Of a DNA stretch of 64,000 nt, positions 1-64,000 are shown piece after piece. How positions within the stretch are numbered: the first letter of the stretch is position 1; every line of letters begins with the position of its first letter. The stretch is taken from positions 186,001-250,000 of the forward strand of contig NZ_JRQQ01000005.1 of NCBI RefSeq assembly GCF_001625325.1, written 5' to 3'. The notes beneath the pieces are model-generated. The model was given only the letters and a program-made list of their open reading frames with translations. It was not told where the DNA came from and made no database searches. This stretch comes from Croceicoccus estronivorus. GTDB lineage: Bacteria; Pseudomonadota; Alphaproteobacteria; Sphingomonadales; Sphingomonadaceae. The position numbers and the translations under genes are program-made.

Positions 1-2
1 AG

Positions 3-359
3 TTGAAAAACGCGGCGGTCCCGGCCATGGATGCCACATGGGCTGCGCTGCTGGACGCATCTATCGCCCTTGCGGCTCTGGCTGGCATCGAACCCGAACC
101 GGTGCAGCCCGAAGAGCGTTATTTTCCGGCCATGATCCGGGCGATTGGCGGGTGGCGGGCCGAGATGGCGGAAAGCAACATCGCCGATCTCGCCGCGATT
201 ATGGAGCCCGGCCTTGCCGCCTTGCTCACCGCCAAGGCTCGCGGCGCTAAAACAGGGCCGGCGGCGCAGTCGCTGTGGCAGGAATTTCAGGAAGCTCGCG
301 CGGCACTTCTGGCCCTGATTCCCAACAACGACGTTGCAGGCAAGCGTCAAAGCGCCTGA
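3..359 (+). CDS. Hypothetical protein, possibly cut by the window edge
   Basis: An open frame of 118 codons begins at a TTG two bases from the window edge, so the true start may lie outside and the protein may be longer. It is alanine-rich and helical in character, with no motif, signal peptide or membrane segment that I recognise. It ends 87 bp before the start I chose for mmcB and runs in the same direction, so the two could be cotranscribed. I cannot assign a function. It could be the C-terminal part of a larger protein. Confidence 0.45.
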   Translation: MKNAAVPAMDATWAALLDASIALAALAGIEPEPVQPEERYFPAMIRAIGGWRAEMAESNIADLAAIMEPGLAALLTAKARGAKTGPAAQSLWQEFQEARAALLALIPNNDVAGKRQSA

Positions 360-446
360 ACTCATTCATTGTCCGGTTACCCGGCACGAGCAGCATCGGC
401 CGAAGGGTGCTTGACCAAGTTCCTGATATGTTCTCTTATCGGAACA

Positions 447-950
447 ATGTCCGAATCATCCATAAAGCCCCCGACAGTGCCGCCGGAGGAGGAGCGTGAA
501 GCCCTGTCGGTCGCCCGGGGAATCTGCCGCCTCTTCGCCCGAAACAATATCTGGTGCCTGCCGGAAATGCCCCTGCGCAACGGCAGACGGGCGGACCTGA
601 TGGGAATCGATGAAAAGGGCAGAGTGGTTATCGTCGAAATCAAGGTCACCCGGGCCGATTTGCTGGGTGACGCCAAGTGGCCCGATTATCTCGAATATTG
701 TGATCGTTTCTACTGGGGTTTGCCGCCTCATCTGGATCGCGCCTGCCTGGACCAGCCGGAATTTCGCCCGGAAAATTGCGGCGTGATAGTCGCCGATGGC
801 TATGACGCCGAAATACTGCGTCCGGCGCCCTCGCTCGGCCTTGCTGCCGCACGGCGGAAGGTGGAAGTCGAACGCCTGGCCCGCGCAGCTTTGCGCCGCA
901 CGATGATGGCCGCCGATCCGGGTTTTATGCTGCCTTCCGGCGGGGATTAG
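447..950 (+). CDS. mmcB: MmcB family DNA repair protein (PD-(D/E)XK nuclease fold)
   Basis: The 167-residue protein resembles the alphaproteobacterial MmcB family (DUF1052), linked to DNA repair. A PD-(D/E)XK-like active site can be read: Asp50 in the segment RRADL, then Glu64 and Lys66 in VEIK. Conserved aromatic stretches (KWPDYLEYCDRFYW) follow. The frame is open further upstream, but I chose the ATG at 447 because the preceding 26 codons look non-family-like. Nuclease activity is inferred from the motif; cellular role is taken from the family. Confidence 0.8.
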   Translation: MSESSIKPPTVPPEEEREALSVARGICRLFARNNIWCLPEMPLRNGRRADLMGIDEKGRVVIVEIKVTRADLLGDAKWPDYLEYCDRFYWGLPPHLDRACLDQPEFRPENCGVIVADGYDAEILRPAPSLGLAAARRKVEVERLARAALRRTMMAADPGFMLPSGGD

Positions 951-1051
951 GTTCGTCAGCTACCGGCTGAACGTTTTGGCGCAACTTCACGATTAATTTA
1001 CCATGTCGCGCCAAAGTGGCCTCCAATGTCGCTCACGGGGGCTTTACCGCG

Positions 1052-2779
1052 ATGGATAGTTTGAGAGGAAACTTCGCCGAAGGCATCGACTTCGATACCG
1101 AAGCGCAGGAGTACGAATCGGCAGAAGACGACGCCGGCCACGAAGCGCCACCCGCCTCGATCGGGCAAGACGAGCGCCGGATGCAGGTGCGGGCCTACAA
1201 CCATTGGGCCGGATTGCTCGACGACCGCAATTTTCCGGGCATCGAGGATCTCGACCCTGAAACGCTCGGCGATTTCGGTCCCTACAGCGTATTGCTGGAC
1301 TTCACGTCCGGTATGGAAAACCCTGGCATCCCCTTCCTTGGCGAACAGCTGGCCCGGGAATGTGGTGCCGAGGGCGAGATTACGCAGCTCTCCGATGTTC
1401 CGGCGCGGTCGTTGTTGTCCCGCATAACCGATCATTACATGCAGATTCTGGCCAATCAGGCCCCCATTGGGTTCGAAGCCGAATTCGTCAACCAACGTGG
1501 CGTGACGATTCTCTACCGCGGCATCCTGCTGCCCTTTTCAACCGACAACGATACGATCGATTTCATTCTTGGCGTCATCAACTGGAAGGAATTGGCCGAT
1601 TCGTTCACAACGGACGAGTTGCTGCTGGAAATCGATCAGGCGCTTGACGACGAACCGGAAGAGATCCTGCCTCAGGTTGCGAAAGCCCCGCTGACCGACT
1701 GGGCAGATGGCCCCGCCGCCGAAGCGATCGACAGCGAAACAGAAGCGAATGGCATTCTCGACCTCGCCAATCCCATCGACGAGGCGGAACAGGAGGGGAC
1801 GGCATTGCCCGAGCCCGCTTTCGGTGCGGCCGATACCGTGGATGCCGATGACGGATTTGCCTCCCTTACCGATATGCTCGCCCCCAAAGGGCTGAGGAAT
1901 GAGGAGACGGGTGGCGAGCGGTTTGCCGCTTTTGCCGATCAGGCCGTGCCCGAAGACGATGCTGCGGAGGAGGATGAGGATGGCTATTTCGGTAGCGCCT
2001 ATCATCCCGATCAAAACGCCATCCTCCCTGGTGAAGGCAACGAAACTGATGCTTTTGCCTCACTGCACCGGATGCCAGCCGCGCCTCTCCCCATACTTTC
2101 AGAAGAGGATACTTTCGCGGACGGCCCCGAGGACCACTACGCCGCCATCGAATTGGCGGAACCCGACGAAGATGACATGGGTCTGGGGGATTGGCTCGCC
2201 TCCGCCCGCGCATTGGCCGAATCCGCCCGCAGCAATGAGGACCGCACACGCCAGGCACTCTACGCGGCCATAGGCCGTGCCTACGATTTCTCGCTGGCGG
2301 CAAGCGAAGCGCCAGACGAGTTTGCCGAACTGGTCGCCGAATCCGGCCTGACCATGCAGGACCGCGCGCCTATGACCCCGGTGGTCAAGCTGGTCTTCGG
2401 CGCAGACTATGACAAGACACGGCTCACCGAGTATGCGGCAGCCCTCAGCCACGGGCACCGTCTGGGCGTGGAACGCGGCAAACTGGGTGAGTTTATCATT
2501 TCCGCAAAAGGCGGGCTCAAAGGGGTCGTGGCTGCCGAGAGGCGCCTGCGCCGCGAAGAAAGCGGCAAACATACAGACCCGAAGAATGCCGCGCACGAAA
2601 AGCTGGCCAGAAAACTGCGGGCGATCGAGCCGCAGACGTTCGATGCGATCGATGCCAGCGGCAACGAGTTCGCTCTGGTCATGATCCGCCGCCTGGACAC
2701 GGGTGAAGTGGCCGTCGTCGGCGAAGTGCCGGAAGACGGATCCCTGCTCGAACGCGCCGCGCGCAAGCTGGTCGATTGA
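1052..2779 (+). CDS. PAS-domain protein with long acidic linker
   Basis: About 575 residues. Residues ~45-195 resemble the alphaproteobacterial PAS_5 type: a YNHWAGLLDDRNFP start, a DLDPE turn, a LGEQL/ECG core and a final ILGVINWKE strand. Residues ~200-380 form a very acidic, low-complexity linker rich in Asp, Glu, Ala and Pro. The C-terminal ~190 residues are helical and basic in places, without a family I can name. There is no kinase, cyclase or HTH output domain. I prefer the ATG at 1052, preceded by a G-rich Shine-Dalgarno, over the GTG at 1016. It looks soluble. A cytoplasmic sensor or scaffold role is inference. Confidence 0.65.
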   Translation: MDSLRGNFAEGIDFDTEAQEYESAEDDAGHEAPPASIGQDERRMQVRAYNHWAGLLDDRNFPGIEDLDPETLGDFGPYSVLLDFTSGMENPGIPFLGEQLARECGAEGEITQLSDVPARSLLSRITDHYMQILANQAPIGFEAEFVNQRGVTILYRGILLPFSTDNDTIDFILGVINWKELADSFTTDELLLEIDQALDDEPEEILPQVAKAPLTDWADGPAAEAIDSETEANGILDLANPIDEAEQEGTALPEPAFGAADTVDADDGFASLTDMLAPKGLRNEETGGERFAAFADQAVPEDDAAEEDEDGYFGSAYHPDQNAILPGEGNETDAFASLHRMPAAPLPILSEEDTFADGPEDHYAAIELAEPDEDDMGLGDWLASARALAESARSNEDRTRQALYAAIGRAYDFSLAASEAPDEFAELVAESGLTMQDRAPMTPVVKLVFGADYDKTRLTEYAAALSHGHRLGVERGKLGEFIISAKGGLKGVVAAERRLRREESGKHTDPKNAAHEKLARKLRAIEPQTFDAIDASGNEFALVMIRRLDTGEVAVVGEVPEDGSLLERAARKLVD

Positions 2780-2881
2780 CTTCCGAGCCCGTCCGGGAGG
2801 GCTAGACCTATTCCATATCCCGTGTCCGGCAGGCGCATCTTCATTTCCAGTTCAGCCCGAAAGGCGCTAGCAGTGTGGGCA

Positions 2882-4267
2882 ATGCGTTTGCCTGTTCGCC
2901 TGCTCGCTCGTTGTTTCGCGATTTTCGCCGTGCTGGCCCTGTCGGTGCAGCAGGCTGCGGCGCAGGCCATCTTGCGCGACGCCGAAACCGAAGCCCTGTT
3001 CAAGGATATCGGCGCACCGCTTGTCAAAGCGGCCGGGCTCCAACCCGGCAATGTGGACTTCGTGCTGCTGAACGATCCATCGATCAATGCGTTCGTCGCC
3101 GGCGGCCAGGCGATCTACATTCACAGCGGCCTGATAAACGCCGCGACTGACGTCAATGAAGTGCAGGGCGTGATCGCCCACGAACTGGGCCACATCACTG
3201 GCGGTCATATCATCCGCTTCGATGAAGGGGCCAAGGCAGCCACCAACGTCACCATCCTCTCTCTCCTGCTTGGCGTCGCGGCTGCCGCGGCCGGGAGCCC
3301 GGACGCGGCGATGGGCGTCCTGGCAGCCGGTCAGCAAGCAGCCATGGGCAAGTTCCTTGCCTTTACCCGGGTACAGGAATCGTCCGCTGACGCAGCTGGC
3401 GCCGAATATCTTTCGAAAGCCGGCATTTCGGGGCGCGGCTCGATCGAGTTTTTCAAGAAGTTGCAGAATCTCGAATTCCGTCATGGCTATAGCCAGAGTG
3501 ACGAGGCCACTTTCGGGCGCACACACCCGCTGACCGGAGACCGGATCGCCAATTTGCGCGAAACCTACCAGAAGGATGCCGCCTGGAACAAACCCGACGA
3601 TCCGAAATTGCAGGAACGGTTCCTGAGAGTTCGGGCAAAGCTGTATGGCTACCTCGCGGAGCCGGAGCAGACGCTGATTTCCTATCCTCTGACCGACAAC
3701 AGCATTCCTGCCCACTATGCCCGGGCTTACGCCTATCACAAGGAAGCCTTCGTCGGGAAAGCCCTGGCGGAAACAGCCGCGCTGATCACGACCGAACCGG
3801 ACAATCCTTATTTTCTGGAGCTCAAGGGCCAGATCCTGCTCGAATCCGGCCGCCCGGACGAAGCTCTTCCCGCATTGCGCCGGGCAACACAGTTGACGGG
3901 CAACAACCCGCTGATCGCAACGATCTTCGGTCACGCACTGATCGCAACCGAAGATGCCGCCAACTATCCGGAAGCGGAGCGTGTGCTCAAGGCCGCCGTC
4001 ACGCGCGAACGGGAAAGTCCCTTCGCCTGGTATCAGTTGGGAGTGGTCTATGCCGCGCAGGGCGACATGCCCCGGGCACGGCTGGCCAGCGCGGAGCAGC
4101 AGGTGATGGAAGGGCAATACGCCGAAGCGTTGCACAACGCGGAAGCGGCCGCCATCGGGTTGCCCGAAGGTTCATCAGACTGGCTTCGCGCCCAGGATAT
4201 CACCATGCAGGCGCGCGCGGCCCTTGAAGACAAGAAAAAGAAGGGTAAGTCCAAGCGCGATGGCTGA
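2882..4267 (+). CDS. M48 family secreted zinc metalloprotease with TPR repeats (BepA-like)
   Basis: The protein has 461 residues from the ATG at 2882, which starts directly at a signal peptide (positively charged start, hydrophobic core, AAAQA end near residue 28). The zinc motif HELGH lies at residues 100-104, and the third ligand is probably Glu166 in ESSAD. Residues ~270-440 look like TPR helices, as in BepA/YfgC-type envelope proteases that tend outer-membrane protein assembly. An upstream GTG at 2822 is possible but would place 20 residues before the signal. The stop overlaps the DsbA-like gene start by 8 nt, which suggests coupling. Confidence 0.85.
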   Translation: MRLPVRLLARCFAIFAVLALSVQQAAAQAILRDAETEALFKDIGAPLVKAAGLQPGNVDFVLLNDPSINAFVAGGQAIYIHSGLINAATDVNEVQGVIAHELGHITGGHIIRFDEGAKAATNVTILSLLLGVAAAAAGSPDAAMGVLAAGQQAAMGKFLAFTRVQESSADAAGAEYLSKAGISGRGSIEFFKKLQNLEFRHGYSQSDEATFGRTHPLTGDRIANLRETYQKDAAWNKPDDPKLQERFLRVRAKLYGYLAEPEQTLISYPLTDNSIPAHYARAYAYHKEAFVGKALAETAALITTEPDNPYFLELKGQILLESGRPDEALPALRRATQLTGNNPLIATIFGHALIATEDAANYPEAERVLKAAVTRERESPFAWYQLGVVYAAQGDMPRARLASAEQQVMEGQYAEALHNAEAAAIGLPEGSSDWLRAQDITMQARAALEDKKKKGKSKRDG

Positions 4268-4997
4268 CAAACCACCCATGGGCTTTTCCCGGATCGTCCT
4301 CTTCGCACTCTGCGCTGTCTTGCTGGGCTTCGGCGGGGGCTTCGCTGCCTCGTGGACCGGACTGACCAAGCCGGTAACGGAAGCGGTTGTGCACGATTAC
4401 CTGCTGAACCACCCCGAGGTGATTCCCGAAGCCATGGACCGGCTCCAGGCTCGCGATGCGGCCAATCGGCTCAAACCGATCCGCGCCCAGGTCATGACAC
4501 CCTTTCCCGGTGCCGTACTGGGCAATCCCAATGGATCGAAAGTGCTTGTCGAATTCAGCGATTTCGCCTGCACATATTGCCGCCAGAGCGTGGAGGAAGT
4601 GGATGCGCTGATTGCCTCCGATCCTCAGCTGAAAGTCGTTATCCGGGAACTGCCGATCCTGTCCGAACAAAGCGCTGCTGCCGCGCAAATGGGCCTCGCA
4701 GCGGCAGAGCAGGGCCAATATGCGGCATTTCACAAGGCGATGTACGAACTTGGCCCGCCGTCGCCGGCGAGCATAGAAGCTGCGGCCAAGAAAGCCGGGC
4801 TCGATATGGAACGCGCCCGCAAGGTTGCGGACTCCCAAGCCGTCAAGACGGAGATCGCCCGCAATCTGGCGATTGCCGATCGCCTGGGCTTCAACGGCAC
4901 GCCGAGCTGGGTCGCCGGCGAGCAAGCCTTCTCCGGGGCGGTTCCCCGCAATGTCCTCGCCGACGCATTGGCGCAAGGCGCCAAGGCCCAAGAATAG
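4260..4997 (+). CDS. DsbA family thiol:disulfide oxidoreductase
   Basis: 245 residues. One N-terminal membrane anchor or uncleaved signal (residues ~10-35) is followed by a thioredoxin-like domain with the redox motif CTYC at residues 104-107 and the cis-proline region GTPSW near 213-217. This is the DSBA-like/ScsC-type fold (Thioredoxin_4), expected to act in the periplasm as a disulfide oxidant or isomerase. The ATG at 4260 overlaps the end of the preceding M48 gene as ATGGCTGA. Lying between two exported M48 proteases, it may help mature cysteine-containing envelope proteins; that link is inference. Confidence 0.85.
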   Translation: MADKPPMGFSRIVLFALCAVLLGFGGGFAASWTGLTKPVTEAVVHDYLLNHPEVIPEAMDRLQARDAANRLKPIRAQVMTPFPGAVLGNPNGSKVLVEFSDFACTYCRQSVEEVDALIASDPQLKVVIRELPILSEQSAAAAQMGLAAAEQGQYAAFHKAMYELGPPSPASIEAAAKKAGLDMERARKVADSQAVKTEIARNLAIADRLGFNGTPSWVAGEQAFSGAVPRNVLADALAQGAKAQE

Positions 4998-5003
4998 GCC
5001 GCT

Positions 5004-5990
5004 ATGGCGGGCAGGGCCCTATCGCTGCTGTTGATCGGGGCAATGAGCCTGCTCTCCCCGCCTGCTCTTGCTCAAGCCACAGCCTCGGGGTCGATCGAAC
5101 GGGCGCTGGCCCAGTTACAGCATGATGACGCGCGGCTGCAGACTATCGGCTGGCGCCTGACGACTGCCAATGCCCCTTATTGCGCCAACGCACGGCCTGC
5201 AATCGGCCTGCTGTTGATGGACACACACCAGTTCAATCAGCCGGGCGCCGTGCGGGCCGCAGCGGGCCTTGGCAACGACATAGCAGTTGAAGCCGTGGCG
5301 ACCGGATCGCCGTCTGCAGCAACCGAACTGCTTCCCAATCAGGAGATTCTGGCAATTGCGGGGCGAAGCACGACCTTGCCGGTCATACGCGGCGATGCCC
5401 CCTTTTCCCGGCAGGCCACCCTGCAGGAGAGGATTGACGACGCCTTGACCCGGACCGGCGGAGTGACATTGACCGTCAGGGAAAGGAACGGCGAGCTCAG
5501 GGAGGTCTCGCTCTCCGGGAAACCCGCATGCCCGGTCTCCTTCACACTCGACACCACCGGCCAGCACGCGCAGGCAGATGGCACACGCGTCGTTGTCGGC
5601 CAGGCATTCGGTGCGACAGGCAGCCCTGCTGAACAGATTGACGAAAACGAATTCGCAGCGGTCCTCGCGCATGAAATGGCGCACAACCTGCTCCAGCATC
5701 AGAGCTGGCTCGACCGCGTGGGGCATAGCCTCGCCAATGTCCGGCAGACCGAACAGGAAGCAGATCGCTTGTCGGTCTGGCTATTGGCCAACGCCGGGTA
5801 TGACCCGGAAACCGCCCCCCGGTTGATGAGAGGCTGGGCCCGGCGCCGCGACCCCGGTCTTGCCAGGCTCCCGACACACGATAGCTGGGAAGAGCGTGCA
5901 CGCCTGATGGAAGCGGAAATCACGCGGTTGCGGGCCACCCTGCGCGGAACGGGAAAAGCCGACTGGCGAAACGATTTTGCAAGGGAATAG
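5004..5990 (+). CDS. Second M48 family secreted metallopeptidase
   Basis: 328 residues with a clear signal peptide ending at ALAQA (about residue 24). The zinc motif HEMAH is at residues 223-227, and the third ligand is probably Glu250 in EQEAD. The region ~100-170 between signal and active site resembles a small PDZ-like insert. It has no TPR tail, unlike the first M48 protein, so it is probably not a simple duplicate. It starts 6 nt after the DsbA-like gene, so the three form one transcription unit. Substrates are unknown. Confidence 0.8.
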   Translation: MAGRALSLLLIGAMSLLSPPALAQATASGSIERALAQLQHDDARLQTIGWRLTTANAPYCANARPAIGLLLMDTHQFNQPGAVRAAAGLGNDIAVEAVATGSPSAATELLPNQEILAIAGRSTTLPVIRGDAPFSRQATLQERIDDALTRTGGVTLTVRERNGELREVSLSGKPACPVSFTLDTTGQHAQADGTRVVVGQAFGATGSPAEQIDENEFAAVLAHEMAHNLLQHQSWLDRVGHSLANVRQTEQEADRLSVWLLANAGYDPETAPRLMRGWARRRDPGLARLPTHDSWEERARLMEAEITRLRATLRGTGKADWRNDFARE

Positions 5991-6061
5991 CGCACAAAGG
6001 CACTGAACCGGACATGCAAAACACCTGACGCATGGCGCGAAATGAGTTAAAGGGATCGCCC

Positions 6062-7261
6062 ATGGCCGTGCTGCCTCTTCGTCCGACACCGTTCTTCGCC
6101 AACAAGAACCGCGCCTTCTGGCAATTGCAGATCGCGGGGTGGGGCGGGGCCATGGTGCTGCGCGCGATGACCAGCGTGGCGAACGAGAAACCTTTGTCAT
6201 TCCTGCTGCTCGTGCTGATCGCATCGATCACCGGGTTTTCAATCAGCCTCGTACTGTCAGTGATCTATCATCAGCTGATAAACCGGCGCCCGCTGGTGAC
6301 CTGGGGCCTGACCGGAATTGCTCTGGCCGGGGCGGTCAGTGTCTCCGCTTTCATCAACGGGTGGGTCATCAGCCTCTATCAGGTCAATACGGAGGCCAGT
6401 TTTGCCCAGCTCTTCCTAGGCGTATTCTATATCGACCTGACACTGCTCGGCGCCTGGTCCGCGCTTTATTATGCGATCAACTTCTATCTGCAGATCGAAG
6501 AGCAGGCCGACCGTCTGCTGAGCCTGGAAGCGCAGGCGACCAGCGCCCAGCTGGCCATGCTCCGCTACCAGCTCAATCCCCACTTTCTGTTCAACACGCT
6601 GAATTCGATTTCGACCCTGGTGCTGTTGAAACAGACCGAGCCGGCCAATGCCATGTTAATGCGATTATCCTCATTCCTGCGTCACACGCTGGTCAACGAA
6701 GCGGGCAGCAAGGTAACGGTCGCGCAGGAAGTGGAAACTCTCAAACTCTATCTCGGCATCGAACACATGCGGTTCGAAGACCGGCTACGCGCCGAATTCC
6801 GCATTGCTCCGGAAGCGGGCGATGCCCAGCTGCCGTCGCTGCTGCTGCAGCCGCTGGTCGAAAACGCCATCAAATATGCCGTTTCCCCTCAGGAGGAAGG
6901 AGCCCGAATAACGATTACCGCGCAGCTCATCGGTCAAAGGCTTCGCATTACCGTCTCCGACACGGGGCCGGGATTGCAAAACCGCGATGTTAGGCCAACC
7001 TATCCGGGCGTCGTTACCGGTGCCGGGGAACCTGTTTCCACTGGTGTGGGTTTAGCCAATATTCGTGACCGACTGGCCCAGGCCTACGGCGACGATCATC
7101 GTTTCGAGATCCGCACACCTTCTGAAGGAGGTTTCACCGTCGTTATCGAAATTCCTTATGAACCTGCCAAGGCCCCGCATGCAGAAGAGGCGCGCCTGCC
7201 GGCAAGCTTGCCTGCGGCAACCGCCCTTCCTGAAAAACGCCCGCTCGGAACCAATGCATGA
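6062..7261 (+). CDS. LytS/YehU-type sensor histidine kinase
   Basis: About 399 residues. Four or so hydrophobic segments fill residues ~35-165, followed by a short coiled linker and a His_kinase domain of the LytS class: phosphoacceptor His174 in NPHFLFN, N box QPLVENAIKYA, and ATP-lid glycines DTGPG and GVGLANIRDRL. The ATG at 6062 has an AAAGGGA Shine-Dalgarno 7 nt upstream; the ATG at 6032 has none. It overlaps the response-regulator gene by 4 nt (ATGA), giving a coupled two-component pair. The signal sensed is unknown. Confidence 0.87.
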   Translation: MAVLPLRPTPFFANKNRAFWQLQIAGWGGAMVLRAMTSVANEKPLSFLLLVLIASITGFSISLVLSVIYHQLINRRPLVTWGLTGIALAGAVSVSAFINGWVISLYQVNTEASFAQLFLGVFYIDLTLLGAWSALYYAINFYLQIEEQADRLLSLEAQATSAQLAMLRYQLNPHFLFNTLNSISTLVLLKQTEPANAMLMRLSSFLRHTLVNEAGSKVTVAQEVETLKLYLGIEHMRFEDRLRAEFRIAPEAGDAQLPSLLLQPLVENAIKYAVSPQEEGARITITAQLIGQRLRITVSDTGPGLQNRDVRPTYPGVVTGAGEPVSTGVGLANIRDRLAQAYGDDHRFEIRTPSEGGFTVVIEIPYEPAKAPHAEEARLPASLPAATALPEKRPLGTNA

Positions 7262-8052
7262 CCATCCGCACCATTCTCGTCGATGACGAAAAGTTAGCAA
7301 TTCAGGGCCTGCAACTGCGCCTGCAAGCCTTCCCCGATGTCGAAGTGATCGACACCTGTTCAAACGGACGAGAGGCCATCCGCAAGATCAAGACCGAGAA
7401 ACCCGATCTCGTATTCCTCGACATTCAAATGCCCGGCTTTGACGGCTTTTCCGTCGTCAAGGGCGTGATGGAAATCGAACCTCCGCTGTTCGTGTTCGTC
7501 ACCGCCTATGAAGAACATGCAATCCGCGCCTTCGAAGCCAACGCCGTCAATTACCTCATGAAGCCGGTCGATGAAGACAAGCTGGCCGACACGATTGAAC
7601 GAGTGCGCCAGCGCATCGCTGAAAAACGTTCCGCCGAAGAGGCCGAAAAGCTCAAGAACGTGCTGTCCGAAGTCGCGCCGGACGCGGTCGAAAACATGCC
7701 TGAGCAGGAAGATGGCGCGAACCGTTATGAAAAGCTGATCAACGTGAAGGACCGGGGCCAGATCTTCCGTGTCGATGTCGATTCGATCGAGCATATCGAA
7801 GCGGCGGGCGATTACATGTGCATCTATACCGGCGACAATTCGCTGATCCTGCGGGAAACGATGAAGGATCTCGAACGCAGGCTGGACCCGCGCATGTTCC
7901 AGCGCGTGCACCGTTCCACAATCGTCAATCTCGATCAGGTCCGCCAGGTGAAGCCCCATACGAACGGGGAGTGCTTCCTCGTTCTGGAAAGCGGGGCGCA
8001 AGTGAAGGTCAGCCGCAGTTACCGTGACGTGGTGGCGCGCTTCGTGCATTGA
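7258..8052 (+). CDS. LytTR family response regulator
   Basis: 264 residues. The receiver domain (1-~120) has the acidic pair Asp9/Asp10, phospho-acceptor Asp55 in FLDIQMPG, and conserved Lys102 in LMKPVDE. A charged linker leads to a LytTR DNA-binding domain at ~155-264 (INVKDRGQIFRV, HRSTIVNLDQV). It is the partner of the kinase gene it overlaps. LytTR regulators usually bind direct repeats upstream of envelope or metabolic genes; the targets here cannot be read. Confidence 0.9.
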   Translation: MTIRTILVDDEKLAIQGLQLRLQAFPDVEVIDTCSNGREAIRKIKTEKPDLVFLDIQMPGFDGFSVVKGVMEIEPPLFVFVTAYEEHAIRAFEANAVNYLMKPVDEDKLADTIERVRQRIAEKRSAEEAEKLKNVLSEVAPDAVENMPEQEDGANRYEKLINVKDRGQIFRVDVDSIEHIEAAGDYMCIYTGDNSLILRETMKDLERRLDPRMFQRVHRSTIVNLDQVRQVKPHTNGECFLVLESGAQVKVSRSYRDVVARFVH

Positions 8053-8159
8053 TCTTTCAGCCGCCGCAGTCCCGACTTCCCCAGACAAATTCAGGGTTGG
8101 GGCGGGAAGTGCGGCGGCCTTACTCGACAAGCCGGCCCGCTTCGGGATAGGTCGAAATC

Positions 8160-9023
8160 ATGATCGACTTTTCCCTTCCCGGTTTCGACCTTTCCGCATT
8201 TGTCCGTGCCACGCTGGATGAAGATCTCGGCCTCGGTTTGCCCGGCGGCGGAAAGGACGTGACGGCGGAAAGCGTCATTCCGGCAACGGCTCGCTTTTCC
8301 GGAACCATGGACAGCCGCGATGCGATCGTGGCGGCGGGCCTGCCGATTGCGGCGGCCTTTTTTCGCGCGCTCGATCCGGAAATGGATATCGAGATGCTCG
8401 TGGAAGAAGGCGCGCAGGTATCCGCCGGGACCAGACTGATGCGCCTGTCCGGCAACGCCCGGGCCATGTTGACGGCCGAACGCAGTGCTCTCAATACCGT
8501 TCAACACTTGTCGGGCATTGCCACCATGACCCGCCACTACGTCGATGCCATGGGCAATTCGGGCTGTGTGTTACTCGACACGCGCAAGACCATTCCCGGC
8601 CTGCGCCACCTCGAAAAATATGCCACACGCACGGGCGGTGCCAAAAATCACCGTATGGGTCTGTGGGATGCGGCAATGATCAAGGACAACCATGTCCTGG
8701 TCGCAGGCGATGTCGGTGAAGCGGTGCGGCGCGCCCGTGCCGCTGGCGTTGCCGAAGTCATCTGCGAAGTCGACCGGATCGACCAGATCGAGCCCGCGCT
8801 GGCGGCAGGCGCAAGCCACCTGTTGCTCGATAATATGGACGTGCCGACCCTGCGCGAAGCGGTGGCGCTGGTTGCCGGCCGCGTTCCCACAGAAGCGTCC
8901 GGCGGAATCGATCTCGACACTATCGGTCCCAAGGCTGCGACTGGCGTCACATACGTTTCCGTCGGGCGATTGACCCAAAGCGCGCCTGCCGCGGATATCG
9001 GGCTGGACTTCACGCCCTTGTGA
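8160..9023 (+). CDS. nadC: Nicotinate-nucleotide pyrophosphorylase (carboxylating)
   Basis: 287 residues, the usual length. It converts quinolinate and PRPP to nicotinate mononucleotide in de novo NAD synthesis. Family signatures are visible: DARKTIPGLR-type segment (LLDTRKTIPGLR), the RTGGAKNHRMGL strand, KDNHV, an EVDRIDQ strand, LLLDNMDV, and EASGGIDLDTI. nadA and nadB are not in the window. The following gene starts inside its stop codon (GTGA), so the two are translated together. Confidence 0.93.
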   Translation: MIDFSLPGFDLSAFVRATLDEDLGLGLPGGGKDVTAESVIPATARFSGTMDSRDAIVAAGLPIAAAFFRALDPEMDIEMLVEEGAQVSAGTRLMRLSGNARAMLTAERSALNTVQHLSGIATMTRHYVDAMGNSGCVLLDTRKTIPGLRHLEKYATRTGGAKNHRMGLWDAAMIKDNHVLVAGDVGEAVRRARAAGVAEVICEVDRIDQIEPALAAGASHLLLDNMDVPTLREAVALVAGRVPTEASGGIDLDTIGPKAATGVTYVSVGRLTQSAPAADIGLDFTPL

Positions 9024-9745
9024 AACGGTTCGCAATGAGGCTGGCCACGACAATCCTCGCCCTGCCGGTACTGGCGGCCGCCACACCGGCGCTGGCCCAG
9101 GCCTATCAATGCCGCGTGCCGTCCACGCTGCCTGCCGTGCCGAAAATCGCGCCGGACGGACCGGTCCGACGCATCCCGGTCGAGGGATATTCGCTCTCCC
9201 TCAGCTGGTCGCCGGAATATTGCCGCGGGCGCGAAAGTCGCGCCGCCGATGCCATCCAGTGCTCCGGGCGCAATGGCCGGTTCGGTCTTGTCGTGCATGG
9301 ACTGTGGCCGGAAGGCTCAAGCGGCCGCTGGCCGCAATGGTGCCCTACCCCGCGCACCCCTTCTCCGGCCTTGTTGCGCCAGCACCTTTGCCTGACGCCA
9401 TCAACACGGCTGATGGCCCACGAATGGGCCAAGCATGGTGCCTGCATGGTCCGCCATCCCGAAACGTATTTCAGGATCGGCCGGATCCTGTGGGATTCGC
9501 TAAGGCTACCCGATCTTGACCGGCTTTCGCGGCAAGACGGGCTCAATGCCGGTGCCATCCGCCAGGCCTTTGTCGATGGTAATCCTGCGTGGAAGCCCGA
9601 ACAGATCGGCGTAAGGCTGAACGCGCGCGGATGGCTGAAGGAAGTGCGGCTGTGCTATGGCAAGGACTTCATGCCCGCGCGCTGTACACCCGGCCAGTTC
9701 GGCGCACGCAATGCCGCGAAAGCCAAAATCTGGCGAGGGCTGTAA
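9020..9745 (+). CDS. Secreted ribonuclease T2 family protein
   Basis: 241 residues beginning at a GTG that overlaps the nadC stop by 4 nt. The N-terminus is a signal peptide ending ALAQA (~residue 27). Both T2 active-site segments are present: CAS1 HGLWPE (His93) and CAS2 HEWAKHG (His134, Glu135, His139). Several cysteines could form disulfides in the periplasm. The family cleaves single-stranded RNA through a 2',3'-cyclic phosphate intermediate. A role in scavenging nucleotides fits its coupling to NAD synthesis only loosely. Confidence 0.85.
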   Translation: MKRFAMRLATTILALPVLAAATPALAQAYQCRVPSTLPAVPKIAPDGPVRRIPVEGYSLSLSWSPEYCRGRESRAADAIQCSGRNGRFGLVVHGLWPEGSSGRWPQWCPTPRTPSPALLRQHLCLTPSTRLMAHEWAKHGACMVRHPETYFRIGRILWDSLRLPDLDRLSRQDGLNAGAIRQAFVDGNPAWKPEQIGVRLNARGWLKEVRLCYGKDFMPARCTPGQFGARNAAKAKIWRGL

Positions 9746-9768
9746 GCGCTGCCGACCACGCCTGCCCT

Positions 9769-10224
9769 TCAACGCCGCGCGTGAAAGAAATCCCGCAGCA
9801 ATTCCGCAGCCTCGGCCTCACCCATGCCTGAATAGACTTCCGGCCGGTGCAGGCACTGTTTCTGTTCGAATACCCGGGCCCCATGTTCCACAGCGCCGCC
9901 TTTTGCATCCGACGCCCCGTAATAGAGACGCGCGATCCGGGCATGGGCGATCGCCCCGGCACACATCGCGCACGGTTCCAGCGTGACCCAGAGCTCACAA
10001 CCGTCAAGCCGGTCATTTCCCAGAAGCTCGGCCGCACGGCGAATCGCCAGCATTTCGGCATGGGCCGTGGGATCGTGCAATGTGCGGGGCGCATTGTGAG
10101 CGCGGGCGATTACTTTCCCGTCCTTGACCACCACAGCCCCCACCGGCACTTCACCCATGTCCGCGGCAGTCCGCGCTTCCGCCAGAGCGTCGGTCATCGG
10201 TGCGGGAAGGGGCCAGCGAGTCAT
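9769..10224 (-). CDS. tadA: tRNA-specific adenosine deaminase
   Basis: 151 residues from the inner ATG at 10224. It deaminates A34 to inosine in tRNA-Arg(ACG). The cytidine-deaminase-type zinc site is complete: His55-Ala-Glu57 (TAHAEM), with Glu57 the proton shuttle, and Pro84-Cys85-Ala-Met-Cys88. The ARLYYG and FEQKQC segments are typical of TadA. It is convergent with the RNase T2 gene and divergent from rpmB. Confidence 0.92.
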
Positions 10225-10274
10225 GAGTGAAGCGCTAAACCCGCATGGACGAACCCGCAATGCCGCCGATTTGC

Positions 10275-10303
10275 TTGACGATTCGCCATGCCCCCGCTAT
10301 GCG
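10275..10303 (+). promoter_or_regulatory. Sigma70-type promoter of rpmB
   Basis: TTGACG at 10275-10280 and TATGCG at 10298-10303 are separated by exactly 17 nt, about 50 bp before the rpmB start codon. This is the clearest housekeeping promoter shape in the window. It also lies in the divergent gap shared with tadA. Confidence 0.6.
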
Positions 10304-10351
10304 CGCCGCTTTCCGGGATCTTCCCCCAGCTTTTCGAATGAGAGATTACCC

Positions 10352-10639
10352 ATGTCGCGGATTTGCGAACTGACCGGCAAAGGCCGTCAAGTCGGCCACA
10401 ACGTGAGCCACGCCAACAACAAGACGAAGCGCGTGTTCCTGCCCAACCTGCAGAACGTTACGCTGCTGTCTGAAAAGCTGGACCGGAGCTTCAAGTTCCG
10501 CGTCAGCACGCATGGTCTGCGTTCGGTCGAACATAACGGCGGCCTCGACAACTGGCTGCTCAAGACGGCCGATGCCAAGCTTTCCCCGCGCGCTCGCAAG
10601 GTGAAGCGCGAACTGGCGAAGGCACAGGCCGCGGCCTAA
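10352..10639 (+). CDS. rpmB: 50S ribosomal protein L28
   Basis: 95 residues, starting [10 protein letters not shown], the standard L28 beginning; [17 protein letters not shown] is the conserved rRNA-binding stretch. The frame is open further upstream but the family start is this ATG, preceded by GAGAG. It has its own promoter and a strong downstream terminator, so it is probably monocistronic. Confidence 0.96.
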
Positions 10640-10676
10640 ACGGCCGGGCCCACAGGGCCCCGTCCAGCAAAGCTTT

Positions 10677-10710
10677 AAAAAGGGCGTGCGGTTGGCCGCG
10701 CGCCCTTTTT
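10677..10710. terminator. Intrinsic terminator after rpmB, symmetrical
   Basis: Stem AAAAAGGGCGTGCG pairs with CGCGCGCCCTTTTT around a loop of about 6 nt, ending in five T. Flanking A and T runs make it usable in both directions, serving rpmB on the plus strand and the convergent gene on the minus strand. Confidence 0.85.
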
Positions 10711-10718
10711 ACGCGCCA

Positions 10719-11687
10719 TCAACGCACCTGTGGCTGCCAATGCAGCTTAAGCAGTATCGTTCGCTGGAAACTGGTGCGATTGTCATCGGAAATGACCCAT
10801 ACGGTCGCGGAACCATCGTCTGCCGGTTCCACCGCCAGCCCTTCATAATTGTCTTCCGGTAAAGGCGCAGCGAGATCGGCGATGATCTTGCCCTCCCACG
10901 TTTCGCCTTCGCGAATGTCCGCAGGATCGGCGATCAGGATCTTTGCCGAAAATCCAGGCGGAACGAATTGCATTGCCCTTACCAGCACCAGAATGCGCCC
11001 ATCGGGCAATTGACCGAGATCGGTGGGGCGATAGCCGGACGGCGGCTGAAAATGGAACGTAACCGGTTTTGCGCCTTCCGCCGGGTCCGACGGGAACAGC
11101 AGAGCTGGCCCGATCCGGGCGAACCAGCCTTCGCGGGATTCGGACAGGACGAGAAAGCGCCCGTCGGCCAGGCGCAGCATGGCTTCCGGCCCGCCATTGG
11201 ACGGCCAGTCCCGCATGGCGGCAGGACGTACCGTGCGCTGACGCCTGCCCCTGGTATCGGCACGGACAATCGCGTTGCTGTGCTCATAGCTCGCCCAGAG
11301 AGTACCCGTTGCCGGGTCCCGTGTCAGGGATTCGCAATCGGCCTCCCGCTTGTCCTCGTTCGGTTTCATCAGGAACCAGCCCATCCGGGGCTGCGGCTCT
11401 CCGCGTGACGGATCGGCAAAGCGCAGGTAGCGGCCCCTGTCGCTCGCCGAGAGGAGATTGCCATTTCCAAGCGAGACGAGCGCGGAATAGCCCCCGAAAT
11501 CGTCCCCTTCCCCACGCAACACCCACACACCCTCCAGCGACAGGCCCGGGCCGAACGCAGGGCGGTCGGGGAGGGGTAACGCGGCGAAGGTCACACGCGG
11601 ATCGCTGTCGGCGGACGGCAAGGGGCTGCGCCACCAACTCAGCGCCAGCAACACACTGCAAAACAGGACAATCGCGATACGGCGCAT
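10719..11687 (-). CDS. Esterase-like activity of phytase family protein
   Basis: 322 residues with an N-terminal signal or anchor (~residues 1-18). The body resembles the 'esterase-like activity of phytase' beta-propeller family: SLEGVWVLRGEGDDFGGYSAL, LLSASDRGRYLRF, DCESLTRDP, GPEAMLRLADGRFLVLSE and DNYEGLAVEP. Members are exported; the substrate is not established. The stop is just beyond the rpmB terminator. It reads convergently with rpmB. Confidence 0.75.
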   Translation of the reverse strand: MRRIAIVLFCSVLLALSWWRSPLPSADSDPRVTFAALPLPDRPAFGPGLSLEGVWVLRGEGDDFGGYSALVSLGNGNLLSASDRGRYLRFADPSRGEPQPRMGWFLMKPNEDKREADCESLTRDPATGTLWASYEHSNAIVRADTRGRRQRTVRPAAMRDWPSNGGPEAMLRLADGRFLVLSESREGWFARIGPALLFPSDPAEGAKPVTFHFQPPSGYRPTDLGQLPDGRILVLVRAMQFVPPGFSAKILIADPADIREGETWEGKIIADLAAPLPEDNYEGLAVEPADDGSATVWVISDDNRTSFQRTILLKLHWQPQVR

Positions 11688-11736
11688 GAGCGCGCTCTAG
11701 GCGAAGGCAGTCAGGCGGCCAAGTATCCGATTGCTG

Positions 11737-12666
11737 TCACTTCATCGGGCCAGTGAACAGCAAGGGATCCAGCCGCGCATCGCGCCATTTCAGGCTCCAG
11801 TGCAGATGCGGGCCCGTGGCGCGGCCGGACGCGCCAATCTTGCCGATTACCTGCCCCTGCTTCACGCGATCCCCCTCTTTCACCAGGATCGCCGAACAAT
11901 GGAGGAAAGCACTGTTCAGGCCATCCCCATGGTCAATCATCAACAAGTTGCCTTCGAGCGTAAACGGGGCATCGGCCGCCAGCACCACGACGCCGTCGGC
12001 GGGCGCAACGAACGGGGTCCCGCTGGTGCCGGTAGTGATGTCGATGCCGCCGTGATAGCTGCCCGGCTCTCCACGATAGATACGCTGCGAACCGAACCGG
12101 CCGGAAATCCGCCCGGTAACCGGCCAGATGAACGCCTGTCGCCAGCCATCGCTGTCCGCATTCACAGCCCGCGCCGCAACGATACGCGCCAGCTCAGGCC
12201 GACGAATCTTCATGAACGCTTCGGTCGGACCGCCTGGACGGCGAGCCGCATTGATATGCTCGATCTTCCACGCGCGCGGTGAAATCGCCAGCGAGTGTTC
12301 GATCCGCCGGCCATTGCCCAGCACCGCCACCAGCTTCGCGCTCGTCCCGGCATCACGATCGAAAGCGGCGAAAAACGTGCCGTCCGCCGCAACCGGCAAG
12401 TCAGCACCGTCGAGCGTGGCTTCCACTGTGCCGGCAGGAACCGTCCCGCGAATCCAGCCGCCTTGAGTCAATTCGCCGGAAAAGACGAAATCGGCCGGAC
12501 CGACAGGCGCCTTGGGAACAGGCGCCGGGGTGTTGACTGTGGGAGCAGGAGCTGGATCGAGCACCGCTGTATTTCTTTCATCGGCCAGAGATGCACCGCA
12601 GCTCGCCAAAGCGAGCAAGGCAATCACACCACCTGCCGCAACGACCGGTAACGAACGGCGGATCAC
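11737..12666 (-). CDS. M23 family metallopeptidase lipoprotein
   Basis: 309 residues from a GTG at 12666 that overlaps the stop of the DUF2093 gene by 4 nt (GTGA). The start gives a signal peptide with lipobox LASC, so it is a predicted lipoprotein. The C-terminal LytM/M23 domain carries the zinc motifs HxxxD (SYHGGID) and HLH (GPHLHW), plus LMIDHGDG. Both zinc motifs are intact, so it is probably an active peptidoglycan endopeptidase rather than a degenerate activator. The frame runs on upstream, but the overlap and lipobox decide the start. Confidence 0.85.
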   Translation of the reverse strand: MIRRSLPVVAAGGVIALLALASCGASLADERNTAVLDPAPAPTVNTPAPVPKAPVGPADFVFSGELTQGGWIRGTVPAGTVEATLDGADLPVAADGTFFAAFDRDAGTSAKLVAVLGNGRRIEHSLAISPRAWKIEHINAARRPGGPTEAFMKIRRPELARIVAARAVNADSDGWRQAFIWPVTGRISGRFGSQRIYRGEPGSYHGGIDITTGTSGTPFVAPADGVVVLAADAPFTLEGNLLMIDHGDGLNSAFLHCSAILVKEGDRVKQGQVIGKIGASGRATGPHLHWSLKWRDARLDPLLFTGPMK

Positions 12667-12860
12667 GCCTGACCCAGCAGACGCTTCGTCGCTGCTTCCG
12701 GCGAAGCATAAGCTTCTTGTCGCTGCGCACTCCAATACCGCAGTTCATCCAGCGGAATCGGCTCTCCCGTGACCGCGCAGAGGACGTGATTGCCGGCTTT
12801 CAAAACCCGAAATTCATTGGGGCCGTAAAGCAGTTTGGCCACGGCATCGTTGGAGGACAT
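12663..12860 (-). CDS. DUF2093 domain protein
   Basis: About 65 residues. It matches the small alphaproteobacterial DUF2093 family: YGPNEFRVLKAGNHVLCAVTG followed by IPLDELRYWS. I chose the second ATG (12860) because AGGAG lies 7 nt before it, while the first ATG (12866) touches that sequence. It sits between xseA and the M23 gene on the same strand and is coupled to the latter. Function is unknown. Confidence 0.75.
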   Translation of the reverse strand: MSSNDAVAKLLYGPNEFRVLKAGNHVLCAVTGEPIPLDELRYWSAQRQEAYASPEAATKRLLGQA

Positions 12861-12892
12861 CAGCATTCTCCTGCCCTACCAAAGCCCACCCA

Positions 12893-14374
12893 TCAAAGCA
12901 ATTTGGGCTGTTCACCGGATTCGGCAGGCCGAGCCTTGGAGCGGGCGGGCGACGGGCGAGACGCAGCCCCGCTCGCAGGAATGACATCAAGCCGGCCATC
13001 CTCGAACTCCAGCACCAGGGAAGGCTTCCCTGTCGCTGTTTCCCGGTCCTTGACCACCGCGCCCTGAGGATCGGTGACCAGCACGTAACCCCGCCGCAAG
13101 GGCGCCCTGGGATCGAGTTGCAGCCGCAACCGCTCCAGACTCGCCAAACGGTCGCTTTGCGTCGCAACACGCTGCGTCAACAGCGCAGGCACCAGCCGTG
13201 CCGCCGACAGCCGATCACGCGCCCGGTCGACACGCGCCAGCAGGAGCGGTGCGGAAAGACGTGCGGCATGGGCCTGCAATCGCTCCCGTTCACCGGTCGC
13301 GCGATCAGCCAGCCCCCGACGCAGACGGTCGGACAGATCGTCGAGCTTCTGCGCCTGCGGGGCGAGCAAGGCCTCTGGCTTGGGCAACCGTTGTGCACGC
13401 GCATCCAACCGTTCGCGGCCCAGCCCGACAGGGCGCAGAATGGCGCGCTTCTTCCGCAATGCCAGTTCATCGAGAAACGCAGCAAGTTCTGCCCGCACCG
13501 GTACCGCCATCTCCGCTGCGGCAGTCGGTGTGGGTGCACGCCGATCCGCCGCGTAGTCCGCCAGCGTGGTGTCCGTCTCGTGCCCGACCGCAGAGATCAC
13601 CGGGATGGTGCAATCGGCAATGGCGCGGACAACAACTTCTTCGTTGAAGCTCCACAAGTCCTCAATCGAACCGCCGCCGCGCGCGACAATCACCAGATCG
13701 GGGCGTGCAACGGAGCCATTCCCGTCGAGATCGGAAAAGCCCCGTATCGCCGCAGCCACCTGTTCCGCAGATCCCTGCCCCTGCACCAGAACCGGCCAGA
13801 CTATGACATGGCTGGGGAATCGGTCCGCGAGGCGATGGAGGATGTCCCGAATCACGGCGCCGGTTGGCGAAGTGACAACCCCGATCGTACGCGGGAGATA
13901 CGGCAGGGGCCGCTTGCGTTGCGGGGCAAACAGTCCTTCCGCCTCAAGCCGGGCCTTGGTCTTTTCCAACAGCGCCAGCAGCGCCCCTTCGCCCGCGATC
14001 TCCATTCGCTCGATCACGATCTGATAGGTGGAACGACCGGGATAGGTCGTCAGCTTGCCCGTGGCGATCACTTCCAGCCCGTCTTCCGGCATGAACGGCA
14101 GGCGTTGAGCGCTGCCACGCCACATCACCCCGTCGAGCCGGGCTTTTTCATCCTTGAGACTGCAATAGAGGTGACCTGAAGCCGCACGCTTCACACCAGA
14201 CAATTCCCCGCGCAGGCGCACGAATCCGAAGCGTTCCTCCACCGTGCGTTTGAGCATGGAGGAGATCTCGCTGATCGAAAGCGGTTCGTTATGGCCAAGC
14301 CGGGCGTTGTCCCCAACGCTCCCGTTCGCTACCAGCCCGGCAGATACGGCATTTTCATCGAAGGGATCGGGCAT
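12893..14374 (-). CDS. xseA: Exodeoxyribonuclease VII large subunit
   Basis: 493 residues. The OB-fold N-terminus ([24 protein letters not shown]) and nuclease core ([63 protein letters not shown]) are typical. A long helical region precedes the C-terminal tail. It degrades single-stranded DNA with XseB, which is not in the window. An AAGAGG 6 nt before the ATG at 14374 favours that start over 14380. This ATG shares bases with the purD ATG on the other strand. Confidence 0.93.
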
Positions 14375-15671
14375 GAACATCCTCTTGGCAGGGTCGGGCG
14401 GACGCGAACATGCGCTGGCTTGGAAGCTGGCGCAATCCCGCCTTGTGACACAGGCAGGCGAAACGCTCTACGCCACTCCGGGAAATCCGGGGATTGCGCA
14501 ACATGCCGAACTGGTTTCGCTGGACTTGACTGACCACGCAGCAGTTGCTGCATTTTGCGAAGATAAACGCATTGGCCTGGTCGTTATCGGGCCGGAAGCT
14601 CCGCTGGTCGATGGGCTGGCCGATTCACTGCGCGCTGGCGGCGTTCCGGTGTTCGGACCGTCAAAGGCCGCAGCGCAACTGGAAGGCAGCAAGGGTTTCA
14701 CCAAGGACTTGTGCGAACGCACCGGCATCCCGACCGCAGGTTATGTCCGCACCACATCGCTGGATCAGGCCAGGGCCGCACTGGACGGTTTCACCGCCCC
14801 CTATGTGCTCAAGGCGGACGGTCTCGCGGCAGGCAAGGGCGTGGTCATCGCGGAAGATCGGACGGAAGCGGAAACCGCTCTGACCGATATGTTCGGCGGT
14901 GCCTTCGGCGAAGCCGGTGCCGAAGTGGTGATCGAGGAATTCATGACCGGCGAAGAGGCCAGCTTCTTCGCCTTGACCGACGGGGCAACGATCGTTCCGT
15001 TCGGCAGTGCCCAGGATCACAAGCGGGTCGGGGAAGGCGATACCGGGCCCAACACCGGCGGCATGGGCGCATACAGCCCCGCTCCCGTTCTGACGCCCTT
15101 ACTCGAAGGCGAAGTGATCGAACGGATCATCGCCCCCACTGTGCGAGCGATGGCCAATGAAGGCACACCGTATTCGGGCGTTCTTTATGCCGGACTGATG
15201 CTGACCGCGCAGGGACCGAAGCTGATCGAATACAACTGCCGGTTCGGGGATCCCGAATGTCAGGTCCTTATGATGCGGCTCGAAGACGATCTGGGCGAAT
15301 TGTTGCTCGCTTGCGCGGAAAATCGCCTTGCCGCCTGTTCCGCCCCTCGCTTTTCCGCCGACACGGCGCTGACAGTGGTGGTGGCCGCAGCGGGCTATCC
15401 CGGCACCCCCAAAAAGGGCGGCACCATCGCTGGGATCGGCAAGGCCGAGGCGACCGGAGCCAAAGTCTTTCACGCCGGGACAGCTCTCAGCCCGGATGGC
15501 GTTCTGCAATCAAGCGGCGGACGCGTGTTGAACGTGACGGCACGCGGGGCCGACGTCACCGAAGCGCAAGCCGCAGCTTATAAGGCCGTCGATGCTCTCG
15601 ATTTCCCGGACGGCTTCTGTCGGCGTGACATCGGCTGGCGCGAAGTGGCGCGCGAACAGGACGCAGGTTAG
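14373..15671 (+). CDS. purD: Phosphoribosylamine--glycine ligase
   Basis: 432 residues, ATP-grasp enzyme of purine synthesis joining phosphoribosylamine and glycine. It starts [19 protein letters not shown] and shows [55 protein letters not shown] and the Mg-binding [15 protein letters not shown] lies 6 nt before the ATG. The start codon overlaps the divergent xseA start, so each gene's leader lies in the other's coding sequence. Confidence 0.95.
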
Positions 15672-15680
15672 CGGTTCCGC

Positions 15681-16181
15681 TCAGCCGAGCAGGTCTTCGA
15701 AGAACAGGCTGACCAGGCCCGCCTGCCCGGTGACGCCGGCCTTCGCGTAAATCCGGCTGAGCTGTGCCCGCACAGTTCCGGCAGCAGCCCCTCTCAGCCG
15801 CGCGATTTCGGCCACGTCACATCCTTTCAGCGCGAACAAGGCCACATCCGATTCCGCATCGGTCAGACCCCATTCCGAAAAACGATGCCCGATGTGTTCC
15901 GCCAGCGCGCCCGAAGCGATTGCGAGAGCTTCATCACGGCGCTGTGCCAGCCGAAGCATGATCCGCACCTGCCAGACGCCTAGTGCCACCCCGGCGAAAA
16001 GCGCAAAGGCGATCAGCCCTTCGATCACGATATGCGTGGACAGCCCGTCGGCCGCGACATCGCCGATTGCATCGGCAACGAAAAAGGTCGCGGCAATGGC
16101 CTGCACCACGGCGATGGCCGCGACCAGCGTCACTTGCCGGTCACGGCCTTTCATCCGATTGGAGGTGACGTTCCCGTTCAT
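15681..16181 (-). CDS. Membrane-anchored LuxR-type HTH regulator
   Basis: 166 residues. Two hydrophobic helices (about 18-40 and 52-72) are followed by a linker and a GerE/LuxR-type HTH at ~105-165 (LTDAESDVALFALKGCDVAEIARLRG, then VRAQLSRIYAKAGV). No receiver or ligand domain is present. The start overlaps the cytochrome b gene stop by 4 nt (ATGA), so the two are coupled. Control of a membrane redox system in response to something sensed at the membrane would be a reasonable guess only. Confidence 0.7.
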   Translation of the reverse strand: MNGNVTSNRMKGRDRQVTLVAAIAVVQAIAATFFVADAIGDVAADGLSTHIVIEGLIAFALFAGVALGVWQVRIMLRLAQRRDEALAIASGALAEHIGHRFSEWGLTDAESDVALFALKGCDVAEIARLRGAAAGTVRAQLSRIYAKAGVTGQAGLVSLFFEDLLG

Positions 16182-16816
16182 CGACTCCGGCGGTTACCCC
16201 AAGGCAGCATGGCAGTCACGATCTGCCTGCCGCTGCGGCGCGTCTCGAAGACCACACCCATCAGGTGCAACGCGATCAGAACGTAAAGCAGATTCACGCC
16301 GATCTCATGGATTTCCTCCATCATCTCTTCGCCGGCACCACCCTCTTCCTCGCGTTCATCCTCATCTTCGTCATCGCTGGTCGCAGGACTGGCAACAGCA
16401 TGTTCTTCGGCCTCCTCATGACTGGCTGCGAAGGGATCGGACGGCGGCGCACCCGCCATCGCGATGCCGCTCGCAATGATCGCGGCAAGGCACGCCCAGA
16501 TCGCGTAGACCATCAGCGCACCCAGCGGATTGTGCGACCGATGGTGCGTCACTTGGCCCTGGCCGATTTCCCGAATGTGGCCGATTGCACGGAAAGGACT
16601 GGGCGGGAAGGCGGTGAAGCGCGCTTCGTGCGGGCCGACAATGCCCCACAACAGTCGCAAGCCGAGCAGGGCGGCAAGGCCATAGCCGACCCGGACGTGC
16701 CAGCCGCTTCCTTCCTCGGTGACAATGGCATTGAGAATTATGGCGACAACGATGCCCCAGTGGGTCAATTTTACGATCGGGTCCCAGCGGCGTGGTGCGG
16801 ATAGTTCAGCGGTCAT
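16178..16816 (-). CDS. Cytochrome b561-like membrane protein with acidic loop
   Basis: 212 residues from the ATG at 16816, preceded by GAGGA. It has four predicted membrane helices with haem-ligand-like histidines (VKLTHWGIV in helix 1, and EIHEIGVNL and ALHLMG in the last). This is the Ni/Fe-hydrogenase b-type/cytochrome b561 fold that carries electrons in the inner membrane. Between helices 3 and 4 sits an insertion of roughly 45 residues dominated by Asp and Glu, unusual for the family. No partner cytochrome c or dehydrogenase gene lies beside it. The 124 bp upstream hold a small GC-rich inverted repeat but no clear promoter. Confidence 0.78.
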   Translation of the reverse strand: MTAELSAPRRWDPIVKLTHWGIVVAIILNAIVTEEGSGWHVRVGYGLAALLGLRLLWGIVGPHEARFTAFPPSPFRAIGHIREIGQGQVTHHRSHNPLGALMVYAIWACLAAIIASGIAMAGAPPSDPFAASHEEAEEHAVASPATSDDEDEDEREEEGGAGEEMMEEIHEIGVNLLYVLIALHLMGVVFETRRSGRQIVTAMLPWGNRRSR

Positions 16817-16940
16817 CGGGCAATCCTCGGCATGGAAACATGCGAGGACATTGGTAATCCGCACCCGGCCTGGCGATTGCACCTGCGCTTATCGCCGCAG
16901 GAATAAGCGGCTGCTTATGCCATGACCTGCCCGCATACTC

Positions 16941-17951
16941 TCATTCGGTGTGCCGCCAGTTGGGTTTGATGCCCTGCGGCACGTGCGGATGAACATACTG
17001 TTCGTAGAGACGCAGCATTTTCCAGCCTTCTTCCGGCGCAATTCCCGCGAAGAAGGGGGAAAGGTAGAGTGAGCTGTTGTCGCCCAGCCCTTTCACCAGT
17101 TCCACTGCCTCATCCGGTGTCAGCACCTGATATTCCCCGCTTTCACGGATCGTCTCGTCGGAGATGTTCGTGCTGTAAGGACTGACCGTCGCCTGCTCCG
17201 CCTCGGCAGTGAACTGCGCGTAGGAATGCATGACATGCTTGATATGAGGCAGCAGCCATTCCCAATCGCGGTCCGGGTCTTCCGATATCCAGAGGAAGCC
17301 GGGCCCCTGCTCGGGATAATTGCCAGGATCAGGGTTCCCTGCCTTGCGGCATTCCTCGCGATAGGTTTCCCACGGATCGGGGCCGAACAACGGCACCAGC
17401 AAACCGTCCGCCACGTGGGCTGCGGCGCGGGCAACCTTGGGTGCGATACCCCCCAACATGACAGGCACCCGCTTTTCCGGAAGCGGTGAGATCAGGGCTG
17501 GACGGCCTTCATATTCGAACGGCTCCCCGCTCCATGCGCGCCGGAGCACCTTTGCTACTTCGCAGGTGTGATCAAACCGGTCTTCCGCCCGGCGGCCATA
17601 CATCGCAAATTCCTTCGGACGATATCCGAAACCCAGCCCCAGCTCGAAACGCCCCCCACTGACGATTTGCAGCACTGCGACATCTTCCGCCAGGCGGACA
17701 GGATCGTAACAAGACGCCAGCAGCACTGCCGAACGCAGAGTGATGCGTTTCGTGCGCCCTGCGACTGCCGCGGCCATGACAAGCGGAGAGGGGTTGTATC
17801 CGTCATCGGATTGGTGGTGTTCACCAAACCCGATTACGTCGATCCCCAGATCGTCCGCCCAGCCCGCCATATCCAGTGCGGTTGAAAAGAGCTGCGACCG
17901 TGGCGTGCCGAAATCCGGCGCGCGCATGTCGTAAACCAGCACCACCTCCAT
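16941..17951 (-). CDS. LLM class flavin-dependent oxidoreductase
   Basis: 336 residues in a bacterial-luciferase-like TIM barrel: GIDVIGFGEHHQSDDGYNPSP, LRSAVLLASCYDPVRLAEDVAVLQIVSGGRFELGLGFGYRPKEF and VPVMLGGIAPKVARAAAHVADG. Such enzymes use FMNH2 or F420 to oxidise small organic molecules; the substrate is unknown. It is followed on its strand by the cytochrome b gene after 124 bp. Confidence 0.85.
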   Translation of the reverse strand: MEVVLVYDMRAPDFGTPRSQLFSTALDMAGWADDLGIDVIGFGEHHQSDDGYNPSPLVMAAAVAGRTKRITLRSAVLLASCYDPVRLAEDVAVLQIVSGGRFELGLGFGYRPKEFAMYGRRAEDRFDHTCEVAKVLRRAWSGEPFEYEGRPALISPLPEKRVPVMLGGIAPKVARAAAHVADGLLVPLFGPDPWETYREECRKAGNPDPGNYPEQGPGFLWISEDPDRDWEWLLPHIKHVMHSYAQFTAEAEQATVSPYSTNISDETIRESGEYQVLTPDEAVELVKGLGDNSSLYLSPFFAGIAPEEGWKMLRLYEQYVHPHVPQGIKPNWRHTE

Positions 17952-18103
17952 GTCGCTTTCCTCACCCTTGATTTTCGATTTCCAACGGCAAGGCTACACT
18001 GCCCGCCTATGGCAAGCGAACATGTTTGCCCCGCTCGCCGCTGTTTGCGGCAGGATGGGTGAGAACCGGCAAATGCTGCACCTCGAAAGTGCGGTAAACG
18101 ATT

Positions 18104-19099
18104 CTAATCGAATCGTTTTTGCACCAACGCCTTCAGGTCTTCTTCCGGCCGCGCGCCGTAGTGCGAAATGATTTCCGCCGCAGCGACCGCCCCCATGGCG
18201 AGACAGTCCTTGAGGTTTGCCCCGCGCACATGCCCGGCCAGAAATCCAGCCGCGAAGAGGTCGCCTGCCCCCGTCGTATCGACGACTTCCCCGACCGGTT
18301 CTGCTGCGACATCCACCCGCTCTCCGCCGCTGACTGCAACAGCGCCGTGTTCGCTGCGCGTGACGACCAGCACCGGCACCTTGGGTGCGAGCTGGGCCAG
18401 TCCGGTGTCGAAATCCTCTTCCCCGGTCAGGGCCGCCAGTTCCATCTTGTTGGCAAACAGGATGTCGATGTCCCCCGCCGCGATCAATGCCCGGAAATCG
18501 TCGCCATGCCGCTCGATCACAAAAGCATCCGACAATGTAAAAGCCACCTTGCGACCAGCGGCCTTGGCTGCCGCAATCGCCTTCTTCATGGCTGCACGCG
18601 GCTCTTCCGGGTCCCACAAATAACCTTCGAGGAACAGCACCGACGCGCTGGCAATCAGTTCTTCGTCCAGCGCATCGGCTGGCAGGAATTGCGACGCGCC
18701 GAGGAAGGTGTTCATCGTCCGCTGCCCATCGGGCGTGACGAAGATCAGGCAGCGGGCTGTCGAAGGCGCACCTGTGCGGGGCAGAGTGTCGAAGTCGATG
18801 CCGACCGCGTGAATATCGTGCGCGAACACTTCGCCAAGCTGGTCGTCGGCAACCTGGCCGATGAATGCGCATTGCAGGCCCAACGCGGAAAGTCCCGCCA
18901 GAGTATTGGCCGCCGACCCGCCTGAAATTTCCCGCGCGGGCCCCATCGCATCGTAAAGCTCGTGCGCCCGCTCCATGTCCACCAGCATCATGCCACCGCG
19001 TGACAGGCCCAGTTCCTCGATCAATTCGTCTTCACAGGGGGACATCACATCGACAATGGCATTGCCGATAGCCAGAACATCGTATCGGGGAGCGGACAT
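18104..19099 (-). CDS. Adenosine kinase / PfkB family sugar kinase
   Basis: 331 residues. The ribokinase fold is clear: YDVLAIGNAIVDV at the start, GGSAANTLAGLSALG for substrate binding, and DTTGAGDLFAAGFL with the catalytic Asp near the C-terminus. Alphaproteobacterial proteins of this shape are usually annotated adenosine kinase, but sugar specificity cannot be fixed by eye. The stop codon lies within an inverted repeat (AAACGATTC at 18096-18104, GAATCGTTT at 18110-18118) that may act as a weak terminator. The 152 bp between it and the next minus-strand gene hold nothing else I can name. Confidence 0.85.
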   Translation of the reverse strand: MSAPRYDVLAIGNAIVDVMSPCEDELIEELGLSRGGMMLVDMERAHELYDAMGPAREISGGSAANTLAGLSALGLQCAFIGQVADDQLGEVFAHDIHAVGIDFDTLPRTGAPSTARCLIFVTPDGQRTMNTFLGASQFLPADALDEELIASASVLFLEGYLWDPEEPRAAMKKAIAAAKAAGRKVAFTLSDAFVIERHGDDFRALIAAGDIDILFANKMELAALTGEEDFDTGLAQLAPKVPVLVVTRSEHGAVAVSGGERVDVAAEPVGEVVDTTGAGDLFAAGFLAGHVRGANLKDCLAMGAVAAAEIISHYGARPEEDLKALVQKRFD

Positions 19100-19248
19100 A
19101 GAAATTCCTGTCTGAAACCGTAATATGATCGGCGCTTAGCTGCTCAAGCATCAGAGGCCAAGAACGACAATAGCCCGTTCACCACCGGGACACGTTGACT
19201 TGGGCCAAAGCCCGCATCACACCGACCCCGTATGCTGAAAGAGCTTTC

Positions 19249-19662
19249 ATGTCGCCCAAACTGATCCTGCCCCTTGCACTCTTGCCGCTGGTCGCTGCCT
19301 GTGTGAGCCCCAGCCAGCCAGGCGGGCCAAAGTCCCCCGGCTCGGTCCGGGTGCCTCCTACAGCGCCGCAACGGCCGGTTACGCGGTGGCGGCCCGCTCG
19401 CCCGATGAACTTGCCAGGTCTTGAGGGAGTAATCGGGGCCGACGCCAACACCTTGATCCGGCAATTCGGGCAGCCGCGCCTGAATGTGACGGAAGGTGAT
19501 GCCCACAAATTGCAATTCAGCGGTACGCCCTGCGTGCTGGATGTCTATCTCTACCCGCCTTCGCAGGGGGCCAGCCCGCGCGCAACTTATGTCGATGCTC
19601 GACGCGCCAGTGACGGGCAGGATGTTGATCGGGCGGCTTGCGTCGCGGCCCTGCGCAGATAA
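19249..19662 (+). CDS. Small hypothetical lipoprotein
   Basis: 137 residues from the ATG at 19249. The signal peptide ends in lipobox VAAC (LLPLVAACVSP), so a lipid anchor is likely. A Pro/Arg-rich stretch follows. The last 70 residues (IGADANTLIRQFGQPRLNVTEGDAHKLQ, then PCVLDVYLYP) resemble small outer-membrane assembly-type lipoprotein domains, but I cannot name the family. It is divergent from the kinase gene and convergent with the SUF operon. Confidence 0.65.
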   Translation: MSPKLILPLALLPLVAACVSPSQPGGPKSPGSVRVPPTAPQRPVTRWRPARPMNLPGLEGVIGADANTLIRQFGQPRLNVTEGDAHKLQFSGTPCVLDVYLYPPSQGASPRATYVDARRASDGQDVDRAACVAALRR

Positions 19663-19699
19663 TCAGGCGATTGCCGGAGCGTCACCCGACTGAAGCCGT

Positions 19700-20059
19700 T
19701 CAGACCATGAAGCTTTCACCGCAGCCGCAAGTGCCTTTGGCATTGGGGTTTTCAAATGTGAAACCTGCGGTGAAATCGTCTTCCTTCCAGTCCATCGTGC
19801 TGCCGATCAGATAGAGGACGCTGGCCCCGTCGATGAAGAAAGTGCCGCCCGGCGTTTCAATCCGTTCGTCCATCGGATCTGCCTCGGTCACGTAATCCAC
19901 GGAATAGGCAAGGCCCGAACAACCCCTGCGCGGAGTGGACAGCTTGACGCCGATGGCATCATCCGGTGCCTGCCCCATCAGGTAGGCAATGCGCTGTTCC
20001 GCCGATGGCGTCAGGATGACGGCAGCAGGACGGATACGGGTTTTCGTCTCGGTCATCAT
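19700..20059 (-). CDS. sufA: A-type Fe-S carrier protein of the SUF operon
   Basis: 119 residues of the HesB/IscA/SufA family. The three conserved cysteines are present: RGCSGLAY in the middle and CGCGES at the C-terminus. It receives Fe-S clusters from the SufBCD scaffold and passes them to target enzymes. The ATG overlaps the sufT-like stop by 4 nt (ATGA). It is the last gene of the SUF operon. A second A-type carrier, erpA-like, lies at 43479. Confidence 0.88.
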   Translation of the reverse strand: MMTETKTRIRPAAVILTPSAEQRIAYLMGQAPDDAIGVKLSTPRRGCSGLAYSVDYVTEADPMDERIETPGGTFFIDGASVLYLIGSTMDWKEDDFTAGFTFENPNAKGTCGCGESFMV

Positions 20060-20538
20060 AACATTCCCAGTTCGAGCTTCGCATCGTCGCTCATTTTCGA
20101 TGGGTCCCACGGCGGATCCCATACGATGGCAACCTCCGCATCGCGTACGCCAGGGACCGATCCGATGCGCAATTCCACTTCACCCGGCATCGATTCGGCA
20201 ACGGGACAATGCGGCGTGGTCAATGTCATCGTCACCCGGGCATCCCCGTCGTTCGACACATCCACACCATAGATAAGACCGAGATCGTAGATGTTAACCG
20301 GTATCTCGGGATCGTAGATCTCGCGCAGGGCAGCGATCACGCCATCGTACAACGCACCGCCCGGCTCGCCGGGGGCCACGCCCTGCGGTTTTTCCTTGAG
20401 GAAGCCTTCGAGATAATCCGGCTTGTGCTTCGAATCCGGGCCGGCAGATGCCCCGGCGGCATCGTCCACACGGGCGCGGCGCGGCTGCTCCACGCTTTCC
20501 ACTTCCTCGACGCTGAATTTCTCGGGCTCGTCGGTCAT
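20056..20538 (-). CDS. sufT: SUF system Fe-S assembly protein SufT (DUF59/MIP18)
   Basis: 160 residues. A disordered, charged N-terminus of ~60 residues precedes the DUF59/MIP18 domain (VIAALREIYDPEIPVNIYDLGLIYG, TLTTPHCPVAE, VWDPPWDPSKMS). The domain aids Fe-S maturation. The conserved DPE and TPHC cysteine are present. It overlaps sufS upstream and sufA downstream by 4 nt each. Confidence 0.88.
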   Translation of the reverse strand: MTDEPEKFSVEEVESVEQPRRARVDDAAGASAGPDSKHKPDYLEGFLKEKPQGVAPGEPGGALYDGVIAALREIYDPEIPVNIYDLGLIYGVDVSNDGDARVTMTLTTPHCPVAESMPGEVELRIGSVPGVRDAEVAIVWDPPWDPSKMSDDAKLELGML

Positions 20539-21749
20539 CCAAAGATTCTCCTGGTGCGGTCGATGCCGCGCAGCAGGGCATCGATATCGCTGTCATCGCT
20601 GTAAAGGCCGAAACTGGCTCTGGCCGTCGCCGGAACGCCGAGATGGTCCATCAAGGGCTGGGCGCAATGGTGCCCGGCGCGGATTGCGACATTCTCTTCG
20701 TCCATTATCGTGCCGAGGTCGTGTGGATGCACGCCATCAAGCGCGAAACTGACGATCCCGGCGGATTGCTCCGGCCCGAACAGGGTTACGTCGTTCATTC
20801 CGCGCAAGGCATCGCGCAAGCGGGAAACCAGCGCATTTTCATGTCGCTCGATCGTTTCCACCCCGATGGCGGACACATAGTCGGTAGCCGCTGCGAACCC
20901 GATCGCCTCGACAATTGCCGGGGTGCCGGCCTCAAACCGCTGGGGCGGGGGCGCATAGGTCGTACGCTCGAAAGTGACGCGGTCGATCATCGAACCGCCA
21001 CCTTGATAAGGTGGCATATCCGCAAGGATTTCCGCCCGCGCCCACAAGGCACCGATCCCTGTCGGACCATAGAGCTTGTGTGCGGAGAACACGTAGAAAT
21101 CGCAATCGAGCGCCGCGACGTCCACTTTCATGCGTGGCACCGCCTGACATCCGTCGAGCAGGAATTTTGCCCCCACCGCATGCGCCATATCCGCCGCGCG
21201 CCGCGCGTCGAGTACCGAACCGAGAACATTGGAGACATGCGCGAATGCGGCCAGCTTGTGTGCGGGTGTCAGCATCCGTTCCGCCGCGTCCAGATCGATC
21301 CGGCCGTCGGCGGTCAGCGGGCATACGTCGATCGCAACCCCCGTCCGATCCCGCAGCAATTGCCACGGAACGATGTTGGAATGGTGTTCCAGCACCGACA
21401 ACAGCACGCGATCACCGGCCTTGAGGTTCTTCGCGCCCCAGGTCGCGGCGACCAGATTGATCGCTTCCGTCGCTCCGCGCGTAAAGACCAGCTCATCCTC
21501 GCTGCCACCGACGAACGCGGCGACAGTGCGCCGGGCGGCCTCGAAAGCCAGCGTCATATCGGCGGAACGGGCATATACGCCCCGGTGCACAGTGGCGTAA
21601 TCGCGGCCCATCGCGGCAACAGTCGCGTCGATCACGGCCTGTGGCTTCTGCGCGGTGGCACCGCTGTCGAGATAATGCCACGTCTTCCCCTCAGCCGTGA
21701 GCAGGCCGGGAAAATCCGCCTTGCGCGTTGATGAGGTTGCTTCAATCAC
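20535..21749 (-). CDS. sufS: Cysteine desulfurase SufS
   Basis: 404 residues, PLP-dependent type II cysteine desulfurase. PLP lysine is Lys225 in FSAHKLYGPTG, and the sulfur-accepting Cys362 sits in RAGHHCAQPL. It supplies persulfide sulfur for cluster assembly on SufBCD. No sufE gene is in the operon, so the sulfur acceptor must be encoded elsewhere or SufT/SufBCD must take sulfur directly. Overlaps both neighbours by 4 nt. Confidence 0.95.
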   Translation of the reverse strand: MIEATSSTRKADFPGLLTAEGKTWHYLDSGATAQKPQAVIDATVAAMGRDYATVHRGVYARSADMTLAFEAARRTVAAFVGGSEDELVFTRGATEAINLVAATWGAKNLKAGDRVLLSVLEHHSNIVPWQLLRDRTGVAIDVCPLTADGRIDLDAAERMLTPAHKLAAFAHVSNVLGSVLDARRAADMAHAVGAKFLLDGCQAVPRMKVDVAALDCDFYVFSAHKLYGPTGIGALWARAEILADMPPYQGGGSMIDRVTFERTTYAPPPQRFEAGTPAIVEAIGFAAATDYVSAIGVETIERHENALVSRLRDALRGMNDVTLFGPEQSAGIVSFALDGVHPHDLGTIMDEENVAIRAGHHCAQPLMDHLGVPATARASFGLYSDDSDIDALLRGIDRTRRIFG

Positions 21750-22513
21750 AGCGCGGCCTCATTCAGGGCATCCAGCGCGGCATCGAGTAGCCGTGTCTGC
21801 TCGGTTTCGTCCGACACCCCTTCGAAAGCATCGGCTATGAACGCTCGCACTAACAGCTTCCGCGCCAATTCCGGCGGGATCCCGCGCGATGCCATGTAAA
21901 ATCCAGCCTGCCGGTCGAGCGCGCCGATCGCAGCGCCATGGGCGCATTTGACGTCGTCGGCGAAAATTTCCAGTTCCGGCTTGGTGTTGGCGCTGGCGCC
22001 TTTTTCCAGCAGAATCGCTTTGAAGTTCTGGCCCGCATCGGTTTTCTGCGCATCGCGCACAACCTCGATACGGCCAAGGAAATTACCGGTCGACCGGCCC
22101 CACTGAACCGCGCGCACGACCTGTTGCGACGTCGCTTCCGGCTCGGCATGAATCACGCGAGTGACGAATTCCTGCACCTTCTCGCCGCCACCGATCGTGA
22201 CCCCGCCGAATTCGAAATGGGCCCCCTGCTCCAGCGTTACTTCCACTTCGACGCGTGCATAGTGCCCGGCGGCATTGACGATGGCGAGTTCGAAACGCCC
22301 ACCCTTGCCGACGCGGACGCGCAATCGCTCGACCAGTCCGGCTGTATCGTCACTCGACGCAAACACGCGGTATTCCCGCCGGATCTCTCCGGGCGCGACC
22401 TGCCATTCCGTCCAGTTGCTCAAAGCAGCCGGATCGGCGCTGGCGAGGGAATCGGCATCTGCGTAACGCCAATCCTCATCGCGGGTCGTCGGGATCGCGA
22501 GAGCTTCCGTCAC
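21746..22513 (-). CDS. sufD: Fe-S cluster assembly protein SufD
   Basis: 255 residues, shorter than the ~420 of the E. coli protein but similar to the compact SufD of alphaproteobacteria. It has the beta-helix and C-terminal signature: QNFKAILLEKGASANTKPELEIFADDVKCAHGAAIGALD and RGIPPELARKLLVRAFI. It forms the SufBC2D scaffold with its neighbours. Overlaps sufC and sufS by 4 nt. Confidence 0.9.
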   Translation of the reverse strand: MTEALAIPTTRDEDWRYADADSLASADPAALSNWTEWQVAPGEIRREYRVFASSDDTAGLVERLRVRVGKGGRFELAIVNAAGHYARVEVEVTLEQGAHFEFGGVTIGGGEKVQEFVTRVIHAEPEATSQQVVRAVQWGRSTGNFLGRIEVVRDAQKTDAGQNFKAILLEKGASANTKPELEIFADDVKCAHGAAIGALDRQAGFYMASRGIPPELARKLLVRAFIADAFEGVSDETEQTRLLDAALDALNEAAL

Positions 22514-23253
22514 GCCGCCACCGTCTCGTACCCTACGCGTTCGAGTTCGAGCGCGAGTTCGGGACCGCCCGATTTCACGATCCGGCCCGCTGCCAGTACG
22601 TGGACGAAATCCGGTTTCACATAGTCGAGCAGACGTTGGTAATGGGTTATAAGCAGCACGGCCTTGTCCGGGCGCCGCATGATCGCATTGATTCCTTCGC
22701 CCACCACGCGCAGCGCATCGATATCGAGCCCACTGTCCGTTTCGTCCAGCACAGCGAGTTTGGGATCGAGAATCCCCATCTGGACCATTTCGGCGCGCTT
22801 CTTCTCCCCGCCGGAGAAGCCGACATTCACCGGGCGCTTCAGCATATCCATGTCGAGTTTGAGCAGCGCAGCCTTTTCCCGCGCAAGCTTGAGGAATTCT
22901 CCTCCCGAAAGCGGGTCCTGCCCACGTTGTTTGCGTTGCGCGTTGAGCGCTTCGCGCAGGAACTGGACGAAGGAGACACCGGGAATCTCGACCGGGTACT
23001 GGAAACCGAGAAACAGTCCTGCCGATGCCCGCTCATGCGGTTCCAGTGCGAGCAGGTCCTGCCCGTCAAAAGCCACTGTGCCGCCCGTCACCTCATACCC
23101 GGGCCGACCGCCGAGCGTATAGCCGAGCGTCGACTTGCCAGCGCCATTCGGGCCCATGATCGCATGGATTTCGCCTGGTTTGACATCGAGCGAAAGCCCT
23201 TTGAGGATCGGTTTGCCGGCCACCTCGGCCTGAAGATTGTCAATTCGAAGCAT
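22510..23253 (-). CDS. sufC: Fe-S assembly ATPase SufC
   Basis: 247 residues. ABC ATPase with Walker A GPNGAGKST at residues 34-42, signature GFSGGEKKR and Walker B LAVLDETDSGLD. It drives conformational change of the SufBCD scaffold. I chose the ATG at 23253, which begins the family (MLRIDNLQAEV); an ATG at 23271 is also possible. About 70 bp separate it from the DUF559 gene upstream. Confidence 0.94.
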   Translation of the reverse strand: MLRIDNLQAEVAGKPILKGLSLDVKPGEIHAIMGPNGAGKSTLGYTLGGRPGYEVTGGTVAFDGQDLLALEPHERASAGLFLGFQYPVEIPGVSFVQFLREALNAQRKQRGQDPLSGGEFLKLAREKAALLKLDMDMLKRPVNVGFSGGEKKRAEMVQMGILDPKLAVLDETDSGLDIDALRVVGEGINAIMRRPDKAVLLITHYQRLLDYVKPDFVHVLAAGRIVKSGGPELALELERVGYETVAA

Positions 23254-23323
23254 CAATTTTTCCGATTCCATCTGGATGTGCCGGTCTCTGCGGCAACTGC
23301 AAAGGCAATCCAACCTGCCGCAT

Positions 23324-23887
23324 TCACTGGCGTTTCCCCGCATCATAGGGCCGCTGCGGACGCCCTCCTCCCGGTCGGCCCCTGCCTGACCGCTCCCTGT
23401 GGGGCCGGGCATCGTCACGCCGCGGTCCCGCGGAACCGGGCCTTTCGAAAGGCTTGCTCAGTTCTTCGAGGATCGCAGCCACAACCGCCTCAATATCGCC
23501 GATAATCTGCGCATCCGAGAAGCGCAGCACCCGCACCCCGACTTCTGTCAGCTTGCGGTCGCTCAGCGCATTGCGCGTTGCCTCGGCCTCGCTCTCGCCG
23601 CCGGTCTCGACCACCAGCCAGCGGGAACGGCAGGCAAAATCGACGATGGCCGATCCCATCACCACCTGGCGGGCGAAGGAAAATCCGCCCACACCCTTGT
23701 CCTTCAGCCGATCCCACAGGACAACTTCGGCCTCGGTCGGATTGCGGCGCATGTCCCGCGCCCGTTCCTTGAGTTTTTCGGCGCGGGCAGGAGAGATGTT
23801 CCAGCCGCGCGTCTTGTCTGCGGTTGAAGCACCGGCTTCCCCGGCAGGCGCTTCGGCCGCAACGGTCAATTTTGGGCGCACGCTCAT
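23324..23887 (-). CDS. DUF559 endonuclease-like protein inside the SUF operon
   Basis: 187 residues. The central part (~40-145) matches the DUF559/VSR-like endonuclease fold: [49 protein letters not shown] and VRVLRF. Asp and Glu of the IVDFAC and VVETGG strands would be catalytic-type residues, but the usual DG after the first strand is not clear. The last ~40 residues are Arg/Gly/Pro-rich and probably disordered. The ATG overlaps the sufB stop by 4 nt, so it is coupled to sufB. Confidence 0.75.
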
Positions 23888-25359
23888 CCCACGCTCCCTT
23901 CGAGGCTGATACCGAGCAGCTTCTGAGCTTCGACCGCAAATTCCATCGGCAACTGCTGCAAGACCTCCTTCGCGAAACCATTGACGATCAACGCCACTGC
24001 CTCTTCCTGACCCAATCCGCGCTGCATGGCGTAGAACAACTGATCGTCGCTGATCTTGCTGGTAGTCGCCTCGTGTTCGATCTGGGCGGACGGATTTTTG
24101 ACCTCGATATAAGGCACGGTGTGGGCACCGCAGCGGTCGCCCAGCAACAGGGAATCACACTGGGTGAAGTTGCGGACTTCCTCCGCATTCGCCCCCACGC
24201 GGACCAGTCCGCGATAGGTGTTGTTGCTCCGGCCTGCGCTGATCCCCTTCGAAATGATGGTGGAGCGGCTGCGCGCGCCGTTATGGATCATCTTCGTTCC
24301 GGTATCGGCCTGCTGGTAATTGTTGGTGACGGCAACGGAGTAGAATTCGCCCACGCTGTCTTCCCCGTTCAGGACACAGGATGGATATTTCCACGTGACC
24401 GCACTGCCCGTTTCGACCTGGGTCCAGCTGATCTTGGAGCGTGCGCCCTGGCACAGCCCGCGCTTGGTGACGAAATTGTAGATCCCGCCCTTGCCCTGGG
24501 CATCGCCGGGATACCAGTTCTGCACTGTCGAATACTTGATTTCCGCATCTTCGAGCGCAACCAGTTCGACTACGGCTGCGTGCAGTTGGTTCTCGTCCCG
24601 CTGCGGTGCCGTGCACCCTTCCAGATAGGACACGTACGAACCCTTGTCCGCGACGATCAGAGTGCGTTCGAACTGGCCGGTATTTTCCGCATTGATGCGG
24701 AAGTATGTGCTCAGCTCCATCGGGCAACGCACGCCTTCCGGAATATAAACGAAGGTACCGTCGGAAAAGACTGCGCAATTAAGCGTGGCAAAATAGTTGT
24801 CATGCTGCGGCACGACCCGACCAAGCCACTTTTTCACCAGCTCGGGATATTCACGGATCGCCTCGCTGATCGACAGGAAGATGACTCCCGCCTTCTGCAG
24901 TTCCTCACGGAAAGTGGTGGCAACCGAAACGCTGTCGAACACCGCATCGACCGCAACCTTGCGCGCACCCTCGACCCCGGCGAGCACTTTCTGCTCCTCC
25001 AGCGGGATGCCCAGCTTTTCATAGACCCTGAGCAGTTCCGGATCGACTTCGTCCAGACTCTTGAGCGTCTCCTTCTTCTTGGGAGCGGCATAATAATAGG
25101 CATTCTGGTAATCGATCGGCGGGATATCGAGCTTTGCCCAGTCGGGCTCCTTCATATCCAGCCACATGCGGAAGGCCTTCAGCCGCCATTCCAGCATCCA
25201 TTCAGGCTCGCCTTTCTTGGCCGAGATGAAGCGGACGGTATCCTCCGTCAGCCCCTTGGGCGCGAATTCCTGCTCGATATCGGCCGACCAGCCATGCTCG
25301 TAGTCAGCGGCGCGCGCCGCAGCCTCACGCGCTTGCAGGTCCTTGATTTCTTCCGTCAT
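23884..25359 (-). CDS. sufB: Fe-S cluster assembly scaffold SufB
   Basis: 491 residues, normal for SufB. Family segments include [67 protein letters not shown], and [23 protein letters not shown] with its conserved Cys, then EHEATTSKI. It is the scaffold on which clusters are built. The start overlaps the Rrf2 gene stop by 4 nt. Confidence 0.96.
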
Positions 25360-25772
25360 ACGACAACTTCCATCTGGGCGAGCCTGGTCAATGGCACCTG
25401 TGCCAATGCCCCGCGCACCGCCTCGTTCACCGCCGGCCAGTGCGGCCGGACGGTGCAGCATTGTTCCAAGGCGCAATCGTGGCGCCCCTGCTCGACACAG
25501 GCAGTAAGCGCAACAGGGCCTTCAACAGCTTCGACAATATCGGCCAGGCTGATCGCCGCAGCCGGCCGGGCAAGCTGCAGTCCCCCACCCGCGCCGCGGA
25601 TGGAACGCAACAGGCCGGCAGAGGTCAGCCGGCTGACCAGCTTTTGAACCGTTGGAGCGGGCAGACCGGTTTCGTCCGCCAGTTGAGCGGCAGATACGCG
25701 CCCGCTGCCACAATGACGCGCGGCCGCGCTCATTGTTACAACAGCATAATCGGCCATGCTCGAAAGGCGCAT
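25356..25772 (-). CDS. Rrf2 family SUF operon regulator
   Basis: 138 residues. N-terminal winged helix ([38 protein letters not shown]) then an Rrf2 cysteine cluster: Cys92, Cys100, Cys105 and Cys106. The arrangement suggests Fe-S binding, so it probably adjusts SUF expression to cluster status, as IscR/SufR-type proteins do. It is the first gene of the operon and overlaps sufB by 4 nt. A candidate binding site in its promoter could not be fixed. Confidence 0.88.
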
Positions 25773-25868
25773 GATTTCCGGCTCCGGTCAAATAAGACTG
25801 ATTCGTTCCGGTTTCACCTAGTGGCCGCGAATTGGCTTTTCAATGGGGGAATTGGCTGTGCGCCGCGC

Positions 25869-25902
25869 AAAAAAGGCGGCTCCCCAAGGAAGAGGAGCCG
25901 CC
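25869..25902 (-). terminator. Orphan intrinsic terminator upstream of the SUF operon
   Basis: Read on the minus strand: GGCGGCTCC (25902-25894), loop of 10, GGAGCCGCC (25883-25875), then six T (25874-25869). No protein-coding gene lies immediately upstream on this strand, so it must end a short RNA, an antisense transcript or a leader. Confidence 0.75.
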
Positions 25903-26015
25903 ATGAAGTTGAGGAACTCGTTGCAGCAAAGGCACCGAGCCCTTCGGGTCGCATGGTCCCACTATTCCTTTTCGCGACGATCTGCTTGTAAGAAAGCGAC
26001 AAGACATGCTCTTTT
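25869..26015 (-). ncRNA. Candidate small RNA or SUF leader ending at the orphan terminator
   Basis: Inference from a strong minus-strand terminator with nothing coding before it. An AT-rich region at about 26005-26040 could hold its promoter. Inside are short inverted repeats (CTTGT/ACAAG near 25987-26001) and a CCCGAAGGG hairpin (25939-25947). The 5' end is a guess. I do not recognise an Rfam family. An attenuated leader of the SUF operon is the main alternative. Confidence 0.25.
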
Positions 26016-26121
26016 TTGTTATGAATACGTAATAATTACCGCCATTTCGGACGATTGAGAGGTCCGATGCGCTCCCGGTCCGCCCATCGACAGGGCCAGC
26101 CCCTTTTGCCATAGGCAATCC

Positions 26122-27168
26122 ATGCTGTTTCGCCTTGTCCGCCCGCTCATCTACAGGCTCGACCCCGAACGGGCGCATGGCCTTGCCATCCGGGCATTGA
26201 AATTCATGCCTGCCAGATCGCCACGCACTTCCCATAGGGCGGCATTGGCGACCGAAGTGGCCGGCCTCCATTTTCCAAACCCCTTGGGCATGGCTGCCGG
26301 TTTCGACAAGGACGGCGAAATTCCGGATGCGCTGCTCCGCCTTGGTTTCGGCTTTGCCGAAGTGGGTTCGATTACCCCGCTGCCGCAAGCCGGAAACCCC
26401 AAGCCCCGCCTGTTCCGCCTGACCGAGGACCGGGGAGTGATCAACCGCATGGGCTTCAATAATGGCGGGGCAGGTGCAGCGGCGACGCGGTTGGCTGCAC
26501 GGCTGGGCCGCGGCGGGATTGTCGGCATCAACATCGGGGCCAACAAGGATTCACCGGACCGCATCGCCGATTACGCACAAATGGCCCGCACCATGGCACC
26601 ATTGGCCAGTTATCTGGCAGTGAACATTTCCAGCCCCAATACACCCGGATTGCGCGCGCTGCAGGATGAAGGCGCGCTGACCGGCCTGCTCGATGCCGTC
26701 CTCGAAGCACGAGCAGAAGCAACGGGCACAGATGGGCCGCCCGTTTTCCTGAAAGTCGCGCCCGATCTCGAACCGGCGGATATTGACGCCATCGCGCGAA
26801 TTGCGCTGGATAAGGGGCTGGGGGCACTGATCGTATCCAATACCACCATCACTCGCCCGCCCCTGCGGTCGACCCATCGGGACGAGACAGGAGGCCTGTC
26901 GGGCGCCCCCTTGCGCGATCTCGCACAACAACGACTGCGCGATTTCCGCAAGGCGACGGGCGGTGCCATGCCCCTTGTCGGGGTTGGCGGCATCGCCACG
27001 GCCGAAGACGCGTGGGCACGTATCCGGGCGGGTGCCAGCCTGGTGCAACTGTATTCCGCCATGGTGTATGCAGGGCCCGGAATTGCCGGGCAAATCACCA
27101 GCGGTCTCGAATTACTCATGCGGCGGGACGGGTTCACCTCCATTTCCGAAGCCGTGGGGAGCGAATAG
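26122..27168 (+). CDS. pyrD: Dihydroorotate dehydrogenase (quinone), class 2
   Basis: 348 residues. Membrane-associated class 2 enzyme oxidising dihydroorotate to orotate with quinone. It has the N-terminal membrane-binding helix (RLVRPLIYRLDPERAHGLAI), FMN-binding GMAAGFDKDGE, GFNNGGAGAAA, and catalytic-loop NISSPNTPGLR with its Ser, ending GVGGIATAEDAW and LVQLYSAMVYAGP. The gamma-glutamyltransferase gene starts 2 nt after its stop. Confidence 0.95.
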   Translation: MLFRLVRPLIYRLDPERAHGLAIRALKFMPARSPRTSHRAALATEVAGLHFPNPLGMAAGFDKDGEIPDALLRLGFGFAEVGSITPLPQAGNPKPRLFRLTEDRGVINRMGFNNGGAGAAATRLAARLGRGGIVGINIGANKDSPDRIADYAQMARTMAPLASYLAVNISSPNTPGLRALQDEGALTGLLDAVLEARAEATGTDGPPVFLKVAPDLEPADIDAIARIALDKGLGALIVSNTTITRPPLRSTHRDETGGLSGAPLRDLAQQRLRDFRKATGGAMPLVGVGGIATAEDAWARIRAGASLVQLYSAMVYAGPGIAGQITSGLELLMRRDGFTSISEAVGSE

Positions 27169-27170
27169 CC

Positions 27171-28895
27171 ATGACGACCTTCTTTCGCCGCCTTGCCAGC
27201 GCCATCACCCTCCCCTTGCTGCTCGGCGCCTGCACTACGGTGTCAGGCACCCCACACGAAGCAGTCACCCGGGAACAGAGACAAACCGGGCTCATCAGCG
27301 CGGCGGACCCGCGCGCGGCGGAGGCAGGGGCTGAAATGCTGCGCGCAGGCGGCAGCGCAACGGATGCCGCGATCGCGACAATGCTGGCGCTCAACGTCGT
27401 GGAGCCGCAAAGTTCGGGAATCGGCGGGGGCGGCTTCTATGTTCGCGGCGCAGCCGATGGTGCGGTTGAAACCATCGACGGGCGCGAAACCGCGCCCAAG
27501 GCAGCCTTCCCCGGCTGGTTCCTCGATACCAAGGGCCAGCCTCTCCCGTTCATGGACGCTGTCATGTCCGGTCTCAGCGTAGGCGTACCCGGCAACCTGC
27601 GGCTGGCTGAGGAAGCCCATCGTCGCCATGGCAAGCTTGCCTGGGCCAAACTGTTCGAACCGGCCATCGCCCTTGCACGGGACGGTTTCCGCATCAGCCC
27701 TCGATTGCACAATGTCCTTGAAACGGCCCACGATCACGCCCGTGCCGATCCGGAAGTGCAAGCGCTCTATTTCGATCAGGCGGGCGAGCCGCTGGCGGCA
27801 GGTGCGCTGGTCAGGAATCCGGCTCTGGCGCAAACTCTGCAAGACATCGCCCAACAAGGGGTCGACGCATTTTATCTCGGTGCGAATGCAAAGGCTGTCG
27901 CGGCACGCGTCGCCGCTGAGACGCCGCACCCGGACGGCATGAGGGAAAGCGATCTTGCAGCCTATTCCGCGCATGAGCGTCCAGCGGTCTGTGGTACCTA
28001 TCGCGGTTATCGCATCTGCGGCATGGGCCCGCCTTCATCGGGCGCCACGACTGTCTTTGCGACTCTGAAGCAGCTGGAAGGTTTCGACCTCGCCGCGCTG
28101 GGCTCCACTTCACCGGTGGCCTGGCACCTGATCGCAGAATCCATGCGCCTCGCCTATGCTGATCGTGAACTCTATCTCGCGGACAGCGATTTCGTAGCGG
28201 TGCCCGTAGCCGGCCTTGCCGATCCGGATTATCTCGCCGCACGGGGCAAGCTGATCTCCCCTGTCGACACAATGGCACAGGTCAACCCCGGCACGCCGCC
28301 CGGTGCCGGGTCGCCATTATCGGACGGTGTCGAGCCGCCTGAATCCGGGACATCGCATTTCGTCGCAATCGACAAGGACGGCAACGCAGTCAGCTATACA
28401 TCGACTATCGAAGGCCCGTTCGGTTCGGGCATGATGGTAGGAGGATATTTTCTCAACAATGAGCTGACCGACTTCAGTTTCGTACCAGCCAGGGACAGCA
28501 AACCCGTCGCCAACCGGGTCGATGGCGGCAAGCGGCCCCGCAGTTCCATGTCGCCTACTGTCATCTACGCGCCCGACGGCAGGCTGTTCATGGCGGTCGG
28601 CGCGGCGGGGGGGGCCACCATTCCAGCGCAGGTCGTCCGCGCCATCATCGGCGTGATCGACTGGAAACTGACCGCATCTCAGGCCCTGTCCCTGCCTGTG
28701 CTGTTCGCGCCCGGAGACACAGTTTATGTCGAACAGGGCAGTACTCTGGAAGCGATGATTCCAAGCCTTGAAGAACTGGGGCACAAGGTCGCGGCGCGTA
28801 AGCTGCCGCTGAAAACCAATGCCGCCGTTCGTAGCCCGAACGGCTGGACCGGCGCAGCCGACCCCCGCAGCGAGGGCGAAGCGATCATTCCATAG
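27171..28895 (+). CDS. ggt: Gamma-glutamyltransferase, predicted lipoprotein
   Basis: 574 residues from the ATG at 27171. The signal peptide has lipobox LGAC, which is less usual than the plain signal of many GGTs. Family features include ATDAAIATMLALNVVEPQSSGIGGGGF, PGNLRLAEEAHRRHGKL, and GPPSSGATT. The autoprocessing site is the Thr394 of SGTSHF, which becomes the N-terminal nucleophile of the small subunit; SYTSTIEGPFGSGM follows. It transfers or hydrolyses gamma-glutamyl groups from glutathione outside the cytoplasm. Confidence 0.9.
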   Translation: MTTFFRRLASAITLPLLLGACTTVSGTPHEAVTREQRQTGLISAADPRAAEAGAEMLRAGGSATDAAIATMLALNVVEPQSSGIGGGGFYVRGAADGAVETIDGRETAPKAAFPGWFLDTKGQPLPFMDAVMSGLSVGVPGNLRLAEEAHRRHGKLAWAKLFEPAIALARDGFRISPRLHNVLETAHDHARADPEVQALYFDQAGEPLAAGALVRNPALAQTLQDIAQQGVDAFYLGANAKAVAARVAAETPHPDGMRESDLAAYSAHERPAVCGTYRGYRICGMGPPSSGATTVFATLKQLEGFDLAALGSTSPVAWHLIAESMRLAYADRELYLADSDFVAVPVAGLADPDYLAARGKLISPVDTMAQVNPGTPPGAGSPLSDGVEPPESGTSHFVAIDKDGNAVSYTSTIEGPFGSGMMVGGYFLNNELTDFSFVPARDSKPVANRVDGGKRPRSSMSPTVIYAPDGRLFMAVGAAGGATIPAQVVRAIIGVIDWKLTASQALSLPVLFAPGDTVYVEQGSTLEAMIPSLEELGHKVAARKLPLKTNAAVRSPNGWTGAADPRSEGEAIIP

Positions 28896-28989
28896 GATGG
28901 GTGGCCTGCGGAGGCTTGCCGCAAAGACTAACGCGTCATAAACCTCGTATTAGCCCCCTATGACGGGGGCCGGGATACGGGGGTAGGGC

Positions 28990-30777
28990 GTGCAGCTTTC
29001 GGATATCGACGCGGCAAACAATCTCGTCAGCCTGTTCCTTGCCCGTGCTGATGTCCTGGGCAATCGCCCCTTCCTCTGGACCAAGGGTGACGGCACCTGG
29101 AAATCTCTCAGTTGGGCGGAGGCTGCGCGGCAAGTCTGCACCATGGCCGAAAGCCTGAGAGAACTGGGCCTCAATCGCGGCGACCGGGTGGTGCTGGTGT
29201 CCGAAAACCGGCCGGAGTGGTGCGTTGCCGATCTGGCGATCATGGCGGCCGGCTGCGTCACCGTTCCCACTTACATCACGAATACGGAACGTGACCATCT
29301 CCACATTCTCGACAATTCGGGTGCGCGGGCGGTAATCGTATCTTCGGGCAAACTTGCAGAGCCACTGCTTCCGGCCATGATGCGGTCCGGTATTGCCGAA
29401 CATCTCATCGCCATGGAGCCGCTCAGGCATAGCCAGGAATGCAGCTTCACCTGGCACGATTGGAATAAAATGGCGGCTGGCGATCATGCAGCGGCCCGCG
29501 CCGCGGTCGAAAGCCGCATGTCCGAAGTCGGCCGTGGCGACATGGCCTGTATCATTTATACCAGCGGCACGGGCGGTGCCCCACGAGGGGTGCCCCAGCA
29601 TCACGGCGCTATCCTGAGCAATGTCGGTGGCGCCACTGCCGTTTTGCATGAGGATTTCGGGCCAGGCGACGAAGTGTTCCTCTCCTTCCTGCCGCTTTCC
29701 CATGCCTACGAACATACTGGCGGACAATTCCTGCCAATCGGGCTGGGCGCGCAGATCTATTATTCGGAAGGGCTGGAAAAGCTGGCCAGCAATATCGCCG
29801 AAGTTCGCCCGACAATCATGATCGTGGTTCCCCGCCTGTTCGAAGTGTTGCGCAGCCGGATCATGAAACAGATCGAGAAGGAAGGGCGGATTGCCAGTTT
29901 CCTGATGGATCGCGCGCTCACCATCAAGGGGAAGCGCCGATTGCGCGATCTGCCGATGGATTTCATCCTCGACCGGACCTTGCGGCCACGGATCCGGCAA
30001 CGGTTCGGGGGGCGGATCAAGGCCCTGGTTTCCGGAGGGGCTCCGCTCAATCCCGATGTCGGGAATTTCTTCACTGCCATGGGCATGACCCTGTTGCAGG
30101 GATATGGCCAGACCGAAGCCGGCCCGGTTATCAGCTGCAACAGACCCTCAGCTGGCCTGAAAATGGATACGGTGGGGCCTCCGCTCCCGGGGGTGGAAGT
30201 GAAAATTGCCGAGGACGGTGAAATCCTGTGCCGCGGCGAACTCGTCATGCATGGGTACTGGCACAACAGACCCCAGACCGAAGCCGCACTGATCGACGGC
30301 TGGCTACATACCGGCGACATCGGACATATCGATGAAGCAGGCCGGATAGTCATTACCGACCGCAAGAAGGACATGATCGTCAACGACAAGGGCGATAACA
30401 TCGCCCCGCAGAAGATCGAAGGCATGCTGACACTGCAACCGGAGATCGCGCAGGCGATGGTGGCTGGCGATCGGCGGCCCTACATTGTCGGCCTGCTCGT
30501 TCCGGATGCCGAATGGGCGCTGGAGTGGGCACAAGCCAATGACGAGCGGTTCGACCTTGCGGAACTGCAGAACCTGCCGGCATTCAGAGCCGTCATCCGT
30601 ACCGCTGTCGACAGGGTGAATCAGGATCTTTCGGTAATCGAGAAGGTACGCCAGTTCGTCTTTGCGGACGAGGCGTTCTCAGTCGCAAACGAACAACTGA
30701 CACCTAGCATGAAGATCCGCCGCCACAAGATTCGCGAGCATTATGGCGATCGGCTGGACGCGCTCTACAGAAATTGA
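28990..30777 (+). CDS. Long-chain acyl-CoA ligase (AMP-forming)
   Basis: 595 residues from a GTG preceded by a G-rich sequence. Adenylate-forming superfamily: P-loop motif YTSGTGGAPRG near residues 190-200, LPLSHAYEHTGG, YGQTEAGPVISCN, GWLHTGDIG, and DRKKDMIVNDKGDNIAP with the C-terminal catalytic lysine in PSMKIRRHKI. It resembles FadD15-type fatty acyl-CoA synthetases. A GC-rich hairpin (GCCCCC/GGGGGC, 28953-28970) lies in the leader. The substrate chain length is inferred. Confidence 0.87.
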   Translation: MQLSDIDAANNLVSLFLARADVLGNRPFLWTKGDGTWKSLSWAEAARQVCTMAESLRELGLNRGDRVVLVSENRPEWCVADLAIMAAGCVTVPTYITNTERDHLHILDNSGARAVIVSSGKLAEPLLPAMMRSGIAEHLIAMEPLRHSQECSFTWHDWNKMAAGDHAAARAAVESRMSEVGRGDMACIIYTSGTGGAPRGVPQHHGAILSNVGGATAVLHEDFGPGDEVFLSFLPLSHAYEHTGGQFLPIGLGAQIYYSEGLEKLASNIAEVRPTIMIVVPRLFEVLRSRIMKQIEKEGRIASFLMDRALTIKGKRRLRDLPMDFILDRTLRPRIRQRFGGRIKALVSGGAPLNPDVGNFFTAMGMTLLQGYGQTEAGPVISCNRPSAGLKMDTVGPPLPGVEVKIAEDGEILCRGELVMHGYWHNRPQTEAALIDGWLHTGDIGHIDEAGRIVITDRKKDMIVNDKGDNIAPQKIEGMLTLQPEIAQAMVAGDRRPYIVGLLVPDAEWALEWAQANDERFDLAELQNLPAFRAVIRTAVDRVNQDLSVIEKVRQFVFADEAFSVANEQLTPSMKIRRHKIREHYGDRLDALYRN

Positions 30778-30806
30778 AACGTCATAGCGGCCCAAGGCCA
30801 TTCCGG

Positions 30807-31337
30807 TCAGGCCGCTTCCTCCTCGACATACTCGGGATAGAAGCTGGGTTCGCGATCGGACCAGCCCGGCGCCGTCGCTGCGGATTCGCTTAACGACTGG
30901 AGCAGCATTTTGCGTCGATCGGGGCGAATCTGCGGCAAGGCCGCCGCGCCACAGAATGCTGCCGGCAACCACGGTCTCGCATGCGGGCCCAGCAGACGTT
31001 CATAAAGAAAGCGATAGGCCGAGAAGCAAGACAGCCGTTCCTGCGCAAGATCGAATGCGGTCACGCGCAGCAGCTGTCCCATGAAAGGGCCGATCATTCC
31101 GTCGAACGTGAATTCATCCGGCTGTTCCGCCCGCAAGGCCTTGAGATCCTGATAGGCGACATATTGGCTGCGGATGGAAGCGAGTTCCGCCGAATCCCGC
31201 GCCCACAATTTGAAGGCGTCCTGGCGACCCAGCCCCACATCCAGGCTGCGTTTGATGTAACGCTGCTCAGCCGGATCGAAACCGGCGAATTCGCGCAGTT
31301 CGGCAATGGTCAGAGTGGCAGTCCCGGTATCGTTCAT
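30807..31337 (-). CDS. Hypothetical protein of unknown family
   Basis: 176 residues from the ATG at 31337, preceded by AAGGGG. It has no signal peptide or membrane segment and looks mostly helical, with scattered tryptophans in its last third (HARPWLPAAFCG, PGWSDREPSFYPEY) and an acidic end. I do not recognise it. It stands alone on the minus strand, convergent with the acyl-CoA ligase gene and separated by 135 bp from the thiSG stop. Confidence 0.6.
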   Translation of the reverse strand: MNDTGTATLTIAELREFAGFDPAEQRYIKRSLDVGLGRQDAFKLWARDSAELASIRSQYVAYQDLKALRAEQPDEFTFDGMIGPFMGQLLRVTAFDLAQERLSCFSAYRFLYERLLGPHARPWLPAAFCGAAALPQIRPDRRKMLLQSLSESAATAPGWSDREPSFYPEYVEEEAA

Positions 31338-31472
31338 CGTCTTGCCCCTTGCGCCACACCTTGCGGCGCGTCGGGACCGATCATCGGCCACACATGGTTA
31401 GCAACCAGTAAACGATGCCAATTTATCGGCAGGGAAACCCTTAGATCTGCTTTGATCCGCAAAGAGGGCGGA

Positions 31473-32453
31473 TCAGATCAAACCAGCGAGGGGACTGCTC
31501 GGGTCAGCATATTTCCGCGTCGCCATGCGTCCCGCACGATAGGATTCGCGGCCCGCCTCTACCGCCAGCTTCATCGCCCGCGCCATGCGCAACGGGTTCT
31601 TCGCTTCGGCAATGGCAGTATTCATCAGCACACCTGTGCAGCCCAATTCCATTGCAATCGCTGCGTCGCTTGCCGTTCCGACGCCCGCATCGACCAGCAC
31701 CGGCAGATTGGTTCCTTCGACGATCAGACGGATCGTCACCTTGTTCTGAATGCCAAGACCCGATCCGATCGGTGCGCCAAGTGGCATGATGGCGACCGCG
31801 CCTGCTTCTTCGAGCTGCTTGGCCGCAATGGGATCATCCGCGCAATAGACCATCGGCAGAAAGCCTTCGTTCGCCAGGATTTCAGTCGCCCGCAGGGTTT
31901 CGCGCATGTCGGGATAGAGAGTGCGCGCTTCCCCCAGCACTTCCAGCTTCACCAGATCCCATCCGCCCGCTTCACGCGCCAGGCGCAAAGTGCGGATCGC
32001 ATCCTCCGCGGTAAAGCATCCGGCCGTGTTCGGCAGGTAAGTGGTCTTTTTCGGATCGATGAAGTCCGTCAACATCGGGGCCTTGGGATCGGACAGGTTG
32101 ACCCGGCGTACGGCGACTGTGACGATTTCAGCGCCGCTCGCTTCCACCGCAGCCGCATTTTCCGCGAAATCCTTGTATTTGCCGGTACCGACAATCAGGC
32201 GGGAGGTGAATCGCCGGCCCGCGACCTCCCAGCTGTCGTCATCGGCACCGCCGCCGACGAAATGGACGATTTCCAGCACATCACCGTCGGCCAGCATCAC
32301 GTTTGCCAGGGTAGAACGCGGCACGATTTCGCCATTGCGTTCAACCGCGACCTTTTCAGGCAGGAGATCGAGCTGGCGGACAAGGTCGGCGATCGAGCCG
32401 GGCGCCGCCCGGCGGGTTTCACCATTGACTACAAGGGAGAGAACGGACGTCAT
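31473..32453 (-). CDS. thiG: ThiS-ThiG fusion: sulfur carrier and thiazole synthase
   Basis: 326 residues. Residues 1-~69 form a ThiS ubiquitin-like domain ending GGG (67-69). From ~75 a full ThiG TIM barrel follows: [36 protein letters not shown], Schiff-base Lys169 in DLVKLEV, and [16 protein letters not shown] plus [17 protein letters not shown]. In thiamine synthesis the ThiS C-terminal glycine must be thiocarboxylated; here it is internal. It starts 16 nt after the merC-domain gene on the same strand, so they are probably one operon. I see no TPP riboswitch. Confidence 0.9.
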
Positions 32454-32469
32454 GCCCGCCAGATAGCGC

Positions 32470-32841
32470 TCAATGCGTATGACGCAAGTTGAGGATGTGT
32501 CCCGCGGCCAGAAGAACGACACCGCAGATCGTCAATACCGCCTCTTCCACCCCATGACCGACGGCCAGCGCCGACGCCATCAGGGAAAGGCCGATTGCCC
32601 CGAGAACGAGCGGCGCCAGCCGTCCGTGCCGCAGCACTCCCAAGCCGATCGTTACGATCCCGACCCCGACAGCCAATGCCAGCCCGATGCGATGAATCTC
32701 GGGCGCGAGCAGCCAGCCACCACCGATCCCGAGCACCGCCACCAGCATCAGACCAGCGAGACAATGGACGAGACAGAGGCCGGACAAGGCAATTCCGACA
32801 CGGTCCAGTCGGTGACGAATCGAAAGCAGGGCAGCACGCAT
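32470..32841 (-). CDS. MerC-domain membrane protein
   Basis: 123 residues with four hydrophobic segments. Cysteines 23 and 27 in GLCLVHC match the metal-binding pair of MerC-type transporters. A His-rich end (ILNLRHTH) could also bind metal. Whether it carries mercury or another ion such as zinc is not clear. A 15-bp Zur-like dyad overlaps its promoter zone, 13-27 bp before the start codon, which favours zinc. thiSG follows closely. Confidence 0.78.
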
Positions 32842-32853
32842 GGCGACTATCTA

Positions 32854-32868
32854 TGATACATTGTAACA
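32854..32868. promoter_or_regulatory. Candidate Zur/Fur-type operator
   Basis: Inverted repeat TGATACA-T-TGTAACA, 7-1-7 with one mismatch between arms. The shape resembles Zur boxes of proteobacteria. It lies between the divergent merC-domain gene and ctaA, closer to the former. Factor identity is inferred. Confidence 0.4.
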
Positions 32869-32974
32869 TCTTTCAACGGGCAACCGTCGCAATACGGGAA
32901 TCCTTCGCTTGCACTTTATCAATCGCTTGCCCAAAAGCCCCGCCATGGTCGCTCCGGCAGAAGAAGGAATTGCA

Positions 32975-34003
32975 ATGCGGCAAACGCGAAACGAGACGGC
33001 GCTGCTACTTGCCCGCTGGCTTTTCGTTGTCGCCGCCCTCGTGGTTGCGATGGTTGCAGTGGGCGGTATCACCCGCCTGACCGAATCCGGTCTTTCGATT
33101 ACGGAGTGGAAGCCGGTAACGGGTGCGATCCCACCGCTGACGGATGCCCAATGGCAAGCCGAATTCGAGGCATACAAGCAGATTCCGCAGTATCTGGACG
33201 TCAATGGCCCGGCGGGCATGACTCTGGCGGATTACAAGTTCATCTACTTCTGGGAATGGGTCCACCGGCTGCTCGGCCGCGTGATCGGGCTGGCTTATGC
33301 GCTCCCTCTCATCTGGTTCTGGGCCAAGGGGCTGATACCCCAGGGTTACAAGGCTCGTTTGCTCGGCCTGCTGGCCTTGGGCGCATTTCAGGGCGCGGTC
33401 GGCTGGTGGATGGTGACATCAGGCCTGCATACCGATTCCGGCGATCGCGTAAGCCATTTCCGTCTCGCCACGCATCTTCTGGTCGCCCTGTTGACACTGG
33501 GCGCTCTGGTCTGGACCGCGCTCGACTTCAGAGCGGTTGCGCGGGGCGTACCTCGGCCCCGGCTGACTTCTTTCGGCGCACTCGCCCTCGCTGCACTGGC
33601 GCTGCAATTGCTGTTCGGGGCGTTTGTTGCCGGGGAAAGGGCCGGTTATGTGGCCAGTGACTGGCCATTGATGCAGGGCCATTTCTTTCCCGAAGGCGTC
33701 GATTGGTCACAAGGTCCGCTACACGCGTTCCTCTATGACCCTTTCCTTATCCATTTCATTCACCGCTGGTGGGCCTGGGTCGTTGTCGCCTTGCTGGTCG
33801 TATTGGCGCGCAGGGCCCGTCGGGCAGGTAGTCGTCCGGCTTCGATCGCAGTGCATGCCACGTTCGGGACACAAGTGCTGCTGGGGATTGCAACGGTGAT
33901 GACGGGCATCGCCCTGTGGCTCGCCGTGTTGCACCAGCTTGTCGGGGCCCTGCTGGTCGCCGCCACAGCCTGGGGCGCACATGCAGCAGGGCGCACCCGG
34001 TGA
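32975..34003 (+). CDS. ctaA: Heme A synthase (COX15/CtaA family)
   Basis: 342 residues, about eight membrane helices. It oxidises haem O to haem A for cytochrome aa3 oxidases. Haem-ligand histidines appear in EWVHRLLGR, DRVSHFRLATHLL, LIHFIHRWWAWV and AVLHQLVGALL. The GGITRLTESGLSITEWKPVTG segment is characteristic of type 2 (COX15-like) members. I chose the ATG at 32975 because AAGAAGGA precedes it. Its stop overlaps the cutA start by 4 nt. Confidence 0.92.
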   Translation: MRQTRNETALLLARWLFVVAALVVAMVAVGGITRLTESGLSITEWKPVTGAIPPLTDAQWQAEFEAYKQIPQYLDVNGPAGMTLADYKFIYFWEWVHRLLGRVIGLAYALPLIWFWAKGLIPQGYKARLLGLLALGAFQGAVGWWMVTSGLHTDSGDRVSHFRLATHLLVALLTLGALVWTALDFRAVARGVPRPRLTSFGALALAALALQLLFGAFVAGERAGYVASDWPLMQGHFFPEGVDWSQGPLHAFLYDPFLIHFIHRWWAWVVVALLVVLARRARRAGSRPASIAVHATFGTQVLLGIATVMTGIALWLAVLHQLVGALLVAATAWGAHAAGRTR

Positions 34004-34335
34004 GTGAAAGTGGGCTGGCCCTGATCTGGTCGCCCTTCGCCGACGACGCCTCTGCGGAAGCCGCCGCAGCACAATTGCTGGACGAGCAGCTGGTGGCATG
34101 CGTCAATATTTTGCCTGCCATACGTTCTCTCTATATCTGGAACGGGGAACGCAGCAGCGGGACGGAATGCGGCGCCCTGTTCAAAACTGACGCGGCCCTG
34201 CTCGATGCCGCAGTCGCCCGGCTTGCCGAAATTCACCCGTACGAAGTACCTGCCATTACTGGCTGGCGGTGCGATGCCGCAGCAGTGGAGACAGTGAATT
34301 GGATCGGCGCATTGGCGCCACCTGATCGCCCCTGA
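34000..34335 (+). CDS. cutA: CutA divalent-cation tolerance protein
   Basis: 111 residues from a GTG that overlaps the ctaA stop (GTGA). CutA family: LLDEQLVACVNILPAIRSLYIWNGE, with the conserved Cys, and EIHPYEVPAI. It forms small trimers; the name comes from copper tolerance in E. coli, but the true role is unclear. Confidence 0.9.
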   Translation: MSESGLALIWSPFADDASAEAAAAQLLDEQLVACVNILPAIRSLYIWNGERSSGTECGALFKTDAALLDAAVARLAEIHPYEVPAITGWRCDAAAVETVNWIGALAPPDRP

Positions 34336-34382
34336 TCTCCCGCGTCACGAGCTACGGTATTATTATACCTCTTCGGCAGGGC

Positions 34383-34413
34383 CCGGAATCGCTTGACTTT
34401 GGAGCGATTCGGG
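34383..34413 (+). promoter_or_regulatory. Inverted repeat in the rplM leader/promoter zone
   Basis: Arms CCGGAATCGCT (34383-34393) and AGCGATTCGGG (34403-34413) pair at 10 of 11 positions around a 9-nt loop. A TTGACT -35-like hexamer (34393-34398) lies in and beside the loop. It could be an operator, or part of a leader if transcription starts upstream. No T run follows, so it is not a normal terminator. Confidence 0.4.
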
Positions 34414-34498
34414 AACATTGGCGCGCCTTCGCAGGTGCATGCGGCATCATGGTTCGCGCGTACCGGCAGATTTTTCAGATATGAGGATTTGACAGCCC

Positions 34499-34978
34499 AT
34501 GAAGGCGCTCAGCAAGACCACGCGGTCGATCAAGCCGGCCGAGGTGGAAAAGAAATGGCATCTGATTGATGCCGATGGTCTGGTAGTCGGCCGCCTTGCG
34601 GTGATTATCGCCAACCTCCTGCGCGGCAAGCACAAGCCCAGCTTCACCCCGCACGTCGATTGCGGCGACCATGTCGTCGTCATCAACGCGGACAAGGTCC
34701 GGCTGACCGGCAACAAGCTCAAGGACAAGACCTACTACAAGCACACCGGCTATGCCGGCGGCATCAAGGCGGTCACCGCTGCGAAGGTCCTGGAAGGCCG
34801 CTTCCCCGAACGCGTGCTGGAAAAGGCAGTTGAACGGATGGTTCCCCGCGGCCCGCTTGGCCGTGCGCAGATGAAGGCGCTGCATCTCTATGCCGGCACC
34901 GAGCATCCGCATGGCGGCACCCAGCCCGAGACGCTCGACGTCGCTTCGATGAACCGCAAGAACAAGGCTCCTGCATAA
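34499..34978 (+). CDS. rplM: 50S ribosomal protein L13
   Basis: 159 residues, usual for alphaproteobacteria. Typical segments: [42 protein letters not shown], and the [18 protein letters not shown] end. The rpsI start overlaps its stop by one base (TAATG), giving the conserved L13-S9 pair. Confidence 0.96.
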
Positions 34979-35520
34979 TGGCCCCTGAATCGAATAACGG
35001 AGCGAACACGGTCTCCGACCTCGCCGACCTGAAGGACATCACCGGCAACGCACCTGCTGCTGAAGCCGCCGCGGAAGCCCCGGCGGCACCGGTCGTTTCT
35101 TCCACCCCGTTGCGTGAACAGGAAATCGACGCCCAGGGCCGTGCTTATGCCACTGGCCGCCGCAAGGACGCTGTTGCCCGCGTATGGGTGAAGCCCGGCA
35201 CCGGCAAGATCACTGTCAATGGCCGTGATCAGGAAGTCTATTTCGCACGTCCGACGCTGCGCCTGATTATCAACCAGCCGTTCGACATCACTGACCGTTC
35301 GGGTCAGTATGACGTTGTCGCAACCGTCAAGGGCGGCGGCCTTTCGGGTCAGGCCGGTGCGGTCAAGCACGGTATCAGCCAGGCGCTGACCAAGTACGAG
35401 CCTGCTCTGCGCTCCATGGTCAAGGCTGCTGGTTTCCTTACCCGCGACAGCCGCGTGGTCGAACGTAAGAAGTACGGCCGGGCCAAGGCTCGCCGCAGCT
35501 TCCAGTTCTCGAAGCGCTAA
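34978..35520 (+). CDS. rpsI: 30S ribosomal protein S9 with N-terminal extension
   Basis: 180 residues. The S9 core begins near residue 58 ([29 protein letters not shown]) and ends in the standard FQFSKR tail that reaches the decoding site. The first ~55 residues are an Ala/Pro/Glu-rich extension absent from E. coli S9. The start is fixed by the one-base overlap with rplM. Followed by a strong terminator. Confidence 0.95.
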
Positions 35521-35545
35521 GTTTTCGCGAACCACCGAACAAGAA

Positions 35546-35573
35546 GGCGGCTCCCCATGGAGCCGCCTTTTTT
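35546..35573 (+). terminator. Intrinsic terminator of rplM-rpsI
   Basis: GGCGGCTCC, loop CCAT, GGAGCCGCC, then six T (35568-35573). The nine-bp stem is identical to that of the orphan terminator at 25869-25902. Confidence 0.9.
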
Positions 35574-35593
35574 CGTCTGGATATTATTTGCAG

Positions 35594-35788
35594 TCAGGGT
35601 GCGTCCTGCCCTTTCAGTATCGCACGGCTGACAAACCAGCTGACGGGAACCGCGATGACGAAGCCCGCTATGGCCGCGAGAATGATCGGTTTCCAGGTGT
35701 CCAGCCCCATGACCAGCACGGCCACGATTCCGATCCCCATCAGAGTGGTGCCGACAATCGAGAACAGCACCGACATCAGGCGAAGCAT
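35594..35788 (-). CDS. Small two-helix membrane protein
   Basis: 64 residues from the second ATG, which has AAGGGG 7 nt upstream. Two hydrophobic helices flank a short loop (MLRLMSVLFSIVGTTLMG; TWKPIILAAIAGFVIAVPVSW). Similar small alphaproteobacterial proteins are often misnamed 'CTP synthetase'; nothing here supports that activity. Function unknown. Confidence 0.7.
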   Translation of the reverse strand: MLRLMSVLFSIVGTTLMGIGIVAVLVMGLDTWKPIILAAIAGFVIAVPVSWFVSRAILKGQDAP

Positions 35789-35881
35789 GGTCATCCCCTT
35801 TCGCTAGTCCACCCCTTCATTGTTCAGCATACTCGCCAAGCGCAGCAAATCCTTGATTCCGGTCAAATGAAACTCGGCAGT

Positions 35882-36631
35882 TCAGGCCCCCGCAAGCGTG
35901 CGATGTTCAACCGTCAGCCCCTTCTGCGGATGATAACGCAGAACATTGTACGATGGCCTGCTGGAGCGTAACCGCGTCGACAAAGTACCCGCCCCGATCA
36001 TCCGCAAGGCTCGCCCTTCCACATCGAAAGTAAGATCGAACGCGTCATGCACATGACCTGACAGGACCACGTCCGCTCCGGCTCGCGCCAGGGCGGCGAA
36101 AGCCTGATCTCCACCAATCGTCGGATTGGGTGAGCCTGGAGGGCCTGCCATCAGAGGATGGTGGCAGGCCACGATCTTGTATCGTCCATCGTCGGCCATC
36201 CGCTCCAACTCGGCCACAGTAGCCGCGAGAGCTTTCTTCTTCACGACCCCATCCGACCATGGGAAGCGCCGTTGGGCACGCACTGTGGTCCGCAAGGGCA
36301 CCACTGCGAGATCGGCGAATTCCAGTTCGGCATCGACTGCGTCCCGAAGCCGCTCGAAACGCCTGAACGGGGTCCGAAAACGTTCGAACAGATTATAATA
36401 AGGCATGTCGTGATTGCCCGGTTCGATCGTCAACGGAACATTCAACCCGCCAAACCACTTGGCCGCAGCGGCAAACTGGCGCTTGGTTGCCCGTTGCGTG
36501 ACGTCACCTGTGCAGACGACCGCATTCGGCCGTTCCTGGGCAACGGCGTCCGCAAACCAGTGATGCGCCTGATGGTCTTCGACGCCGAAATGGACGTCAC
36601 TGACATGGAACAAGGTAACCGTTTCAGCCAT
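35882..36631 (-). CDS. Calcineurin-like metallophosphoesterase
   Basis: 249 residues. All metal-site motifs are visible: DVHFG near the start, TGDVTQ, GNHDMPYY, CHHP and GHVHD. Such enzymes hydrolyse phosphodiesters or monoesters; the substrate is unknown. The start overlaps the end of the lipid kinase gene by 8 nt, so a shared role in lipid or nucleotide phosphate turnover is possible. Confidence 0.87.
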   Translation of the reverse strand: MAETVTLFHVSDVHFGVEDHQAHHWFADAVAQERPNAVVCTGDVTQRATKRQFAAAAKWFGGLNVPLTIEPGNHDMPYYNLFERFRTPFRRFERLRDAVDAELEFADLAVVPLRTTVRAQRRFPWSDGVVKKKALAATVAELERMADDGRYKIVACHHPLMAGPPGSPNPTIGGDQAFAALARAGADVVLSGHVHDAFDLTFDVEGRALRMIGAGTLSTRLRSSRPSYNVLRYHPQKGLTVEHRTLAGA

Positions 36632-37475
36632 CAGCCCTGCAAAACAGGTTTGCGGCAAATTCGGCAAGGTCAAATCGCTCTTCCATGGCTCCGTCGCGAC
36701 GTTCGCCATCCACCATCAGCGGAATCGACACATTGTCGGCCATACGGCAAACGACCCTGCGATGGGTGCCCAATTCGTCGTGCGGCCCTGACCGGAAGTC
36801 GCGTCCGAGAATGGCGAGGGCCTGTTTCAGGTAGTCTCCGAATTCCGCCGCACCATACCCCTCGACTGCCATCCCCTCCCCGCCGGGAACCAGCCTGACA
36901 CCGGCATAACCCTCTTCGCGACCGAGGGAAGGATCATGAATGGCGACCATGGGCCCTGCGGTGCTGAGACTGGCAGCGTCTATCGCACCTGACAGAAGCT
37001 CCGCCAAATCGCCATCACGCAGGTCTTCACGCACATCTGCCCATGCAGCCCCCGGCCCGGCAAGAACTTCCGCCAGAGCGATCCAGTCTCTGCCCCTGAC
37101 GACCTGTCGCCGGCACAGCCTCAACGCTCCTCCAGCGAATTGCTCCAACACGTCGTCGATCTCCGCATCGCCGTACAGAGAACGACACAACAGGTTCGCG
37201 GTGCCACCGGGTAATGCCAACACATCCCCGTCCCAGCCTTCGACGCCGGTTATGGCTGCATTGAGCGTGCCGTCACCGCCATGCACCGCAAGCAGCCCGA
37301 CTCCTGCCGCTTCCAGTGTCGCACGGTCCGGAAGGCCCTGTTCAGAACAATCGACAATGCGTGCCGGCTCGTGCCCTGCACGCTCCAGCCAATGAACCAA
37401 CTTTTCCGCACGTTCGTCATCATGGCTGCCACTCGCGCGGTTCAGCACCAACCAGGTTTTGCCTTTGTTCTTCAT
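36624..37475 (-). CDS. Diacylglycerol/lipid kinase family protein
   Basis: 283 residues. The catalytic-domain motif GGDGT lies at residues 66-70, followed by LALPGGTANLL. Its N-terminus (WLVLNRASGSHDD) is the family beginning. The C-terminal half is the usual beta-sandwich. It would phosphorylate diacylglycerol or a related lipid at the membrane. The key residues are intact. Confidence 0.82.
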   Translation of the reverse strand: MKNKGKTWLVLNRASGSHDDERAEKLVHWLERAGHEPARIVDCSEQGLPDRATLEAAGVGLLAVHGGDGTLNAAITGVEGWDGDVLALPGGTANLLCRSLYGDAEIDDVLEQFAGGALRLCRRQVVRGRDWIALAEVLAGPGAAWADVREDLRDGDLAELLSGAIDAASLSTAGPMVAIHDPSLGREEGYAGVRLVPGGEGMAVEGYGAAEFGDYLKQALAILGRDFRSGPHDELGTHRRVVCRMADNVSIPLMVDGERRDGAMEERFDLAEFAANLFCRADG

Positions 37476-37534
37476 CGTTGGAAAAGCGCGGGAAACGGAG
37501 GCTGGTTCCCGGTAAAGTGCAGTAGCTCCCGCAT

Positions 37535-37801
37535 TCAGACCCGCCGGGTAATGATGAGCCAGGCAGCAATCCCATTGATCCCGCTATAAAGGAAATAGGC
37601 GATACCCCAGCCGGGGTGACCATTGGCCACAAGCAGCAATGCGGCCAGCAGGATGAGAAATTCGGTGGCCATGCTGACCCGCCCGCCCAGCATGTGCACG
37701 AACCAGGGCATCTGTCCCAGCAGTGGGTGCCCACTTTCGAGCACGGCCTTGTGCATGGCGAAATTGCCGATACCGAGCAGGAAAATGAACAGGATCGCCA
37801 T
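37535..37801 (-). CDS. Small integral membrane protein, unknown
   Basis: 88 residues, three likely membrane helices (residues ~2-20, 43-60, 66-85) with a short MHKAVLESGHPLLGQMPWFVH segment after the first. I do not recognise the family. It sits on the minus strand between fumarase and the lipid kinase gene. Confidence 0.65.
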   Translation of the reverse strand: MAILFIFLLGIGNFAMHKAVLESGHPLLGQMPWFVHMLGGRVSMATEFLILLAALLLVANGHPGWGIAYFLYSGINGIAAWLIITRRV

Positions 37802-37864
37802 CGCTGACGATCCTGCGCCTTTTCCGCCCGCCTGCCAATGGTCTTTGCGGGCGGAAAGTTACGA

Positions 37865-39391
37865 TCAACTCGCCGGTAACAAGTGCTCCTCGGAGATCTT
37901 CTTCTTCCAGATCTGCGGGGCAAGCGTGTGGACATTGGTCCCTTCGCTATCCACCGCGACCGTAACCGGCATGTCCTCAACCGTGAATTCGTAGATCGCT
38001 TCCATGCCGAGATCTTCGAATCCGACCACTTTAGCCTCGCGAATCGCGCGGGCGACCAGATAGGCCGCGCCGCCCACGGCCATCAGATAGGCCACCTTGT
38101 GCTTGGCGATTTCCTGCACTGCACCCTGACCGCGTTCCGCCTTGCCGATCATTGCCAGCAAGCCGAGTTCCAGCATCATGTCGGTGAACTTGTCCATTCG
38201 GGTCGCGGTTGTCGGGCCGGCCGGGCCAACCACTTCACCCATCACCGGGTCAACCGGGCCGACATAGTAAATCGCACGCCCCTTGAAGCTTACGGGCAGT
38301 TCCTCGCCCTTCGCCAGCATGTCCTGAATGCGTTTGTGCGCCGCATCGCGCCCCGTCAGCATAGCACCGTTGAGCAACAGCCGGTCGCCCGCTTTCCAGC
38401 TCTGAACTTCCTCTGCTGTCAACGTGTCGAGATTGACGCGTTTCGCGCTTGAATCCGGGGCCCAATGCACTTCCGGCCATTCGTCGAGCTTGGGCCGTTC
38501 GAGGAAACTCGGGCCGGAACCGTCGAGCGTGAAATGCGCATGGCGCGTCGCCGCACAGTTCGGGATCATCGCAACCGGCTTGCCCGCCGCATGACAGGGC
38601 CAATCCCTGATCTTGACGTCGAGAATAGTCGACAGGCCGCCAAGGCCCTGCGCCCCGATGCCCAACGCATTCACTTTGTCGAAGATCTCTATCCGCAGCG
38701 CTTCGATATCGTTCTGGGGGCCGCGCTCTTTCAACTGAGCCATGTCGATCGGCTCCATCAAGCTTTCCTTGGCGAGCTTCACGCAATGTTCGGCGGTTCC
38801 GCCAATGCCGATGCCCAGCATGCCGGGCGGACACCAGCCGGCACCCATCTGCGGCAACATTTCAAGCACCCAGTCGACGATATTGTCGGAGGGATTCATC
38901 ATCTTGAACTTGGACTTGTTCTCGCTCCCGCCGCCTTTGGCCGCAACGTCGATGGAAATCTTCCGCCCAGGCACCATCTCGACAGACAGAACACAAGGGG
39001 TGTTGTCCCGCGTGTTGCGACGGGTGAATGCCGGATCTGCCAGCACGGACGCGCGCAGCTTGTTTTCCGGATGCGTGTAAGCGCGGCGCACCCCTTCATC
39101 CACCACGTCCTGCAGGCTGAGCTTCGAATCGAGCCGGCATTCCTGTCCCCATTTGATGAAGACATTGACGATACCCGTATCCTGACAGATCGGCCGATGC
39201 CCTTCGGCACACATACGGCTGTTGGTCAGAATCTGGGCAATGGCATCTTTCGCTGCCGGTCCCTGCTCCGCCTTGTAGGCTTCGCCCAATGCGCGGATGT
39301 AGTCCATCGGGTGGAAGTAGGAGATATATTGCAGCGCATCGGCGACACTTTCGATCAGGTCGTCTTCGCGGATGGTCACCATATCGGCCAT
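37865..39391 (-). CDS. fumA: Class I (4Fe-4S) fumarate hydratase
   Basis: 508 residues, a TCA-cycle fumarase of the oxygen-sensitive iron-sulfur class. Visible segments: SRMCAEGHRPICQDTG with a cluster cysteine, GAGWCPPGMLGIGIGGTAEHC, and PNCAATRHAHF. The C-terminal domain has GPAGPTTATRMDKF. The need for a 4Fe-4S cluster links it to the SUF operon of this window functionally. Confidence 0.93.
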   Translation of the reverse strand: MADMVTIREDDLIESVADALQYISYFHPMDYIRALGEAYKAEQGPAAKDAIAQILTNSRMCAEGHRPICQDTGIVNVFIKWGQECRLDSKLSLQDVVDEGVRRAYTHPENKLRASVLADPAFTRRNTRDNTPCVLSVEMVPGRKISIDVAAKGGGSENKSKFKMMNPSDNIVDWVLEMLPQMGAGWCPPGMLGIGIGGTAEHCVKLAKESLMEPIDMAQLKERGPQNDIEALRIEIFDKVNALGIGAQGLGGLSTILDVKIRDWPCHAAGKPVAMIPNCAATRHAHFTLDGSGPSFLERPKLDEWPEVHWAPDSSAKRVNLDTLTAEEVQSWKAGDRLLLNGAMLTGRDAAHKRIQDMLAKGEELPVSFKGRAIYYVGPVDPVMGEVVGPAGPTTATRMDKFTDMMLELGLLAMIGKAERGQGAVQEIAKHKVAYLMAVGGAAYLVARAIREAKVVGFEDLGMEAIYEFTVEDMPVTVAVDSEGTNVHTLAPQIWKKKISEEHLLPAS

Positions 39392-39567
39392 GGGTGGCGG
39401 GCTCCTTGCTGGGTCGGTATCCGTCTTCTGCGGAATCGGTGTGTCCCATAGGCCCGGCCATGCCCTGCCGTCAAAGCCCTTGGCGAGTGAGGACCTGTCC
39501 CCTAAAGCGGGTGGAAAGAAGCACGGTTTGCCTTTAATCGGGCAAGCTGCGGAAAAAGGTTCGATAA
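39392..39567. promoter_or_regulatory. Divergent intergenic region fumA / pcm-like gene
   Basis: 176 bp must contain promoters for both directions. I see an AAAAAGG Shine-Dalgarno for the plus gene but no convincing -35/-10 pair and no strong hairpin. Confidence 0.4.
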
Positions 39568-40173
39568 ATGACGATGGTGAAAGATCGCCCGGCCGACGGC
39601 TTCGCCGCTGCGCGACGCGCGATGATCGACAGCCAGCTCAGGGTAAGCGGCGTGAACGAGGATTTCGCGCTTTCCGCCATGAACGCTGTCGCTCGTGAGG
39701 AATTCGTTCCCCCAGGTGCGAAAGCGCACGCTTATATCGACAGGGCCGTATCCTTGGGTGAGGGACGCTATATCGCCGCTCCGTTGTTTTACGGTCGCTT
39801 GCTGGCCGAAGCCGCACCCCGGGCGGACGACAAGATACTGATTGTCGATGGCGGCAGCGGATATCTTCTCGCTCTGATCAAGACACTCGCCACTTCCATC
39901 GAAGTGATCGATCCCACAGATGCTGTAGGGAATACACGCAAGCGTGGCGATTTCACACTGCTGCTGATCGATGGTGCGATTGAGGAATTGCCGGCAGGGC
40001 TTGCTAGGCGACTCGCCGATAATGGCCGAATCGTCACCGGTCTCGTCAATCGCGGCGTGACCCGCCTTGCCACCGGGCGCAAGGCGGGTGGCGAACTGGC
40101 CCTGCTGCCATTGGCGGAAATGGGTATTCCCGTCCTGCATGAATTCGACAAGCCCAAGGGCTGGAGCTTCTAA
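39568..40173 (+). CDS. Protein-L-isoaspartate methyltransferase-like protein, reduced
   Basis: 201 residues. The N-terminal Pcm helix is good (ARRAMIDSQLRVSGVNEDFALSAMNAVAREEFVPPGAKAHAY). The SAM-binding motif is altered to IVDGGSGYLLALI in place of the usual GTGSGY, and the next ~30 residues of the Rossmann fold are missing before LLLIDGAIEELP. It may have lost methyl transfer. It lies 2 nt upstream of tolC, a placement familiar in alphaproteobacteria. Confidence 0.75.
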   Translation: MTMVKDRPADGFAAARRAMIDSQLRVSGVNEDFALSAMNAVAREEFVPPGAKAHAYIDRAVSLGEGRYIAAPLFYGRLLAEAAPRADDKILIVDGGSGYLLALIKTLATSIEVIDPTDAVGNTRKRGDFTLLLIDGAIEELPAGLARRLADNGRIVTGLVNRGVTRLATGRKAGGELALLPLAEMGIPVLHEFDKPKGWSF

Positions 40174-40175
40174 AC

Positions 40176-41627
40176 ATGACTCCGGCAGCTTCGCGAATCG
40201 CCATGGCCGCGCTGTTGGTGCTCGCCGCCAGTCCGGCCCAGGCCGACACTTTGCGGGAAGCCCTTGTCAGCGCCTACAATACCAATCCGACCCTTCAGGG
40301 CGCCCGCGCAGCGCAGCGCGCCACCGACGAAAATGTCGTGATCGAACGGTCCAGCGGGCTCCCTTCAGTTTATGGAGAGGCTACATATTCCGAAGTGCTG
40401 GACGACACCTATAGCAATCCCGGCAATCTCTATCCCGACCGTCAGGCGAGCGGTTCGATCTCCCTTTCCGTCCCGGTCTATTCCGGCGGAGCAGTGCGTA
40501 ATTCCGTGCGAGCAGCGAAAGTCCGCGTCAAGGCCGGGCAGGCTGACCTCCGTGCTACGGAATCCGCCATCTTCAGTCAGGTGACGGCAGCCTACATGGA
40601 CGTAGTCCTCAGCGAAGCCGTGGTCGGGCTCAACACGCACCTGGTCAACTCGCTGGAAGTCAACCTGCAAGCGACCAGCGACAGGTTCGAAATCGGTAGC
40701 CTCACCCGCACTGATGTCGCCCAATCCAGTTCGCGGCTGGCGTTGGCCCAGGGCGATCTGCGGTCGGCCCAGGCCAGCCTTGTCACAGCACGCGAACGCT
40801 ATATCCAGCTGGTCGGTCATGCGCCGGGCAAGCTCACACCGCCGCCGCCGCTCCCCGGCCTGCCCGCAACCGCGGAAGACGCGGTTGCCGCTGCGCTGGA
40901 AAGCAATCCTGACCTGATCGCAGCTCAGGAACGCGCAAGGGCGGCCGGCTATGACATCGAAGTGGCCGGATCGACCCGCTTGCCGACGATCGAGCTTTTC
41001 ACCACCGGCACTGCCTCCGACTCGCTTGGCACCGGCATACTCGACACGACCTCCGGCCAGGACCGGACCACAGCCGCCACCGCCGGGGTGCGAGCGACGA
41101 TTCCCATTTTCCAGGGGGGTAGGCCCGCAGCTCTGGAGCGGCAGGCCCAGGCAGGAGCGTCTGCTGCAATGGAACAGCAGATCGCCGTGGAACGCGATGT
41201 GATCGCCCAGGTTCGGGCTGCTTTTTCGAGCTGGCGCGCTGCCAATGCGATCATCGAATCGACCAGAAGCGCCGTAAGCGCGGCCGAATTGAGTCTGGAA
41301 GGCGTGCAGGCCGAAAATACGGTCGGAAACCGCACCATCCTGGACATTCTGAATGCCGAGCAGGAATTGCAGCAGGCACGGGTTCAACTCGTTACCGCGC
41401 AGCGTAACGCCTATGTCGCCGGTTTCAGCCTCCTGGCTGCAATGGGCCGGGCCGAAGCACGCGACCTCGATCTTGATACGGGCGGTCCGCTTTATGATCC
41501 GCAGGACAATTATCGGCGGGTCCGGGGCAAGATTTTCGACTGGAGTTTCGATCCCGATCCTGTCCCTCAATCCACGCGAACCGTTGACACACCTGCGCAA
41601 GACGGCGACATTCCCGCTTCTGAATAG
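40176..41627 (+). CDS. tolC: TolC family outer membrane efflux protein
   Basis: 483 residues with a signal peptide ending in AQA (~residue 22). The paired TolC repeats are visible: TLREALVSAYNTNPTLQGARA, DRFEIGSLTRTDVAQSSSRLALAQGDL, and VQAENTVGNRTILDILNAEQELQQARVQLV. It forms the trimeric outer-membrane channel of type I export or RND pumps. No inner-membrane pump genes are nearby. popZ follows 17 nt later. Confidence 0.93.
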   Translation: MTPAASRIAMAALLVLAASPAQADTLREALVSAYNTNPTLQGARAAQRATDENVVIERSSGLPSVYGEATYSEVLDDTYSNPGNLYPDRQASGSISLSVPVYSGGAVRNSVRAAKVRVKAGQADLRATESAIFSQVTAAYMDVVLSEAVVGLNTHLVNSLEVNLQATSDRFEIGSLTRTDVAQSSSRLALAQGDLRSAQASLVTARERYIQLVGHAPGKLTPPPPLPGLPATAEDAVAAALESNPDLIAAQERARAAGYDIEVAGSTRLPTIELFTTGTASDSLGTGILDTTSGQDRTTAATAGVRATIPIFQGGRPAALERQAQAGASAAMEQQIAVERDVIAQVRAAFSSWRAANAIIESTRSAVSAAELSLEGVQAENTVGNRTILDILNAEQELQQARVQLVTAQRNAYVAGFSLLAAMGRAEARDLDLDTGGPLYDPQDNYRRVRGKIFDWSFDPDPVPQSTRTVDTPAQDGDIPASE

Positions 41628-41644
41628 GGGCAGATTGGGATTCC

Positions 41645-42112
41645 ATGCGTTACGAAAGCGAACCTTCGGTCGAGGAGATTCTTGAATCGATCAAGAAAGT
41701 GATCGCCCGGGATAACCGCGACGATGCCGCACAGCTGCGGCGCAAGCGCGAAACCGAAGGTTTAGCGCGGGATTCTGACCAGCGCCGCACGGACAAGGAT
41801 TCAGAGATTCTTGAGCTGGCTGACGAAGCTGAGCTCCTCCTTGACGAAGAGGAAGAGACGGCCGACAGCGAATCACCTCTCGTGACCGAGGACGCTCGCT
41901 CCTCCATGCGCGAGTCGCTGGCGGCGCTAGCCATGTTGGCAGAACCGGGTGCCCCCCCACAAATCGTTCGTTCCGGTGAAACGTCACTGGAAGGATTGGT
42001 GCGTGAAATGTTGCGCCCAATGCTGGCACAATGGCTGGACAAGAATTTGCCGCCCATGGTCGAAAAGCTGGTTGCCGCGGAAATTGCGCGGATCGCTGGC
42101 AAGAAGGGCTAA
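41645..42112 (+). CDS. popZ: PopZ-type polar organising protein (DUF2497)
   Basis: 155 residues. The N-terminal helix EPSVEEILESIKKVIARD (residues 6-23) and C-terminal helices LVREMLRPMLAQWLDKNLPPMVEKLVAAEI (118-147) match PopZ/DUF2497. Between them is an acidic linker (~55-85), as in Caulobacter, where PopZ forms a polar matrix and tethers ParB-parS. Caulobacter PopZ is similar in length. Here it follows tolC and stands ~9.4 kb from the proposed oriC; the valS often found downstream is absent. Confidence 0.88.
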   Translation: MRYESEPSVEEILESIKKVIARDNRDDAAQLRRKRETEGLARDSDQRRTDKDSEILELADEAELLLDEEEETADSESPLVTEDARSSMRESLAALAMLAEPGAPPQIVRSGETSLEGLVREMLRPMLAQWLDKNLPPMVEKLVAAEIARIAGKKG

Positions 42113-42162
42113 ATGGAGCCCAAAAGCATTTCCCGTGAGTGCCGATCAGCTGCGTCGACTGT

Positions 42163-42543
42163 ATGACTTCTGTTTCACGTGAAATCGAAAAAGCCCGGAA
42201 GGCATTTGCCACAACCGGCAGCCATCAGATACAGCGCCACATCTTCCTCTGTGCCGAAGCGCATAAGGGTGATTGCTGTGCCCATTCAGTTGGCGCACCA
42301 GCATGGAAATACCTCAAGAAGCGGCTGAAAGAGTTAAAGCTCGACCGAGAGGGCGGGGTGGCCCGAACCAAGGCGGATTGTCTCAGGATCTGCGCCGCCG
42401 GCCCTATAGCCGTCGTTTGGCCCGATGGTGTTTGGTACCACAGTTGCACGCCAGAGGTCCTCGAGCGGGTGATTCAGGAGCACCTGATTGGCAATAAGCC
42501 CGTAGAGGAATTTCGGCTTTATCCGGCAGAACCGAAAAGCTAG
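42163..42543 (+). CDS. (2Fe-2S) ferredoxin domain protein of thioredoxin-like fold
   Basis: 126 residues. Cysteines 30, 38/39, 73 and 77 ([22 protein letters not shown]) fit a thioredoxin-like 2Fe-2S ferredoxin. The ending [18 protein letters not shown] is typical. An alternative GTG at 42139 would add 8 residues. Codons 3-8 (VSRE segment) overlap a parS-like sequence. The partner enzyme is unknown. Confidence 0.8.
42171..42186. promoter_or_regulatory. parS-like site beside popZ
   Basis: TGTTTCACGTGAAATC, 14 of 16 matches to the parS consensus TGTTTCACGTGAAACA. It lies 58 bp after popZ, within the first codons of the ferredoxin-like gene, and ~9.2 kb left of the proposed oriC. Confidence 0.65.
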
Positions 42544-42857
42544 CTCCGATCCTCCCCATCTCCGCGTTCATCGTCCAGCGGATCATAGATGGCTTCGTCA
42601 TGACCGGTGCCACTCGAAAGAAATACCAGCCCCATCAGCGCGGACATAAGCAGCATTGTGAATCCGATGCCCAGCGCCGTCGCGATAAAGAAGTGGACCG
42701 AGACGAAGCCGTTCGCCTTGTAGAGCAGGGCAAGGGCGATCAGGATCACGCCCACCGTGACACCCATCATGAAGCGCATGAGCCGGCGGTAACGCGCCCA
42801 CGCGTGGGCAGCACGTTCCGGATCGTCGAGGGGAGAGCGGGGAATCATGGAGCCCAT
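42540..42857 (-). CDS. Hypothetical two-helix membrane protein
   Basis: About 105 residues. A cytoplasmic-looking N-terminus ([16 protein letters not shown]) leads to two or three hydrophobic segments (residues ~28-46, 53-82) and an acidic tail. Start could be 42857 or 42848. Family not recognised. The last 4 nt overlap the convergent ferredoxin-like gene. Confidence 0.7.
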
Positions 42858-42974
42858 GTGCACCCCCGGGCCCATCAACGCAAATGTCCTGTGGCGCTTT
42901 CGCAGCAGCTTGCTGGCAAATTGCCACGGGTCGTGGCATGATCGGCCTACAACAGCAATAATGGGAGAACACAG

Positions 42975-43403
42975 GTGATTATCGCCCAAATTCTCGAACA
43001 ACGCGACGGCGCTGTCTACAGTTGCGGTATCGCGACCGGCGTAGCCGAAGCCGCCCGCCTCCTGGCCACTCATCGCATCGGTGCCCTCCCGGTAATGGAT
43101 GGCAATGCAGTGATCGGCATCTTTTCCGAACGTGACCTCCTTTACTCGATTGCCAGAGAAGGCGCATCCGCGCTCGAACGGACGGTGGGCGACGTGATGA
43201 CCTCTCCACCGATCACAGTCGAGCGTGATACGGACGTGATGGAAGCACTGGGCCTGATGACCAGACGGCGCATTCGCCATTTGCCAGTGGTTGAAAGGGA
43301 TCGGATGATCGGCTTGATCTCGATTGGCGATCTGGTGAAAGTCCGGGTCGAACTCGCCGAAGCTGAAGCTGACGCGATGCGCGAATATATCCAGACAGCC
43401 TAG
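42975..43403 (+). CDS. Two-CBS-domain protein
   Basis: 142 residues from a GTG. Two CBS repeats fill the protein: first ~5-60 (EAARLLATHRIGALPVMDGNAVIGIFSERDL), second ~75-130 (VMEALGLMTRRRIRHLPVVERDRMIGLISIGDLVK). CBS pairs bind adenine nucleotides and regulate partners; no catalytic domain is attached. Confidence 0.9.
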   Translation: MIIAQILEQRDGAVYSCGIATGVAEAARLLATHRIGALPVMDGNAVIGIFSERDLLYSIAREGASALERTVGDVMTSPPITVERDTDVMEALGLMTRRRIRHLPVVERDRMIGLISIGDLVKVRVELAEAEADAMREYIQTA

Positions 43404-43478
43404 GCGCTCGCAGGCTCCAGCCCACAGAAAGATGGATGCGCCTTGCCGCAGGGGCACATGCATCCTACATCGCTGACT

Positions 43479-43820
43479 ATGGAAACGCAGTCCCTCTCCG
43501 ATCTCACTCTCACTCCGGCCGCTGCCGCACGGATCGCTGCTATTGCGCAGAAGCAGGCAAAACCGGCGCTGCTCAGGCTGTCAGTCGAGGGCGGAGGGTG
43601 TTCAGGCTTTCAGTACAAGTTCGATCTCGCCGAAACGGCGGAAGAGGGGGATGCGATTGCCGAAACCGATGGTGTGAAGCTTCTGGTCGATCCGGTCAGC
43701 TTCGATCTTCTGGCGGGCTGTACTGTCGATTTCGTCGAATCACTTGGTGGAGCGGCTTTCAGAGTTGAGAATCCGAATGCCACCGCAGGTTGCGGTTGCG
43801 GTTCCAGTTTCGGCATTTGA
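43479..43820 (+). CDS. erpA: Iron-sulfur cluster insertion protein ErpA-type
   Basis: 113 residues from the ATG at 43479; an ATG at 43458 is possible. A-type carrier cysteines: Cys41 (GGGCSGFQY), Cys105 and Cys107 (GCGCGSSF). It delivers clusters to apoproteins and complements the SUF-operon carrier. xth begins 9 nt after the stop. Confidence 0.9.
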   Translation: METQSLSDLTLTPAAAARIAAIAQKQAKPALLRLSVEGGGCSGFQYKFDLAETAEEGDAIAETDGVKLLVDPVSFDLLAGCTVDFVESLGGAAFRVENPNATAGCGCGSSFGI

Positions 43821-43828
43821 GCGCACAC

Positions 43829-44602
43829 GTGCGCATCGCTTCGTTCAACATCAATGGCATCAAGGCACGTCTGCCGCGCGTGACGGAATGGCTGGAGGAA
43901 ACCCGGCCCGACGTTGCCTGCTTCCAGGAAATCAAGTGCCAGGATCCTAACTTCCCGGCGGATGCCTTTGGAGCAATCGGCTACAAGTCCATCTGGCACG
44001 GGCAGAAGAGCTTCAATGGAGTTGCGATCCTCGCGCGTGAGACTGAGCCGGTTGAAATTCAACGCGGTCTCCCCGGTGACGATGAGGATGAGCAAGCCCG
44101 CTACCTGGAAGCCGAAGTTGGCGGCATCAGGATCGTATGCATCTATTTGCCGAACGGGAACCCTCAGCCCGGGCCGAAATTCGAATACAAATTGTCTTGG
44201 ATGCAGCGGTTACGTTCTCGCATGGCGTCCATCTGGGCGGAAGAAATCCCAGCCATCGTCCTGGGCGATTTCAATGTCATTCCGGAAGACAAGGACGTCT
44301 GGTTGCCCAAGGCAATGGCCGATGATGCATTGATGCAGCCCGAGTCACGCGATGCCTATGCCCGATTGCTGCACGATGGCTGGACCGATGCGATCGACCG
44401 GCTCAACCCTCGGGGCGGCGTGTGGACTTACTGGGACTATCAGGCCGGCGCCTGGCAGCGCGACCATGGTTTTCGCATCGATCACGCTTTGTTGTCACCG
44501 GAATGTGCAGACCGGCTCCTCGCAGTAGGTGTCGATCGCACCTATCGTGGACGCGAAAAGGCCAGCGACCACGCGCCGATCTGGGTCGAGTTGCAGGCCT
44601 GA
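43829..44602 (+). CDS. xth: Exodeoxyribonuclease III
   Basis: 257 residues from a GTG. AP endonuclease/exonuclease fold: ASFNINGIKAR, FQEIKC with catalytic Glu, YLPNGNP, LGDFNVIPEDKDV with DxN, and SDHAPIWVEL with catalytic His. It repairs abasic sites. The end is followed by a strong hairpin terminator. Confidence 0.94.
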   Translation: MRIASFNINGIKARLPRVTEWLEETRPDVACFQEIKCQDPNFPADAFGAIGYKSIWHGQKSFNGVAILARETEPVEIQRGLPGDDEDEQARYLEAEVGGIRIVCIYLPNGNPQPGPKFEYKLSWMQRLRSRMASIWAEEIPAIVLGDFNVIPEDKDVWLPKAMADDALMQPESRDAYARLLHDGWTDAIDRLNPRGGVWTYWDYQAGAWQRDHGFRIDHALLSPECADRLLAVGVDRTYRGREKASDHAPIWVELQA

Positions 44603-44640
44603 CAAGGCATCGCGCCAGAACCCTATCACATCGTATGAAG

Positions 44641-44672
44641 AAAGCCCCTCCCAGGGGGTTGGGAGGGGCTTT
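44641..44672. terminator. Bidirectional hairpin terminator
   Basis: AAAGCCCCTCCC (44641-44652) pairs perfectly with GGGAGGGGCTTT (44661-44672). It lies between the convergent xth and cell wall hydrolase genes. The T run is short, but the GC-rich stem is very stable. Confidence 0.75.
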
Positions 44673-44708
44673 CAGGCAACCGGCGGCAAGACCGGTGCAG
44701 CGCTGTAA

Positions 44709-45392
44709 TCAGCGATAGAAAATGTGATTGTTGACTTGTGCAATCCGCTGGAGCCGCCAGCCGGGGGACACGTAGCGCGCATGAAAAAACAGCGCGCCCT
44801 TCGCCGGACTATCCCAGGCACCCTCGGCTGCGATCCGTGCGATTGCCTTGGCTCGATGCCATGCCCGGGAGGCCTTGTTGATTGCGGGCATACGACCGCC
44901 GCGCACGAATGAAAATTGGGAGCGCTGGTACACGACACCGCAATAGCTGGACGGGAAACGCGGAGAAGCGGCGCGATTGACGATGACACGACCAACCGCA
45001 AGCTGGCCCTCCAAAGGCTCTCCCTTGGATTCAAAATAGATCGCACCCGCCAGGCAATTCATGTCCTTGGACAGTGCTTTCCCATCGCTGGTCGCAGCGA
45101 CAAGGTCCGCCAGCGAAGCGAATGTCTCGTCTTCAGCGGAACCGTTTTCGGCCACCTGCGTTTCTTCGATCAGGCCTGGAACCGGTTGAACCACTTCATC
45201 TTCAGTGAAGACTGTGGGTGGAGAGCCTGTATCATCGCCTTCGACCTCAAGCGGTCCATCGGCCAGAATTTCTTCGAACAGGCCCGGACTGCGGTCCTGG
45301 GCAAAGGCGCCTGACGTTTCGGCGCCGAAAAGAGCTGTTGCCAGCATGGCAGCCACGGCAACGCTGCCGGCCACCCGGGTCTGACGACTCAT
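44709..45392 (-). CDS. Cell wall hydrolase, SleB-like (Hydrolase_2)
   Basis: 227 residues. Signal peptide to about residue 32 (GAFAQ). After a disordered acidic stretch, residues ~110-227 form a SleB/CwlJ hydrolase domain: DMNCLAGAIYFESKGEPLEGQLAVGRVIVNRAA, with catalytic-type Glu, and CGVVYQRSQFSF. It would cut peptidoglycan in the periplasm. The 190 bp upstream hold its promoter but nothing coding. Confidence 0.83.
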   Translation of the reverse strand: MSRQTRVAGSVAVAAMLATALFGAETSGAFAQDRSPGLFEEILADGPLEVEGDDTGSPPTVFTEDEVVQPVPGLIEETQVAENGSAEDETFASLADLVAATSDGKALSKDMNCLAGAIYFESKGEPLEGQLAVGRVIVNRAASPRFPSSYCGVVYQRSQFSFVRGGRMPAINKASRAWHRAKAIARIAAEGAWDSPAKGALFFHARYVSPGWRLQRIAQVNNHIFYR

Positions 45393-45544
45393 CAATGTAA
45401 CACTATGGGCGGTGAACGCGCTCCGACGCAGGCTGCGGACTCTGGCGCAATAGCGCGTTTATCAAGTCCGGGATAAGACCTGCCGGCCGTTCCCCGTCTG
45501 CGTGCTAGTCAAAGGACCGGATTGCCCGATTGACCGCCTACGCA

Positions 45545-45556
45545 CACGAATTCGTG
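45545..45556. repeat. 12-bp perfect palindrome
   Basis: CACGAATTCGTG lies in the gap after the DUF1491 stop and before the cell wall hydrolase gene. It is self-complementary without a loop, so an operator is more likely than a terminator. Purpose unknown. Confidence 0.35.
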
Positions 45557-45584
45557 CGGCCATCTATTTTGCGGTGCAGCGAAG

Positions 45585-45932
45585 TCAATCCTTTTTTATG
45601 TCAAACCCGATAAATTGTTCACCATTCGCGATATCTAGTTCGATAATCCACGTATCTGGATCCTGACGACGCCGTCGTTCAAGGTATTCGGAAAATTCCA
45701 ACTTATTTTCAGCAAGTTCTTCTTTCACTAACATCCATCGACGATCTCCGTCCGGATGGGGCATACGTTCAAAAAGACGCGAATCACGACCATTTTCGCA
45801 ACAAACGACAAGAATTGTCCCAGCATCACGTTCACCTTTTGCGAGAACGGTCGCAAAGCCGCCTGCGGCTTCAACAGTGCGCAATAGACCACTTACTTCA
45901 AGGTGAGCAGGCAGCCGGGCATCCATCGACAT
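45585..45932 (-). CDS. DUF1491 family protein, lower G+C than neighbours
   Basis: 115 residues. Resembles DUF1491: ARLPAHLEVSGLLRTVEAAGGFATVLAKGERDAGTILVV, then RRQDPDTWIIELDI. By hand count 45601-45900 is about 47% G+C, well under adjacent genes. It starts 3 nt after the thioesterase stop. Function unknown. Confidence 0.75.
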   Translation of the reverse strand: MSMDARLPAHLEVSGLLRTVEAAGGFATVLAKGERDAGTILVVCCENGRDSRLFERMPHPDGDRRWMLVKEELAENKLEFSEYLERRRRQDPDTWIIELDIANGEQFIGFDIKKD

Positions 45933-45935
45933 TGC

Positions 45936-46397
45936 CTAGGGTCGATAACCGGGAAGACTGGACAGCGGGATATGGGAGCGCATGAAGGTACCGGTACCGC
46001 GCCCGATCTCCTCTCCCTCTTCATCGATCAGGTTGGCTTCGGCCACCAGCACTCGCCGGCGGCCGCTGACCCAGCGACCCTCGGCGGTAATCTTGCCCGA
46101 TTTCACCGGACGCGTGAAATGGAGGTTAAAGGATGTCGTCAAAAGGAAGCGATCGCTGATCAAGGTATTCGCAGCGTAGAAGGCCGCATCATCCAGCATC
46201 TTGAAATAGATCGTGCCATGGGCTGCACCTGCCGCATGGTGATGTCGCTCCTCAACGATAAAGTCGATGCGGGATCTTCCCTCGCCGATAATCGTCAGGT
46301 GGGAATTGAACAAGCGATTGACCGGCGCTGAGGCGTACAGCGCTTCCAGCGCCCGCCAGTGCAGCGCGGCCCCCCCTGGCCCCTCCTCAGGCGGCAT
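45936..46397 (-). CDS. PaaI family hotdog thioesterase
   Basis: About 153 residues from the ATG at 46397; an ATG at 46412 is also possible. Hotdog fold: HHHAAGAAHGTIYFKMLDDAAFYAAN and FNLHFTRPVKSGKITAEGRW. PaaI-type proteins hydrolyse acyl-CoA thioesters. The start lies within the end of ptsN. Confidence 0.83.
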   Translation of the reverse strand: MPPEEGPGGAALHWRALEALYASAPVNRLFNSHLTIIGEGRSRIDFIVEERHHHAAGAAHGTIYFKMLDDAAFYAANTLISDRFLLTTSFNLHFTRPVKSGKITAEGRWVSGRRRVLVAEANLIDEEGEEIGRGTGTFMRSHIPLSSLPGYRP

Positions 46398-46851
46398 CCC
46401 GGTCTGTAACATTGGTCAGCAGGGCATAGAGGGCTTCGGCATCGGTCGCTTCCGCGAGCGCGGCATGAATCGCTTCTTCACGCACCATGCGCGAAATCGC
46501 GGCCAGGGCCTGAAGATGACTGGCCCCTGCGTTTTCAGGAGAAAGCAGGCCAAAGACAAGATCGACAGGCATTCCGTCCGCTGCGGCAAAATCCACGGAA
46601 TGTTCAAGCCGCAGGAATGCCGTGACCGGGCGCCTCAACCCCGGGATACGCGCATGGGGGATGGCGACACCACGACCGAAGCCTGTGCTGCCAAGTTTCT
46701 CCCGCTCTTCGATCCGTTCGAGGATTTCGACGCCATCGAGATCGTAAACTTGCGCAAATCGTTCAGCCAGAGCCTCAAGGATTGCTTGTTTGCTGCCCGC
46801 ATCAATCGTCGCGACAGCATCGGGATGGAGTGAATAAAGCGTGTTCATCAT
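46387..46851 (-). CDS. ptsN: PTS IIA-like nitrogen regulatory protein PtsN
   Basis: 154 residues. The phosphorylatable His is in GRGVAIPHARIPG. The family regulates potassium, nitrogen and stress responses through the PTS-Ntr chain. In many proteobacteria ptsN follows rpoN and hpf; here hpf is upstream but no rpoN is nearby. Confidence 0.9.
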   Translation of the reverse strand: MMNTLYSLHPDAVATIDAGSKQAILEALAERFAQVYDLDGVEILERIEEREKLGSTGFGRGVAIPHARIPGLRRPVTAFLRLEHSVDFAAADGMPVDLVFGLLSPENAGASHLQALAAISRMVREEAIHAALAEATDAEALYALLTNVTDRDAA

Positions 46852-46978
46852 TGCATCGGCTTTGTGAAACGGCCCGCGTGAACGCGGGTAAGCTGCAAGT
46901 AGTGCGGAAAATTCCGCCCGGCCTCTCACTCTTCAGGCACTGGAAAGCCGGGCGGTGCAGACTTGCGCTAGACCCGGA

Positions 46979-47545
46979 TCAGGACGGTTCGACCCAGCCG
47001 ATCGACCCATCACCCCGGCGATAGACCATATTATGCCGCCCGGTGCCAGCATTTTTGAAGAAAAGTGCATTGGTGTTGCGCAGATCGAGCAACATCACGG
47101 CGTCCGAGACAGTCGTTTCAGGAACATCGACTCGCGTTTCCGCAATCACCGGGGGGGCATCCGAAGTGATCTCCTCATCTTCCTCCGCGACGGTGGCGAA
47201 GATCGTATATGCAGCATCTTCTTCCCTGGCGGCATATGTTGCCTGCTCATGTCGATCCTTCAGCCTGCGCTTGTATCGCCGCAACTGCTTGTCGATCTTC
47301 TCCGCCGCCTGATCGAGAGCGTGATGGGCATCGTGCGCTTCGGCATGGCCCTTGAGGATCAGGCCCTGCATGACATGAGTCACGATATCGCAACTGAATG
47401 CACCCGCCGGCGCTTTGCCGAACGTGACGTTGGAGGAAAGCGCGCGACCGAAATATTTCTCGATAATGCCGTTCAAGCGGTCGGAAACATGTTCCTGCAG
47501 AGCCGCACCGGTATCCATCTGGTGGCCTGACACGCGAATATCCAT
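46979..47545 (-). CDS. hpf: Long-form ribosome hibernation promoting factor
   Basis: 188 residues. The N-terminal HPF domain (~1-105: MDIRVSGHQMDTGAALQEHVSDRL, CDIVTHVMQGLILKGHAEAHDAHHALDQAAEKI) binds the 30S. The C-terminal domain (~130-188: MLLDLRNTNALFFKNAGTGRHNMVYRRGDGSIGWVEP) mediates 100S dimers in long-form HPFs. Upstream of ptsN. Confidence 0.93.
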   Translation of the reverse strand: MDIRVSGHQMDTGAALQEHVSDRLNGIIEKYFGRALSSNVTFGKAPAGAFSCDIVTHVMQGLILKGHAEAHDAHHALDQAAEKIDKQLRRYKRRLKDRHEQATYAAREEDAAYTIFATVAEEDEEITSDAPPVIAETRVDVPETTVSDAVMLLDLRNTNALFFKNAGTGRHNMVYRRGDGSIGWVEPS

Positions 47546-47584
47546 AAGACAGCCTTCTCCTTCTAAATCGCCTGATCCTGCATA

Positions 47585-48271
47585 TCAGGAGGACCAGAGC
47601 GGGGATTTGATCGATTCCAAAAAGCGGACATGCCGCTCAAGTTCCTCGGCACTGGCCATATGGGGCCGAGCCGGGCGAAAGACACGTTCGCGCACAACGA
47701 CAGTTGCCGCAGCATCGGCAATCGCGCTTTCATCCGCACCGGCCAGCTCAAGGCCGATTTGCCGTCCACCGGTCAATTCGACATAGACCTGGGCGAGCAG
47801 CTCGGCGTCCAGCAGCGCGCCGTGCTTGGTCCGGTGACTGCGATCGACGCCGTAACGCGTACACAATGCATCCAGCGAAAGCTTCGCTCCGGGATGGCGA
47901 ACCTTGGCAATGGCAATCGTGTCGATCATGCGAGTGGTGGACACCGCTTCCAGCCCACAGATGTCGAGTTCGGCATTCAAGAAGCCGAAGTCAAAGCCCG
48001 CATTGTGCGCGACAAGCGGCGAATCCGCGAGAAATTCCAGCAATTCCTCCGCACGTTCGTGAAACCGCGGTTTGTCTGACAGGAAAGTATCGGACAGGCC
48101 GTGTACTGCTTCGGCTTCTGCCGGCATCGAGCGGTCGGGATTGAAGTAGGCGTGAAAAGTACGACCGGTAAGCACCCGGTTGACCATTTCGATACAGCCG
48201 ATTTCCACCATGCGGTCCCCCTTCTTCGGATCGAAGCCGGTGGTTTCAGTATCAAAGATGATCTCTCGCAT
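47585..48271 (-). CDS. dnaQ: DNA polymerase III epsilon subunit
   Basis: 228 residues. DEDDh exonuclease motifs: FDTETTG (Asp7, Glu9), LVAHNAGFDFGFLN with Asp, and HGALLDAELLAQVY with His and Asp. Proofreading subunit. I chose the ATG at 48271, preceded by GAGG, over 48289. Confidence 0.93.
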   Translation of the reverse strand: MREIIFDTETTGFDPKKGDRMVEIGCIEMVNRVLTGRTFHAYFNPDRSMPAEAEAVHGLSDTFLSDKPRFHERAEELLEFLADSPLVAHNAGFDFGFLNAELDICGLEAVSTTRMIDTIAIAKVRHPGAKLSLDALCTRYGVDRSHRTKHGALLDAELLAQVYVELTGGRQIGLELAGADESAIADAAATVVVRERVFRPARPHMASAEELERHVRFLESIKSPLWSS

Positions 48272-48310
48272 CGTTGCCTCACTATCCACCTGCCGAGGGC
48301 CAGTGGCAAG

Positions 48311-48910
48311 TCAAATAGCGCGCAGGCGCAAGCTTTCGATAACCGCGTTCACTTCCGCGCGTGTCGCTGCCAACGATGCCCCGGTATCGATGACGTAATC
48401 CGCCCGCTCGCGCTTCTCCGCATCGGGTACTTGCAATTCCAGCACATGGGCGAACTTTTCGGCGGTCATTCCCGGCCGAGCGAGCACGCGTTCCCGCTGC
48501 TTCTCCGCAGGAGCGGACACGACCGCGATTGCGTCGACCCGATCCCATCCACCCTTTTCGAACAACAGCGGGACATCGAATACGACCAATGGCATGCCTG
48601 CGTGTTCCAGCAGGAAGAGATCACGAATCTTGCCCACTGCCGGATGAACGATTGCCTCAAGCCGGGCAAGCGCGGCGGCATCGCCGAAAACCAAGGCCCC
48701 AAGAGCTTGCCGGTCGACGCCGTCGGGCCCGGTCGTCCCGGGAAAGGCCGCTTCAATCTGGGGCAGTAGCGCACCGGACGGCCCCTGCAACTTGTGGACT
48801 TCCGCATCGGCATCGAAGACCGGAACGCCTGCTTCGCGAAACATTTCGGCGACTGTCGACTTTCCCATGCCGATCGAGCCGGTGAGGCCCAGAATAAAAG
48901 GTTTGCTCAT
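48311..48910 (-). CDS. coaE: Dephospho-CoA kinase
   Basis: 199 residues. P-loop GLTGSIGMGKST at residues 8-19; FDADAEVHKL, PLLFEKGGWD and QREREVLARP-like segments. Last step of coenzyme A synthesis. Overlaps aroE by 4 nt. Confidence 0.93.
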   Translation of the reverse strand: MSKPFILGLTGSIGMGKSTVAEMFREAGVPVFDADAEVHKLQGPSGALLPQIEAAFPGTTGPDGVDRQALGALVFGDAAALARLEAIVHPAVGKIRDLFLLEHAGMPLVVFDVPLLFEKGGWDRVDAIAVVSAPAEKQRERVLARPGMTAEKFAHVLELQVPDAEKRERADYVIDTGASLAATRAEVNAVIESLRLRAI

Positions 48911-49761
48911 GCTGTCAGCCGCCTGCGCAACTCTGCATCGCCATCGCCACGCGGCGGGGCCGCGCCGAAGAACTTAGCAAACGCTTCCGCCGCCTGGCCA
49001 ATCAGCATTGCGAGTCCATCGATCGTCTGGAAACCCGCCTTTCGCGCGGCCTGCAGCAGCGGCGTATCGAGCGGATGAGTAACAATATCGTAGATCACGC
49101 TGCCCGGTGGCACGTGACTGAGATCAAAAACCAACGGCGGTTGTCCTGCCATCCCGAGCGGGCTGGCATTGACCACCAGATCGAAGCATCCCACGCGATC
49201 ATCAAAAGCAAAATCGGTCGGCTCCGCAAAATGATCGAGCGGGGCGACATGATGTTCTCCCCCCGGGTCAAGCTCGTCGAGCAAAGCCTTGGCCTTGTTC
49301 GGATTGCGGCCCGCGAGCACGATCATGACATGTTCGGCAGCCAATGCGGCAATGATTGCCCGCGCTGCGCCTCCGGTTCCCAGTACCCGCGCCATTCGAA
49401 ACAGGTGATCATGCGCCAACATCGGCCTCAGAGGTTCAAGAAATCCGCCTGCATCCGTATTATAGCCAATCAGTCGGCCCTGTTCCGGCACGATCGTGTT
49501 GACCGCACCGATCCGCGCGGCCAGCGGATCGAGCGCATCGAGTAGGGGAATTACCGCCTGCTTGTGCGGCATGGTGACATTACACCCGCGCCATGCGGTA
49601 TCGGCTCTGCGGCTCGCGATATAAGTTGCCAGATCATCTCCGGAGACAAGCGTGGCGCGATACTCCGCATCCAGTCCCAGCTCGCCAATCCAGTAACCGT
49701 GAATGGCCGGGGACTTCGACTGAGCAATGGGATCACCAATCACTTCCGCATATATGCTCAT
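48907..49761 (-). CDS. aroE: Shikimate dehydrogenase
   Basis: 284 residues. Shikimate-binding start (IGDPIAQSKSPAIHGYW), catalytic Lys in NVTMPHKQAV, NADPH loop LGTGGAARAI and AGRNPNKA. Aromatic amino acid pathway. Overlaps both neighbours by 4 nt. Confidence 0.94.
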   Translation of the reverse strand: MSIYAEVIGDPIAQSKSPAIHGYWIGELGLDAEYRATLVSGDDLATYIASRRADTAWRGCNVTMPHKQAVIPLLDALDPLAARIGAVNTIVPEQGRLIGYNTDAGGFLEPLRPMLAHDHLFRMARVLGTGGAARAIIAALAAEHVMIVLAGRNPNKAKALLDELDPGGEHHVAPLDHFAEPTDFAFDDRVGCFDLVVNASPLGMAGQPPLVFDLSHVPPGSVIYDIVTHPLDTPLLQAARKAGFQTIDGLAMLIGQAAEAFAKFFGAAPPRGDGDAELRRRLTA

Positions 49762-50342
49762 GCCGGTAATACTCCCTGTTCACGGAGTGCTCCAAGTACG
49801 GCAAGAAGCGGCATCCCGAGCACGGTGAACTGATCGCCCGTGATCGTTTCGAACAAGTGAGGGCCCAGAGCCTCAATCCGGAACACACCGACACACCCTG
49901 CGACTTCCGGCCACTCCTGCTCCAGATACCATGCAATGAAATCATCCGACAGTTCGCGGACTTTCAACGCAGACAGGTCGGAGTGCGACCACACGATGCG
50001 CCCATCCCGGGCAAGCGCTGCGGCACTGTGCAAATGCATGGTCCGGCCCGAAAAGGATCGCAAGTGCCGGGCCGCATCCTCTCGCCCGGCTGGTTTATCG
50101 AACCGCTGACCGTCCACCACCACGAGAGAATCACTCCCGAGAACCAGATCGCCGGGCATGTTCCGGGAAACGGCGACTGCCTTCGCCCTGGCGAGGGCAA
50201 GGGCGATATCGGATGGCGAGTGCCCGGCCAATTCCGTTTCCAATGCACGCTCATCCAAATCGGCAGGGACGGAGGTATATGGTATTCGCGCGGCATCCAA
50301 CATCGCGCGGCGGGAAAGACTTTTCGAAGCGAGTACGATCAT
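49758..50342 (-). CDS. maf: Maf nucleotide pyrophosphatase
   Basis: 194 residues. Family segments LASKSLSRRAMLDAARIPY, VLGSDSLVVVDGQRFDKP, and SGRTMHLHSA. It hydrolyses non-canonical or canonical NTPs. Between ppsR and aroE with 4-nt overlaps. Confidence 0.92.
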   Translation of the reverse strand: MIVLASKSLSRRAMLDAARIPYTSVPADLDERALETELAGHSPSDIALALARAKAVAVSRNMPGDLVLGSDSLVVVDGQRFDKPAGREDAARHLRSFSGRTMHLHSAAALARDGRIVWSHSDLSALKVRELSDDFIAWYLEQEWPEVAGCVGVFRIEALGPHLFETITGDQFTVLGMPLLAVLGALREQGVLPA

Positions 50343-51184
50343 ATTGGTTTGGGCCCTGGTTCCCGAGCAGCGGGATCCGCATCACGTTCATTATATAGCC
50401 GCAGGATTGCCGCTGCGGTCTCCTCGATGGAACGACGCGATACGTCAATCACCGGCCAGCCATTGTCGGCAAACATGCGGCGCGCGAATTTCAATTCTCT
50501 TTGGACAGCTTCCCGGTCGACATAATCCGTCTCGGTCGCTTCATTTAGTGTGAGCAAACGATTCCGCCGAATCTGGACAAGTCGTTCGGGTGCGGTGACC
50601 AGACCTACGATCAGTGGCCGGCGAAGACTGAACAACGCCGGAGGTGGGGGGCTTTCGAGCACAAGCGGAATGTTGGCAACCTTGTAACCGCGATTGGCAA
50701 GATAGATCGAAGTCGGAGTCTTGGACGTGCGGGACACACCCGCCAGAACGATATCGGCATCTTCCCAGTCTTCCCAGCCGATACCGTCATCATGCGCGAT
50801 GGTGTAATGGATGGCCCCCACACGCTCGAAATAGGCATCGTCCATCAGATGCTGGCGGCCGGGCCTGCCTTTCGCTTCCTGGCCAAGCTGGTCCTGCAAC
50901 GCAACGATAACGGCATCCAGCGCGGATACCGCAGGCAACCCAAGCACGCTGCACCGTTCGACCAGAAGATGACGAATCTCGGGATTGACGAGAGTAAAGA
51001 TCACCAGCCCGGGATGAGCGGCAATTTCACCCATGATCCGTTCCAGATGTTGCTGAGAACGCACCATCGGCCAGAAATGCCGCACGATATCCGCATCATC
51101 GAATTGGGCCAGGGCAGCCTTGGCCATCATTTCGAGAGTTTCGCCGGTTGAGTCCGACAGGAGGTGAAGGTGCAGCCGTTTCAT
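50339..51184 (-). CDS. ppsR: PEP synthase/PPDK regulatory protein (DUF299 kinase-phosphorylase)
   Basis: 281 residues from the ATG at 51184, preceded by GGGAG. Key segments: HLLSDSTGETLEMMAKAAL, DIVLAGVSRTSKTPTSIYLANRGYKVANIPLV (P-loop-like). It regulates PEP synthase or pyruvate phosphate dikinase by ADP-dependent phosphorylation. First gene of the leftward series leaving the proposed oriC. Confidence 0.9.
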   Translation of the reverse strand: MKRLHLHLLSDSTGETLEMMAKAALAQFDDADIVRHFWPMVRSQQHLERIMGEIAAHPGLVIFTLVNPEIRHLLVERCSVLGLPAVSALDAVIVALQDQLGQEAKGRPGRQHLMDDAYFERVGAIHYTIAHDDGIGWEDWEDADIVLAGVSRTSKTPTSIYLANRGYKVANIPLVLESPPPPALFSLRRPLIVGLVTAPERLVQIRRNRLLTLNEATETDYVDREAVQRELKFARRMFADNGWPVIDVSRRSIEETAAAILRLYNERDADPAAREPGPKPI

Positions 51185-51201
51185 GGATAGCTCCCGTGGC
51201 C

Positions 51202-51210
51202 TGTGGACAA
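51202..51210 (-). promoter_or_regulatory. DnaA-box-like 9-mer
   Basis: TGTGGACAA, complement TTGTCCACA, 8 of 9 to the DnaA consensus. Confidence 0.5.
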
Positions 51211-51313
51211 TCTCCTGCATAAATCACGGGATAGGATGGTGGACAAGTTCGGGAAGCGATTCCATGCCCGATTCCAATGTTTCGATCTGACACTTGTGGA
51301 CATGGGGATCAGG

Positions 51314-51322
51314 TTATCGACA
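51314..51322 (+). promoter_or_regulatory. DnaA-box-like 9-mer
   Basis: TTATCGACA, 8 of 9 to the DnaA consensus. Confidence 0.5.
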
Positions 51323-51334
51323 GGCTGGGGACAG

Positions 51335-51343
51335 TGTGGATAG
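51335..51343 (-). promoter_or_regulatory. DnaA-box-like 9-mer
   Basis: TGTGGATAG, complement CTATCCACA, 8 of 9 to the DnaA consensus. Confidence 0.6.
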
Positions 51344-51431
51344 CTTTTCATTGACCGGAGACGAGCAAGAGTCGCGGTGACGCACCCTCTGTTCAGCGTG
51401 GGAGAAATCGGGCAAGGCGCCGGTGTCCCCG

Positions 51432-51440
51432 CTATCCACA
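51432..51440 (+). promoter_or_regulatory. DnaA-box-like 9-mer next to the AT-rich stretch
   Basis: CTATCCACA, 8 of 9, about 20 bp before the AT-rich segment that would be the unwinding element. Confidence 0.6.
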
Positions 51441-51498
51441 GCACAACAGCTTCCAACATCCTTTTATAAATATACTTATTGTTGATTGGATTTTCGCG

Positions 51499-52524
51499 AT
51501 GCCCGGCCCCTTGCTCGACACCCTGCGGGGAAAAACCGTTTTTCCCCGGCCAGTATGGCTCATGCGCCAAGCAGGCCGATATTTGCCGGAATATCGCGCC
51601 CTGCGTGCCGAAAAGGGCGGTTTTCTTGAGCTGGTGTATGATTGCGAGGCAGCGGCGGAAATCACCATGCAGCCGATCCGGCGTTTCGGATTTGACGGCG
51701 CGATCCTGTTTTCCGACATCCTTATCGTACCCTATGCAATGGGGCAGGACTTGCGTTTCCTGGCGGGGGAGGGGCCGAAACTCTCTCCCACGCTCGTCGA
51801 CCATGGGCTGGAAAGCCTGACAAAGGTCCCTGAACGCCTGAATCCCATCTACGATACCGTTGCGCTGGTTAAGGCGCAGCTGGGCCCCGATACGACTTTG
51901 CTGGGGTTTGCGGGCAGCCCCTGGACTGTGGCAACATACATGGTCGCAGGAGAAGGCAGCCGCGATCAGCATGCTACGCGGGCGCTTGCCTATCGCGATC
52001 CGAAGGTCTTCCAATCGATCATTGACGCCATTGTGGATGTGACAGTGGAATATCTCTTTGGTCAGATCGAGGCCGGTGCGGAAGCGGTGCAGCTGTTCGA
52101 CAGCTGGGCTGGCAGTCTCGCTCCGGCAGAGTTCGAACGATGGGTGATTGCTCCGAATGCAGCCATCGTTTCCCGGTTGCACGCACGGCACCCTGGCGTT
52201 CCGGTAATCGGCTTTCCCAAGGGAGCAGGCGAAAAGCTGCCAGGCTATGCCAGGGAGACCGAGGTCGATGCGGTGGGAATCGATGAAACGATAGACCCGA
52301 AATGGGCTGGCGGTGCCCTTCCGAAAGGTTTGCCGGTGCAGGGAAATTTCGACCCGCTGTTACTGGAGGCCGGGAGCTCCATGCTGGAATCCCGGGCCGT
52401 CGCCTTGTTGGAGGCATTTTCCGACCGGCCTCATATCTTCAACCTCGGCCACGGAATCGGCCAGCATACGCCGATCGAACATGTCGAACGTCTGCTTGCT
52501 ACTGTTCGTGAGTGGAGGGGATGA
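51499..52524 (+). CDS. hemE: Uroporphyrinogen decarboxylase
   Basis: 341 residues. FPRPVWLMRQAGRYLPEYR with catalytic arginines, ILFSDILIVPYAMG with Asp, GFAGSPWTVATYMV, FDSWAGSL and FNLGHGI. Converts uroporphyrinogen III to coproporphyrinogen III. The gene next to the origin in many alphaproteobacteria. hemJ follows. Confidence 0.95.
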   Translation: MPGPLLDTLRGKTVFPRPVWLMRQAGRYLPEYRALRAEKGGFLELVYDCEAAAEITMQPIRRFGFDGAILFSDILIVPYAMGQDLRFLAGEGPKLSPTLVDHGLESLTKVPERLNPIYDTVALVKAQLGPDTTLLGFAGSPWTVATYMVAGEGSRDQHATRALAYRDPKVFQSIIDAIVDVTVEYLFGQIEAGAEAVQLFDSWAGSLAPAEFERWVIAPNAAIVSRLHARHPGVPVIGFPKGAGEKLPGYARETEVDAVGIDETIDPKWAGGALPKGLPVQGNFDPLLLEAGSSMLESRAVALLEAFSDRPHIFNLGHGIGQHTPIEHVERLLATVREWRG

Positions 52525-52573
52525 CGATCGGCTTGTGCTGACCTAAATTGTTCATATGCAGGACGTGCTTTTC

Positions 52574-52999
52574 ATGACCTACGCTTGGCTCAAGGCCGGA
52601 CATATCATTTTTGTGATTTTCTGGATGGCGGGCTTGTTCATGCTTCCGCGGTATTACGTTTATCATCAGGAATGTGATCCGGAATCGCCGGAGAATGGCA
52701 TCTGGATCGAGCGTGAGCGCAAGCTGCTCAAGATCATTCTCTGGCCTTCGCTGGCAGTGGTCTGGATTCTCGGGCTGGCACTGGCCATCCACACCGGGGC
52801 ATTCAGCCAGGGATGGTTTCATGCCAAACTTGCGCTGGTGCTGGCCCTTTCAGCCTATCATGTCTGGCTCGCTGGCTACGGTTCGGCACTGGCAAAGGGG
52901 GAACGCAAACTGACCGGGCGCCAGTTGCGGATGCTGAATGAAATTCCGGGAATCGTTGCCGCGTTGGTGGTCGTTCTGGTGGTGGTTCGGCCTTTCTGA
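52574..52999 (+). CDS. hemJ: Protoporphyrinogen oxidase HemJ
   Basis: About 141 residues with four membrane helices. HemJ features: WLKAGHIIFVIFWMAGLFMLPRYYVYH with the conserved His, and FHAKLALVLALSAYHVW. It oxidises protoporphyrinogen IX, two steps after HemE in haem synthesis. The ATG at 52556 is an alternative start. Confidence 0.88.
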   Translation: MTYAWLKAGHIIFVIFWMAGLFMLPRYYVYHQECDPESPENGIWIERERKLLKIILWPSLAVVWILGLALAIHTGAFSQGWFHAKLALVLALSAYHVWLAGYGSALAKGERKLTGRQLRMLNEIPGIVAALVVVLVVVRPF

Positions 53000-53203
53000 C
53001 CGGTCGGGGTATGGTCACTTCCTTCGCAAGCGGTTTGCAGGGATTCATTTCGGCCGGCTTTATTTGGCGATTGACGGGCGTGTGGTGGAGGCTTATTTCA
53101 ACGCCACCAACCGGCGTGGTTGCGGCATAATGCGCAACACGGTCCGCTTTCCCCAAGCCCGACAGACCGGCCGGCCATTTCATACCATTCGGAATCCCGA
53201 ACC

Positions 53204-54469
53204 ATGCATTTGAAAGAACTTAAGAAGAAAACTCCGGCTGAACTCGTCGGAATGGCCGAGGAACTCGGTGTCGAAGGCGCGTCGACCATGCGCCGGCAGG
53301 ATTTGATGTTCTGTATTCTTCGCGAACTTGCGGAGGATGAGGAATACGAGCAGGAAATCATGGGCGTGGGCACGATCGAAGTGCTTTCCGATGGTTTCGG
53401 CTTTCTTCGCAGCCCCGAAGCAAACTACCTTGCCGGGCCGGACGATATCTACGTCTCTCCGAACCAGGTTCGCAAATGGGGCCTGCGTACCGGTGATACG
53501 GTCGAAGGGGAAATTCGTGCCCCCAAGGATGGGGAGCGCTATTTTGCCCTCACGAAGCTCACCAGCGTCAATTACGACGATCCGGACATGGTCCGCCACC
53601 GGACCAATTTTGATAACCTGACGCCCCTCTATCCGGACGAGAAGCTGGTTCTGGATACGGTGGATCCGACCGTGAAGGACAAATCGGCCCGCGTGATCGA
53701 TATCATCGCTCCGCAGGGCAAGGGGCAACGCGCGTTGATCGTTGCGCCGCCGCGTACGGGTAAGACTGTACTTCTGCAGAACATCGCCAAGGCCATCACG
53801 GATAACCATCCGGAAGTTTTCCTGCTGGTCCTGCTGGTGGATGAACGCCCGGAAGAAGTCACGGACATGCAACGTAGCGTGAAGGGGGAGGTGATTTCCT
53901 CCACGTTCGACGAGCCGGCCTCTCGGCACGTACAAGTTGCTGAAATGGTTATAGAAAAGGCAAAACGTCTGGTTGAACACAAGAAGGACGTCGTGATCCT
54001 TCTCGACTCGATTACGCGTCTTGGGCGAGCCTACAACACTGTCGTACCGAGCTCGGGCAAGGTTCTGACAGGCGGTGTGGATGCCAATGCCTTGCAACGG
54101 CCAAAACGCTTCTTCGGCGCAGCCCGGAATATCGAGGAAGGCGGCTCGCTTTCGATCATTGCGACGGCGCTGATCGATACTGGCAGCCGCATGGACGAAG
54201 TCATCTTCGAAGAGTTCAAGGGGACCGGTAACTCGGAAATCGTGCTCGACCGCAAGGTGGCAGACAAGCGCATTTTCCCGGCACTCGATGTGGGCAAGTC
54301 CGGCACCCGCAAGGAAGAGCTTCTGGTTCCGAAGGAACAACTCTCCAAGATGTGGGTACTGCGCCGTATTCTGATGCAGATGGGCACGATCGATTCAATG
54401 GAATTCCTGCTCGACAAGATGAAGGATTCCAAGACGAACGAGGATTTCTTCGCCACGATGAATCAGTAG
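53204..54469 (+). CDS. rho: Transcription termination factor Rho
   Basis: 421 residues. N-terminal Rho-N domain ([22 protein letters not shown]), RNA-binding cold-shock domain (~50-120: [22 protein letters not shown]), and the ATPase with Walker A APPRTGKT at 181-188, [13 protein letters not shown] and [13 protein letters not shown]. Hexameric helicase. Placement near hemE is common. The 205 bp before it hold no gene. Confidence 0.97.
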
Positions 54470-54476
54470 GGATGGA

Positions 54477-54500
54477 CGCACCGGGTCGAAGCCCGGTGCG
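54477..54500. terminator. Hairpin after rho
   Basis: CGCACCGGG and CCCGGTGCG form a perfect nine-bp stem around TCGAAG, 8 nt after the rho stop. No T run follows in either direction, so it may stabilise the 3' end rather than terminate. Confidence 0.5.
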
Positions 54501-54518
54501 TAAAAGAGGCAATCCCGC

Positions 54519-56108
54519 TCAACCGACTCTGCGGAACGTATTTGCGCTGGCTGCTGCCCATTGGCGGGCGAGGGGGGTGCCTTCCGGACCTTCCAGAAGC
54601 GCACGATTGGCAATGAATGGATAGATCCTGTCGACAGGATCTGCCCTGGCGGAATTCAACCGCTCGCGCATGTCCATTGGTGTGATTTGCCAGGGATTTT
54701 CGAGGCCCATGGCAATGACGATTTCGCGTAGGGCGTGAATGGTGTGATTTTGGAAGCTGGCCACACGTTGCGCCTTGTCTTCCACGACCAGGCCCTGCTG
54801 GCGCCATGGTACTTGTGTCGCGACACCGGTGGGACATCTGTCCGTATGGCATTGCATGGACTGCACACAGCCAAGAGCAAACATGAATGCCCGGGCAGCG
54901 TTGCACCAATCGGCGCCGAGACCGAACATTTCGGCCATCCCGGCACCGGAATGAACTTTGCCTGACGCGCCGATTTTGATGCGGTCTTTCAGGCCCGTGC
55001 CAACCAGGGCATTACGGACCCAGATCAGTCCTTCGCGCAGGGGCATGCCGACACTGTTGGTCAATTCGAGAGGTGCCGCCCCGGTGCCGCCCTCAGCACC
55101 ATCAACGACGATGAAATCCGGAGCAATGCCAGTGGCAAGAATGGCCTTTGTAAAAGCAAGGACTTCATGGGGCTGCCCTACGCAGAGCTTTACCCCGACA
55201 GGCTTTCCTCCCGAAAGATCCCGTAATTTAGAAATGAATTCAAGGAGTTGTATTGGTGTAGAAAATTCGGGATGCGCTGCGGGAGAGATAACATCCCTGC
55301 CGATCGGCACGCCCCGGGCCTCGGCGATTTCAGGAGTGACCTTTGCGCCCGGCAGCATTCCGCCGTGGCCGGGCTTGGCACCCTGACTCAGCTTGATTTC
55401 GACCATCTTCACCTGATCGCTTTGTGCCTGTTCCGCAAAGCGACCGGGATCGAACCGGCCATTGGCATCGCGGCATCCGAAATAGCCGCTACCCAGCTCC
55501 CAGATCAGGTCGCCGCCATGAATGCGGTGATACCTGCTGATTGAGCCCTCACCAGTGTCGTGGGCAAAGTCCCCGAGTTTGGCGCCTTTATTCAGCGCGG
55601 CAATTGCGCGGGCCGAAAGGGAGCCAAAGCTCATGGCCGAAATGTTGAGCAGAGCCGAGGAATAGGGCTTGTTGCAATCAGGACCGCCAATCGTGAGGCG
55701 CCAATGCTCGGGGACGTCGGCATTCGGCACGATGGAATGACCTAGCCAGCGATATTCATCGGAATAGACGTCCAGCTCTGTGCCCATGGGATGAGCGTCG
55801 AGCTGGTTCTTTGCGCGGGCGTAGATCAGGGCGCGTTCGTCGTGGTTGTATGGTCTGCCTTCGAGATCGGACTCAACGAAGTAGCTGCGCACAAAAGGAC
55901 GCAGATCTTCCGATAGCCAACGGGCCCTGGCGATAAGTGGATAGTTGCGCCTCAATGTGTGGCGGTGTTGCACGACGTCCCACAACGCAATCAGCAGCAG
56001 CGGGAGGGTAATCCACAAGCCCCAGTGAAGGACCGGAAATACAGCACAGGCGATCGTGGCCGCGGCCAGTGCAAGGGGGACGGCATATCGGGATGGCAGG
56101 GGAAGCAT
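54519..56108 (-). CDS. FMN-binding glutamate synthase family protein, membrane-anchored
   Basis: 529 residues. Two hydrophobic segments at the N-terminus (~8-42) precede the glutamate-synthase FMN-binding barrel: NISAMSFGSLSARAIAALNKGAKLG, SQGAKPGHGGMLPGAKV, DFIVVDGAEGGTGAAPLE, KIGASGKVHSGAGMAEMFGLGADWCNAARAFMFALGC, and CHTDRCPTGVAT with Fe-S type cysteines. No glutaminase domain, so it is not a full glutamate synthase. Role unknown. Confidence 0.83.
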   Translation of the reverse strand: MLPLPSRYAVPLALAAATIACAVFPVLHWGLWITLPLLLIALWDVVQHRHTLRRNYPLIARARWLSEDLRPFVRSYFVESDLEGRPYNHDERALIYARAKNQLDAHPMGTELDVYSDEYRWLGHSIVPNADVPEHWRLTIGGPDCNKPYSSALLNISAMSFGSLSARAIAALNKGAKLGDFAHDTGEGSISRYHRIHGGDLIWELGSGYFGCRDANGRFDPGRFAEQAQSDQVKMVEIKLSQGAKPGHGGMLPGAKVTPEIAEARGVPIGRDVISPAAHPEFSTPIQLLEFISKLRDLSGGKPVGVKLCVGQPHEVLAFTKAILATGIAPDFIVVDGAEGGTGAAPLELTNSVGMPLREGLIWVRNALVGTGLKDRIKIGASGKVHSGAGMAEMFGLGADWCNAARAFMFALGCVQSMQCHTDRCPTGVATQVPWRQQGLVVEDKAQRVASFQNHTIHALREIVIAMGLENPWQITPMDMRERLNSARADPVDRIYPFIANRALLEGPEGTPLARQWAAASANTFRRVG

Positions 56109-56119
56109 GAGGACTGACT

Positions 56120-56830
56120 CTAGCCGAGATGCTCCTCGAAAAATGCGTCTGTCCGACCATCGGCCAGATTCGCTCCCTCTTCGTTCCGGCGCTGACCCAT
56201 TTCAGCCGCGAAGCCGTGATCCAGTCCAGGATAGTCGTGAAGCGTGACATGCTGATTATCGTCGAGACCTTCATGCATGGCCTGTTGCGCCTCGGCTGGG
56301 ACAAAGCCATCGTTACCTGCGATGTGAAGCATGAGCGGGTTAGCAATTGCATGCGATTCATTGAGCATCTGGTCGATCATCACGCCATAATAGCCCACAC
56401 TGGCGTCGATATCCGTGCGTGCTGCGGCGAGGTAGGCCATGCGCCCGCCAAGGCAAAATCCGACCAGACCGACCTTCCCGACCTGTTCCTCTGCTCTTAA
56501 ATATTTGATGAGTGCTTCGATATCTTTCACGCAAAGATCGGCGTCGAATTTTGCGATGAGAGCCAGAGCTTCGTTCATTTCCTTTTCGACATCGGCATCC
56601 AATTCAATTCCTGGGGCGAAGCGCCAGAAAATTTCGGGGGCAGCCGCAAGATATCCTTTTGCAGCCCAGTCATCACACTTCTTTCTGATGCCGGGATTGA
56701 TTCCGAAGATTTCGGGAACCACGATGATCGCAGCATGAGGTTCACCTTGCGGGCGGGCGATGTAGACTGGAATCCCATCTGCAGTCCCTTGGTCGGCAGC
56801 GAGTTGTGGAATTGTGATCTTCTGGGACAT
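56120..56830 (-). CDS. Dienelactone hydrolase family protein
   Basis: 236 residues from the ATG at 56830, preceded by AAGGAG. The alpha/beta-hydrolase triad reads Cys126 (GFCLGGR), Asp174 (AGNDGFV), His205 (LDHGF), with Glu40 (VPEIFG) as in dienelactone hydrolases. Substrate unknown. Confidence 0.87.
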   Translation of the reverse strand: MSQKITIPQLAADQGTADGIPVYIARPQGEPHAAIIVVPEIFGINPGIRKKCDDWAAKGYLAAAPEIFWRFAPGIELDADVEKEMNEALALIAKFDADLCVKDIEALIKYLRAEEQVGKVGLVGFCLGGRMAYLAAARTDIDASVGYYGVMIDQMLNESHAIANPLMLHIAGNDGFVPAEAQQAMHEGLDDNQHVTLHDYPGLDHGFAAEMGQRRNEEGANLADGRTDAFFEEHLG

Positions 56831-56933
56831 GTTGGGATCTCCTTGCAATTTCGGGGAGATTAGGCACCGATGATGGACTTTGCCAAGGCCGTGTGACAGG
56901 TTCCTTGCACTTCGCGCCAGAAAGGGTGTTCGG

Positions 56934-57188
56934 ATGAAAGTGAATATCGAGATAGATTGCACGCCGGAGGAGGCAAGAGCATTCCTCGGTCTGCCAGACG
57001 TCAGCCAGGTTAATGCTGTCTATGTCGACCACCTTACGAAAGCTCTGCAAGGGGTTACCAGTCTCGAACAGCTTCAGGAACTGTCGCAGCAGTGGGCGCC
57101 GATGGGTCAGTTCGGGCTCAAGCTGTTCCAGAATATCCTGGAGGGCGGAGCTGCTTTTGCGCAGGGCGCAACGAAGAAGGGCGGCTAA
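56934..57188 (+). CDS. Small DUF6489-like protein
   Basis: 84 residues from the ATG at 56934, preceded by AAAGGG. MKVNIEIDCTPEEARAFLGLPDV start, then QQWAPMGQFGLKLFQNILEGGA, which resembles the alphaproteobacterial DUF6489 family. Function unknown. Lies 45 bp before mnmE. Confidence 0.72.
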   Translation: MKVNIEIDCTPEEARAFLGLPDVSQVNAVYVDHLTKALQGVTSLEQLQELSQQWAPMGQFGLKLFQNILEGGAAFAQGATKKGG

Positions 57189-57233
57189 GCTGTCCATGAT
57201 TCAAGGCCCGGTGTCCGGTGCTAGATTGAAGTC

Positions 57234-58511
57234 ATGAACGATACTATTTTTGCGTTGTCGAGCGGGCAGCCCCCAGCAGGGATTGCTGTTATCCGTGTGA
57301 GCGGGTCTCAAGCAGGCGCCGCCTTATCGGCATTGGCTGGCCGTTTGCCGCAACCCCGGCGGGCGACTTTCGTCCGGTTGCGTGATGATGCCGGTGCGGA
57401 ACTTGATGCCGGGCTTATTCTTTGGTTGCCAGGCCCCGGGAGTGCGACCGGAGAGGATTTGGCTGAATTCCATCTTCATGGCGGTAGGGCGGTTGTCGAG
57501 GCCGTTGAATCCGCACTTCGAACTTTCGGCCTTCGGCGGGCGGAGGCAGGTGAGTTTACGAGGCGGGCATTTGCTAATGGGCGGATCGACCTTGCGGAGG
57601 CAGAGGGCCTCGCTGATCTGCTGTCGGCGGAGACGGAACTGCAAAGACGTTCCGCACTGGCCATGGCTGGAGGCACTTTTTCCCGTCAGGCGGAGGAATG
57701 GCGTAGTCATCTGCTGACGCTTGCCGCTCGCGTAGAAGCCGTGCTGGATTTCGCAGACCAGGATGATGTTTCAGCGTTGCCTGAGGACTTCGGGAGGGAA
57801 CTGTCGGTTCTAGAACGTGAAGTGGCTGCGTGGCTTTCAAGACCTCATGCGGAAGTGTTGAAGGAGGGCTATCGAGTGGTTCTTGCCGGACCACCGAATG
57901 CGGGCAAGAGTACGCTGTTCAATGCGTTGGTGGAGAGCAACGCGGCGATTACCGCGCCGACGGCGGGTACTACTCGAGACGTGATCACGCGTTCCGTTGC
58001 AATGGGCGGTGTACCTTTCACATTTGTCGATACTGCGGGCGTAAGGCATGCGAGCGATGATGCAATCGAAATGATTGGCATTGATCGTGCGCATGCAGAA
58101 ATGGATCGAGCCGATCTGGTTTTATGGTTGGGTCCCGAAGGGGAAGGGCCGAGTGGTGAAACCTGGGAAATTCAGGCCCAGACTGACCGCAATGATTGCG
58201 TGGTCAAGCGGACACCAAGGTACAGCGTTTCGGCTGTTACTGGTGAGGGATTGGCTACCCTGAAGCTCGCTCTGATTGAGAACGCTCGCCGGAAAATGCC
58301 AAAGCCTGGGGAGGCCGCACTCAACGCTCGCCAGCGTGAGTTGGTTGCGCAGATGCATCAAGGAATTGAAAGCGCCCTGCGCGAAGACGACCCCTTGCTT
58401 CTGGCGGAGCAGTTACGCTTGGCCCGCGTAGCCCTAGATCGGTTGGTGGGGCGCGCTACGACAGAAGACATGTTGGATGCCTTGTTTGGAAGCTTTTGTA
58501 TCGGGAAATAG
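57234..58511 (+). CDS. mnmE: tRNA modification GTPase MnmE
   Basis: 425 residues. N-terminal folate-binding domain (IFALSSGQPPAGIAVIRVSG), G1 motif AGPPNAGKSTLFN, switch GTTRDV, G3 DTAG, and the C-terminal CIGK motif with catalytic Cys. With MnmG it builds the cmnm5 wobble-uridine modification. A perfect parS lies 14 bp after its stop. Confidence 0.95.
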   Translation: MNDTIFALSSGQPPAGIAVIRVSGSQAGAALSALAGRLPQPRRATFVRLRDDAGAELDAGLILWLPGPGSATGEDLAEFHLHGGRAVVEAVESALRTFGLRRAEAGEFTRRAFANGRIDLAEAEGLADLLSAETELQRRSALAMAGGTFSRQAEEWRSHLLTLAARVEAVLDFADQDDVSALPEDFGRELSVLEREVAAWLSRPHAEVLKEGYRVVLAGPPNAGKSTLFNALVESNAAITAPTAGTTRDVITRSVAMGGVPFTFVDTAGVRHASDDAIEMIGIDRAHAEMDRADLVLWLGPEGEGPSGETWEIQAQTDRNDCVVKRTPRYSVSAVTGEGLATLKLALIENARRKMPKPGEAALNARQRELVAQMHQGIESALREDDPLLLAEQLRLARVALDRLVGRATTEDMLDALFGSFCIGK

Positions 58512-58525
58512 CGAGGTCTTGGTCG

Positions 58526-58541
58526 TGTTTCACGTGAAACA
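58526..58541. promoter_or_regulatory. parS site, perfect 16-bp palindrome
   Basis: TGTTTCACGTGAAACA, identical to the bacterial chromosome parS consensus, in the gap between mnmE and mnmG. About 7.1 kb from the proposed oriC. Confidence 0.93.
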
Positions 58542-58620
58542 TCACTTATCGCTTCTTCGTTGTTAATCGGTTCGACGATGTTTCTTTGACCGAAATTGCG
58601 GCGTCGTTTATCGGAATGGT

Positions 58621-60483
58621 ATGCGAGGCTTCGATATCTTGGTTGTGGGTGGCGGCCATGCCGGCTGTGAGGCAGCAGCGGTTGCTGCGCGCATGGGCGC
58701 ACGGGTCGGACTGGTCAGTTTTGATCTTTCGACGATTGGCGCAATGAGCTGCAATCCTGCGATCGGGGGCTTGGGTAAGGGCCATCTCGTTCGCGAAGTA
58801 GATGCTTTCGACGGTTTGATTGGGTGCGCGGCTGATGCGGCGGCGATTCATTATCGCATGTTGAATCGCTCGAAGGGCAGCGCGGTCTGGGGGCCGAGGG
58901 TTCAGGCGGATCGCACTTTGTTCAAGGCTGCTATCCAGGATCTCCTGACGCGCCAGGGGGATTTGACTTGTATCGCGGGAGAGGCAGCCGAACTCGTTCT
59001 GGATGGAGGTCGTGCGACGGGGTTGCGATTGAGCGACGGCACGAAACTGGCAGCGTCGGCCGTGGTCCTCTGCACGGGCACTTTTCTTGGCGGAACTTTG
59101 TTCCGTGGGGAGGAGCGATTAATCGGTGGACGCATTGGGGAAGCGTCAGCGCAACGGTTGGCTCAGCAGATGCGGGATGCCGCATTGCCTATGGCACGCT
59201 TGAAAACCGGAACTCCTCCACGACTGGATGGGCGGACGATAAATTGGGCGCAGCTTGACGAGCAGCCTTCGGATAGTGACTTTTGGATGATGTCGGCGAT
59301 GGGTGGTGAGGCCCGAGCCAATCCCCAAGTGTTTTGTGCGATCACCCGCACCAACCCTCAAAGCCACGAGGTCATTCGCTCCAACCTGCATCGTTCTCCG
59401 TTGTTCACTGGTGCAATTGATGCTCGGGGCCCTCGGTATTGTCCTTCTATTGAAGACAAGATCCATCGTTTCGCGGACAGGGATGGTCATCAGGTATTTC
59501 TTGAGCCGGAAGGGCTCGGAACTCACCTCGTCTATCCCAACGGGATTAGCACGTCGCTGCCCGCAGATGTTCAGCTCCAGATGCTTCGGACCATGGACGG
59601 GTTGCAACACGTGGAAATGATAGTTCCCGGTTATGCCGTCGAATATGATCATATCGACCCTCGCGCCCTGCGTGCGTCTCTGGAGCTAAAAGCTATCCCC
59701 GGGTTATACTGCGCTGGTCAGATTAACGGCACGACGGGCTATGAGGAGGCCGCCGCACAAGGTCTGGTTGCGGGAATGCACGCCGCTGCACATGTGCTCG
59801 GACGAGAGCCCGCTTCTCTCGATCGGGCCAATTCCTACATGGCCGTCATGATTGATGATCTCACCTTGCACGGCATTAGCGAGCCCTACCGGATGCTGAC
59901 GGCCAGGGCCGAATACCGTTTGCGGTTACGCGCGAATAACGCGACTACTCGCCTTACTCCACTTGCGTTAGACGCAGGGTGCGTAGGGCACGAACGGAAG
60001 CAGTGGTTCGCTCGCCGAGAGACGGAACGCTCACTTTGGAGCAATGCTCTTTCACGTGAAGTCGGTGCTACAGAAATGGCCGGCGCCGGTTTGCCGGTTC
60101 GCAATGATAGCGGAAAGCGCGCGCTCCATGAGTGGTTGCGCTTTGGTGGCGTCGAGTTGTCCGATCTCTGTCGATGGTTGCCCGATCAACTGGATGTGCA
60201 AGGAGAGCTTGCACTCGAGATGGCTGAAGATGCAGCCTATGCCCCATACTTGGCCCGGCAAGATGCCGAGCTTCGCGATCTTCGCGCGAGCGAAAGTGTG
60301 GGATTGGGGCAGAACTTTCCCTTTTGCTCGGTACCGGGTCTTTCACGTGAAATGGTCGAAAGGCTGGAAAGCGCTCAGCCGGCAACTTTGGCAGCGGCGG
60401 GTCGTGTGCCGGGTATCACCCCGGCTGCTCTAGCTGCCCTGTTGGTCCATGCCCGCCGAAGAGCGGATGCGGTTGCCGCATGA
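58621..60483 (+). CDS. mnmG: tRNA uridine-5-carboxymethylaminomethyl synthase MnmG
   Basis: 620 residues. FAD-binding start ([22 protein letters not shown]), [54 protein letters not shown] and [17 protein letters not shown]. MnmE's partner. Two parS-like sites lie inside its 3' third. The stop overlaps the rsmG start by 4 nt. Confidence 0.96.
60048..60063. promoter_or_regulatory. parS-like site in mnmG (12/16)
   Basis: TCTTTCACGTGAAGTC, keeping the central TTTCACGTGAA. Encodes L-S-R-E-V in frame. Confidence 0.5.
60339..60354. promoter_or_regulatory. parS-like site in mnmG (13/16)
   Basis: TCTTTCACGTGAAATG, keeping TTTCACGTGAAA. Encodes L-S-R-E-M in frame. Confidence 0.6.
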
Positions 60484-61130
60484 TTCGTAATGAAGAAGAG
60501 GCGCGTTCATATACGGCAACGCATTGCGACTTCTCGGCTATGCAGCGGCTCGATAGGTTGGTGGCTTTGCTATCTGAGGAAAATGAGCGGCAAAACCTGA
60601 TCGCGCGACAAACGGTGCCGCATTTGTGGCAACGCCACATTGCAGACAGTGCGCAATTGCTGCGCTACGTTTCACGTGAAACAGGGGTGTGGCTCGACCT
60701 GGGAACAGGCGCCGGCTTTCCCGGTTTGGTGATCGCGGCAATGCGACCGAGTTGGCCGGTAAAGTTGGTAGAATCCAGGAAGCGACGCGCTGAGTGGCTT
60801 GAGTTCGCATGCGACGAACTGAATCTTCGTCACTGCGAGGTATTGGGACAACGGCTCGAAAATATCGATAGTTTTGCAGCTGGTGTAATTTCCGCTCGGG
60901 CCTTTGCACCTATGCCGCGCTTGATGGAGTTGTCTTCTCGCTTTTCCACAGCGCAAACACTTTGGCTGTTGCCGAAGGGACGGTCAGCCGAGCAAGATTT
61001 GAATGCCTTACCCAAGAGTCGCCGGAACGCGTTTCACGTGGAACAATCGTTGACCGATCCGGAGGCGGGCATCATCATTGGCGGTGGCCCAGTTGCGGGT
61101 ATCCGGCCGGAAGCGAGGCAGGCATCATGA
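60480..61130 (+). CDS. rsmG: 16S rRNA (guanine-N7) methyltransferase RsmG
   Basis: 216 residues. [25 protein letters not shown] loop [15 protein letters not shown], and [11 protein letters not shown]. Methylates G527 of 16S rRNA. The start and stop overlap mnmG and parA by 4 nt each. Two parS-like sites lie within it. Confidence 0.94.
60668..60683. promoter_or_regulatory. parS site in rsmG (15/16)
   Basis: CGTTTCACGTGAAACA; only the first base differs from consensus. Encodes V-S-R-E-T in frame. Confidence 0.85.
61030..61045. promoter_or_regulatory. parS-like site in rsmG (14/16)
   Basis: CGTTTCACGTGGAACA, about 80 bp before the parA start. Read in another frame as A-F-H-V-E-Q. Confidence 0.65.
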
Positions 61131-61903
61131 TACGAATTGCGATTGCCAACCAGAAAGGTGGAGTCGGAAAGACCACCACTGCTATCAATATTGCCACGGC
61201 CATGGCCGCGACAGGCTGGAAGACCTTGCTGATCGATCTGGATCCGCAAGGCAACGCCTCGACCGGGTTTGGGATTTATGCTGCGGACCGCATTCGTTCG
61301 AGTTACGATCTCCTGGTTGATCAGGCTCCTTTGGTTGAATGTATCCAACCAACTTCAATCCCGGGCCTCGACATTGTGCCTGCTACCGTCGATCTCAGTG
61401 GCGCTGAGGTGGAATTGGTTTCGGTGGAACAGCGTACGGCGAGATTACGAGCAGCGCTTGCCGATCACACCGCGCATGAGATCTGCTTTATTGACTGCCC
61501 ACCATCGCTCGGCCTGCTCACACTGAATGCTCTGACTACTGCAGATACTTTGCTGGTACCCCTACAATGCGAATTTTTCGCACTGGAGGGGTTGAGCCAG
61601 CTGTTGCAAACTGTCGAACGGGTGCAGCAACGCTTTAATCCTGACCTGGGTATTATCGGTGTGGTGCTGACAATGTTCGATCGTCGAAACCGACTGACCG
61701 ATCAGGTTGCCGATGATGTGCGAGATTGCCTCGGTGGCCTGGTGTTTGAATCGGTAATTCCCCGCAATGTCCGTCTGTCCGAGGCGCCAAGCCACGGGTT
61801 GCCCGCGCTTGTCTATGACCATGCCTGTGCGGGCAGCCGTGCCTATATGTCGCTGGCGCGGGAATTGATTGGCCGTCTGCCTGAAAAGAGGAAAGCCGCA
61901 TGA
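61127..61903 (+). CDS. parA: Chromosome partitioning ATPase ParA
   Basis: 258 residues. Deviant Walker A NQKGGVGKTTT at residues 8-18, DLDPQGNASTG, FIDCPPSLGLLTLNAL and LVPLQCEFFALEGLSQL. Its ATP-dependent DNA binding pulls ParB-parS complexes. The start overlaps rsmG and the stop overlaps parB by 4 nt. Confidence 0.96.
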   Translation: MIRIAIANQKGGVGKTTTAINIATAMAATGWKTLLIDLDPQGNASTGFGIYAADRIRSSYDLLVDQAPLVECIQPTSIPGLDIVPATVDLSGAEVELVSVEQRTARLRAALADHTAHEICFIDCPPSLGLLTLNALTTADTLLVPLQCEFFALEGLSQLLQTVERVQQRFNPDLGIIGVVLTMFDRRNRLTDQVADDVRDCLGGLVFESVIPRNVRLSEAPSHGLPALVYDHACAGSRAYMSLARELIGRLPEKRKAA

Positions 61904-62880
61904 GCGAAAAGAGCGCACCTACCCGAATGTCAAACGCCCCAAAGCCGGCGGCAAAGAGACTCGGACGGGGACTAGGTGCCTTGCTTGGTGAAATGCAGCG
62001 TGAAGAGCCGTTGGTTGCGGGGGACAATAGCGCAGCTGGGGAAAGCCAATCCGCACCTGTTTCGGCAACACCCGATCGAGGTTTGGCAATGCTGCCCGTG
62101 GCGGCAATTGAGCCTCATCCGGAGCAGCCGCGTCGTCATTTCGATGAGGATGCTCTGGTGGAATTGGCTGCGTCAATCGCGGCTCGCGGAGTGATTCAGC
62201 CCGTCATCGTTCGGCCCATGGGGGGAGGGCGATATCAGCTGGTTGCGGGTGAACGGCGTTGGCGAGCCGCGCAGCGGGCTCAACTCCATGAAATCCCTGC
62301 CCTTTTAAGGGATCTTGAAGAGCGTGATGTCCTGGCACTGGCGCTGATAGAAAATATTCAGCGCGAAGATCTGAATCCCATCGAAGAGGCCCGTGCGTAC
62401 CAACGTCTTGGTGAGCATGAGGGCCTATCGCAGGCTGAGATTGCTGAGCTGGTCGACAAGTCTCGCAGCCATGTATCCAATCTTCAACGCCTTCTCTCGC
62501 TTCCAGATTCGGTGATAGCCCATGTGGAAATGGGGCAGTTGTCGATGGGACATGCTCGGGCGCTGGTCGGTCGTGACGATGCGGAAAGCTTAGCTGAAGA
62601 AGCAATTGCCAAAAATCTGTCCGTTCGCGAAATGGAAAAGCGGACCCGGAAAGCTGCCGCCAAGATTGGTGGCGAAGGCCGAAGGCACGCGCGGGAGCCA
62701 CGTGATGCGACTGGCGATGCCGATATCATGGCGGTACAAAATCACCTTGAGGAATTTCTGGGTCTGCCAGTACGGATCAATTCTGATACGGACCCTCGAT
62801 CGGGCGCAGTAACAATCCGTTACCGCTCGTTGGATCAACTCGATCTCGTATGCCAGCGCTTAACTGGCGGGGGGATCTGA
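61900..62880 (+). CDS. parB: Chromosome partitioning protein ParB
   Basis: 326 residues. N-terminal ParA-stimulating segment (KRLGRGLGALLGE), CTP-binding region with VIQPVIVRP, GERRWRAAQ and ENIQREDLNPIEEARAY, the HTH around LSQAEIAELVDKSRSHVSNLQRLLSLP, and a C-terminal dimer domain. Its binding sites are the parS series upstream. Followed by a 105-bp convergent gap with no clear terminator. Confidence 0.96.
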   Translation: MSEKSAPTRMSNAPKPAAKRLGRGLGALLGEMQREEPLVAGDNSAAGESQSAPVSATPDRGLAMLPVAAIEPHPEQPRRHFDEDALVELAASIAARGVIQPVIVRPMGGGRYQLVAGERRWRAAQRAQLHEIPALLRDLEERDVLALALIENIQREDLNPIEEARAYQRLGEHEGLSQAEIAELVDKSRSHVSNLQRLLSLPDSVIAHVEMGQLSMGHARALVGRDDAESLAEEAIAKNLSVREMEKRTRKAAAKIGGEGRRHAREPRDATGDADIMAVQNHLEEFLGLPVRINSDTDPRSGAVTIRYRSLDQLDLVCQRLTGGGI

Positions 62881-62985
62881 GCTTTCCCTTTTGTTATCGG
62901 ACGAACGAACTTGGCGTGAGCAACCGATAGATGGAGTCGCGCAGCAACGACTTCGTAATTAATCGAAAGTGTGCAGGTAATCCGG

Positions 62986-63798
62986 TTACTTGACATATTT
63001 GCTGCGCTTGTCCGCCAATGGCGCGACTTTCGTTCGCTTGTCTGGTGCGACCCGCTTTTCATAGACTGTTTCGTAAGAAACCTCTTCGCGCACGCGTTTG
63101 CCGTGCCGCGGGGGAACGGGAACCCAAGTGGGGACGAGTACGAAGGGGCCATACGCAGAGGGGTAGCTGGTGCATGCACATCCTGCGGCGGGATAGCTCG
63201 TCGGTCCATAGCCGGGGTAGCCGTAGCTCGGATATGCGAAGCTAGCTTGCCCGCCAGGTCCTGGACGGTAATAGGGGTAGCCGCCCGGCTGGCCTGACGC
63301 GTAGCTGTCGAGATAAGCTTCACACTCATCGCGTACGCGTTCGCCATCTTCTGCCTTGTCAATCGCTGTGCCGGCAACAGCCCCGACAGCTGCGCCGACA
63401 AGTGTCCCTGCTGTGCGATTGCCCCTTCCCGCGATACGATTACCGGCCAGACCACCTACTACACCGCCGATTAGTGCGCCGCCCAGACCATTGTCCGCAT
63501 GGCGTCGGCGGCACTCGGCTAGCCAGAGCTCCCGTTGCTCACCAGAGCTGGATTCTCGCGCATCAGTCTCTGGTTCATCTCCTGCGGCAGGAAGTGGCGC
63601 ATGGTAAGTTCCGTTCCAAGTCCCTTCATAATGATCAGGCGCGACCCATGCCCCGTCCCACGCACCTTCATAAACGCCTGGAGAAAGCGGCATGTAGGGC
63701 AGTGCAGGTGGGCCGTTCTGCGCCGAAGCTGGATTTGACAAGGCAGAGGACACCGCAAGTGCGCCAACGGCACAAATCAATGTGAAGCGGGCAGTCAT
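62986..63798 (-). CDS. Secreted glycine-zipper protein
   Basis: 270 residues. Signal peptide ending ASAQ (~residue 27); PYMPLSPGVYEGAWDGAW and DHYEGTWNG repeats; a glycine zipper at ~105-145 (GALIGGVVGGLAGN, GTLVGAAVGAVAGTAID) of the 2TM/Rick_17kDa type; then a Tyr/Pro/Gly-rich stretch and a basic tail. Such proteins usually associate with the outer membrane. Convergent with parB. Confidence 0.82.
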   Translation of the reverse strand: MTARFTLICAVGALAVSSALSNPASAQNGPPALPYMPLSPGVYEGAWDGAWVAPDHYEGTWNGTYHAPLPAAGDEPETDARESSSGEQRELWLAECRRRHADNGLGGALIGGVVGGLAGNRIAGRGNRTAGTLVGAAVGAVAGTAIDKAEDGERVRDECEAYLDSYASGQPGGYPYYRPGPGGQASFAYPSYGYPGYGPTSYPAAGCACTSYPSAYGPFVLVPTWVPVPPRHGKRVREEVSYETVYEKRVAPDKRTKVAPLADKRSKYVK

Positions 63799-64000
63799 AT
63801 GGATATCCCTTGCAGATGGCGTCAGACGCCCGGCTAATGAAGTTAACTAAAAATTTAACATCGCGAGCGCTGCAAAACCACCAATCAATCCACAATCATT
63901 CTCCGCATGTGCCATTTCGGGGCGGCTGGCGCGGGATACAATGCAATCGGACATCGTAACCCGAGATTGCTCAATTCCTCCGAGGGTCCTATCTCCTAAT
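63799..64000. other. Right-end non-coding stretch
   Basis: 202 bp upstream of the glycine-zipper gene. It holds two direct TTAAC copies 12 bp apart (63843-63847, 63855-63859) in an AT-rich patch, probably part of that gene's promoter. I see no gene before the window ends. Confidence 0.4.

Follow-up and report, generated by a model that had tools for sequence, protein, structure and literature searches.

A probable hemE-type chromosomal replication origin between ppsR and hemE in Croceicoccus estronivorus

The chromosomal origin of Caulobacter crescentus, Cori, is located beside hemE, as an earlier sequence-only reading of the DNA analysed here had noted for Caulobacter and its relatives. According to the accessible part of PMC1914354, Cori resembles the locus described below in its boundary genes, in its length (404 bp in strain CB15) and in carrying DnaA boxes and an AT-rich stretch. 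The same part of that source lists seven elements for hemE-type origins, which need not all occur, and includes some predicted origins without CtrA sites (PMC1914354). Most Sphingomonadaceae in DoriC likewise have the origin beside hemE, with the gene cluster credited to Brassinga et al. (accessible part of PMC4741004), and origins beside hemE were predicted by Ori-Finder in Sphingopyxis and Novosphingobium (PMC4741004, PMC4059872, each as excerpted). The dnaA gene is not conserved near the origin in Sphingomonadales, for which parAB might serve as an anchor, as stated in the excerpted text of PMC8116508. The sequence-only reading held that few sphingomonad origins have been mapped. This agrees with the literature: the accessible portions of PMC4741004 and PMC4059872 give predictions, and our search, in which few subscription papers were covered, retrieved no sphingomonad whose origin had been mapped by experiment.

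We analysed a 64,000-nucleotide stretch of the Croceicoccus estronivorus genome (hereafter the window; contig NZ_JRQQ01000005.1, positions 186,001 to 250,000), in which divergent ppsR and hemE genes enclose an intergenic gap of 314 bp (51185-51498). On the sequence evidence, this gap is very probably the chromosomal oriC of the sphingomonad, of the alphaproteobacterial hemE/COG1806 (ppsR) type; we put the probability of this reading at about 95%. The same identification had been proposed from the letters of the sequence, and it now draws support from the DnaA-box cluster, GC skew, parS and parAB, and the conservation of the gap in relatives. As such, the gap would be an ordinary hemE-type oriC. 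It was to be expected from the predictions for relatives, because origins beside hemE had already been predicted in Sphingopyxis and Novosphingobium. Positions of the features are collected in Table 1.

Table 1. Features of the putative origin region of C. estronivorus (window coordinates)
Feature	Position	Strand	Basis
Putative oriC gap, flanked by ppsR and hemE in divergent orientation	51185..51498	no strand	ORF calls, box scan; conserved in 75/80 relatives (best 80 of 592)
ppsR (PEP synthase/PPDK regulator), left boundary	50339..51184	-	NF003742, 326.8 bits (cut-off 225)
hemE, right boundary	51499..52524	+	TIGR01464, 382 bits (cut-off 303)
DnaA box TTGTCCACA, 8/9, ppsR-proximal	51202..51210	-	box peak there (-320 to -281 from hemE) over 76 gaps
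Two GANTC sites, 51258 and 51270	51258..51274	no strand	motif scan
Weak DnaA box ATGTCCACA, 7/9	51295..51303	-	box scan
DnaA box TTATCGACA, 8/9, first of compact core	51314..51322	+	box scan
Degenerate box CTGTCCCCA, facing the 51314 box across 3 bp	51326..51334	-	convergent-pair scan
DnaA box CTATCCACA, 8/9, third of core	51335..51343	-	box scan
GANTC site, in region of relatives' commonest GANTC cluster (-160 to -121)	51369..51373	no strand	motif scan
DnaA box CTATCCACA, 8/9, beside AT-rich element	51432..51440	+	boxes peak there (-80 to -61 from hemE) in the 76 gaps
AT-rich element, proposed DNA-unwinding element	51451..51494	no strand	highest-AT 30-mers of window
parS-like, two mismatches, ppsR side; possibly chance	42171..42186	no strand	reversed control pattern also yields one place
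parS, exact TGTTTCACGTGAAACA	58526..58541	no strand	7.0 kb from hemE
parS-like, one mismatch	60668..60683	no strand	motif scan
parS-like, two mismatches	61030..61045	no strand	motif scan
parA-parB	61127..62880	+	profile matches; best ParB match of genome at window 62.1 kb

Against the equivalog model NF049928, the left boundary gene fell short of the cut-off; we take ppsR here to be COG1806/DUF299. A mechanical ATG at 51220 would stretch the ppsR reading frame into the gap. We infer that translation starts at the inner ATG (MKRLHLHLLSDSTGET), and with this start the gene-free gap of 314 bp given by the sequence-only reading stands. The G+C content of the gap is 52%, versus 60% in the window. 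Neither Rfam models nor a tRNA search produced a match in the window. Within the first codons of hemE lies a perfect 11-bp inverted repeat with a 1-nt loop (51526-51548); it was absent from the 25 relatives compared and was dropped for that reason.

The relatives used for comparison were the best 80 named loci of 592. In 75 of these 80, ppsR and hemE are divergent and 280-436 bp apart, with a median of 325 bp; these gaps and that of the window make up the 76 gaps referred to below. The part of the gap next to ppsR contains a block, CATAAATCACGGGA (51218-51231), which is not a DnaA box and is conserved as ATAAACCACGGGA in many relatives; the version ATAAACCAC is present in 29 of the 76 gaps.

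DnaA boxes were scanned as 9-mers against TTATCCACA by counting mismatches, so that one mismatch corresponds to 8/9. The gap of the window contains four one-mismatch boxes, at 51202 (-), 51314 (+), 51335 (-) and 51432 (+), the number given in the sequence-only reading. The weaker boxes mentioned in that reading are also present, except that three rather than two were found at two mismatches (51238, 51295 and 51303, all on the minus strand), while an exact TTATCCACA was not detected in the gap. The compact core at 51314-51343 reads TTATCGACA-GGC-TGGGGACAG from 51314 and continues directly with TGTGGATAG. The exact pattern of a same-orientation pair, YTATCCACA then TATCCACA at a distance of 0-25 bp, occurred at zero places genome-wide, the gap included.

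The whole window has seven one-mismatch boxes, four of them inside the gap. The background, taken from 343,531 bp of this genome with 23 such boxes plus the three in the window that lie outside the gap, predicts 0.020 boxes per 314 bp; the Poisson probability of at least four boxes in 314 bp is 7 × 10−9 for one given place in the genome, uncorrected for the number of places. Four boxes were never reached when the gap was shuffled 20,000 times by mononucleotides. A larger sample of the genome outside the window (1,413,373 bp) contained 106 one-mismatch boxes; within 314 bp, two of these occurred together six times and three never. By these measures, DnaA boxes are clustered in the gap above chance.

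The enrichment extends to the relatives. Their 75 gaps contain 165 one-mismatch boxes in 25,190 bp (6.55 per kb), compared with 62 in 432,977 bp of the 3-kb flanks (0.14 per kb), a 46-fold difference; each of five neighbouring gaps carries 0-3 boxes in total versus the 165 between ppsR and hemE. Six of the 76 gaps (L034, L046, L049, L050, L055 and L069) have zero one-mismatch boxes, and each of them has 2-6 two-mismatch boxes. The arrangement of orientations is shared over the 76 gaps: a minus box by ppsR, then plus followed by minus at about -240 to -161 from hemE, then plus at -80 to -61, with the AT-rich part at -60 to -21. Convergent box pairs with a 3-bp spacer (≤4/18 mismatches) were found in 42 of 76 gaps versus 0 of 75 control stretches inside hemE. 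Other convergent spacers of up to 11 bp were seen in at most 4 of 76 gaps, and a spacer of 12 bp in 24, where the partner would be the second opposed box. Tandem minus boxes spaced by 0, 2 and 3 bp occurred in 26, 25 and 31 of the 76 gaps, respectively.

The 30-mers of highest A+T content in the 64-kb window (25/30 A+T) all lie inside the gap, the last of them at 51465-51494. The AT-rich 30-bp segment noted beside hemE in the sequence-only reading is thus present, with the correction that its extreme is 17% G+C and not 20%. Mean A+T over the 76 gaps reaches 0.57-0.70 at -60 to -21 from hemE, compared with 0.38-0.48 in the remaining bins starting from -300. By composition, this stretch qualifies as the putative AT-rich unwinding element. 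A DnaA-trio is a run of TA(A/G) triplets 3' of a box beside the unwinding element. In 35 of 76 gaps, TCCACA is present within the 110 bp preceding hemE, and under a strict rule built on this definition the longest run in them was 0 triplets in 2 gaps, 1 in 31 and 2 in 2.

Scans for CtrA and IHF sites, like that for DnaA-trios, gave no convincing result. The CtrA consensus TTAA-N7-TTAA has no match in the gap of the window at ≤2 mismatches; over the 76 sphingomonad gaps there is one exact site (0.4 expected) and eight at ≤1 mismatch (3.2 expected). The degenerate IHF consensus of E. coli, WATCAANNNNTTR, gave no match in the gap at ≤1 mismatch.

GANTC, the recognition motif of CcrM-type methylases, showed a different pattern. 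The gap of the window has a modest count of three sites (51258, 51270 and 51369), none in the AT-rich element. Over the 76 gaps the total is 326 versus 93.8 in shuffles, every gap has at least one site, and the positions form three clusters, at about -260 to -200, at about -160 to -120 and, in the AT-rich element, at about -60 to -20. GATC showed no excess (99 versus 95.6 expected). A general intergenic GANTC excess of more than 1.5-fold is described for alphaproteobacteria in the accessible part of PMC3973325. A mere intergenic effect is countered here by the observed/expected ratio of GANTC, 3.27 in the ppsR-hemE gap versus 0.28-0.95 in five neighbouring gaps of the same loci, and by the lack of a GATC excess. 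The excess could nevertheless arise without any role in replication if hemE and ppsR had promoters of the GcrA/CcrM type. The genome encodes GcrA and three N6_N4 methylases, one of which (382 aa with a RAMA domain) looks like CcrM in its domain make-up. We found no report of a GANTC excess in sphingomonad origins in a literature search that covered few subscription papers.

The comparison was extended to the class by searching 144 genomes, in which hemE was matched in 122, 119 of these outside the family. Forty loci outside the family were selected manually, with most taken from among the stronger matches; 32 of them have divergent ppsR and hemE around a gap of 289-899 bp, and the other eight gave no ppsR match within 1.5 kb. 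At least one one-mismatch DnaA box is present in 27 of the 32 gaps, as a plain count without shuffle control. GANTC is in excess here as well, if more weakly (111 versus 57.9 over 32 gaps, with a site in 30 of 32), and the excess is therefore not confined to sphingomonads. Exact CtrA sites numbered three in the 32 gaps (0.35 expected); since they are rare at this level too, their scarcity is not peculiar to sphingomonads. Neither the GANTC excess nor the rarity of strict CtrA sites is thus clearly specific to sphingomonads.

These patterns invite the proposal that sphingomonad origins have a distinct type of control, with no CtrA consensus and with dense, conserved GANTC in three clusters that include the unwinding element, so that CcrM methylation and not CtrA blocking would gate opening by DnaA, like Dam/SeqA in E. 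coli. We consider this unlikely. Several GANTC motifs are present in Caulobacter Cori, where loss of ccrM left the control of initiation undisturbed according to section 15 of PMC3973325, as far as that source was accessible. Because the excess is class-wide, and because a Caulobacter origin carries GANTC and ccrM loss is harmless to initiation there, we treat a replication role of these sites as hypothetical.

Five of the 80 relatives depart from the common gene arrangement: in L071 the upstream part is cut off, L087, L090 and L104 have no ppsR, and L082 has hemE alone. The three loci without ppsR belong to Sphingomonas; no ppsR match was found in their 21 kb, in which hemE is at 10001, yet a gap of similar length is located between maf and hemE. 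Their gene order is otherwise unchanged, apart from a missing aroE match in L104. The maf-hemE gap contains two one-mismatch boxes in L090, three in L104 and none in L087, and L087 has no such box anywhere in its 21 kb. In L082, hemE, at 10001, is found outside the origin neighbourhood, with 0 of 14 other neighbouring genes detected, and hemE alone is therefore an unsafe landmark.

Partition sites point to the same region. At ≤2 mismatches the whole genome contains four parS-like places, all in the window, whereas the reversed control pattern gives one. All four places and parAB are within about 11 kb of the gap. Among the relatives, parS (≤1 mismatch) was found in 38 of 58 full-length loci and was absent from 20. 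Of these parS sites, 82 of 83 lie 3.3-10.8 kb away on the hemE side and one at -8.8 kb; the distances are lower bounds, because the loci end about there.

The assembly consists of 25 unordered contigs, and GC skew was assessed contig by contig. On C21, the contig of the window, the local cumulative skew, drawn over 124 kb (C21:166001-290000), has its lowest, though shallow, point (-1535) at window position 51100, which is 85 bp to the left of the gap. It falls almost as low at 49516 (-1496) and 52611 (-1474), so the switch is located only to within a few kb. Skew is negative in the 20-kb stretches sampled from 20 to 186 kb and, within the window, in the 4-kb bins that precede the gap; from 250 kb onwards the stretches are positive as far as the contig extends. 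The first stretch of the contig (C21:1-20000, L003) is reversed relative to the next ones (skew +0.030, G+C 0.66) and is a possible island. All twelve stretches sampled on C1, the one with dnaA included, have negative skew, and C11 shows a plus-to-minus switch of the terminus type. C3-C10 and C25 were sampled with one stretch each, and a switch on those contigs would therefore be missed. The sequence-only reading had named a cumulative-skew minimum far from the gap, for example at dnaA, as the outcome that would speak against it. Run per contig on this 25-contig draft, the check placed the local minimum at the gap to within a few kb and revealed no switch on the dnaA contig; C22 has another switch, considered below.

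Two relatives were examined for skew with 20 stretches each. In S. phyllosphaerae FA2 (one 3.8-Mb scaffold), a minus-to-plus switch is found near hemE (3.07 Mb) and a plus-to-minus switch roughly opposite, at 0.97-1.14 Mb; the stretches at 2.85 and 3.61 Mb depart from this pattern. Skew in Erythrobacter sp. NAP1 was weak and noisy, without a clear minimum at hemE.

The gap might instead be a mere divergent promoter region, its DnaA boxes being fortuitous or regulatory and replication starting elsewhere, for example at dnaA. We regard this as very improbable. The gap presumably must also house the promoters of hemE and ppsR, and DnaA can work as a transcription factor; in addition, two one-mismatch boxes are present just downstream of dnaA (C1:411408 and 411473; L018 11408 and 11473). 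However, the skew switches at the gap and not around dnaA, a parS cluster lies beside the gap, and the gap is retained in the three loci without ppsR, although L087 among them has no one-mismatch box. An origin close to dnaA itself (C1:410 kb) was rejected, as the twelve C1 stretches contain no skew switch and just two boxes accompany the gene.

Least probable of all is a true or second origin on C22. Its sampled stretches have negative skew as far as about 268 kb and then mostly positive skew, an origin-type switch near 269 kb (L234, L235; local cumulative minimum 268,902). However, the right part is not uniformly positive (-0.025 at 300-319 kb), and an inversion, integrated element or mis-join would produce the same pattern. 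This site is not favoured: the contig lacks parS, and across its 11 sampled stretches no two one-mismatch boxes lie within 314 bp. A scan of five C22 stretches found no tRNA. A 16S search of the assembly gave no match, which carries little weight, as the same search also missed controls such as Caulobacter.

If the ppsR-hemE gap is oriC, initiation may be pictured as follows. DnaA-ATP would nucleate on the core at 51314-51343, spread to the box at 51432 and melt the AT-rich element at 51451-51494, where the helicase would be loaded. Two forks would then depart in opposite directions, and ParB bound to parS would move the new origins apart. The GANTC sites may, hypothetically, mark newly replicated DNA through CcrM.

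One more draft genome gains a well-supported predicted origin. For sphingomonads, where dnaA is no guide, the hemE-ppsR gap can be considered a good but not infallible origin landmark (75 of 80 loci, the best of 592). For studies of how replication is timed when the origin has no obvious CtrA sites, the compact core of boxes and the excess of GANTC offer concrete targets. Three details stand out: this core, the clustering of GANTC, and the retention of the gap in loci that lack ppsR.

Set against described systems, the gap differs from Caulobacter Cori, for which the accessible text of PMC1914354 gives five CtrA sites and one for IHF, in that no consensus site for either protein was found in the gap of the window. 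Rickettsia hemE-COG1806 origins share the flanking genes (PMC1914354, as excerpted) and differ in that their genomes are AT-rich and CtrA sites were counted there. The predicted origin of Novosphingobium sp. PP1Y has three boxes near hemE, a gene also named for N. aromaticivorans, and is in addition close to a dnaA gene (accessible part of PMC4059872), whereas dnaA is on another contig in C. estronivorus. We otherwise saw no difference between the gap and the origins of TFA, PP1Y and N. aromaticivorans, all of which are predictions. The predicted origin of Sphingopyxis granuli TFA resembles the gap in its position beside hemE, its conserved gene order, its several DnaA boxes and its putative DUE, as described in the accessible part of PMC4741004.
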